Shown in pieces: positions 1 to 32,067 of a DNA stretch of 32,067 nt (position 1 is the stretch's first letter; every line of letters begins with the position of its first letter). This DNA comes from Coriobacteriales bacterium (GTDB taxonomy: Bacteria > Actinomycetota > Coriobacteriia > Coriobacteriales > UBA8131): the NCBI GenBank assembly GCA_031277035.1, contig JAISLY010000025.1, positions 1 through 32,067 on the forward strand, written 5' to 3'. The translations under genes and the position numbers were made by a program. The notes under the pieces were generated by a model, which saw nothing but the letters and a program-made list of their open reading frames with translations, was not told the origin of the DNA and ran no database searches.

Positions 1-173
1 ACCGCAAGAATTACGGCATGAGCATGATTCAAAACCTTAGGGATATTGCTGAGTGGGGACTTCTCGAATTTGAAATTAGAGAGAGCGCAAAGTGGACGTG
101 TCCGTCCTGCGGACAGTTGTTGTCCGTACATCGGGACGAATGTCAAACCTGTGGCGCGGTAAAGAAAGAGTGA
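1..173 (+). CDS. DUF3795 domain protein, C-terminal part (gene starts before the window)
   Basis: An open frame (first full codon at base 3) runs from the window edge to TGA at 171-173 and encodes about 56 residues. It contains the run YGMSMIQNL and ends in a zinc ribbon: CPSCG, then after 13 residues CQTCG. This arrangement is typical of the C-terminus of DUF3795 proteins, small cytoplasmic proteins of anaerobes whose role is unknown. The two CxxC pairs probably bind one zinc ion. The N-terminal cysteines expected in the family lie outside the window. The assignment rests on remembered family resemblance. Confidence 0.6.
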   Translation, partial: RKNYGMSMIQNLRDIAEWGLLEFEIRESAKWTCPSCGQLLSVHRDECQTCGAVKKE

Positions 174-329
174 AGCTATGACAGGAGTCAAACACCCAGC
201 AATCGTGGGGTTTCAGCCAATATGTCAACTGTTCAACGCCCCCCCCCTATCATCTGGTTGCGCTGGGGCTCGCGCTTAAAATAGACGAGCAGACGGGCAA
301 CGGCGTCCGCGTGACAGCAAGGGAGAAGA

Positions 330-434
330 ATGACCATGATCAGCGCATTTCGCGCCGCCACCGTAGACAAGTTCGGCGTACACTGGAACGTGATTGCAAA
401 AGAAGCGCCGCAGAACGGGAGGAAAAGACCGTGA
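330..434 (+). pseudogene. Fragment resembling the C-terminus of a VOC/PhnB-like protein
   Basis: A 34-residue frame from ATG 330 has a usable ribosome binding site (AGGGAG) and contains DKFGVHWNVI. This resembles the last beta strand of PhnB-like vicinal-oxygen-chelate proteins (DRFGVxW). Nothing matching the rest of such a protein is in frame upstream; the frame is closed by TGA at 312. The interval 174-329 holds a C8 homopolymer and broken frames, so the parent gene looks decayed or deleted. Its stop overlaps the DUF2200 start as GTGA (431-434), an arrangement typical of translational coupling. It could instead be a genuine small ORF. Confidence 0.35.
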
Positions 435-781
435 GCAACGAGCGTGTTTATAAAATGAAGGTGTCAGATGTCTATCCTATGCTCGTCCAGAAGGCAGAGC
501 GCAAGGGGCGCACGAGAGCGGAAGTGAATGCCGTCACGATGTGGCTGACAGGCTATGACGAGCAGGGCCTGCAATCGCAGCTTGACAAAGAAGTCAGCTA
601 CGAGCGCTTCTTTGCCGAAGCGCCGCAAATACATCCGAACGCGAACAAGATTACGGGTGTTATCTGCGGACATCGCGTAGAAGACATCGCCGACCCGCTG
701 ATGCAGAAAGTCCGCTGGCTTGACAAACTGGTGGACGAGCTTGCAAAGGGCAAGGCAACGGAGAAGATACTGAGGAGTTAG
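431..781 (+). CDS. DUF2200 family protein
   Basis: About 116 residues. The run from KAERKGRTRAEV through WLTGY, FFAEAPQ and ITGVICGHRVE to DPLMQ and LDKLVDELAKGKATEKIL follows the DUF2200 family along its whole length. These are small cytoplasmic proteins of unknown function. The GTG at 431 was chosen because GGGAGG lies 6-7 bases upstream and because SNERVYKM is the expected N-terminus. The open frame extends upstream to 311, but that extension is Arg-rich and unlike the family. The start overlaps the stop of the preceding VOC-like fragment. Downstream, a short frame beginning at 792 runs into the convergent ABC ATPase gene and is probably not real. Confidence 0.75.
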   Translation: MSNERVYKMKVSDVYPMLVQKAERKGRTRAEVNAVTMWLTGYDEQGLQSQLDKEVSYERFFAEAPQIHPNANKITGVICGHRVEDIADPLMQKVRWLDKLVDELAKGKATEKILRS

Positions 782-852
782 GTGACGAGTGATGCAGTAT
801 GTGTCCGCAGACAAGCTGAGCATGTGCCCTGGGGCGGCGGCGGGTACCTGGA

Positions 853-1650
853 TTATGCGATATGACCGAGGAAGTCTCTGGTGCGCTCGTGTTTGGGGTG
901 GTCAAAGACCTCAAGCGGACTGCCCTCCTCGACGATGGCTCCGTCGTCCATGAAGATAACCCGGTCGGCAACTTCCCGAGCAAAACCCATCTCATGCGTG
1001 ACGACAATCATCGTCATACCTGCCTCGGCCAGAGAACGCATGACGTCCAAGACGCCACGGACCAGCTCGGGGTCGAGTGCCGAGGTGGCCTCGTCGAAGA
1101 GCATGACGTGCGGATCCATCGCAAGCGCCCGGGCAATGGCAACACGCTGCTGCTGACCACCGGAAAGCTGAGCAGGGAGATACTCGACCCTATCGCCGAG
1201 CCCGACCTTCTCCAACTGTTCAAGGGCGATGCGCTCCGCCTCCTGCTTTGAGCGCTTGAGCACCTGGCGCTGGGCGAGCATGACGTTGCGCTTGGCGCTC
1301 AGATGTGGAAAGAGGTTAAAGCTCTGAAAGACCATGCCGACCTTCTCGCGAACCTGATTGATGTTCACCTTGGGATCGGTGATGCGAACGTCCTCAAAGA
1401 AGATGTCCCCGGCCGTTGGCTTCTCCAGCAGATTGACGCAGCGCAGCAAGGTGGACTTGCCGGAACCGGAGGGGCCCAGGATGACGACAACCTCGCCGCG
1501 ATCGACTTCCAAATCGACTCCCTTGAGCACCGCAAGGCTGCCAAAGGCCTTATGCAGTTGCTCGATGCGAACGACGGCCCGCGAGCTACGACCGCCCTGG
1601 TCGAGAACAGCGTTGAGGTCGTCACGCACTCTCTGATCTGCCGCACTCAT
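853..1650 (-). CDS. glnQ: Polar amino acid ABC transporter ATP-binding protein (GlnQ/HisP type)
   Basis: 265 residues. It is the cytoplasmic ATPase that powers the amino-acid importer encoded by the adjacent genes. Visible motifs: Walker [10 protein letters not shown] (about residues 59-67), Q-loop FQSFNLFPH (108-116), ABC signature LSGGQQQR (162-169), Walker [13 protein letters not shown] (182-193) and H-loop VTHE (217-220). The sequence around [16 protein letters not shown] is typical of the glutamine/histidine/arginine subfamily. About 25 extra residues precede the first strand of the nucleotide-binding domain. The ATG at 1650 overlaps the permease stop as ATGA, implying translational coupling. 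It is the last gene of the operon. The substrate cannot be read from the sequence. Confidence 0.92.
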
Positions 1651-3251
1651 TCGCTTGCATGCCTTTCGGGTGAGGTCGATGTCATCGGGGCGGAATCCGT
1701 TGCGGAAAGCGGGGCGATGGTTTTGAACAGGCCGACCCGTTTTGTCCTTTTTCCAGCGTCCACCTTGGCGCTCTTCTCCCCTTTGTCCGGCGGCGGCGCC
1801 TCACGCCCCTCGGAGGCCGCGAGTTTCTTCTCAAAAATAGAGATGATGCGCGTCAACGGCAGCGTGACGATGAGGTAGTAACAGGCCGCAACGACATAGG
1901 GGGTCATGTTTCCGGCGGTGTTGACGAGGGTCTTGGCAAACATCATCTGCTCCATGACGCCGACCGCAGCCAGAAGCGAGGTGTCCTTAAAAAGGAGGAT
2001 AAACTCGCTGGTCATCGTTGGGATAACCCGGCGCACCGTCTGCGGGATGATGACGAAGAACATCGTCTGCACACCGTTCATGCCAAGTGAGGACGCCGCC
2101 TCAAACTGCCCCTTGTTGATGGACTGGATGCCGGCACGAAATATCTCGGCGAGATAGGCGCTGGAGTTCATCGCCAGCACAAGGATGCCGAGCACATAGT
2201 CGTTGGGCTTGATGCCAAGCAGGGGCAGTCCAAAAAAGGCGATGTATATCTGCAGGAACAGCGGCGTGCCACGGATTACATTGACGTAGATACTGGAGAC
2301 AAGGCGCAAAAGGCGGAAGCGGGACATCCTGAGAAAGGCGATGCCCAGACCAACCGGAATGGCAAGCGGGAAGCCCAGGAGCACCAGGCCGAGCGAGCGC
2401 AGCCAACCAAAGAAGAGGCTTGGCACCGCCGCGACAATCCACAGCGGATTGAGGAAGATGTTCAAAAACTTGACGGAGTTCCACGCCTGCACCCAGTCCT
2501 GCTGCGCAAGTGAGTTAATCAGACGCTGGGTGCCCGTGATGGCGATGAGGGAAATCGAGGGGCCGGGGGCCAACTCGTGCTCGACGCCCGCATCGTCAAC
2601 ATAGCTGCCGGTGATACTCACCTCGCCGTTAAGGGAGGGCAGGCAGAACTTGTATATCTCCACATACAGCAGATTACCTGCGGCGATGGGGTCGTCAAGG
2701 GTGATGATGAGACGCTCCGCCGTAAGGTCTTCGGAGCATTCGAGCTCCTCGTGCAGCGGATGCTGTGGGTCGGTCATGACCATCTCCTGCACCTTGACGT
2801 AGGTGTCCTCAGTCAACGCGCAGCCCTCAGGAAAGACAAGCGTGATGCCGCAGACCTCCTCACCTTCCTCAACCGTGCCAACCCAGGTAAGGCGCGTCGG
2901 CTCTCCGCCTATGATGTTGCGCCCGCCGTCCTGATTGGGCGCTGCCGTCACGCGATCGGTTGTCAGCGCAAAGGCCCGCGTGGCCGGGATCAGAAGCAGC
3001 ACGAGCAGCACGAGCAGCACGAGCAGCACGGTGGAGCGTAGAACGGCCGAGCGTAGAACAGCGGAGCGTAGAAGGGCCGAGTGTAGAACGGCCGCCCGAG
3101 CAGAGGTGCCGCGGGCGGCGCGGTCGGACGGGCGGGCGAAAGCTGCTGGTTGGGCGGGCAGGCGGAGGTGCGCCCGAGTAGACGCACGGAGGGATACCGT
3201 CGCCCGAGCACGCGGCAGGCGCCCATCTCTGACGGCAGTATCCCTCAACAT
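1647..3251 (-). CDS. Polar amino acid ABC permease with extra N-terminal extracytoplasmic domain
   Basis: 534 residues, more than twice the usual size of about 220-250 for HisM/GlnP permeases. The C-terminal half (about 265-480) is the classical permease, with the EAA cytoplasmic loop [18 protein letters not shown] followed by SLGM. Before it come an Arg/Ala-rich leader with AVLRS-type repeats (about 53-73), a hydrophobic core made of VLL units (75-88), and about 150 residues of likely extracytoplasmic domain. That domain contains a cysteine in EEVCGI, one in EGCALT, one in LECSEDL and one in KFCLPS. After the last membrane segment there is a charged tail of about 60 residues. AGAAGG about 10 bases upstream of ATG 3251 supports the start. 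It overlaps the ATPase gene by 4 bp. The extra domain is not a substrate-binding domain I recognise; a sensing or docking role is speculation. Confidence 0.85.
2995..3030. repeat. 9-bp tandem repeat x4 inside the permease signal/anchor segment
   Basis: Four perfect copies of AGCAGCACG. Read on the minus strand they encode VLL units that form the hydrophobic core of the permease's N-terminal signal or anchor segment. Copy-number change would stay in frame and change the length of the hydrophobic core. Confidence 0.95.
3034..3093. repeat. 15-bp tandem repeat x4 just before the hydrophobic core
   Basis: Four near-identical copies of GAGCGTAGAACGGCC (3034-3048, 3049-3063, 3064-3078, 3079-3093). 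On the minus strand they encode the AVLRS-like pentapeptides in front of the permease hydrophobic segment. The period is a multiple of three, so the frame is kept. Confidence 0.93.
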
Positions 3252-3278
3252 TGAGTACCCGGCCTTCTGGCTTCGGCT

Positions 3279-4130
3279 TTACTTGATGGTTGGCTCGAAG
3301 TCGAAGTATTTGGAGAAGAGCGTGGCATAGGTGCCATCGGCAATCAGCTTCTGAAGGCTGGTGTTGATGGCGTCGAGAAGCGCGGGGTTATCCTTGGACA
3401 CGGCGATACCGTACTGCTCGCCAGTCGGGATGACCTCGATAATCTCACAGTCGGTGTAGGTGGTCTCCACCTGCTCGACAGCAACGGGCTCGTCAAAGAA
3501 GATGGCTTCCACATCGCCGGCAACAAGGGCGGCAAGAGCCTCGGAGGTCTGGTTGTAGCCCTTAATCGTGGCGTCGGGGATGTTCTCGGCTGCCCAGGAT
3601 TCGCCGGTCGTACCGGACTGGGCACCAACGGTCAGGCCGGCCAGATCGTTTGTGCTCGCGTAGGAAGAGCCCTTCATGACCACACAGGCCTGGTTGGAAT
3701 CGAAGTATGGTATGGAGAAGTCGACAAGCTCCTTGCGCTCATCAGTGATGGTAAATGAGGAAAACCCGATGTCCATCTTACTGTGCGCGGCAACCGAGGC
3801 GATGAGCGTGTCGAAGTTCTGCGGAGGCAGGTACTCGACCGTGTAGCCCAGGTCGGCACCGATGGCCAGAGCAAGCTCATACTCAAAGCCGGCCACCTGG
3901 TCGCCTTCCATGTAGATGAAGGGCGGATAGTCGCAGTCCGAGCCGACAAGAATCTTGCCGCTCTCGATGGTCGCAAGTCCCTCCTCGGGAGCCGGAGCGG
4001 GCGTATCCCCTGTTGCGGGAGGGGGTGTTTCGGCAGCACCCTTGCTGCCACCGCCGCAACCGACCAGCGCCATGCTCAACGCAAGAACAAGCGCGGCAAG
4101 CAGCGCGAGTCCCTTCTTTGATACCGACAT
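3279..4130 (-). CDS. Amino acid ABC transporter substrate-binding lipoprotein
   Basis: 283 residues. It has a lipoprotein signal peptide (MSVSKKGLALLAALVLALS, then a lipobox ending LVGCGGG), a Pro/Ala-rich linker and a periplasmic-binding-protein type 2 domain. Recognisable elements are GSDCDYPPF near the start of the mature domain, MDIGFSSFTITDERK, VDFSIPYFDSNQ and, near the end, EQYGIAVSKDNPALL. These fit polar amino acid binders of the HisJ/ArtJ/FliY group. The protein should be lipid-anchored outside the membrane and deliver ligand to the permease 27 bp downstream. The start at 4130 is supported by AAGGAGG 6 bases upstream. The frame stays open upstream to 4208, but that part is only the 12-bp repeat array read through. 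Confidence 0.9.
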   Translation of the reverse strand: MSVSKKGLALLAALVLALSMALVGCGGGSKGAAETPPPATGDTPAPAPEEGLATIESGKILVGSDCDYPPFIYMEGDQVAGFEYELALAIGADLGYTVEYLPPQNFDTLIASVAAHSKMDIGFSSFTITDERKELVDFSIPYFDSNQACVVMKGSSYASTNDLAGLTVGAQSGTTGESWAAENIPDATIKGYNQTSEALAALVAGDVEAIFFDEPVAVEQVETTYTDCEIIEVIPTGEQYGIAVSKDNPALLDAINTSLQKLIADGTYATLFSKYFDFEPTIK

Positions 4131-4143
4131 GTTGAACCTCCTT

Positions 4144-4179
4144 GTTTCCCAGAACGTTTCCCAAAACGTTTCCCAGAAC
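4144..4179. repeat. Three 12-bp direct repeats in the leader of the binding-protein gene
   Basis: GTTTCCCAGAAC, GTTTCCCAAAAC and GTTTCCCAGAAC lie head to tail immediately upstream of the ribosome binding site. Each unit has partial dyad symmetry (GTTT-N4-RAAC). The 12-bp spacing and the position between the likely promoter and the start codon would suit an operator cluster or an mRNA leader element, but this is inference. Confidence 0.9.
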
Positions 4180-4191
4180 AGAACCCACTTT

Positions 4192-4219
4192 ATTGTGAGC
4201 GAGTACAAGGGTAACGCAA
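4192..4219 (-). promoter_or_regulatory. Possible promoter for the binding protein-permease-ATPase operon
   Basis: On the minus strand a TTGCGT box (4214-4219) is followed after 16 bases by CACAAT (4192-4197). The match to consensus is modest. The interval 4180-4302 is AT-rich compared with its surroundings and is the only gap large enough for a promoter in front of this operon. A TATACA box nearby has no good -35 partner. Confidence 0.3.
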
Positions 4220-4302
4220 ACGAATGTATAAATCAGCAGAATGTGTGTATATTTTGTGAACGAGAGGCCTGATGGGTGGGTCGACAGGCTAAAGCGGTAC
4301 CT

Positions 4303-5370
4303 CTAGTCGCCGGCGTTTGAGGGATCGGGCAGGTCCTCTCCCAAATCCGCCTCCTCGACGCCCGACTCCAGAGAGACGATTGCCTGATGGTTGGAGACGA
4401 CCTGGGCCGAGATGGGGCCGAGCCACTTGTCGATGATGACCTCAAGCACACCGTTATCACGGATCGTACGCAGCGAAGTCTGCAGTGTGTCGAGCAGTTC
4501 GAGATTAGAGACCGCCACGCCCATATAGATGCCGGTAGGGTCGGTCAGCAGAGCTGCGCAGTCAATATTCGGGTACTTTACTGCCAGAAAGGAGCCGACG
4601 ACGGCATCGGCCGCCGCGTAAGAGACCTCGCCGGACTCCAAGGCGTCAAAGGCCGCATTCAGGGAGGGGTAGTTGCTCACCCAATCCTCCCCGTACAGCT
4701 CGCCTATCTGCCAGGCGGAAAGAGAGCCCTCCTGAGCGGCGACCTTCACGCCGTTTAAGCCGCCGAGGTCAAAGTCGCCCGCCGCGCCTGCAAAGTCAAG
4801 AGCAAAGACGGCCGGGGCGTCAACAAGATAGGGGCCAACCTGCGCCGCGACCGGGGCAGCGGGGTCATCCTGCTGGATGCCCATCACAATGTCAATGCTG
4901 CCGTCGGCAAGCAGCGCACTCGCGTCCTGACCAACGATGTCAACAATCTCAAGTTTGAGGCCGAGGTCATCGGCAAGCGCGGCGGCAATATCGATGTCGA
5001 TGCCTATGAGACTGCCATTGGCGATGCCCGCAAAGGGCGCATGCGAGGAATCGACCCCCACGCGCAGGATGCCCGATGCGGCAACTGTGGGTGGAACCAC
5101 CTTTGCCTCGCCAAGGCTCAGGCCCGCACCCTCCACGCCGCCTTTACAGCCTGTGAACAGGAGCAGTACGCCTGTCAGCGCCGAGACCAGCACAAGCAGC
5201 AGCGCCCGGGAAAGGCTTGCTGTTTTGGCAGGGCGCACCGTCGTCTGGGCCCTGCGCCCGGCCTGGGCCGAGCGGGCGGCCTGAGCCGGGCGGCCGACGT
5301 GGGCCGAGCTCAGGGGCTGGGCACTGTGGGATACGCGCTTCATCAATCTCCTCCACCCTATCTCTTTCAT
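4303..5370 (-). CDS. Second amino acid ABC substrate-binding lipoprotein
   Basis: About 355 residues. A long basic, Ala/Gln/Arg-rich N-region precedes a hydrophobic stretch ending in the lipobox LLLFTGCKGG. The type 2 periplasmic-binding domain follows: RVGVDSSHAPFAG, IGIDIDIAAALADDLG, DIVMGIQQDD, then VKVAAQEGSLSA and ELLDTLQTSLRTI. It is a paralogue of the downstream binding protein with a longer N-terminus and an acidic C-terminal tail. Two starts are credible: ATG 5370 (GGAGGG 7 bases upstream) and in-frame ATG 5343 (GGAGG about 6 bases upstream). Using 5370 gives an unusually long positive N-region of about 60 residues. The gene has its own promoter and long leader, so it may be expressed separately from the permease operon. 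Confidence 0.85.
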   Translation of the reverse strand: MKEIGWRRLMKRVSHSAQPLSSAHVGRPAQAARSAQAGRRAQTTVRPAKTASLSRALLLVLVSALTGVLLLFTGCKGGVEGAGLSLGEAKVVPPTVAASGILRVGVDSSHAPFAGIANGSLIGIDIDIAAALADDLGLKLEIVDIVGQDASALLADGSIDIVMGIQQDDPAAPVAAQVGPYLVDAPAVFALDFAGAAGDFDLGGLNGVKVAAQEGSLSAWQIGELYGEDWVSNYPSLNAAFDALESGEVSYAAADAVVGSFLAVKYPNIDCAALLTDPTGIYMGVAVSNLELLDTLQTSLRTIRDNGVLEVIIDKWLGPISAQVVSNHQAIVSLESGVEEADLGEDLPDPSNAGD

Positions 5371-5588
5371 GCAGGTTCCCTCCAGCTGACCTGGTCTTTG
5401 ACCCCACACTCGCATACCGGGACGGTCGCTTGATATGATCTCACTACTGGCCCTCTCGTCCGGGGGGCGGAATGCCCCAGACACCGGACGGTACGACTTA
5501 CCCCTAAGACGCGCCGTGCTCGCGCGCAGGACACCGGGGCGCCCACGCGTTTACGTGGATCCTTTTGGCCGCGTCTACCATGGACTAG
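5371..5588 (-). ncRNA. Structured 5' leader of the second binding-protein gene; riboswitch-like
   Basis: Read on the minus strand, this interval of about 218 nt folds by eye into several paired elements. CCTAG and AGACGCG near the 5' end pair with CGCGTCT and TTAGG about 80 nt later, closing a branched domain that contains the CCACG/CGTGG stem. Next comes a GGTA/TACC stem-loop. A GC-rich hairpin follows, with GTCCGG pairing to CCGGAC and an inner GGGGC pairing to GCCCC. No U-run follows, so control would have to be translational. I could not match it to the SAM, lysine, glycine, cobalamin, THF or T-box consensus. The 3' boundary is taken as the start codon. Confidence 0.35.
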
Positions 5589-5667
5589 GATAGCACATAA
5601 CTTTATACCTACCCTAGGGTCAAGGGCCGTCGCATGACGGTGCCAGGCATCGAGTTATGTGCTATCC
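5588..5667. repeat. 15-bp perfect inverted repeat bracketing the promoter
   Basis: GGATAGCACATAACT at 5588-5602 is matched by its exact reverse complement at 5653-5667. The arm centres are 65 bp apart. One arm covers the predicted -10/+1 region and the other lies upstream of the -35 box. The arms are not palindromic themselves. Paired operator sites or the ends of a very small element are possible readings. Confidence 0.85.
5596..5623 (-). promoter_or_regulatory. Probable promoter of the second binding-protein gene
   Basis: On the minus strand TTGACC (5618-5623) is a 5/6 match to the -35 box. About 17-18 bases downstream lies TTATGTG, a poor -10. The expected transcript start near 5588-5590 is the start of the structured leader. 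The -10/+1 zone lies inside one arm of the flanking inverted repeat. Confidence 0.4.
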
Positions 5668-5782
5668 GCAACCACAGACCCGGAGGGAACCTTATAATTC
5701 TAGCAGAAGTGTGAAACGTGCGCCTACGTCCTTCGCCGGGCTCAGCGACAGGAACTCTGGAGATGTTAAGGAGCAGACAGAC
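5668..5782. other. Intergenic stretch without recognisable gene
   Basis: No coding frame is supported here on either strand. A perfect TATAAT occurs on the plus strand at 5693-5698, but it has no -35 partner and no plus-strand gene follows. The stretch lies between the inverted repeat and the 30-bp repeat array. Confidence 0.5.
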
Positions 5783-5850
5783 GCGGAGGCGCAAGCGGAG
5801 GCGGAAGCGGAGGCGGAGGCGCAAGCGGAGGCGGAAGCGGAGGCGGAGGG
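5783..5850. repeat. GGAGGC-rich repeat array with 30-bp period
   Basis: Two 30-bp units (5791-5820 and 5821-5850, differing at the last base) plus a partial leading unit, built from shorter GCGGAGGC/GCGGAAGC modules. It lies just past the PIN fragment on the minus strand. The array creates long open frames on both strands that are low-complexity and not considered genes. Confidence 0.9.
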
Positions 5851-5874
5851 GCACCGTTACTGCCGCCACTTCCG

Positions 5875-6060
5875 TTACTGCGTTAAAATTTCCCGATACA
5901 CCGGTCCGTCGCGTTTCTCCAGAAGCGCGAACAATTCCTTTGGGGTGAGCGTGGGCACCTGGCTTTTCGTGAAGCCATTCTTGTCCCGGGTGATTATGAA
6001 GTCTGCGCCAATGTTTTCGGCGCAACGAGCAACCAGACAATCTGAATCGTCCCGGTTTTA
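5875..6060 (-). pseudogene. C-terminal remnant of a PIN-domain (VapC-like) toxin
   Basis: The minus frame ending in TAA at 5875-5877 encodes about 60 residues: DDSDCLVARCAENIGADFI, then ITRDKNGF, VPTLTPKELFALL and a short tail. The order D-x-x-D-C, GADFIITRD and TPKEL is the classic C-terminal half of PIN-domain RNases. The frame is closed upstream by TAA at 6058-6060 and has no start codon, so the first acidic catalytic residues are missing. The missing half is not found between here and the comF stop at 6090. No antitoxin is visible. A GCAGTAACGG segment containing the stop is repeated about 20 bases downstream. Confidence 0.65.
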
Positions 6061-6089
6061 TCTCTCCATCAGTGAGGTGCGTCGACTTA

Positions 6090-6962
6090 TCACCACACGC
6101 GGGCAAGGGTTGCGACGCGAATCTCCCCCACCCCGGCCTGCAGGAGCACCGAAGCGGCCGCATGAAGCGTCGCACCGGTGGTGAGCACGTCGTCGAGCAG
6201 GATCAGGTGCGGGGCGCGGGGGGAGGTGGCGTGGGTGGAGCGGCCGGGGTTGGTAGGGGTGGCGGCGCTGGCGGGCATGGGAGAGACGGGGTTGGTAGGG
6301 GTGGCGGCGCTGGTGGGCATGGGAGAGACAGGGTTGGTGGCGCGGCTGCTGGAGGAAGCGGCAACGGATTCGATAAGAGCTGCCACTGCCGCCGAATCGA
6401 CAGAAAAACTCGCCCGAATGTTCTCCTCCCGCTCCTGCCGATTGAGTTTACGCTGGTCACCGACCTCCTTCTTGTGAAGCAGGGATATGGCGGCTCGCCC
6501 GGTCTGCCCTGCAAGTATCTCTGCGAGTTCTGCCATGTGGTCAAAACCGCGGCGCTCACGAGCCTTCCGGTCGCAGGGAATCCAGGTCAGCGCGTCGGCC
6601 CAGGCAAGCCAACCCCGTGGCAGCGCCCGCGCGAGAAGGCCGGCCAACACTCCGGCCAGCCGACGCTCGTCCTTATCCTTATAGGCGACGACCATCCGGG
6701 CGGCGGCATCGCGAAACTCAAGGACGCTCACGCCAGCCGAATAGGCCAACTCTGCCGGACCCTCCGTCGTCAGACATTCCGAGCACACCAGCCAGCCAAA
6801 GGGCGCACCACAGCGGGGGCAGGCCCAGCGAGGGTCGATGTAGGGCAGGTTGGCGGCGCACTGATCGCACAGAAGCTCACCCGGACGCTCACAGCCCACA
6901 CAGCGCGTTGGCCAGACAGCTTCAAGCGCGGCATTCAGGGTATCGTCGAGCAGGGAGCCCAT
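6090..6962 (-). CDS. comF: ComF family protein (zinc-finger phosphoribosyltransferase-like)
   Basis: 290 residues. The N-terminus carries four CxxC pairs (CVGC, CDQC, CPRC and, more loosely spaced, CSEC), as in ComF/GntX zinc-binding domains. The body has WIPCDRKARERRGFDHM, and the C-terminus has the PRPP-loop signature LILLDDVLTTGAT. Family members work in DNA uptake or purine-related roles at the inner face of the membrane; the exact reaction is unsettled. Between the body and the PRPP loop is an unusual Thr/Pro/Ser-rich insert made from a 42-bp repeat. The start lies 12 bases after the mtnA stop with only a weak ribosome binding site, so translation is probably coupled to mtnA. Confidence 0.85.
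   Translation of the reverse strand: MGSLLDDTLNAALEAVWPTRCVGCERPGELLCDQCAANLPYIDPRWACPRCGAPFGWLVCSECLTTEGPAELAYSAGVSVLEFRDAAARMVVAYKDKDERRLAGVLAGLLARALPRGWLAWADALTWIPCDRKARERRGFDHMAELAEILAGQTGRAAISLLHKKEVGDQRKLNRQEREENIRASFSVDSAAVAALIESVAASSSSRATNPVSPMPTSAATPTNPVSPMPASAATPTNPGRSTHATSPRAPHLILLDDVLTTGATLHAAASVLLQAGVGEIRVATLARVW
6246..6342. repeat. 42-bp tandem repeat inside comF
   Basis: Two copies (6246-6287 and 6288-6329) differ at one base and are followed by a partial third. On the minus strand each encodes a 14-residue TNPVSPMP(T/A)SAATP unit. They are inserted just before the PRPP-binding loop and keep the frame. Confidence 0.93.
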
Positions 6963-6974
6963 GCGATTGTCCGC

Positions 6975-8357
6975 TCACGCCCGGGGCGTCGCTTCGTCTG
7001 CATCGCCGGGCGGCGTGGGCGCGGCGGATGCGTCCGCTGCAGCGGGCGGCGTGGGTACCGCGGGCGCATCACCGGGCGCACCACCAGGCACCGCAGGCGC
7101 ACCACCAGGCGCATCGCCCAGCGCGGCGGCCAACTCGCCCGGCGCAAAGACGCCCCGCTCGGTCACAATGCCCGTGATAAGGCCTGCGGGAGTGACGTCA
7201 AAGGCGGGGTTGTAGACCTGCACGTGCGCGGGCGTCATCTTAAACCAGGCATCGAAGGCATAGGCCGCACCCTTGCGCTCAAGGCTCATCTGATGCCCGC
7301 CTTTCAGCTGCAGATGGCGCAGGCCCTGCGCGGTGAGCAGATCGAAGGCCTGGCTCGAAGCGGCGTCGTCGGGCAGTATCGTGCCAGAGACGATACAGCC
7401 TTCAAGCTCGCGGGGATCGCGCTGCTCAATCGGTATGCCACTGCCCTCAGGAAGCTCAGGATCGATGGTCGAGAAGGGGGCGCAGACATAGAAGGGTATG
7501 TGGTAGTGACGCGCCAGGATGGCAACGCCGAGGGTACCAATCTTGTTTGCGGTGTCCCCGTTGACACAGATGCGGTCCGCGCCGACTAACACGAGGTCGA
7601 CAAGGCCACGCGCCATGACGCTCGCGGCCATATTGTCGGCGATAAGGGTCGACGGGATGCCAGCACACAACATCTCCCAGGCGGTCAGGCGGCCGCCCTG
7701 GTTAAGCGGGCGGGTCTCATCAACCCAGACGTGGCTGACAAGGCCCGCGTCAAAGCCCGTGTAGATAACGCCGCCGACCGTGCCAAAATAGGCGGTACCC
7801 AGCGAGCCAGCGTTGCAATGGGTGAGAATTCGGGCATCCTTTGGCAGGATGGCACGTCCTGCGGCGCCGATGGCGCGACAGGTTGCCTCGTCGTCGGCGG
7901 CCATCTGTCGGGCAAAGGCAACGAGCGCCTGCCGGGCGGCCTGCAGCCCGGCCCCCGGCGCATCGCCGGGGGCCGCGGCGGCAGCCGCAGCCGCCGCGCG
8001 GGCACACTGGCGGGCCTGCTCAGCGCCCCAGGCGAGATTGACCGCTGTGGGGCGTGCGGTGCCGATACGCGCGGCGGCGGCGTCGACGCCGCTGAGCCAC
8101 TCCTCAACCGTCGTCCCGCTGAACTCGTTTTCGCTCCACAGCGCAACGCCCATCGCGGCGGCGACGCCCAGGGCAGGCGCTCCGCGCACCGCAAGCGTCT
8201 TGACCGCAATCTCGAGGCCCTCCAGTGTCCGGCAACAGAGGATGTCGCCGGTCAGAGGCAGTCGGGTCTGGTCGATGAGGTAGACGCCGGGCACCTTGTC
8301 TTTTGCATCGACGTCCCACCAGATGGTACGGGGCAGATTGGCCAGATCGGCAGGCAT
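6975..8357 (-). CDS. mtnA: S-methyl-5-thioribose-1-phosphate isomerase
   Basis: About 460 residues. The enzyme isomerises methylthioribose-1-phosphate to methylthioribulose-1-phosphate in methionine salvage. Visible signatures are TLAVRGAPALGVAAAMG, THCNAGSLGTAYFGTV with the catalytic Cys, VWVDETRPLNQG, DLVLVGADRI with the catalytic Asp, and NGDTANKIGT. It is about 100 residues longer than typical MtnA. The excess is a C-terminal Gly/Ala/Pro-rich tail (APGGAPAVPGGAPGDAPAVP and similar) and an Ala-rich stretch near the middle. The ATG at 8357 lies two bases after the ahcY stop; a TTG at 8363 overlapping that stop is the alternative. Pairing with ahcY suggests one operon handling SAM by-products. 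Confidence 0.92.
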   Translation of the reverse strand: MPADLANLPRTIWWDVDAKDKVPGVYLIDQTRLPLTGDILCCRTLEGLEIAVKTLAVRGAPALGVAAAMGVALWSENEFSGTTVEEWLSGVDAAAARIGTARPTAVNLAWGAEQARQCARAAAAAAAAAPGDAPGAGLQAARQALVAFARQMAADDEATCRAIGAAGRAILPKDARILTHCNAGSLGTAYFGTVGGVIYTGFDAGLVSHVWVDETRPLNQGGRLTAWEMLCAGIPSTLIADNMAASVMARGLVDLVLVGADRICVNGDTANKIGTLGVAILARHYHIPFYVCAPFSTIDPELPEGSGIPIEQRDPRELEGCIVSGTILPDDAASSQAFDLLTAQGLRHLQLKGGHQMSLERKGAAYAFDAWFKMTPAHVQVYNPAFDVTPAGLITGIVTERGVFAPGELAAALGDAPGGAPAVPGGAPGDAPAVPTPPAAADASAAPTPPGDADEATPRA

Positions 8358-8359
8358 CC

Positions 8360-9619
8360 TCAAATCGTCCCTGTCTCCCAGGAGTCAAGATACTGCTCCT
8401 GCTCAGACGTCAGCGCGTCGATGGCGATGCCGAGCGTCTCAAGTTTCAGACGGGCAATCGTCTCATCGATCTCGGCAGGCGCCAGATGCACACCGCTGGC
8501 AAGATCGGCGGCATGGGCGCAGAGGTATTCGGCGGCCAGCGCCTGATTGGCAAAACTCATATCCATGACCTCGGCGGGATGCCCCTCGGCCGCGCTGAGG
8601 TTTACCAGGCGGCCCTCGGCAAGCAGGATGACGGTACGCCCGTCTCCAAGGACATATTCGTCAACCAGCGGCTTGAGCGTGCGTTTGCTCACCGCGTTCG
8701 CCTCGAGCCAGTCGATATGTATCTCGGCGTTAAAATGCCCCGAGTTGCAGATGATGGCGCCGCTTTTGAGCTGCGCGAAGACCCTCTCGTCGATGACCTT
8801 CAGATCGCCGGTCACCGTGACCCAGATGTCGCAAAAACGAGCGGCTTCGGCGGCAGGCATGACCCGGTAGCCATCCATATGTGCTTCAAGCGCCTTGAAG
8901 GGGTCCACCTCGCAGACGATGACCTGCATACCCATGCCGGCCGCCCGAAGCGCCACCCCGCGGCCGCACCAGCCATAGCCGCTCACCACAAGGGTGCGTC
9001 CGGCGAGAAGACGATTTGTTGCCCGCACAATAGCATCAAGTGTGGACTGGCCCGTGCCGTAGCGGTTGTCAAAGAAGTGCTTGGTCTTCGCGTCATTGAC
9101 GGCGATGATCGGGTATTTGAGCGCTCCGGCCCGCGCCATCGCCGCAAGGCGGATAACGCCGGTTGTTGTCTCCTCGGTGCCGCCGATGATGCCATCGAGC
9201 ACCTCGGTACGCAGGGCATGGATGCGGCCAACAACGTCAGCGCCATCATCCATCGTAATCTGGGGACGGTGCTCAATGGCCGCGTCGATGTGACGATAAT
9301 AGGTCTCGGTATCCTCGCCCTTGATGGCATAGGTGCGCACGCCATAGTGCTCCACGAGGGCCGCGGCCACATCGTCCTGGGTCGAAAGCGGATTGGAGGC
9401 ACAGAGCACCACCTGAGCGCCACCGGCGACGAGCGTTCGCATCAGGTTGGCGGTCTCAGTTGTCACATGCAGACAGGCGGACAGACGCGTGCCCGCCAAA
9501 GGCTTCTCGCGGTCAAAACGCGCACGAATGGAGGCAAGCACCGGCATGTCGCGATCCGCCCATTCGATACGGTCGCGGCCTGCATCGGCCAGTGTGCTGT
9601 CCCTGACGTCGTAGTTCAT
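8360..9619 (-). CDS. ahcY: Adenosylhomocysteinase (short, archaeal/Thermotoga-like form)
   Basis: 419 residues. It hydrolyses S-adenosylhomocysteine, or its deaminated inosyl form in some relatives, to homocysteine and the nucleoside, using bound NAD. Motifs: HVTTETANLMRTL, GGTEETTTGVIRL, NRYGTGQSTLDAI, the NAD fold VVSGYGWCGRGVALRAAGMG, and HFNAEI. It lacks the C-terminal KPDHYRY found in long eukaryotic/proteobacterial forms and ends instead in YLDSWETGTI. The start at 9619 was preferred because GGGAG/AGGG lies directly upstream and MNYDVRD is a sensible N-terminus; an in-frame ATG at 9646 has no ribosome binding site. It is followed without a gap by mtnA. Confidence 0.92.
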   Translation of the reverse strand: MNYDVRDSTLADAGRDRIEWADRDMPVLASIRARFDREKPLAGTRLSACLHVTTETANLMRTLVAGGAQVVLCASNPLSTQDDVAAALVEHYGVRTYAIKGEDTETYYRHIDAAIEHRPQITMDDGADVVGRIHALRTEVLDGIIGGTEETTTGVIRLAAMARAGALKYPIIAVNDAKTKHFFDNRYGTGQSTLDAIVRATNRLLAGRTLVVSGYGWCGRGVALRAAGMGMQVIVCEVDPFKALEAHMDGYRVMPAAEAARFCDIWVTVTGDLKVIDERVFAQLKSGAIICNSGHFNAEIHIDWLEANAVSKRTLKPLVDEYVLGDGRTVILLAEGRLVNLSAAEGHPAEVMDMSFANQALAAEYLCAHAADLASGVHLAPAEIDETIARLKLETLGIAIDALTSEQEQYLDSWETGTI

Positions 9620-9646
9620 CCCTCTCCCTTTCTCGAACTCCACCAT

Positions 9647-9854
9647 TTCGCGGCGGCCTGCTCAACGCTCATCATCGCGCGGCGGCCTTCCCAAAACCTG
9701 TCAGACCTCCAACCACACGGCGGCCTTCCCAAACCCTGCTCAACGCTCATCATCGCGCGGCGGCCTTTCCAAAATCTGTCAGACCTCCAACCACACGGCG
9801 GCCTTTCCAAAATCTGTCAGACCTCCAACCGCGCGGCGGCCTTTCCAAAACCTG
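9647..9854. repeat. Array of 36-40 bp repeats derived from the 3' end of icd
   Basis: On the minus strand the last icd bases (CGGTTGGAGGGCTGA) are followed by several units of the form CGGTTGGAGGTCTGACAGRT, TTTGGAAAGGCCGCC. A second unit type containing GATGATGAGCGTTGAGCAGG is interspersed. Each icd-like unit carries a copy of the stop codon. The array fills the whole icd-ahcY gap and ends just before the ahcY ribosome binding site. No promoter is apparent. Confidence 0.92.
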
Positions 9855-11090
9855 TCAGCCCTCCAACCGTGCGGCAATCTGCTCCATGAAGGCCCGGGTG
9901 GTAAGGCGCGTCGCATTCTCCCGATGCGCAAGCGCATACAGATCGCCGGTCATGGCACCTGAGGAAATGGTCGCCCTCGTCGCCTCCTCAAGGCGATACG
10001 AGAAGTCGACCAGCGCCGCATTGGCATCCATCTCGGCGCGTTTGCGCAAAGCGGCACTCCAGGCAAAGATGGTCGCGACCGGATTCGTCGAGGTCGCCTC
10101 CCCTTTCAGGTGCTGATAATAGTGACGCTGCACCGTACCGTGGGCGGCCTCGTACTCAAAAACTCCGTTCGGCGAGACGAGCACCGAGGTCATCATCGCC
10201 AAAGAACCAAAAGCCGTCGCCACCATATCGCTCATCACATCGCCGTCGTAGTTCTTGCAGGCCCAGATAAAGCCGCCCTCGGAGCGAATGACCCGCGCGA
10301 CCGCGTCGTCAATGAGCGTGTAGAAATACTCGATTTCCGCTGCGGCAAAGCGTGTGCGGTAGTCCTGCTCAAAGACGCGTTCAAAGATGTCGAGAAAGCG
10401 CCGATCGTATACCTTCGAGATGGTGTCCTTGGCCGCAAACCAGAGGTCCTGCCGGGTCTCAAGCGCATATTCCATGCAGGAACGCGCAAAGGATTCGATA
10501 CTGCGGTCGGTGTTGTGCATGCCAAGTACCACGCCGGAGGGGTCGTCGTGCATGACAAAGTCGTGGATGAGCAGGCGTTTTTCTGCCCCAGAGGGCGCGG
10601 TTGCAACCAGTTCGACGGTCGAGCCGGCCAGCGACTGGTCGATGAGCAAATCGACAGCCTTGTAAAGGTCGCCATAGGCATGGCGGGCGATGGTAATAGG
10701 CTTTGTCCAGGTGGGGATATAGGGGCGAATACCTTCGACGAGAATGGGACAGCGAAAAATCGTGCCGTCAAGGATGGCACGCAGGGTGGCGTTTGGCGAC
10801 GGATAGAGGCAGGAAAGACCGTACTCCTCAACCCGCTCGGCATTCGGGGTGATGGTCGCGCACTTGACGCCGACCCCCAGGCGCGCGATGGCGTGCGCGG
10901 CGGCAACGGTCACCTCATCATGCGTTCGTTCTCGCTCCTGTATGCCAAGGTCGTAATACTCGGTCTCAAGCTCGACGAAGGGCTCGAGGAGCAGTTCTTT
11001 TACCCAGGCCCAGATGACACGGGTCATCTCGTCGCCGTCAAGCTCGACAAGGGGTGTCTGCATTTTGATGCGATCAGCTCGCCCAGTCAT
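9855..11090 (-). CDS. icd: NADP-type isocitrate dehydrogenase (eukaryotic-like subfamily)
   Basis: 411 residues. It oxidatively decarboxylates isocitrate to 2-oxoglutarate in the cytoplasm. Family features: VELDGDEMTRVIW near the N-terminus, CATITPNAERVEEYGL, the substrate loop SPNATLRAILDGTIFR, ARHAYGDLYKA, the metal-binding segment KNYDGDVMSDMVA, EAAHGTVQRHYYQ and GEATSTNPVATIFAW. These match the homodimeric NADP enzymes of eukaryotes and some bacteria rather than the E. coli type. The ATG at 11090 keeps the expected RIKMQTPLVEL lead-in; the ribosome binding site is weak and the upstream gene ends 4 bases away, suggesting coupling. Position after leuCD-like genes points to a citrate-to-2-oxoglutarate route. 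Confidence 0.92.
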   Translation of the reverse strand: MTGRADRIKMQTPLVELDGDEMTRVIWAWVKELLLEPFVELETEYYDLGIQERERTHDEVTVAAAHAIARLGVGVKCATITPNAERVEEYGLSCLYPSPNATLRAILDGTIFRCPILVEGIRPYIPTWTKPITIARHAYGDLYKAVDLLIDQSLAGSTVELVATAPSGAEKRLLIHDFVMHDDPSGVVLGMHNTDRSIESFARSCMEYALETRQDLWFAAKDTISKVYDRRFLDIFERVFEQDYRTRFAAAEIEYFYTLIDDAVARVIRSEGGFIWACKNYDGDVMSDMVATAFGSLAMMTSVLVSPNGVFEYEAAHGTVQRHYYQHLKGEATSTNPVATIFAWSAALRKRAEMDANAALVDFSYRLEEATRATISSGAMTGDLYALAHRENATRLTTRAFMEQIAARLEG

Positions 11091-11094
11091 AGGC

Positions 11095-11862
11095 TCAGCG
11101 CTCGCATATCTCGATAATCTGAGCGGCTCGTTTTCTCAAGACGCCTTTATTGTGCTTCGCGTCAAAGTCCATCCGCGCGGCAAGCGCCCGGCGAACATCC
11201 TTACTGGTACGTCCGCCGGCAAAGGCAATGACGCAGACCAGCATATCCTGAAACTCCGCATCCCCGTGGTAGCACTGAAGGGCCTCGTCAATCAGCGGCC
11301 AGACCTTTGTGGAACGTCGGGCGTCAAGTGCGCCGTAAACGGTCAGAAAGCGCAATGCAGCCAGTCGGGTTGGGCCGCTTTCCTCATCGTAGAGCGAGAT
11401 CTCAGCGCCGCTCAGGGCGGCGTCACAGGCCGCCGGATCAAGCGGGGCAAGGCGGCAGAGCGCCTCGAGGCTCTCCCAGCGAGTCTGGGCCTCAGGGCGG
11501 TGCAGGGCATCCGCAAGCTGCGCAATGAAGGGGACGAGCAGCTGCGGCTGGCGCTCGGAGAGCACGTTGAGAGCGGCGGCGGAAAACTGCCGCACGCGCC
11601 GGGCATCGATGGAGAGGTTTTCTGCAAGCGCGGCAAGGATGGCCGGGTCCGAAGCGGCCTGATTGGCAATCGTCGTGCGATCCTCGGTCGGGTCAAAGAC
11701 GATCTGACGGCTGACGGACTTCTCGGCTGCCCGCTCGGGGCGCGCACCGGTCTTCTTTGGCAAAGCGGCCTGCTGAGTATCGGTCTTCTTTGGCAAAGCG
11801 GCCTGCTGCCCGTCTGCCTTTTTCGTCGGAGCGGCCTGTTTGGGGCCTGTCTTTGTCGCCAT
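11095..11862 (-). CDS. Helical-repeat (HEAT-like) protein with Lys/Ala-rich N-terminus
   Basis: 255 residues, cytoplasmic, function unknown. From about residue 55 onward the sequence is almost entirely alpha-helical, with HEAT-like helix pairs (RRVRQFSAAALNVLSERQPQ, TRWESLEALCRLAPLDP, PTRLAALRFLTVYGALDAR). The first 50 residues are a basic linker with two QQAALPKKT repeats from a 33-bp tandem repeat. The start at 11862 has AAGGG 8 bases upstream; a GTG at 11871 overlapping the leuD stop is possible. It lies between leuD and icd with almost no spacing, so it is co-expressed with them. A scaffolding role in that pathway is speculation. Confidence 0.7.
   Translation of the reverse strand: MATKTGPKQAAPTKKADGQQAALPKKTDTQQAALPKKTGARPERAAEKSVSRQIVFDPTEDRTTIANQAASDPAILAALAENLSIDARRVRQFSAAALNVLSERQPQLLVPFIAQLADALHRPEAQTRWESLEALCRLAPLDPAACDAALSGAEISLYDEESGPTRLAALRFLTVYGALDARRSTKVWPLIDEALQCYHGDAEFQDMLVCVIAFAGGRTSKDVRRALAARMDFDAKHNKGVLRKRAAQIIEICER
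11749..11814. repeat. 33-bp tandem repeat x2 in the HEAT-like gene
   Basis: Two 33-bp units (11749-11781, 11782-11814), identical over most of their length. On the minus strand they encode the QQAALPKKT repeats of the basic N-terminal linker, in frame. Confidence 0.88.
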
Positions 11863-11867
11863 ACTTC

Positions 11868-12374
11868 TCACCCTTCAAACGCAAAGCCGCCGTGGCGGCG
11901 AAAATGAGCGGCCAGTCCGCCATCTGCCAACAGCTGTGCCATCACCGCAGGCAAAGGCGCGAAGACAAGTTCCTCTCCGGTGCTCAGATTGCGGACGAGA
12001 CCTGCCTCAAGGTCCACCTCTATCTCATCACCTTCGTCGATACGGTCGGTATCGACCTCAACGAGAGGCAGTCCGGTGTTGATGGCATTGCGAAAAAAGA
12101 TACGCGCGAAGCTCTTTGCCAGCACCGCCTTCGTGTTCGAGTGGATGAGTACGAGCGGGGCCTGCTCGCGCGAGGAACCGCAGCCAAAGTTCGTACCCGC
12201 AACGAGAATGCCGCCCTGGGGCGAGACGCGCTCGTAGTACTGCGGGTCGAGCTCCTCCATCGCATGGCGTGCCATGTCGTCCATATCGTTGGACTTGAAC
12301 TTGTACTTGCCAGAAATGATGTAGTCGGTGTTGATGTCATCACCAAATTTGAATGCCTTTGCCGTGAGACTCAC
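11868..12374 (-). CDS. leuD: Aconitase/3-isopropylmalate dehydratase family, small subunit
   Basis: 168 residues, the small swivelling subunit of a two-subunit hydro-lyase that isomerises 2-hydroxy acids by dehydration and rehydration. Signatures: KFGDDINTDYIISGKYKF at the substrate loop, GTNFGCGSSREQAP, and SFARIFFRNAINTGLPLVE. The substrate loop is of the general IPMI/homoaconitase short type and does not by itself fix the substrate. The ATG overlaps the stop of the large-subunit gene by 4 bp. No leuA or leuB lies in the window, while icd follows two genes later. A role on citrate/isocitrate is therefore as plausible as leucine biosynthesis. Confidence 0.88.
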   Translation of the reverse strand: MSLTAKAFKFGDDINTDYIISGKYKFKSNDMDDMARHAMEELDPQYYERVSPQGGILVAGTNFGCGSSREQAPLVLIHSNTKAVLAKSFARIFFRNAINTGLPLVEVDTDRIDEGDEIEVDLEAGLVRNLSTGEELVFAPLPAVMAQLLADGGLAAHFRRHGGFAFEG

Positions 12375-13654
12375 AGGTACTCCCTTGGATCGGTGATCCG
12401 CGCGTTAAGCGCACTGGCGGCGACCGTCGCCGGGCTGGCCAGATAGATGAAGGCGTTGGAATTGCCCATCCTACCCTTGAAGTTGCGGTTTGCCGTTGAG
12501 ATGACGTTCTCCCCATCGCCTGGCACCCCGTTGTGCGTTCCGACACACGGCCCGCAGCCGGGAGTGACGACACTTGCACCCGCACGGACCAGGGTCTGGA
12601 TGTAGCCGGCGGCCATCGCGTCGAGGTAGATGTCGCGTGAGGCGGGGGCGACGACAAGGCGAAAGTCAGGATGGATTGCCCTGTCCGCAAGGAGATTTGC
12701 GGCAATCGCGAGGTCCTCGAGCCGTCCGTTCGTGCAGGTGCCGAGAAGACCTTCGGCCACGGGCAGGCCCTCCAGCTCAGATACGCCCACGACTGCTCCC
12801 ACGGAATGCGGCTTTGCAATCTGAGGTTCCAGATCATTGAGATCTATCGTCACGGTGCGCGCGTAGACGGCATCCTCGTCGGGTGCAACAGGCTGCGGTG
12901 TACGCGCAAGTGGACTGCCATTGCGTGCGGCGCGCTCGGCGAGAAAGGCGAGCGTCTTGTCGTCGGCACACATCAGGCCGGCCTTCGCGCCAACCTCGAT
13001 TGCCATGTTTGCGATGGTCATGCGTCCCTCGATGCTCATCTCGTCTATGGCCCTGCCGTAAAACTCAAGCGCCTGATACGTTGCCCCATCGACGCCGATG
13101 CGGCGGGCGAGCGCAAGAATCATGTCCTTGGCGTACACGCCCTTTGGCAGAAAGCCCTCATAGACAATCTTTACGGTCTCGGGAACTTTGAACCACAACT
13201 TGCCCGAGACCATCGCCGCAGCCCCGTCGGTTGAGCCAACGCCGGTGGAAAAGATATTGAGCGCACCATAGGTGCAGGTATGGGAGTCGCAGCCGATAAC
13301 AAGGTCGCCACAGACGACCTTACCGCTTTCTGGCACAAGCTGATGACAGACGCCCCTGCCCCAGTCATAGATGGTAATCCCGGTCTGCCTGCCAAAGGCG
13401 CGCATCTTCGCATGGATTGCACTTACGCCCTCAAGCGGCGAGGGGCAGCTGTGGTCCATGACCATCGCAACCCTGTCAGGATCAAAGACGCCCTCGGCAC
13501 CCAGTTGGGCGATGGCGTCGATGGCAAGTGCCGAGGTGCCGTCCTGGCTCATGGCAAAGTCGACGTCGGCGATAACGATGTCGCCGGCATACGCGTCCCG
13601 CTTGCTGTGCGCGGAGAGTATCTTCTCCGCAATTGTCTTGCCCAGTGCGACCAC
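12371..13654 (-). CDS. leuC: Aconitase/3-isopropylmalate dehydratase family, large subunit
   Basis: 427 residues from GTG 13654. It is the [4Fe-4S] catalytic subunit paired with the overlapping small-subunit gene. Visible elements: GKTIAEKIL at the N-terminus, MDHSCPSP, GCDSHTCTYGAL, the cluster cysteines in LLGTCTNGRLEDL and TPGCGPCVGTHNG, and STANRNFKGRMGN. Length and motifs fit the short, archaeal-type IPMI/homoaconitase/aconitase group. The frame is open up to 13738, but the added 28 residues are atypical and contain a likely promoter -10 box, so the later GTG is preferred. Its ribosome binding site (AAAGGA) is unusually close, which leaves some doubt. Confidence 0.87.
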   Translation of the reverse strand: MVALGKTIAEKILSAHSKRDAYAGDIVIADVDFAMSQDGTSALAIDAIAQLGAEGVFDPDRVAMVMDHSCPSPLEGVSAIHAKMRAFGRQTGITIYDWGRGVCHQLVPESGKVVCGDLVIGCDSHTCTYGALNIFSTGVGSTDGAAAMVSGKLWFKVPETVKIVYEGFLPKGVYAKDMILALARRIGVDGATYQALEFYGRAIDEMSIEGRMTIANMAIEVGAKAGLMCADDKTLAFLAERAARNGSPLARTPQPVAPDEDAVYARTVTIDLNDLEPQIAKPHSVGAVVGVSELEGLPVAEGLLGTCTNGRLEDLAIAANLLADRAIHPDFRLVVAPASRDIYLDAMAAGYIQTLVRAGASVVTPGCGPCVGTHNGVPGDGENVISTANRNFKGRMGNSNAFIYLASPATVAASALNARITDPREYL

Positions 13655-13698
13655 ATTCCTTTGGATTGGGCGTAAGCAGCCAGAATCGTCAAAGAAGC

Positions 13699-13707
13699 AG
13701 TATACCA
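13699..13707 (-). promoter_or_regulatory. Extended -10 promoter element for the leuC-leuD-HEAT-icd operon
   Basis: On the minus strand TGGTATACT is an extended -10 (TGN followed by a 5/6 match to TATAAT). No convincing -35 box is present, as is usual for extended -10 promoters. It predicts a transcript start near 13692 and a leader of about 38 nt before GTG 13654, which supports the shorter leuC start. Confidence 0.5.
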
Positions 13708-13744
13708 CGCGAAGGACGGAGAGGGAGATGCCGCTCAAGTCGGA

Positions 13745-13796
13745 TGCCGTTAAAATCGGGTAAAGCCGGGTGCCGTTAAAATCGGGTAAAGTCGGG
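13745..13796. repeat. 26-bp tandem repeat x2 upstream of the leuC promoter
   Basis: TGCCGTTAAAATCGGGTAAA plus six bases, copied at 13745-13770 and 13771-13796 with one difference; a degenerate third start follows. It lies about 40 bp upstream of the likely leuC promoter. Operator sites or a simple repeat expansion are both possible. Confidence 0.88.
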
Positions 13797-13907
13797 CGCT
13801 ATTAAGACGAGGCACTGAAGGTGCACGCACCTGGCTCCGAGGACTTCAAGGATGTCAACTCCTCGACCTTCGAACGTAAAGTACCGATGAGGAATGAACG
13901 GTAAAGT

Positions 13908-14360
13908 TCAATCGCCTTCAGGCGATGAGGCTTTTTGCCGCAGGCTCTGCACGAGATAGACCAGACTGAGCACGAAAGTGACTGCGATTAACAGATCTAG
14001 AACCATGTGATAGGCATCCTTAATGAGTACGGTATCGGATGGGGTTACGAGATAGGCCGTGCCCTCATGAGCGAAGAACGCGTTGTAGCTGGCGATATGC
14101 TCCGGACTTGCCTGAAGATACATCCCAAACTGGATGAAGCCCCATATCGCCGCAAATGTCGGCAACAGCCATCTGCCTACCCGCTCCTTGAAGACGAATG
14201 CTGAGACACAGGCGGCATAAAGCAGCCAGAATGCGGCATCGACCGGTTCGTCTGAGAACGCCGAGATCACGAGTATCAGATCCCCGAAGCTAAAGCCGGT
14301 CAGATCGAGCGTGAACCACGCAAGCAATAGTATTGCCGATATGGCTGTTACCCTGCGCAC
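13908..14360 (-). CDS. Small hypothetical membrane protein (about four TM helices)
   Basis: 150 residues from GTG 14360. There are about four hydrophobic segments: VTAISAILLLAWFTLDLTGF, AAFWLLYAACVSAFVF, LPTFAAIWGFIQFGMYL and a final VLDLLIAVTFVLSLVYLV. The C-terminal tail is short and polar. I do not recognise the family. No cysteine pair, charged pore motif or enzymatic signature stands out. The start has no strong ribosome binding site, but a short frame with a good one ends 15 bases upstream, so coupled translation is possible. The stop lies within a stem-loop. Confidence 0.65.
   Translation of the reverse strand: MRRVTAISAILLLAWFTLDLTGFSFGDLILVISAFSDEPVDAAFWLLYAACVSAFVFKERVGRWLLPTFAAIWGFIQFGMYLQASPEHIASYNAFFAHEGTAYLVTPSDTVLIKDAYHMVLDLLIAVTFVLSLVYLVQSLRQKASSPEGD
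13911..13926. terminator. Stem-loop at the 3' end of the membrane-protein gene
   Basis: ATCGCC-TTCA-GGCGAT is a perfect 6-bp stem with a tetraloop overlapping the last codons of the minus-strand gene. On the plus strand it is followed by GAGGCTTTTT. On the minus strand only a short T-containing stretch follows. It may act as a weak terminator or an mRNA-stabilising end. Confidence 0.4.
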
Positions 14361-14375
14361 GTCTTGCCGGAATCG

Positions 14376-14465
14376 TCAAGCCCGCGTGTGAAGGGCTCGG
14401 CGTATCTCAGCGGTGAGAGAGTCCGCGCTGGGAGGGCAGTAGACGGCATGCACGTAGTCGGTCAT
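14376..14465 (-). CDS. Possible 29-residue small ORF upstream of the membrane protein
   Basis: ATG 14465 has an excellent ribosome binding site (AAGGAG, 6 bases away) and encodes 29 residues beginning MTDYVHAVYCPPSADSLTAE. The frame is open further upstream (about 18 codons, including KTALKCKELL) but without a standard start, so this could also be the end of a broken gene. It stops 15 bases before the membrane-protein start. No family is recognised. Confidence 0.3.
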   Translation of the reverse strand: MTDYVHAVYCPPSADSLTAEIRRALHTRA

Positions 14466-14570
14466 CAGCAGCTCCTTGCACTTGAGGGCAGTCTTGCATG
14501 AGTTGGTTCCATTATCCCACTAATCATCAAACAGAGAACCCTGCGGCATACATCACCTGCCGCTGCCACG

Positions 14571-14646
14571 GCTGCTGCTGCTGCTGCCACGACGCTCAGC
14601 CGAGGCGCTCAGCCGAGACGCCCGCCACGACGCTCAGCCGAAGCGT
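14571..14646. repeat. CTG run and 13-bp/38-bp repeats duplicating the aspS 3' end
   Basis: On the minus strand the aspS end GCGCCTCGGCTGA is followed by ACGCTTCGGCTGA, GCGTCGTGGCGG, GCGTCTCGGCTGA, GCGCCTCGGCTGA and GCGTCGTGGCAG, then a CAG/CTG triplet run. The TGA stop is repeated in each GGCTGA unit. The rest of 14466-14570 shows nothing I can name. Confidence 0.9.
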
Positions 14647-16578
14647 TCAGCCGAGGCGCAGGCCGACTTCCTTGAGCTGTCGCGCTGAGACCTGCGCCGG
14701 GGCGCCCGTCAGAGGATCTGAGCCACTTGAGGTCTTGGGGAAGGCGATGACATCGCGAATGGAGCTGTGCCCGCCAAGCAGCATCGCAAGGCGGTCGAGA
14801 CCAAGGGCGATACCCCCATGCGGCGGTGCGCCGAATTCCAGGGCCTCGAGCAGAAAACCGAACTGCTCAAAAGCCTCTTCCCTGGTAAATCCCAGAACCT
14901 CAAAAACGCGCAGCTGCTGTTCGGCGTTATGAATACGCAGGGTACCGCCGCCAATCTCATAGCCATCCATCACAAGGTCATAGGAATAGGAGCCGCAGGC
15001 AAGCGGGTCGCTCTGAAGCAGGTCAATATCCTCGTCCCTGATGCGGGTGAAGGGATGGTGGTTGGCAACGTAGCGCTTCTCGTCGGCGTCATAGCGAAAC
15101 ATTGGAAAGTCGGTGACCCACAGCAGCTTATGGCAGCTGCGCTCGACGCCAAGCAGGTCGGCGAGATACAGGCGCACGGCAGAAAGCGCCGCGCTGACCG
15201 TCTCAATATCGCCGGCGCCAAACAGGACCAGGTCGCCATCGGCAATCTTGAGCTCAAAACGCAGGGCCTCAAGCTCTTCATCCGTAAAGAACTTGACGAT
15301 TGGCGACTTGACCTCGCCAGAAGCGGTAAAGACGATCCAGGCCATACCCTGTGCGCCGTGCTCTGTTGCGACTGCGGCAATCTTGTCAATCTCGCCACGG
15401 CTCAGACCGCCCGCTCCCTTTGCATTGATGGCCTTGACCACCCCGCCCGCTTTGACGGCCGAGGAGAAGACCTGAAAGCCACTCGTGGCAACGATGCGCG
15501 AGATGTCCACGAGTTCAAGCCCAAAGCGCGTATCGGGGCGGTCGTTGCCAAAGCGCGCCAGCGCCTCGGCATAGCTCATCCGTTGCAGGGGAAAGGTATG
15601 TTCGAGGCCAACTGCCCCAAACACCTCAGCCATGACCTCCTCCATGAGGTCCATGACGTCGCTTTCCTCGATGAAACTCATCTCCACGTCGAGCTGCGTG
15701 AACTCCGGCTGCCGGTCGGCTCGCAGATCCTCGTCGCGAAAACAGCGTGCAATCTGATAATAGCGCTCAAGACCTGCCACCATCAAAAGCTGTTTGAAGA
15801 GTTGCGGGCTTTGGGGCAGCGCGTAGAAGCTGCCTGCGCTGGTGCGGCTCGCAACGAGGAAGTCGCGGGCGCCCTCCGGGGTTGATCGGCCGAGAATGGG
15901 CGTCTCGACCTCGATAAAGCCGCGGGCGACAAGGGCGGCGTGAAGGGCCGCGGTCACCCGGGAACGCAGGCGCAGGGAGGCCAGCATCTCGGGACGGCGA
16001 ATGTCGAGATAGCGCCAGCGCAGGCGCGTCAGCTCATCGGTCTCGATGCCATCCTCCAGGGAGAAGGGCGGAGTTTTTGAGGTGTTGAGCACCTCAACGA
16101 AAGACAAGACCACCTCGACCTCTCCGGTCGGCATGCTCGCATTGACCGTGCCCTCGGGGCGGGCACGCACCGTACCTTCGACCAGGAGAACCCATTCGGG
16201 GCGCATGCGCTCCCCGAGTTCGAAGAATGCGGGCGCAAGGAGCTCGGGGTCGAAGACCAGCTGCGTAATGCCCGCGCGATCGCGCAGGTCGACAAAAATC
16301 AGGCCGCCGTGGTCGCGACGGTGGCCGACCCAGCCGGTCAGGGTCACGCGCGCGCCGATGGCGGCGGCGGTCAGCTCTCCGCAGGTATGCGAGTGCATAC
16401 AGTGTGCGTTTGCCAGGGCGGGGTCAGGCGCGGGCGCGGCGGCCGGGGTGGGCGCGGTGGGCGCGGGCGACGCGGTCGACGTGGGCGCGGTGGGCGCGGG
16501 CGTGGCGGCCGGGGCGGGCGCGGCCGAAGCAGACGCGGTGGTGGTCGGAGGGGTGGATGTGTGGGGGGTGGTGGTCAT
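14647..16578 (-). CDS. aspS: Aspartyl-tRNA synthetase with low-complexity N-terminal extension
   Basis: 643 residues, class II synthetase charging tRNA-Asp. After about 50 residues of Pro/Ala/Thr-rich sequence come the OB-fold anticodon domain (GWVGHRRDHGGLIFVDLRDR), RYLDIRRPEM, the catalytic PQSPQLFKQLLMV, CFRDEDLRADRQPEF, the bacterial GAD-type insertion, and motif 3 GGIALGLDRLAMLL. His90 in RRDHGG is the residue found in non-discriminating bacterial AspRS (discriminating E. coli has Leu), suggesting that it also charges tRNA-Asn for the amidotransferase route. ATG 16578 overlaps the hisS stop as ATGA. An alternative start inside the Pro/Ala region cannot be excluded. Confidence 0.94.
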   Translation of the reverse strand: MTTTPHTSTPPTTTASASAAPAPAATPAPTAPTSTASPAPTAPTPAAAPAPDPALANAHCMHSHTCGELTAAAIGARVTLTGWVGHRRDHGGLIFVDLRDRAGITQLVFDPELLAPAFFELGERMRPEWVLLVEGTVRARPEGTVNASMPTGEVEVVLSFVEVLNTSKTPPFSLEDGIETDELTRLRWRYLDIRRPEMLASLRLRSRVTAALHAALVARGFIEVETPILGRSTPEGARDFLVASRTSAGSFYALPQSPQLFKQLLMVAGLERYYQIARCFRDEDLRADRQPEFTQLDVEMSFIEESDVMDLMEEVMAEVFGAVGLEHTFPLQRMSYAEALARFGNDRPDTRFGLELVDISRIVATSGFQVFSSAVKAGGVVKAINAKGAGGLSRGEIDKIAAVATEHGAQGMAWIVFTASGEVKSPIVKFFTDEELEALRFELKIADGDLVLFGAGDIETVSAALSAVRLYLADLLGVERSCHKLLWVTDFPMFRYDADEKRYVANHHPFTRIRDEDIDLLQSDPLACGSYSYDLVMDGYEIGGGTLRIHNAEQQLRVFEVLGFTREEAFEQFGFLLEALEFGAPPHGGIALGLDRLAMLLGGHSSIRDVIAFPKTSSGSDPLTGAPAQVSARQLKEVGLRLG

Positions 16579-17918
16579 GGCACAAGCCTTTCAACGAGGT
16601 TCTCCAAAGCGACCAGGGCCTCCTCGCGGGTGGCCATGTCGCGCAGTCTGATTGTCTTATCGGCCAGCTCATCGGGCCCGAGGATGCCAACAAAGGCCGC
16701 CTGGATTTTATCGGCGAGCCTGAACTGGGATTTGAGCGAGCGTCCCTGATGGTCCATCTCGACCGGTATCCCCGCATCGCGCAGGTCAAGCGCAAGCTCA
16801 AAGGCCGCCTGACGCGCCTGATCGTCAACGGTCGCCAGGAAGATTCGCACACGGGGCAGCGCAAAGACCGCGCCGCCTCCCTCACACTCCCCTCCCGCCG
16901 CCTTCTCCTCCTCAAGGGCCTGCAGCGCAAGGAGGATGCGTTCAAAGCCGACCGCGAAGCCAAGACCCGGAGTCGGTTTGCCCCCAAAGACCTCGATAAG
17001 ACGGTCGTAGCGCCCTCCCCCACCAAGGGCATTCTGAGCGCCGAGCCCCTGGATGGCCTGCACCTCAAAGACCGTTCGTGTGTAGTAATCCAGGCCACGA
17101 ACCAGACGCGGGTCCTCCTCGTAGGCAATCCCCGCCGCGTCCAGATAGGCCAAAACGGCGTCATAGTGGCCGCGGCAGTCTGCACACAGCACATCGGTGA
17201 TGCGCGGAGCGTCCGCCATCACCGCCTGGCAGCTCTCAGACTTGCAGTCAAAGGCCCGCAGGGGGTTGGTATCGGCCCGGCGCACGCAGTCCGCGCACAG
17301 CACATCGGCGTGGGCGAGGATATAGTCGCGCACCTGGGCCCGATAGGCCGGACGGCAGACGTCGTCTCCCATCGAATTGAGCAGCAGTCGCATCCGCTCA
17401 CGCGGGATGCCCAGTGCGGAGAAAAAGCGCATCAGCATGACGATGACCTCGGCATCCGCACTCGGTTCGGCCGCGCCCAGGCACTCCGCGCCAATCTGGC
17501 GAAACTCGCGATAGCGGCCCTTCTGCGGACGCTCATGGCGAAACATCGCCCCCGCGTAGACAAACTTTACCGTCGCTGCCCCTGGTGGCAGAAGGTTATG
17601 CTGGACAAGGGCGCGCGCCACACCCGCCGTCTGCTCGGGGCGCAGGGCAAGCATCTCGCTGGTGCGAGGCGGCACATCGCCCGCAAGGACGGCGCTCAGG
17701 CCTCGCTGCGAGAGTGCGAGGTACATCTCCTTGCCAACCACATCGGTCGCATCGCCAATGCCATGCGTAAAGACCTCAAGATGCTCGAATGTCGGCGTCT
17801 CGATTGGCTGATACCCATAGCGCTCAAAGAGGTCAAAGGCAATCTGCCGGATGGAGTTAAAGGCGTATGCCTGCTCGGGGAGCAGGTCGTAGGTCCCCGG
17901 GGGAGCCTTGAATGCCAT
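16575..17918 (-). CDS. hisS: Histidyl-tRNA synthetase
   Basis: 447 residues, class II synthetase. It starts MAFKAPPGTYDLLPEQAYAF and shows ERYGYQPIETP, RPEQTAGVARALV, the motif 2 region RPQKGRYREFRQIGAECLG, the histidine-specific GLDYYTRTVFEV and GGGGRYDRLIEVFGG, and an anticodon-binding C-terminal domain with GRSLKSQFRLADK. Start 17918 has AAAGG 6 bases upstream; the frame is open to 18014, but that stretch lacks family similarity. It forms a pair with aspS (4-bp overlap), a common bacterial arrangement. Two CxxC-like pairs (CADC twice) lie in the region around residues 190-240 and may be structural. Confidence 0.94.
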   Translation of the reverse strand: MAFKAPPGTYDLLPEQAYAFNSIRQIAFDLFERYGYQPIETPTFEHLEVFTHGIGDATDVVGKEMYLALSQRGLSAVLAGDVPPRTSEMLALRPEQTAGVARALVQHNLLPPGAATVKFVYAGAMFRHERPQKGRYREFRQIGAECLGAAEPSADAEVIVMLMRFFSALGIPRERMRLLLNSMGDDVCRPAYRAQVRDYILAHADVLCADCVRRADTNPLRAFDCKSESCQAVMADAPRITDVLCADCRGHYDAVLAYLDAAGIAYEEDPRLVRGLDYYTRTVFEVQAIQGLGAQNALGGGGRYDRLIEVFGGKPTPGLGFAVGFERILLALQALEEEKAAGGECEGGGAVFALPRVRIFLATVDDQARQAAFELALDLRDAGIPVEMDHQGRSLKSQFRLADKIQAAFVGILGPDELADKTIRLRDMATREEALVALENLVERLVP

Positions 17919-18079
17919 AAGGGGCCTTTCTCGCCGCAGGAAGCGGCAGCGTGAGACGGGTACAACCTGAGTATTGTAACGCAAGTGGCTGGCAGACGCG
18001 CGACGCTTCGCCATTCAAAACACATTCGGAAACGCAGCGGTCAAAAACACGAGCCCACGGCACAGACAGAGCGCGTGCT

Positions 18080-20962
18080 TCAGCCATCCGAGTGAGGGCG
18101 AAGATACTGGCGCAGCAGGGCGACGGTTGCGGCAAGATCGATGGGTTTGCCGAGATGAACGTTCATGCCGGCGGCCAGGCTGTTCTCAATATCCTCAGAA
18201 AAAACGTTTGCCGTCATGGCCACAATCGGCACATCGAGCGCGTGCGGCGTGTTCAGCGCACGGATACGACGGGTTGCCTCGTAGCCATCCATGATGGGCA
18301 TCTGCACATCCATCATGATGATATGGTAACGATCCGGGTCAGCGGCAAACATCTCGACCGCCTCCTGCCCATTGGATGCCTCCTCGATGTTCAGGCCGGA
18401 ATCGGAGAGCAGGGCGTTTACGATCTCGCGGTTTACCTCGATGTCCTCCACCAGAAGCAGGTTAAACCCAGCAAACTCGCCCCGTCTGAGCTCCTCGACC
18501 GGCTCATCGCCCGGCGCCTCCCTGGCGGCGTCTGGTGCGCGCAGAACCCGTATCGTGAAACCAAAGGTCGAGCCGACTCCCTCATCGGAGTCCACCCATA
18601 TCGTGCCGCCCATCAGTTCGACAATCTGCCTGGAGAGCGCAAGGCCAAGACCTGTACCACCGTAGGTGCGAGACGTGCCAACGCTGGCCTGCTGAAAGGA
18701 CTGGAAGAGCTGTGCGCGTTGCTCTTCGGAAATTCCGATGCCCGTGTCCGAAACCAAAAAGCGCAGGGTGCACGGAAGGCCCATCCCAGCGGCGGTGGGT
18801 GTGGCGGGGGCAGGGGCGGCGGATGTGGCGGGGGCAGCGGCGGCGGGGGCGGGGGCGGCGGGTGTGGCGGCGGGGGCGGTGGCGGCCTCGACGATGGCGG
18901 GAGTATCAGCGGCACCAGTGGCCTCGACGATGGCGGGGATATCAGCGGCACCAGTGGCATCAGCAAAACCAGCGCCCAGCTCCTCATCAAGGGAGACCGC
19001 AAGTGAGATATGCCCGCCCTCCGGGGTGAACTTGACCGCGTTTCCGATGAGATTGGTCATCACCTGGGCCAGGCGCAGATCATCGCCATACAGAGTCTCG
19101 GGCACCTCGGCGGCAAGGGTGACCGTAAATATCTGCCGCTTCTCATCTGCCCGGAAGCGCATGACGTTCTCCACACGCTTTACCACGTCCCGAAGCGAAA
19201 AGACGACCTCGGCAAGTTCCAGCTTGCCCGCCTCTATCTTGGACATATCGAGTATGTCGTTGATGACGCCAAGGAGATGCTCGGAGGCCTCCTTGATGCG
19301 CGTGAAGGCGTAATCCTTGCGCTCGCTGTCCTCGGCGCGCTCGCCGATGGCCGTCATACCGATGACGGCGTTGAGCGGTGTGCGTATCTCGTGACTCATG
19401 TTCGCGAGAAAATCGCTTTTCGAACGTGAGGCGGCCTCAGCGATCAGAACCTGCTCCTCAAGCTGGGCCGTTCGTTGACGGACGGTGCTGTCGAGCAGCT
19501 CGTTCATCTGTGCGGTCGCCTCGAAGCTTGAGGCGTAATTGCGCGCCAGCGTAAACGCCATCGCAAGCGTAAGGGCAAAGAAGGTGTAGCGCGTTATCAG
19601 GGTGCCGGTATGCCAGAAGGCAGCGTTGAGAATGTCAAAAAAGGCCGAGAACATGCACAGCGCAAAAAAGAAGATGATGTTGCCAATCATCGTGTCGCGC
19701 ATGCTGTGAAGTATGGTGCGAAACAGGGAGGGCACGCCACTTTGGCCCGAGCGTCCAGCCTCGCCACTTTGGCCCCTGTGGCCCCTGTCGCCCCTGTCGC
19801 CCCCGTGGCCCGCCTCGCCTGTCTCACGTGCCATCCACTCCCCGTGCCGCTGGCTACGAACCTGGCGGATGAAGGGCAGGATGATATCGAAGACGACCAG
19901 ATAGGGCAAAAACAAAACGCCCAGGAATTGCCAGACGCCAAGAAGTTTCTCGGCAAAATAGACCGAGGTGATACATGAGAGGGCAATGAGCAGGACGCAG
20001 AGGACTCCGTAGGCAAGCGTCACTTTGCGAAGACGGTTTAAAACGAGCACCTCGAGGAAGGCTGCCAGGGCAAAGAGAATCAGGTAGAGGGAGGCGTATT
20101 CGAGGCGCTGGGTAATGGCCGTGTCCTCAGCGATGCGGTAGATTGCCGGGCTGCGCGAGAAGAAGTAGACCGCGACGAGAATGGAAAAGACGCCGTACAC
20201 GAGATTGTAGCGTTCGCCCCGTCGCAGCCAGTACAGAAGTACATGGTAGAGGCCCAGGATGATATAGGCGGTGCAAAACGCGATGGTCATGAAGTCGTCG
20301 TTGTGCTGCGCGATGCGGGTATAGTCGCCGAGATAGTAGGGTCCTGTGTAGAACAGTCCCGTATAGGAATAGCTGCTCGCACCAAGGATATGGACGACAA
20401 GGGCGTTATCCCCCTCGAACAAAAGGCGTCGGTCGACCGGAAGCGTAACGCCTCGTTGGCTGCGGTGCGAGGTGATGGTCCCCTGCGAATCGAGATGAAC
20501 CTGTCTGAGGAGCGCCTCGCCGTTGAGATATATCTCCCAGTTATCACCGATACCGGCAAAATAAAGCCCCGGCGTAATCGATTGGCCTGTTGGAGAGAGT
20601 TTATCGAGCGTCTCGCGGTCGAGTTGGAAGGGGATGAAAATCGTGTACTCCTCAACCGGACGGTCGCGCCAGGGATACCAGAAGCTGTACTGCTCGTTCA
20701 TAAGCTCCGGGGTATCCAGCGAAGCAATGGCGATGCTCTCGCCCTGATTGCCCTCTGGCGACACGAAGGCCCAGTCGGTGGTGCTGGGGTCTTTCAGCGA
20801 GACCGAGGCGGGTTCAAAGCCCTTTTTGACATAGACCGGGCAGGTGGTAAAGTCGGTGTAAAACTCAGAGGGGCGAACCTGGCCCGCCAGGCCGACGAAG
20901 AACAGTATCGATACGAACACCACGAAAACAAGCGAAAGCCAGGATGTGAATCGAAGTATCAT
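18080..20962 (-). CDS. Hybrid sensor histidine kinase with 7TMR-DISM-like input and receiver domain
   Basis: About 960 residues. Layout: N-terminal membrane segment, an extracytoplasmic beta-rich domain (about 25-215; GIGDNWEIYLNGE fits DISMED2), seven or so membrane helices (about 220-480), coiled linker, HisKA with SHEIRTPLNAVIGM (His near 524), HATPase with GNAVKFTPEGG, DTGIGI and GGTGLGLALS, then a receiver with LLLVEDIEVN, MMDVQMPIMDGYEATRR, MTAN and GKPID. Two odd inserts occur: a collagen-like Gly/Arg/Asp segment (GDRGDRGHRGQSG) between membrane helices, and an Ala/Pro-rich repeat inside the ATPase domain between the N-box and the G1 box. No partner response regulator with a DNA-binding domain lies nearby. 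Start 20962 follows AGGGGG; the frame is open to 21019. Confidence 0.92.
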   Translation of the reverse strand: MILRFTSWLSLVFVVFVSILFFVGLAGQVRPSEFYTDFTTCPVYVKKGFEPASVSLKDPSTTDWAFVSPEGNQGESIAIASLDTPELMNEQYSFWYPWRDRPVEEYTIFIPFQLDRETLDKLSPTGQSITPGLYFAGIGDNWEIYLNGEALLRQVHLDSQGTITSHRSQRGVTLPVDRRLLFEGDNALVVHILGASSYSYTGLFYTGPYYLGDYTRIAQHNDDFMTIAFCTAYIILGLYHVLLYWLRRGERYNLVYGVFSILVAVYFFSRSPAIYRIAEDTAITQRLEYASLYLILFALAAFLEVLVLNRLRKVTLAYGVLCVLLIALSCITSVYFAEKLLGVWQFLGVLFLPYLVVFDIILPFIRQVRSQRHGEWMARETGEAGHGGDRGDRGHRGQSGEAGRSGQSGVPSLFRTILHSMRDTMIGNIIFFFALCMFSAFFDILNAAFWHTGTLITRYTFFALTLAMAFTLARNYASSFEATAQMNELLDSTVRQRTAQLEEQVLIAEAASRSKSDFLANMSHEIRTPLNAVIGMTAIGERAEDSERKDYAFTRIKEASEHLLGVINDILDMSKIEAGKLELAEVVFSLRDVVKRVENVMRFRADEKRQIFTVTLAAEVPETLYGDDLRLAQVMTNLIGNAVKFTPEGGHISLAVSLDEELGAGFADATGAADIPAIVEATGAADTPAIVEAATAPAATPAAPAPAAAAPATSAAPAPATPTAAGMGLPCTLRFLVSDTGIGISEEQRAQLFQSFQQASVGTSRTYGGTGLGLALSRQIVELMGGTIWVDSDEGVGSTFGFTIRVLRAPDAAREAPGDEPVEELRRGEFAGFNLLLVEDIEVNREIVNALLSDSGLNIEEASNGQEAVEMFAADPDRYHIIMMDVQMPIMDGYEATRRIRALNTPHALDVPIVAMTANVFSEDIENSLAAGMNVHLGKPIDLAATVALLRQYLRPHSDG
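18786..18960. repeat. Low-complexity Ala/Pro repeat insert in the kinase ATPase domain
   Basis: G/C-rich imperfect repeats (GGCGGGGGC-like units, then two 36-bp-like units containing GCCTCGACGATGGCGGG and ATATCAGCGGCACCAGTGG). On the minus strand they encode an ATGAAD(I/T)PAIVEA repeat and an Ala/Pro stretch inserted between the conserved N and G1 boxes. Confidence 0.85.
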
Positions 20963-21068
20963 ATCGCCCCCTTGCCCCCTTGCCCGTCGGCTCTTCCCCA
21001 ATGCACGCCGCAAAAGCAATTCTGCCCGTCAGGCTCCCTCTTCCTGAGCCGCCCGGTGCAGGTTTGAT

Positions 21069-21497
21069 TCAGACCTGAGAAAGGCGAGCCTGCTTCCCCT
21101 CAATCAGTTCCTTGATGCTGACAGAGCTGAGATAGTCTTTCAGGATGCTGTTTGCGCCCTGCCACACCCCATGAAACGGGCAACCATCGTGCCGGTCACA
21201 CCAGTCCCGGTCGTTCGTGCAGACCGCGACGCTGACGGGGCCCTGCACCGCCTCAATCAGGTCGAGGAGGGTCAGCTTCGCCGGGTCGACCGCGAGCATC
21301 ATGCCGCCCTGGGCTCCCCGGACGGCCGTGATAAGGCCTGCGTGCACCAAATCGTGCTGGATGCTGCGCGCGAAGGCATAGGGCATGGTCTGCAAACGGG
21401 CAGCCTCGCGCACGGAGAGCGGCTTACCCTGCGTCTCGGTGAGCGCAGCGATAAGGCGGATTGCATAGTCTGTTCTTCTGGAGATTTCCACGCCCAT
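21069..21497 (-). CDS. Rrf2-family transcriptional regulator with three-Cys cluster motif
   Basis: 142 residues. It has an N-terminal winged helix (EISRRTDYAIRLIAAL, MPYAFARSIQHDL, GLITAVRGAQGGMML) and three cysteines, Cys93, Cys100 and Cys106, spaced C-x6-C-x5-C. This position and spacing match the [2Fe-2S]/[4Fe-4S]-binding cysteines of IscR/NsrR-type regulators. It probably senses iron-sulfur status, nitric oxide or redox and represses or activates nearby genes. No isc/suf genes are present, so the targets are unknown; the neighbours are the degenerate AAA protein upstream (45-bp gap) and the hybrid kinase downstream. The ribosome binding site AAAGGGG is close to ATG 21497. Confidence 0.88.
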   Translation of the reverse strand: MGVEISRRTDYAIRLIAALTETQGKPLSVREAARLQTMPYAFARSIQHDLVHAGLITAVRGAQGGMMLAVDPAKLTLLDLIEAVQGPVSVAVCTNDRDWCDRHDGCPFHGVWQGANSILKDYLSSVSIKELIEGKQARLSQV

Positions 21498-21542
21498 ATA
21501 CCCCTTTCCGAGGTGTCATTCGATCAGATCGTGCTTTGATGG

Positions 21543-23318
21543 TTACGTAAGGCCCTGCTCAAGGTCGCGATAGAGCTGGGCAACCGCTTCGTCCTCAAGC
21601 CGACGATACGTCTCGCTCTCGCGGTCGACGAAGGACGCAAGCTGGACGAGTACTTCTCCAAGACTGACATTGAGTATCTCACCGGAAGCAAGCGAACTGC
21701 GATACGCCTGTTCAACGGCGTTATGCCCCGACATGACAATCTCGTGGCGCGAAAGCCCCTCTGAAAAGCCCGCGAGCTCGGCGATGTCCAGATGAGTAAA
21801 AGAAGGATGGTCAGCGGCAAAGCGCTGCCAGACCTCGCAGCGCTCGGAGGTGGTGGGGCGATCGATGGCGATGCGCTGGACGACGCCAACGAGCGAGCGG
21901 AGCGGCTCAACGAGCGGCTCGGGAGTCGCGGCGGTCACGATCAGAAAAACGCCCGGTTTTCTCAACAGAGTTCGCAGATAACCGGTCATCTCGCCACGCA
22001 AAGACCGCCCGTGCATGCCGCGCCCGTGGCTCTCGATAACGCCGCCGGTGCGCTCCTCGGTACCAAACATCTGCTGGAGGAAGTCGATATTCTCGATCAG
22101 GACGGTGCAGGGGGTCTCAAGCTCCATGATGTCGGGAGGGCCGCCGAGAAAGCCGCGCTTGAAGGGGCCGGCGACTTTGATGGTGCCGCTGCCGTCGGGT
22201 TCCATCTCGATGTCGATGTGCAGAACCGGCCAGCCAATCTCGCCGGCGGTCGCGTGGGCGAAAAAGGCCACGTCGGCACGCGAGGGGCCATGAAAGTAGA
22301 AGGGTTCCGAAAGGGACAGTCCAAAGACGCCGTGCAGCTTGGAGGCCCGCTCGATAAACTCCCGCACCTGTTCAAGCGTGCGAGGGATAAAGCCAAAGCG
22401 CCGCATCTGCGCTATAGCATCATGATAGCCTGCTAGTGCATCGTAGTCCAGACGGTGTTCCCGCACCCGCTGCCTGCTGCCAGATGAGGCAGAGGGGACG
22501 AGCGATTTGGAGGACTTGGAGGATTTGGATGATTTTGCGGAGCCGGGAGCCTTGAGCGCGCCGGGAGGGGCTGGGGGGGCGGGGACGATTGAAGTGTCCT
22601 GAGAAGCCGCGGCGTCGTTGGGGGCGGGGACGCCGGGCGCGGGAGTAGCGCTGGGGGCGGGAGTGGTGGGAGCGCCGGGGGTGGTGGTGGCGCCAGGAGC
22701 GCCGGGGGCGTTGGGGGTGGTGGGAGCGCCGGGTGTGGCGGTGGCGCCAGGAGCGCCGGGGGCGTTGGGGGTGGTGGGTAGGTCCGAATCGGGCGACGTG
22801 CCAAAGTCCTCAGAGGTGTCATACTCAAGCGACGCGCCAAAGTTCTCAGAGATGTCAAAGTCGTCTTCGACCGCTGAGATGTCAAAGGCATCCTCAGCCT
22901 CAAAGGAATCCATGCCGAAGGAGACCATCTGGGAAATCGCCTCTGCCACCGATTCGAGGTCAGCAGGCGAGATACCCATGTCCTCGAGTTGGCTGACCGC
23001 GAGACCCTGCAGACGCAAAACGCCCTGCTCGGTCTGTTCGCTGGTGTTGTAGGGGGCGAGCAGGTCGAAGAGCTCCTCGGCGGTCGGACGGTCCCCCAAA
23101 TCGCAGGCGGCGTCCCAGGCCTTGCGCAGGCCGTCTATGACCCGTCTGGAAAGCATGACCGACCCCTGTTGTTCCATTTCAAAAGCGGCGCAGTACAGGT
23201 GGATGGCAAGACGACCTCGCCCGTCCTTAAAAGCATCGTCCGCCGCATCGAGGATGGCAGAGATGTCCTTGAAGGGGCCATTGATGGATTCGTTGAAAGG
23301 CTCTGGCTCTGGGCTCAT
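21543..23318 (-). CDS. AAA-like protein with degenerate P-loop and collagen-like linker
   Basis: 591 residues, no named family recognised. The N-terminal part (about 1-130) is helical. Acidic repeats follow (FDISAVEDDFDISENF), then a Pro/Gly/Ala/Thr linker (about 180-260) built from an 18-residue repeat and a SKSSKSS run. The C-terminal part (about 310-580) has the order of an AAA module: FYFHGPSRADVAFF where Walker A would be, without GK(S/T); TVLIENIDFL at the Walker B position; GVFLIVTAATPEPLVEPLRS as sensor 1; and a helical lid with AELAGFSEGLSRHEI. It may be an inactive or regulatory AAA protein. Start 23318 follows GGAGAGG by 7 bases. Confidence 0.6.
   Translation of the reverse strand: MSPEPEPFNESINGPFKDISAILDAADDAFKDGRGRLAIHLYCAAFEMEQQGSVMLSRRVIDGLRKAWDAACDLGDRPTAEELFDLLAPYNTSEQTEQGVLRLQGLAVSQLEDMGISPADLESVAEAISQMVSFGMDSFEAEDAFDISAVEDDFDISENFGASLEYDTSEDFGTSPDSDLPTTPNAPGAPGATATPGAPTTPNAPGAPGATTTPGAPTTPAPSATPAPGVPAPNDAAASQDTSIVPAPPAPPGALKAPGSAKSSKSSKSSKSLVPSASSGSRQRVREHRLDYDALAGYHDAIAQMRRFGFIPRTLEQVREFIERASKLHGVFGLSLSEPFYFHGPSRADVAFFAHATAGEIGWPVLHIDIEMEPDGSGTIKVAGPFKRGFLGGPPDIMELETPCTVLIENIDFLQQMFGTEERTGGVIESHGRGMHGRSLRGEMTGYLRTLLRKPGVFLIVTAATPEPLVEPLRSLVGVVQRIAIDRPTTSERCEVWQRFAADHPSFTHLDIAELAGFSEGLSRHEIVMSGHNAVEQAYRSSLASGEILNVSLGEVLVQLASFVDRESETYRRLEDEAVAQLYRDLEQGLT
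22672..22779. repeat. 54-bp tandem repeat x2 in the AAA-like gene
   Basis: Two 54-bp units (22672-22725, 22726-22779), nearly identical. On the minus strand each encodes the 18-residue PNAPGAPGAT(A/T)TPGAPTT, part of a collagen-like linker. The flanking sequence is degenerate repeat of the same kind. Confidence 0.9.
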
Positions 23319-23361
23319 GGTACATCCTCTCCTCGCGTACGCCTCTCTCCATGATAAAGGG

Positions 23362-23387
23362 TCTGGAACATAAATGATAGTTCCAGA
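23362..23387. promoter_or_regulatory. 8-bp perfect inverted repeat upstream of the AAA-like gene
   Basis: TCTGGAAC-N10-GTTCCAGA lies between the rdgB-HAD stop (23417) and the AAA-like start (23318). On the minus strand it is followed by CCCTTTATC, so a weak terminator is possible. The long AT-rich loop also suits an operator with dyad symmetry. Confidence 0.5.
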
Positions 23388-23416
23388 GGGACAATTTGCC
23401 GAATCGTTGCAGAGAA

Positions 23417-24931
23417 TTAACTTTCAGGAGCGTCTATCGACCAGTCAACGATGCGCCAGCCCTGTTGGCGAGCGATGCGTTCCAGAAGCGTATCAGGGTT
23501 TACGGCGACCGGCGCCTCGGCGGCCGCCAGCAGGGGCTCGTCGCTGTAGTGGTCGCCAAAGGCGCGCACAAGACGCCAGTGCCCCACGCCAAAGGTCTCA
23601 TCGGCCCAGGCACGCAACTGCACAATTTTCTGCTTGCCTTCGGGCGCTGGGCGCAGGAGGCGGCCGGTGTAAAGTCCGTTGAGAACCTCCATCTCGGTGC
23701 AGATGAACCAGTCGGCTCCCAGATCCAGAACCGTCTGTTCAAGCAGGGGGCGAAAGGAGGCTGAGACGATGACGGTCTTCTCCCCCGCCTCCCGACAGGC
23801 CTGCATGGCAGAGCGGGCCGCAGGACGGATGAGGGCAGCCAGCTCATCGTGATAGAGGTCAGCCATGAGCGCATCGACCTCCCTGGCCGTCAGGCTGCCA
23901 AAACTCGCGAAGATATAGCTGCGGACGACCTCCTGCCTGACGGGGAAGCGCAGACGATAGCGCACGCCCCACCAAAGCACCTTGAGCGCGACGCCGAAGG
24001 GGATGACGCGCCTGGAAAAGAGCCGGTAGACCATGCGCACGGGGGAATGACCCTCGAGGATGGTGCCGTCGAAGTCAAAGACCGCGATGCGAATCGCACA
24101 GGGCGGGCCGAGCCGTGCGCGGAGGGCCCTGAGCGCTCGACCCCGATGTGAGAGGGCGTTTTTTTCCTCGGCTGTCAACTCTGCCATGGTACGACCGTCC
24201 GATACGTCCGCAGGCAAAAAGACGGGATCGTAACCAAACCCACCCGTGCCCCGAGGATGCGAGGCAATGCGCCCCTCGCAGACGCCACGCACAAGAAACT
24301 CGTTTCCCTCCTCATCGATAAAGGCAAGGGCACAGACGAAGCGAGCGCCGCGCCGCGCCTCTGGCACCTCTGCCAATGCGGCAAGCAGTTTGCGTATCCG
24401 CTCATCGTCTGTGGCATCGTCGCCCGCGTAGCGCGCGGAGTGGACGCCAGGAGCGCCATCGAGTGCGTCGACCTCAAGGCCGGAGTCGTCGGCAAGCGTC
24501 GCCCGATGCGTGTACGCAAAGGCATGGCGCGCCTTGATCAGGGCGTTGCCTTCAAAGCTGTCCGCGTCCTCGACCGGCGCTGCCGCCGCCGCTGCGGCCG
24601 CGCCCAGCCCGCTGCCGTCCGCGTCGGTGTCGCCCGCGTCGGTGTCGCCCGCCGCCGCTGCGGCCGCGGCCAGCGGCACAAGCTCCCAGCCCGGCATGTC
24701 CAGGGCAGCCGCAATCTCGGGCACCTTGTGGGCGTTGTGCGTGGCAACGACGACGAGCCGTGGCGGGGCGTCGGCGGGCGCGGCAGCGGCAGCGGCGGGT
24801 GCGGGTGCGGGTGCAGCGTCGGCGGCCGAGGACGCGGGTGCGGCCGCGGGTGCGGCGGCGGTGGTGGCGGCAGCGGCGGGCGCGGGCGCAGCGTCGGTCG
24901 TGACGGTGTCGAGCGCTTTTCCCTCGGTCAT
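23417..24931 (-). CDS. rdgB: Fusion: RdgB-type (d)XTP pyrophosphatase + HAD-IB phosphatase
   Basis: 504 residues with two enzymes in one frame. Residues about 57-272 are Ham1/RdgB, which removes ITP/XTP-like nucleotides: ATHNAHKVPEI, SFEGNALIKARHAF, LADDSGLEVDALDGAPGVHS, GFGYDPVFLP and EEKNALSHRGRAL. Residues about 280-500 are a HAD-IB hydrolase: nucleophile motif VFDFDGTI (Asp285, Asp287), VIVSASFRPLLEQ, GKQKIVQLRAW and AFGDHYSDEPLL; the substrate could be phosphoserine-like or a lipid phosphate. The N-terminal 55 residues are almost pure Ala/Pro, and two Ala runs with GDTDAGDTDA interrupt the RdgB fold near residues 88-118. ATG 24931 overlaps the rph stop by 4 bp. Confidence 0.9.
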   Translation of the reverse strand: MTEGKALDTVTTDAAPAPAAAATTAAAPAAAPASSAADAAPAPAPAAAAAAPADAPPRLVVVATHNAHKVPEIAAALDMPGWELVPLAAAAAAAGDTDAGDTDADGSGLGAAAAAAAAPVEDADSFEGNALIKARHAFAYTHRATLADDSGLEVDALDGAPGVHSARYAGDDATDDERIRKLLAALAEVPEARRGARFVCALAFIDEEGNEFLVRGVCEGRIASHPRGTGGFGYDPVFLPADVSDGRTMAELTAEEKNALSHRGRALRALRARLGPPCAIRIAVFDFDGTILEGHSPVRMVYRLFSRRVIPFGVALKVLWWGVRYRLRFPVRQEVVRSYIFASFGSLTAREVDALMADLYHDELAALIRPAARSAMQACREAGEKTVIVSASFRPLLEQTVLDLGADWFICTEMEVLNGLYTGRLLRPAPEGKQKIVQLRAWADETFGVGHWRLVRAFGDHYSDEPLLAAAEAPVAVNPDTLLERIARQQGWRIVDWSIDAPES

Positions 24932-25641
24932 GGGAGGGCGGCCCTTTGGAGGGACAGGAGCTCTTCGAGGCCCACAAGGCCCAGGTCGAGCAGGGCGTTC
25001 AGGCGAGCGCGGTCAAAGGTGGCGCGTTCTCCGGTTCCCTGCACCTCGACAAACTCACCATGAGCGTTCATCACGAGGTTCATATCAATCTCCGCCCGGC
25101 TATCCTCGTGGTAGTCCAGATCGAGAAGCAGGCGACCATCCACCATACCAACGCTGATGGCGGCAATCTGTCCAAAGAGCGCATCGCCCTTGCAGCGCCC
25201 CGCCAGACGCCAGGCGGTGAGGGCGTCGCGCAGGGCAACCCAGGCTCCACAGATGGCCGCGGTGCGGGTGCCTCCGTCCGCCTGCACAACGTCGCAGTCC
25301 ACCGTAATCGTTATCTCGCCCAGGGCGTTGAGATCGACGACGGAACGCAGCGAGCGTCCGATGAGACGCTGTATCTCCTGACTGCGCCCGACCGGGCCGT
25401 TGGTCTCACGCCGCGTTCGCTTGCCAGTCGACGCGGGCAGCATCGCATATTCAGCCGTCAGCCAGCCTTTGCCGCTGGACTTTCGCCAGTTGGGCACACC
25501 CTCCTCGATGCTCACGGCGCAAAGTACCCGCGTATCTCCAAAGGAGACCAGACAGGAACCATAGGTATTCTTCAGATACGCGCGCTCAAAGAAAACCGGC
25601 CGCAGAGCATCATCTGCCCGTCCGTCAGTTCGCTGCGCCAT
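24928..25641 (-). CDS. rph: Ribonuclease PH
   Basis: 237 residues, phosphorolytic 3'-5' exoribonuclease that trims tRNA precursors. Full-length family match: LKNTYGSCLVSFGDTRVLCA, the segment from GWLTAEYAMLPAST through NGPVGRSQEIQRLIGRSLR, ITVDCDVVQADGGTRTAAI, LLLDLDYHEDSRAEIDMN and EVQGTGERATF. Start 25641 follows GAGGG by 6 bases and overlaps the murI stop by 17 bases. The murI-rph-rdgB order is a common bacterial cluster and suggests one transcript. Confidence 0.94.
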   Translation of the reverse strand: MAQRTDGRADDALRPVFFERAYLKNTYGSCLVSFGDTRVLCAVSIEEGVPNWRKSSGKGWLTAEYAMLPASTGKRTRRETNGPVGRSQEIQRLIGRSLRSVVDLNALGEITITVDCDVVQADGGTRTAAICGAWVALRDALTAWRLAGRCKGDALFGQIAAISVGMVDGRLLLDLDYHEDSRAEIDMNLVMNAHGEFVEVQGTGERATFDRARLNALLDLGLVGLEELLSLQRAALP

Positions 25642-26602
25642 AGCCTTCCCTCTCCTTTCCATCCTCCTCAAAAATCGCCAGAGCCTCCTCGAGCTCCGTC
25701 GTCGTCACCTGCCAGGGCGCCTCAACCGGATGCGCAAGAATCGCGCTGCCGAGCCGGGCAAAATCCGTCACATCTTTGGCGGTCGTGGCAAAGCGATAGC
25801 GCGGCACCCCCGTATCAGGGGCAAGCTGTCCACGACGACCAAGCGCCTGCGCCACATCATGCGCGGTCTCTTCCGCACTTGATATCAGCTGAACCCCGCT
25901 GCCCATAATCTGCGAGATAAGGGGTGTGAGCAGCGGATAATGGGTGCAGCCGAGCACAAGCGTATCGATGTCGCAGCGCCGCAGCGGGTCGAGATAGTCA
26001 CGCGCTATCTGCTGAAAGGCAGGGCGCAGGTAGATGGCGGAGGTCTGCGCCATGGCGTCCTCGATGGGGCCGCGGCCCAGGCGCAGGCCCTGCTCGACCA
26101 TCTCCACAAAACGGGGAGTGGCAGTCGAGAAGGTCGTAATGCCCGCGTCCAGGGAGCGGATTGCCTGATTGTAGACATCCGAATCGATGGTCGCGGTCGT
26201 GCCAATAACGCCGACTCGGCGCGAGAGGGTTGCCTGGACGGCCGCATGCGCACCGGGTTCAATGACGCCGATAACCGGCACGGGCGCCTCGCGCTGCACC
26301 GTCGTCAACCCGGCAGCCGTTGCCGAATTGCAGGCGATGACGATAAGTTTCACGCCTTGTGCGACCAACCAGGCCGATATGTGCCGCGCAAAGGCCCGTA
26401 TCTCGTCAAGCGGCCGCGGACCGTAGGGACAGCGCAGGGTATCGCCCAGATAGAGGATCGATTCATGAGGAAGACGCCGCGCGATTGCGCGCACGACCGT
26501 CAGGCCCCCGACCCCCGAATCAAAAACGCCAATCGGCCGAGTGGCAAAGGCGCGTTGCGCTCCGTCGCGCCCTGCCCTGTTGTGTTGTGTCGTGTCATCC
26601 AT
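25625..26602 (-). CDS. murI: Glutamate racemase
   Basis: 325 residues. It supplies D-glutamate for peptidoglycan. Key parts: IGVFDSGVGGLTVVRAI, ILYLGDTLRCPYG, the first catalytic Cys in VIACNSATAAG, VIGVIEPGAHAAV, and the second catalytic Cys in LGCTHYPLL. The C-terminal extension of about 60 residues is longer than usual and continues to the overlap with rph. The ATG at 26602 gives MDDTTQ followed by a polar stretch; the frame is open into the upstream repeat array, but that part is repeat-encoded. A TTGCTG/TACTAT pair just upstream could be the promoter, which would make the leader very short. Confidence 0.93.
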   Translation of the reverse strand: MDDTTQHNRAGRDGAQRAFATRPIGVFDSGVGGLTVVRAIARRLPHESILYLGDTLRCPYGPRPLDEIRAFARHISAWLVAQGVKLIVIACNSATAAGLTTVQREAPVPVIGVIEPGAHAAVQATLSRRVGVIGTTATIDSDVYNQAIRSLDAGITTFSTATPRFVEMVEQGLRLGRGPIEDAMAQTSAIYLRPAFQQIARDYLDPLRRCDIDTLVLGCTHYPLLTPLISQIMGSGVQLISSAEETAHDVAQALGRRGQLAPDTGVPRYRFATTAKDVTDFARLGSAILAHPVEAPWQVTTTELEEALAIFEEDGKEREGYGAAN

Positions 26603-26657
26603 TGCGTTCCATAGTATCGGCATTGCCTCAGTCCAGCAAGCCAACGGGGTGTTACGG

Positions 26658-26727
26658 GTTTTTCGTTTAACTGTTTGCAGGTTTTTCATTTAACTGTTTG
26701 CAGGTTGGGGGGAGCTCGAGAAAATCT
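26658..26727. repeat. Repeat array A (23-bp units) with 24-bp tail
   Basis: Two copies of TTTAACTGTTTGCAG (26666-26680, 26689-26703) are linked by GTTTTTCA and preceded by GTTTTTCG, followed by GTTGGGGGGAGCTCGAGAAA plus ATCT. The same tail and units occur in the same orientation at 28118-28248, on the other side of the DUF4143 gene. Confidence 0.93.
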
Positions 26728-26782
26728 CAACCACAGCAGGGTGAATTCTGCCGCCCACCGGCCAAGAAAAACAGCGGCGGAG

Positions 26783-28060
26783 CTATACGCCAAGTGCAGT
26801 AATCGGAAGAACCAGCACGCCATCTTTACGAGTATACGAAAAGTTACACACCCCGCAGATGACCGCCAGAAATGTTGGTGGCTTGCCGCCGGCCTTATGA
26901 ATTTTCTTCTCCAAGGCTTGAAGCGTTCCAGCTGCTACGTCAGCATCCCCGACGCCCAATTTGACCTCCACGCCCGCCCACCTGCCATCTGGCATCTCAA
27001 TAATAGCGTCGACTTCAAGCCCTTCATCATCGTGGTAATGGAAGAGGCGAGCGCCGAGCGACTCTGCATATACTTTCAGATCGCGAATAACCATGTTCTC
27101 AAACATGAAACCAAAGGTCTCCAAATCCCCTTTCAGGTGGTGCATTGTTGCGCCCAAAGCGGCTATGGCCAAGGATGGGTCTACGAAGTGCTTTTTAGGA
27201 GAGACCCGTACCCTATTCCTCGATCTGAGCCTTGGGCTCCACGCTGGCAGCTCTTCGATGACAAAGAGTTTCTTCAGTGCTCCGATATATGCGATGAGCG
27301 TCGGCGTTGAGAAATTGACAGCCCCACCGCTCTCCAAAGTGTCCCGAATCAGTGTCTTGTTGGATACCATGGTCATGTTATTGCGCGCAAGCGAATAGAG
27401 CAGTCGTCGCACTCTTTCTGGCCTACGCTTTTGATAATCAACCTTGCTCATATCTCTGTCGGCGACCTCTTTGACATAATGGGCCGGTATCTCAAGTGCA
27501 CTCTTCTGATCCAGTTCCAAAGCGCCAGGCCAACCGCCCCTCGTGGCCAGCCAGATAATCCTGTCAAGATCAGCACTGTCTTTATGACGGCCGAACTCTC
27601 CGTCAAAGAGTCGAGCCAAGGACACAGAGGCGCTGGAGTCGCCTGACTCGGCAAGGGTCATGGGACGCATACGCAGTCTATATATTCTTCCGGTGCCAGT
27701 ATGTATCGTCGACCTTTGCGGAGGAACCGAAGAGCCCGTAAGAATAAAGCGCCCCTTTTCCTGAGATCGATCGATGGCAAAGCGCGTTGCGTCCCAAAGT
27801 CCGGGGACTTCTTGCCATTCGTCGATAAGATGAGGGGTCTTTCCTTCCAGTGCAGCAAGCGGATCGATCTCAGCCAATAGCCGATTCTGATATCCGCCAG
27901 TAGGGTCGCCCACGTAAAAGACGCTATTGGAGTGATTGAGGCTCGTCCAAGTCTTGCCACACCATTTGCTGCCTTCAACGCAGACGGCTCCAAAGGCTCT
28001 CAACAAATCATCGATCCTGTCGTCAATTATGCGCGGTAGGTACCCTTTTTCGGTAAGCAA
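26783..28060 (-). CDS. DUF4143-type ATPase (AAA + C-terminal nuclease-like fold)
   Basis: About 425 residues. N-terminal AAA domain: GYLPRIIDDRIDDLL, P-loop GSKWCGKTW, Walker B-like PHLIDEWQEVP, sensor FILTGSSVP and the Arg-rich GTGRIYRLRMRPMTLAESG. The C-terminal DUF4143 half includes FENMVIRDLKVYAESLG, HYHDDEGLEVDAIIE, and GVEVKLG, a restriction-fold-like E-x-K. The family's role is unknown; members are often scattered and horizontally acquired. The codon and base composition are clearly less GC-rich than neighbours. TTG 28060 was chosen because AGGAGG lies 4 bases upstream; in-frame ATGs at 28078-28084 lie almost at the predicted transcript start. It is flanked by directly repeated arrays. 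Confidence 0.85.
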   Translation of the reverse strand: MLTEKGYLPRIIDDRIDDLLRAFGAVCVEGSKWCGKTWTSLNHSNSVFYVGDPTGGYQNRLLAEIDPLAALEGKTPHLIDEWQEVPGLWDATRFAIDRSQEKGRFILTGSSVPPQRSTIHTGTGRIYRLRMRPMTLAESGDSSASVSLARLFDGEFGRHKDSADLDRIIWLATRGGWPGALELDQKSALEIPAHYVKEVADRDMSKVDYQKRRPERVRRLLYSLARNNMTMVSNKTLIRDTLESGGAVNFSTPTLIAYIGALKKLFVIEELPAWSPRLRSRNRVRVSPKKHFVDPSLAIAALGATMHHLKGDLETFGFMFENMVIRDLKVYAESLGARLFHYHDDEGLEVDAIIEMPDGRWAGVEVKLGVGDADVAAGTLQALEKKIHKAGGKPPTFLAVICGVCNFSYTRKDGVLVLPITALGV

Positions 28061-28093
28061 TGATCCTCCTGAACGCATCATCATATAGCAGGG

Positions 28094-28102
28094 AGTATAT
28101 CA
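28094..28102 (-). promoter_or_regulatory. Extended -10 promoter of the DUF4143 gene
   Basis: On the minus strand TGATATACT is an extended -10 box. A weak TTAAAT -35 sits 17 bases upstream, inside the last unit of repeat array B. The transcript would start near 28087, leaving TTG 28060 with its strong AGGAGG as the natural start. Confidence 0.5.
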
Positions 28103-28117
28103 TAATAACGGAGAAAA

Positions 28118-28248
28118 TTTAACTGTTTGCAGGTTTTTCATTTAACTGTTTGCAGGTTTTTCATTTAACTGTTTGCAGGTTTTTCATTTAACTGTTTGCA
28201 GGTTTTTCGTTTAACTGTTTGCAGGTTGGGGGGAGCTCGAGAAAATCT
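28118..28248. repeat. Repeat array B: five 23-bp units with the same 24-bp tail
   Basis: TTTAACTGTTTGCAG occurs at 28118, 28141, 28164, 28187 and 28210, separated by GTTTTTCA (GTTTTTCG before the last). It ends in GTTGGGGGGAGCTCGAGAAA plus ATCT, as array A does. The last 47 bp of arrays A and B differ at only one base. There is no variable spacer, so it is not a CRISPR array. Confidence 0.95.
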
Positions 28249-28444
28249 TGACACGACAAGGTTCAATAGTCCAGGAAAACGCCTGTACCCCGACGCTTTT
28301 ATTTCGGCAGCCTCTTTGAGCCGTCCACTTCCCCTCACACCCTTCGGTCTTCTCCATCCGGGCATTTGTCCTTCAGTGGGTGATGTGGTAGGCTTGGGGC
28401 TTAAATATAAGACTAGGCTAACTTTTCTGCCGAGTTGAGCGACC

Positions 28445-28474
28445 CGCGTTGGGAGTTGCTCGACTTCCAACGCG
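28445..28474. promoter_or_regulatory. 12-bp inverted repeat in the leader of the EFR1 gene
   Basis: CGCGTTGGGAGT and ACTTCCAACGCG pair with one mismatch around a 6-base loop, about 30 bases before the start codon. It may be an operator or an mRNA stem-loop. The interval 28249-28444 between the repeat array and this site holds no gene I can support. Confidence 0.5.
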
Positions 28475-28505
28475 AGGGGTGCTCAAAATTCGTTGTGGGG
28501 CGACG

Positions 28506-29348
28506 ATGAAATGGGGAGTTGTGAAACCAGAGGCGAAACCAGCTACAGAATCTACCGTGAAACCAGCCGTGGAAGCAGGCAGGAGCGCGGCTCTGTACTT
28601 TTCCGGAACGGGAAACACGCGCTACGCGGTCAGGCGGCTTGCACAGGGCCTTGGCATGCCGGAGGCGAACGTTGTAAGCGTGGAGGATGACAGGCGACTT
28701 GCCGCTGCCGCACTTGCAACCGCGGACACCGTCGTTATCGCCTATCCCAACTATATGTGCGTCCTTCCCAAGATCATGAGCGACTACCTGCAGCAGCACC
28801 GAGCGCGACTTGAGGGCAAAAGTATCATCACTCTTGTCACCTATGCCCGGTTCTCATTCGACGCCGACCTGCTTGCAACGCGGCTTTTGCGCAAGCTCCG
28901 TGTCCCCTTCACTGAACACAGCGGCATCGCCATCCAAATGCCCTTTGTCATATGCGATATGAAGCTGCTGAGGCCAACCGAAGCCGAGGCGGCGACGGAA
29001 CTGAGGGCTCGGGCCGATGCGAAGCTGGACGAGTGCGCCGTGCGCATACTCGGTGGCGATGTGATCCATGATGGGCGTCCGTGGATGCGCCCGCTGGCCT
29101 TCTTGCGCCAGCGAATGTTTTATCAGAGCAGGATACAGAAGGATTTCTCGGGTCTTCGCGTCAACAGCAGCTGCATCGCCTGCGGTAGCTGTGTGCGGCG
29201 CTGCCCCACAGAAAACCTTGCACTTATCGATGGGCGCATCGAACAGGCGGGCAGGTGCACACAGTGCTACCGCTGCGCAAATCTCTGCCCAAGCCAAGCC
29301 ATAACCCTCTGGGGCAGAGCAGTCCAATGGCAATACAAGGGCCCGTAA
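28506..29348 (+). CDS. EFR1-type protein: flavodoxin domain + 2x[4Fe-4S] ferredoxin
   Basis: 280 residues. The N-terminal flavodoxin-like fold starts AALYFSGTGNTRYAVRRLA, where SGTGNT is the FMN phosphate loop, and continues with VVIAYPNYMCVLPKIM. The C-terminus has two ferredoxin clusters, CIACGSCVRRCP and CTQCYRCANLCP. EFR1 proteins are cytoplasmic electron carriers of strict anaerobes whose partners are mostly unknown. The first 20 residues contain KPEAKPATES-like short repeats. ATG 28506 has GGGG about 6 bases upstream; the open frame extends to 28449 through the inverted repeat, which makes the earlier start unlikely. It is the only clear complete plus-strand gene in the right half of the window. 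Confidence 0.9.
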   Translation: MKWGVVKPEAKPATESTVKPAVEAGRSAALYFSGTGNTRYAVRRLAQGLGMPEANVVSVEDDRRLAAAALATADTVVIAYPNYMCVLPKIMSDYLQQHRARLEGKSIITLVTYARFSFDADLLATRLLRKLRVPFTEHSGIAIQMPFVICDMKLLRPTEAEAATELRARADAKLDECAVRILGGDVIHDGRPWMRPLAFLRQRMFYQSRIQKDFSGLRVNSSCIACGSCVRRCPTENLALIDGRIEQAGRCTQCYRCANLCPSQAITLWGRAVQWQYKGP

Positions 29349-29356
29349 AGGCGACA

Positions 29357-29393
29357 TAAGGTGACAAGGGGGACGGTTCCATCTCGGCAATCC
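29357..29393. repeat. Possible REP-like remnant
   Basis: GGTGACAAGGGGGACGGTTC, followed by CATCT, resembles short REP-type elements linked to Y1/RAYT transposases in anaerobe genomes. Only one copy and no transposase are visible, and the resemblance is from memory. Confidence 0.25.
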
Positions 29394-29429
29394 TATCCAC
29401 AATCTCAGCTAAAAGTTCTGGGGGATTTT

Positions 29430-29448
29430 GGAGGGATACAAGCCCTCC
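29430..29448. terminator. Stem-loop between convergent genes
   Basis: GGAGGG-ATACAAG-CCCTCC lies in the gap between the plus-strand EFR1 gene and the minus-strand membrane protein. Neither side has a proper T-run, so terminator function is uncertain. Confidence 0.3.
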
Positions 29449-29500
29449 CGGCCACCCTCATCGTATCTCCTCGTCCAAGCCTAAACGCAGAGAGAAGCAC

Positions 29501-30055
29501 TTACCCGAGGGAGAGAACAGTCATGACAAACAGCGCAATGAGCGTCAGGGCAATCGCATTGATGATGCTTGACAGAACTATGAATACAACCTTAGGTATC
29601 ATCATCTTGCGCGTGGGGGTCTGTAGTCTTGCTGACATCACAACGCCGACCACACCGCCCGCCAACGCGAGGACGGACAGGGGCAGGCCGATATACCGAC
29701 CTACGTTCAACAGGGAGGTATCTGTTGCGACGCAGAGTACCGTCGGGGCGATTATCGAGGCCGCCAACAGCAAAGTGGCAAGCGAAAGCACAAGCGATGC
29801 CGTACGTATCGACTTGTTCGCCACCTGTGTTGAGACCACAACCCCACCAATCCCGATGGCCGCTGCGGCGCTGCTTGCGACCAGCACGATGATGAAGACA
29901 AAGAAGACTGCAAGGAGCAGGGGAGCCACAACGAGGAAAAAGACAGCTCCCACTTTTAAACGACCTCTCTCCTGTGCGTCGCAGGAGCAAAAGCCTCTGC
30001 GCTGAATTTCGGTGTTGAACCCTCTGCGTTGAGTATACTCTTTCACGCGCGTCAT
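29501..30055 (-). CDS. Small hypothetical membrane protein (five or so TM segments)
   Basis: About 184 residues from ATG 30055. Hydrophobic segments: VGAVFFLVVAPLLLAVFFVF, IVLVASSAAAAIGIGGVVV, SLVLSLATLLLAASIIAPTV, YIGLPLSVLALAGGVVGVVM and VVFIVLSSIINAIALTLIAL. The N-terminal polar part has two similar QRRGF segments. The family is not recognised. The start is uncertain: TTG 30070, ATG 30055 and GTG 29953 are all in frame. A TATACT box within the first codons and a GAGAGG before 29953 argue that the protein may begin at 29953, directly at the first membrane segment. It lies 40-55 bp after the HsdS/M-like gene. Confidence 0.6.
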   Translation of the reverse strand: MTRVKEYTQRRGFNTEIQRRGFCSCDAQERGRLKVGAVFFLVVAPLLLAVFFVFIIVLVASSAAAAIGIGGVVVSTQVANKSIRTASLVLSLATLLLAASIIAPTVLCVATDTSLLNVGRYIGLPLSVLALAGGVVGVVMSARLQTPTRKMMIPKVVFIVLSSIINAIALTLIALFVMTVLSLG

Positions 30056-30109
30056 AATCGAGTTGCTCAAACAAATCGAGCTGCGTTCGGCATAGAGGGG
30101 CAGAGTGGC

Positions 30110-31864
30110 TTAGACATACGCCCATGGGGCCAAGAGGTAACCTTGAGAGCGAAAGATCCCTGGGTCTATCGAGGCACAATAGCCGGGTATGTCGCAGTAG
30201 CCAGACGAGGAGCAGTCGAGGGTCGGGAGGCCGGTGGGAGGGCAGACGACAGGCGAGGGGTAGACGCCGGGCATATCCACATCGCGCACGCCTGCACCGC
30301 TCGCCGCGTTCACACCGGTGCCCGTGTCGTCCGCCACATTCACGCCGTGCGCCTTCACGCTGGCGTTTTCTGCGCACCAGGAAGAGTAGGTGTTCAGAAC
30401 GCGCTCCACCTCGCGCGCCGGAAGCAGGCGCGTGGCATGCCCATCCCGAACCTCGAGGGTCTCTCCCCTATCCTGGGTGTCGATGAACAGAACCGAAGAG
30501 ACCGCCGGTCGACCCTTCTCAAGAACGATAATTGACGCAGGTGGTCGTTTGTCGGCAAACAGCCCGCCCGGTAGCGAGATAACGCACTGCAGAACGCCGC
30601 TTTGAGCAAAGCGGGCGCGCAGATCCATCTCAACCCCTTCGCTGGAAACGAGCGGGCTGTTGCTGAGCAGCAATATCCCCAAACCCCGGGCGGATAAAAG
30701 GCTCAGAGTTTGCATAATCCAGGCATAGTTAGCCTTGTTGCTGGGCGGGGGGCCCCAGACCCACCGCGGATCTGTGGGATCAGGCGCACTCTTTGTCCAG
30801 ATTCCGGGATTGGAAGAGGGCATGCAGACGCATGCCTCTGACGGGGGCACTGAGGCCGGATGGACAAGATTTTCAGTGACCGCAACAACATCAACCAACG
30901 CCGTCGATTCATTCATGTGGAGAGACAGGATTCCTTCGATGATACTGAGGACGGCACCGGAGGAGTCGCCCTTTGCGGCATGAGGCTGACGCGCCGGCTT
31001 GCCCGTTGATTGGTGTGCCGGCTTGCCCGTTGATTGGTGTACATGCTTGCCCGTTGATTGGTGTGCATGCTTGCCTGTTGATTTACCTGTTGCCGTGCCT
31101 GCAGGCCAAACCGTTGCGTGGCGCAAAGGATTGGCCTGCCCCTTAAAATCATGCTGCAGCATCTCCGTATGACGTACGCATGATACCAAGTGCGCACAAA
31201 ACGCATCCGACACCTTTGCCACTGCGGCAAAAGATTCAGTATCCTGGGGAGCAGGAAGACTCCGACAGGCCTCAGCCAGCGTATCGAGGCTCACAAAGAG
31301 CGCGCTCCAAGCGCGGCGTAACCGTTCCTCAGGCCAAGGTAGTATCGCTCCGCTCAAGCGATCCAGAAGAAGTTCTCGAACCAAATCATTGCCAGTAAGA
31401 TAGTGGCCGGAGGGCAGGCTGCGCAAAACAGCATGCAAATAGTCAAGCTCACATTCCCTATCAGGAATGACCGCATGGAAAAGCTCTGATGGCATGCCTT
31501 TGGCGCGACAGGGCACCACCACAAGACGATGCCGCAAGGTCTCAACCGTGCCCAGGCAAGCCACCAGCAGACAGGGCTTATCCAGCGTGTAATCGTCTAT
31601 CTGCTCCTGATCAAAACCTCGGGCATAATAGGTGTATTTACCCAGACGACGCAGGCGCTCACGACGCTCAATTTTTCGAGAGAAGGCGTCGGTGACATGC
31701 GCTACGTCTTTGAGCAGCAACAGCGGTGACCTTTCTGGCCAAACCTCCAGAAGCTCAGACGCCAGAAGCGAAACCTCCCTGCTTCCGACAAGGCCGGAAG
31801 CAGGGGATGCGCTCAACTCCTCCAGAGAAGCTTTCATCAAATCCTTAATCATATTCCCTGTCAT
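30110..31864 (-). CDS. Chimeric HsdS-like / HsdM-like protein (partial type I methylase)
   Basis: 584 residues. The N-terminal half resembles a target-recognition domain of type I specificity subunits: KYTYYARGF, ELDYLHAVLRSLPSGHYL and LDRLSGAILPWPEERL, followed by a helical stretch. The middle has a His/Gln/Lys 8-residue repeat (STGKHAHQ and variants). The C-terminal half matches the later part of HsdM: DPRWVWGPPPSNKANYAWIM, then LLLSNSP, VLQCVISLPGGLFADKRPPA and SIIVLEKGRP. The SAM-binding motif I (DPACGxG type) of HsdM is not found, so methylation is doubtful. The C-terminal tail has an unusual Cys-rich segment. No hsdR is in the window. Start 31864 is tentative; ATG 31852 is an alternative. 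Confidence 0.65.
   Translation of the reverse strand: MTGNMIKDLMKASLEELSASPASGLVGSREVSLLASELLEVWPERSPLLLLKDVAHVTDAFSRKIERRERLRRLGKYTYYARGFDQEQIDDYTLDKPCLLVACLGTVETLRHRLVVVPCRAKGMPSELFHAVIPDRECELDYLHAVLRSLPSGHYLTGNDLVRELLLDRLSGAILPWPEERLRRAWSALFVSLDTLAEACRSLPAPQDTESFAAVAKVSDAFCAHLVSCVRHTEMLQHDFKGQANPLRHATVWPAGTATGKSTGKHAHQSTGKHVHQSTGKPAHQSTGKPARQPHAAKGDSSGAVLSIIEGILSLHMNESTALVDVVAVTENLVHPASVPPSEACVCMPSSNPGIWTKSAPDPTDPRWVWGPPPSNKANYAWIMQTLSLLSARGLGILLLSNSPLVSSEGVEMDLRARFAQSGVLQCVISLPGGLFADKRPPASIIVLEKGRPAVSSVLFIDTQDRGETLEVRDGHATRLLPAREVERVLNTYSSWCAENASVKAHGVNVADDTGTGVNAASGAGVRDVDMPGVYPSPVVCPPTGLPTLDCSSSGYCDIPGYCASIDPGIFRSQGYLLAPWAYV
30997..31084. repeat. 24-bp tandem repeat in the HsdS/M-like gene
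   Basis: Three full units (30997-31020, 31021-31044, 31045-31068) and a partial fourth, based on GCTTGCCCGTTGATTGGTGT plus four bases. On the minus strand they encode the octapeptide STGK(H/P)(A/V)HQ repeated in frame between the two halves of the chimera. Confidence 0.95.
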
Positions 31865-31914
31865 GTCCTCATCATGGCTTCATCATGACCCTCGGCATAG
31901 CCCGATTCATGTAT

Positions 31915-32067
31915 CTACTTTCCCAGACGTTGACCGAGCAGATAGGGCTGCGTCACGCAATTCATACCAAGGTTTTGCCCCGGCACACGGAAATTATAGA
32001 AGGTTCCAAAAGAATCGCCCACCGCTGAACCGACGACATAGAGTCCCTCGATAGGCTTATTGTCCTT
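31915..32067 (-). CDS. C-terminus of an FAD-dependent fumarate reductase-like flavoprotein
   Basis: 51 codons run in from the right edge and end in TAG at 31915-31917. The sequence contains KPIEGLYVVGSAVGDSFGTF, followed by RVPGQNLGMNCVTQPYLLG. The G-L-Y-V-V-G-S segment is the conserved FAD-contacting end of the fumarate reductase/succinate dehydrogenase flavoprotein superfamily, which is greatly expanded in Eggerthella-like bacteria. The substrate cannot be judged. The HsdS/M-like gene starts 51 bases downstream on the same strand. Confidence 0.75.
   Translation of the reverse strand, partial: KDNKPIEGLYVVGSAVGDSFGTFYNFRVPGQNLGMNCVTQPYLLGQRLGK

Follow-up and report, generated by a model that had tools for sequence, protein, structure and literature searches.

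A single gene bounded on both sides by the same short direct repeats raises the question of whether those repeats are the ends of something that moves or whether they act where they lie. Such a gene, encoding a DUF4143 ATPase, is found in the stretch of Coriobacteriales DNA analyzed here (32,067 nucleotides; hereafter, the window), and its repeats were originally predicted to delimit a cassette or site-specific island. Comparison with homologs of the gene points to another answer, in which the repeats 5′ of the gene probably serve as its operator and those on the far side are a stray copy.

Results

The right array (28117–28227, minus strand) comprises five 23-bp units (TRF, 4.8 copies) and is the DUF4143 gene's own 5′ array, and the left array (26657–26706, minus strand; two 23-bp units, TRF, 2.2 copies) lies in the same orientation between the 3′ end of that gene and murI. 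The unit core TTTAACTGTTTGCAGGTT occurs at 26666, 26689, 28118, 28141, 28164, 28187, and 28210, with no further copy within 2 mismatches in the 1.82-Mb assembly (72.7% complete). A 24-bp tail, GTTGGGGGGAGCTCGAGAAAATCT, has exactly two copies in the window, identically oriented, one on the distal side of the right array (28225–28248, minus strand) and one at the left array (26704–26727, minus strand). The block common to both sides (26657–26727 and 28178–28248) is 71 bp long with 2 differences, of which one falls within its last 47 bp. TRF and the pattern positions thus bear out the predicted arrays of two and five units with a shared tail in one orientation, the block comparison bears out the predicted single difference in the final 47 bp, and the gene between the arrays is less G+C-rich, as had been noted (52% vs. 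59–63% for adjoining genes). Segments of such strength with a 23-bp period did not occur in shuffled sequence (0 found), which excludes chance for the window arrays. Homology outside the 71-bp block was not above chance (score reached by 18% of shuffles after the tail and 23% before the array), and the idea that the flanks beyond the tail are diverged homologs was rejected because shuffles gave it no support. The units run head to tail without spacers and have no Rfam match, so they are not a CRISPR array; the promoter scanner likewise returned no match at the arrays. Exact-pattern scans for the window's unit in other genome and viral contigs yielded single matches in unrelated records, which were taken as chance. 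Elsewhere in the window, a 38/78-bp tandem array with no DUF4143 gene near it lies between ahcY-like and icd-like genes (9657–9875), and an in-frame 24-bp repeat (30996–31083; repeated STGKxxHQ) lies within an N6_Mtase gene ∼2 kb from the DUF4143 gene.

The gene itself (26783–28060, minus strand) was annotated from Pfam, PADLOC, alignment, and a structural model as encoding an AAA+ ATPase with a winged helix and a PD-(D/E)XK nuclease, and its product carries AAA_14 and DUF4143 domains (Pfam). Counted from the first ATG, the ORF starts at 28084; translation likely begins at a TTG at 28060, which is preceded by AGGAGG, because this codon is aligned with the ATG of L197, the closest homolog. The PADLOC model PDC-S01 (PDLC04790) matched over the length of the protein (residues 14–431, E = 1.6e-61), and this match, together with the fusion of ATPase and PD-(D/E)XK regions with conserved residues, places it in PDC-S01. 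In an alignment of 69 homologs, Walker A and B residues were conserved, G36, G41, K42, D86, E87, D357, and E371 were invariant, and K373 was present in at least 90%; we read D357, E371, and K373 as the putative PD-(D/E)XK motif, an assignment of our own. The AlphaFold model is confident (pLDDT 94), and residues ∼216–300 are predicted to follow the helix-helix-helix-strand-strand order expected of a winged helix. Fold matches in the PDB were partial (TM 0.2–0.4), an archaeal ATPase coming first, with NLR/CED-4, RFC, Orc1/Cdc6, and DnaA ATPases among the others. A possible terminator (26775–26792, minus strand) consists of a weak stem followed by a T run, a feature whose number was not above that in shuffles.

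The probable promoter of the DUF4143 gene (28094–28122, minus strand) consists of TTAAAT (28117–28122, within the last unit of the right array), a 17-bp spacer, and TATACT (28094–28099), with a match of 8/12 that is below the cut-off of the consensus scanner. The right array thus probably overlaps the promoter, and the prediction that one array supplies part of it gains support, if from a weak match. The array ends at −57 from the TTG, in keeping with its clade (median, −47). On the other side lies murI (glutamate racemase; 25625–26602, minus strand), identified by Pfam and synteny, at the head of a conserved murI-rph-rdgB block. To judge from position, a possible murI promoter (TTGCTG at 26634–26639 and TACTAT at 26611–26616) is found immediately downstream of the left array. 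The murI reading frame continues without a stop codon into that array (26603–26689) and could start within a unit; homologs favor a start near 26602.

DUF4143 loci were then collected from the window's family and class, with array detection by a simple periodic score and starts assigned by rule; many of the assemblies are incomplete. Defining the window's clade as phmmer matches above 250 bits (score thresholds being our choice), and leaving out one duplicate view of the window, we found a strong direct array within 200 bp upstream in 58 of 81 clade genes, with a period of nearly always 23 bp, and about a quarter of the genes without a clear array. Arrays of 23 bp were present upstream in 66% and downstream in 3%, as compared to ∼1% upstream of 376 other ORFs and none in shuffles, and the array overlapped the best −35 element in 45 of the 58. 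The direct repeats, at about two helical turns, thus lie at the promoter of the gene for their presumed binder. Besides the window's left array there were two downstream cases, a G+C-rich repeat and the following gene's own array, which leaves the left array as the sole case seen of a clade gene's own unit 3′ of it. One locus (L248) holds a tandem pair of clade genes, each with its own, differing 23-bp array. Arrays were also present on all 7 IMG/VR loci (weakest in L321) and on Bacteroides ovatus, B. uniformis, and two Collinsella plasmids; the viral-contig homologs were found with an alignment as query, a single-protein query having found none.

In a tree of 183 genes, 76 of the 97 leaves of one clade (support 1.0) had arrays, as compared to 2 of 52 in the sister clade, and parsimony required 29 changes versus at least 55 in shuffles. 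A 5′ array over the promoter is thus a widespread arrangement and the rule in one branch of this candidate phage-defense family; among open-access papers, we found no report of gene-private arrays. That the arrays are simple VNTRs without function is scarcely credible. Copy number does vary among loci, and other tandem repeats are numerous in this genome; however, neither period nor position changes from family to family even though the units differ, and the arrays belong to the clade and not to its sister. Bacteroidales DUF4143 genes of another branch were considered as further positives and rejected, as they are without 23-bp arrays. A separate DUF4143 branch has 32–33-bp arrays in 9 of 23 genes. 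Such arrays, corresponding to three helical turns, lie over the promoter at L183, L189, L148, and L190, and L183 and L189, from two genomes of one genus, have a common 20-bp core.

The units are essentially restricted to their own genes, and their sequence differs from gene to gene, also within one genome. Genome DNA was read for arrays over 349 kb at first, and the rest was covered by pattern and protein searches. Every low-G+C array of 22–23 bp in those 349 kb adjoined a DUF4143 gene, the units were all different, and the window's unit and that of the C45 paralog were each found only at their own locus in this genome. The original prediction had looked for arrays elsewhere in the genome with different cargo: such arrays exist, but their cargo proved to be DUF4143 paralogs with units of their own. 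When 400 genomes of the class were searched for one unit type, 13 matches were found across 6 genomes, four at clade genes and two in orphan arrays. In three other genomes, arrays were seen that lacked a DUF4143 gene where one would be expected. In G001, the orphan array has the unit type of that genome's C29 gene and a similar promoter, and in G299 and G356, the unit is unlike the one at the clade gene examined in the same genome. Orphan 23-bp arrays at L346 (3196–3299), L336 (1502–1566), and L338 (1499–1561) are intergenic and near gene 3′ ends. The three orphan arrays outside the window head no evident gene, so control of murI by the left array, which we considered and which may still occur, need not be invoked. 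The left array is best called an orphan copy, which would have arisen by local duplication (i.e., duplication and loss) or by recombination between arrays.

These distributions bear on the proposal that a cassette or island carrying the gene is bounded by the arrays, acting as recombination sites. It has on its side the 71-bp direct repeats flanking the gene, the low G+C content of the gene, the orphan arrays in other genomes, and the occurrence of the gene on plasmids. Clade arrays, however, hold a fixed promoter position 5′ of the gene, a gene's own repeat on both sides is confined to the window rather than being the rule, and no recombinase was recognized among the neighboring ORFs scanned. 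In most relatives examined, the murI block is conserved and the DUF4143 gene is absent beside murI, which, together with its low G+C content, fits horizontal acquisition of the gene; two relatives have a 44–46% identical DUF4143 gene 1.5–2 kb from murI. Comparison of empty sites gave no alignable junction, the gene on the flavodoxin side not being a neighbor of murI in relatives. We thus conclude that the repeats probably do not mark the limits of a mobile cassette, and we see only a slim chance for the recombination-site proposal as a whole, with recombination between arrays a possible origin of the extra left copy alone.

The units were also compared with the proteins. By a Mantel-type test, which ignores the tree so that the strength of co-variation is indicative, unit similarity tracked protein identity (rho = 0.26; permutation maximum, 0.16), with a negative reverse-complement control; the closest homolog (72% identical) has a visibly related unit. 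The winged helix-turn-helix region (wHTH, residues 216–300) carried signal that the rest of the protein did not account for (partial r = 0.26, 0/300 permutations; still 0.22 for pairs with <50% identity), and the ATPase (0.015) and nuclease (0.022) regions carried none beyond overall relatedness. Repeat and DNA-binding domain thus co-vary, indicatively and with kinship ignored, suggesting that the protein recognizes the promoter of its own gene.

Discussion

The co-variation of the units with the wHTH and the overlap of arrays with −35 elements together support binding of the arrays by the gene's own product, and autoregulation, as inferred properties of the clade. We consider it fairly probable, from sequence comparison, that the right array functions as a private operator built like iterons, its units bound by the PDC-S01 protein encoded beside it, which would thereby control its own promoter. 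The AAA+ ATPase/winged-helix/PD-(D/E)XK protein would bind the 23-bp units through its winged helix, and, because the units are spaced by about two helical turns, several protomers could assemble along one side of the helix, covering the −35 element. The assembled protomers would repress the DUF4143 gene and hold down the level of a nuclease that might do harm, until the complex was disturbed, for example by a change in ATP state or by titration during invasion. With gene-specific units, paralogs in one genome need not cross-regulate.

The binder might instead be another protein, such as a global factor or the product of a neighboring HTH regulator gene. Small regulators acting on direct-repeat operators of defense islands are known (RptR, PMC12255303), and on two Collinsella plasmids, an HTH gene lies upstream of the DUF4143 gene and could encode the binder there (the regulator genes, at L327 3984–4205 and L328 1019–1255, are directly upstream). 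A binder of this kind is nonetheless unlikely as the general case, as units differ between genes of one genome and vary in step with the DUF4143 protein's own wHTH, and no HTH regulator gene lies directly beside the window's gene. Slimmer than the chance given to the recombination sites is that of the arrays being replication or transposition iterons, with the protein an initiator-like ATPase and promoter control secondary. Direct repeats of about two turns beside an AAA+/winged-helix gene and the remote fold similarity to Orc1/Cdc6, DnaA, and RFC ATPases would accord with this, but the loci are mostly of chromosomal type, a genome may hold up to ∼20 DUF4143 genes, and the fold matches are weak and reflect a common ATPase core.

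Binding of a private array by the gene's own product remains the preferred reading, although orphan arrays are not accounted for by autoregulation alone. A broader proposal, to which we give somewhat more room than to a foreign binder but still hold to be doubtful, is that the PDC-S01 proteins of this clade are mutually insulated, DNA-reading ATPase-nucleases that may be tethered inactive on private arrays acting as sensor or storage sites besides serving as operators, orphan arrays being remnants or remote targets. A private array that co-varies with the winged helix provides a concrete DNA target and a route to predicting PDC-S01 specificity, and private arrays suggest how many similar nucleases can share a genome without cross-talk.

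Among known systems, the pi protein of R6K is an autoregulated plasmid replication initiator with 22-bp iterons, and these resemble the window's array in that both consist of direct repeats with a length of about two turns and adjoin the gene of their binder, here a presumed one. However, pi is the Rep protein of a plasmid replicon, and the window's protein is an AAA+ nuclease of mostly chromosomal loci. Islands and transposons flanked by direct repeats share with the window a direct repeat on each side of the gene, but the clade's repeats are operator-like and normally 5′ only, and no recombinase was recognized. In a Type I R-M defense island, the RptR operator shows that direct repeats within a promoter can mediate repression, and it lies, like the array here, in a defense-gene promoter; it differs in having 9-bp repeats, a small dedicated regulator, and one conserved site, as compared to one private unit per gene in the window's clade (PMC12255303). 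A Thermus gene with AAA_14/DUF4143 motifs was changed 6.6-fold in plasmid-carrying cells (PMC4406477). PDC-S01 is a candidate system, reported as the fourth most common defense system across prokaryotes, and like most PDCs awaits validation (PMC12988326); we found no mechanism for it in the open-access literature. The window's protein is like PDC-S01 in its whole-length HMM match, domain order, and conserved ATPase and nuclease residues (PMC12988326), and differs from the published descriptions that we found in its private promoter array, which marks one clade and not all DUF4143 genes.
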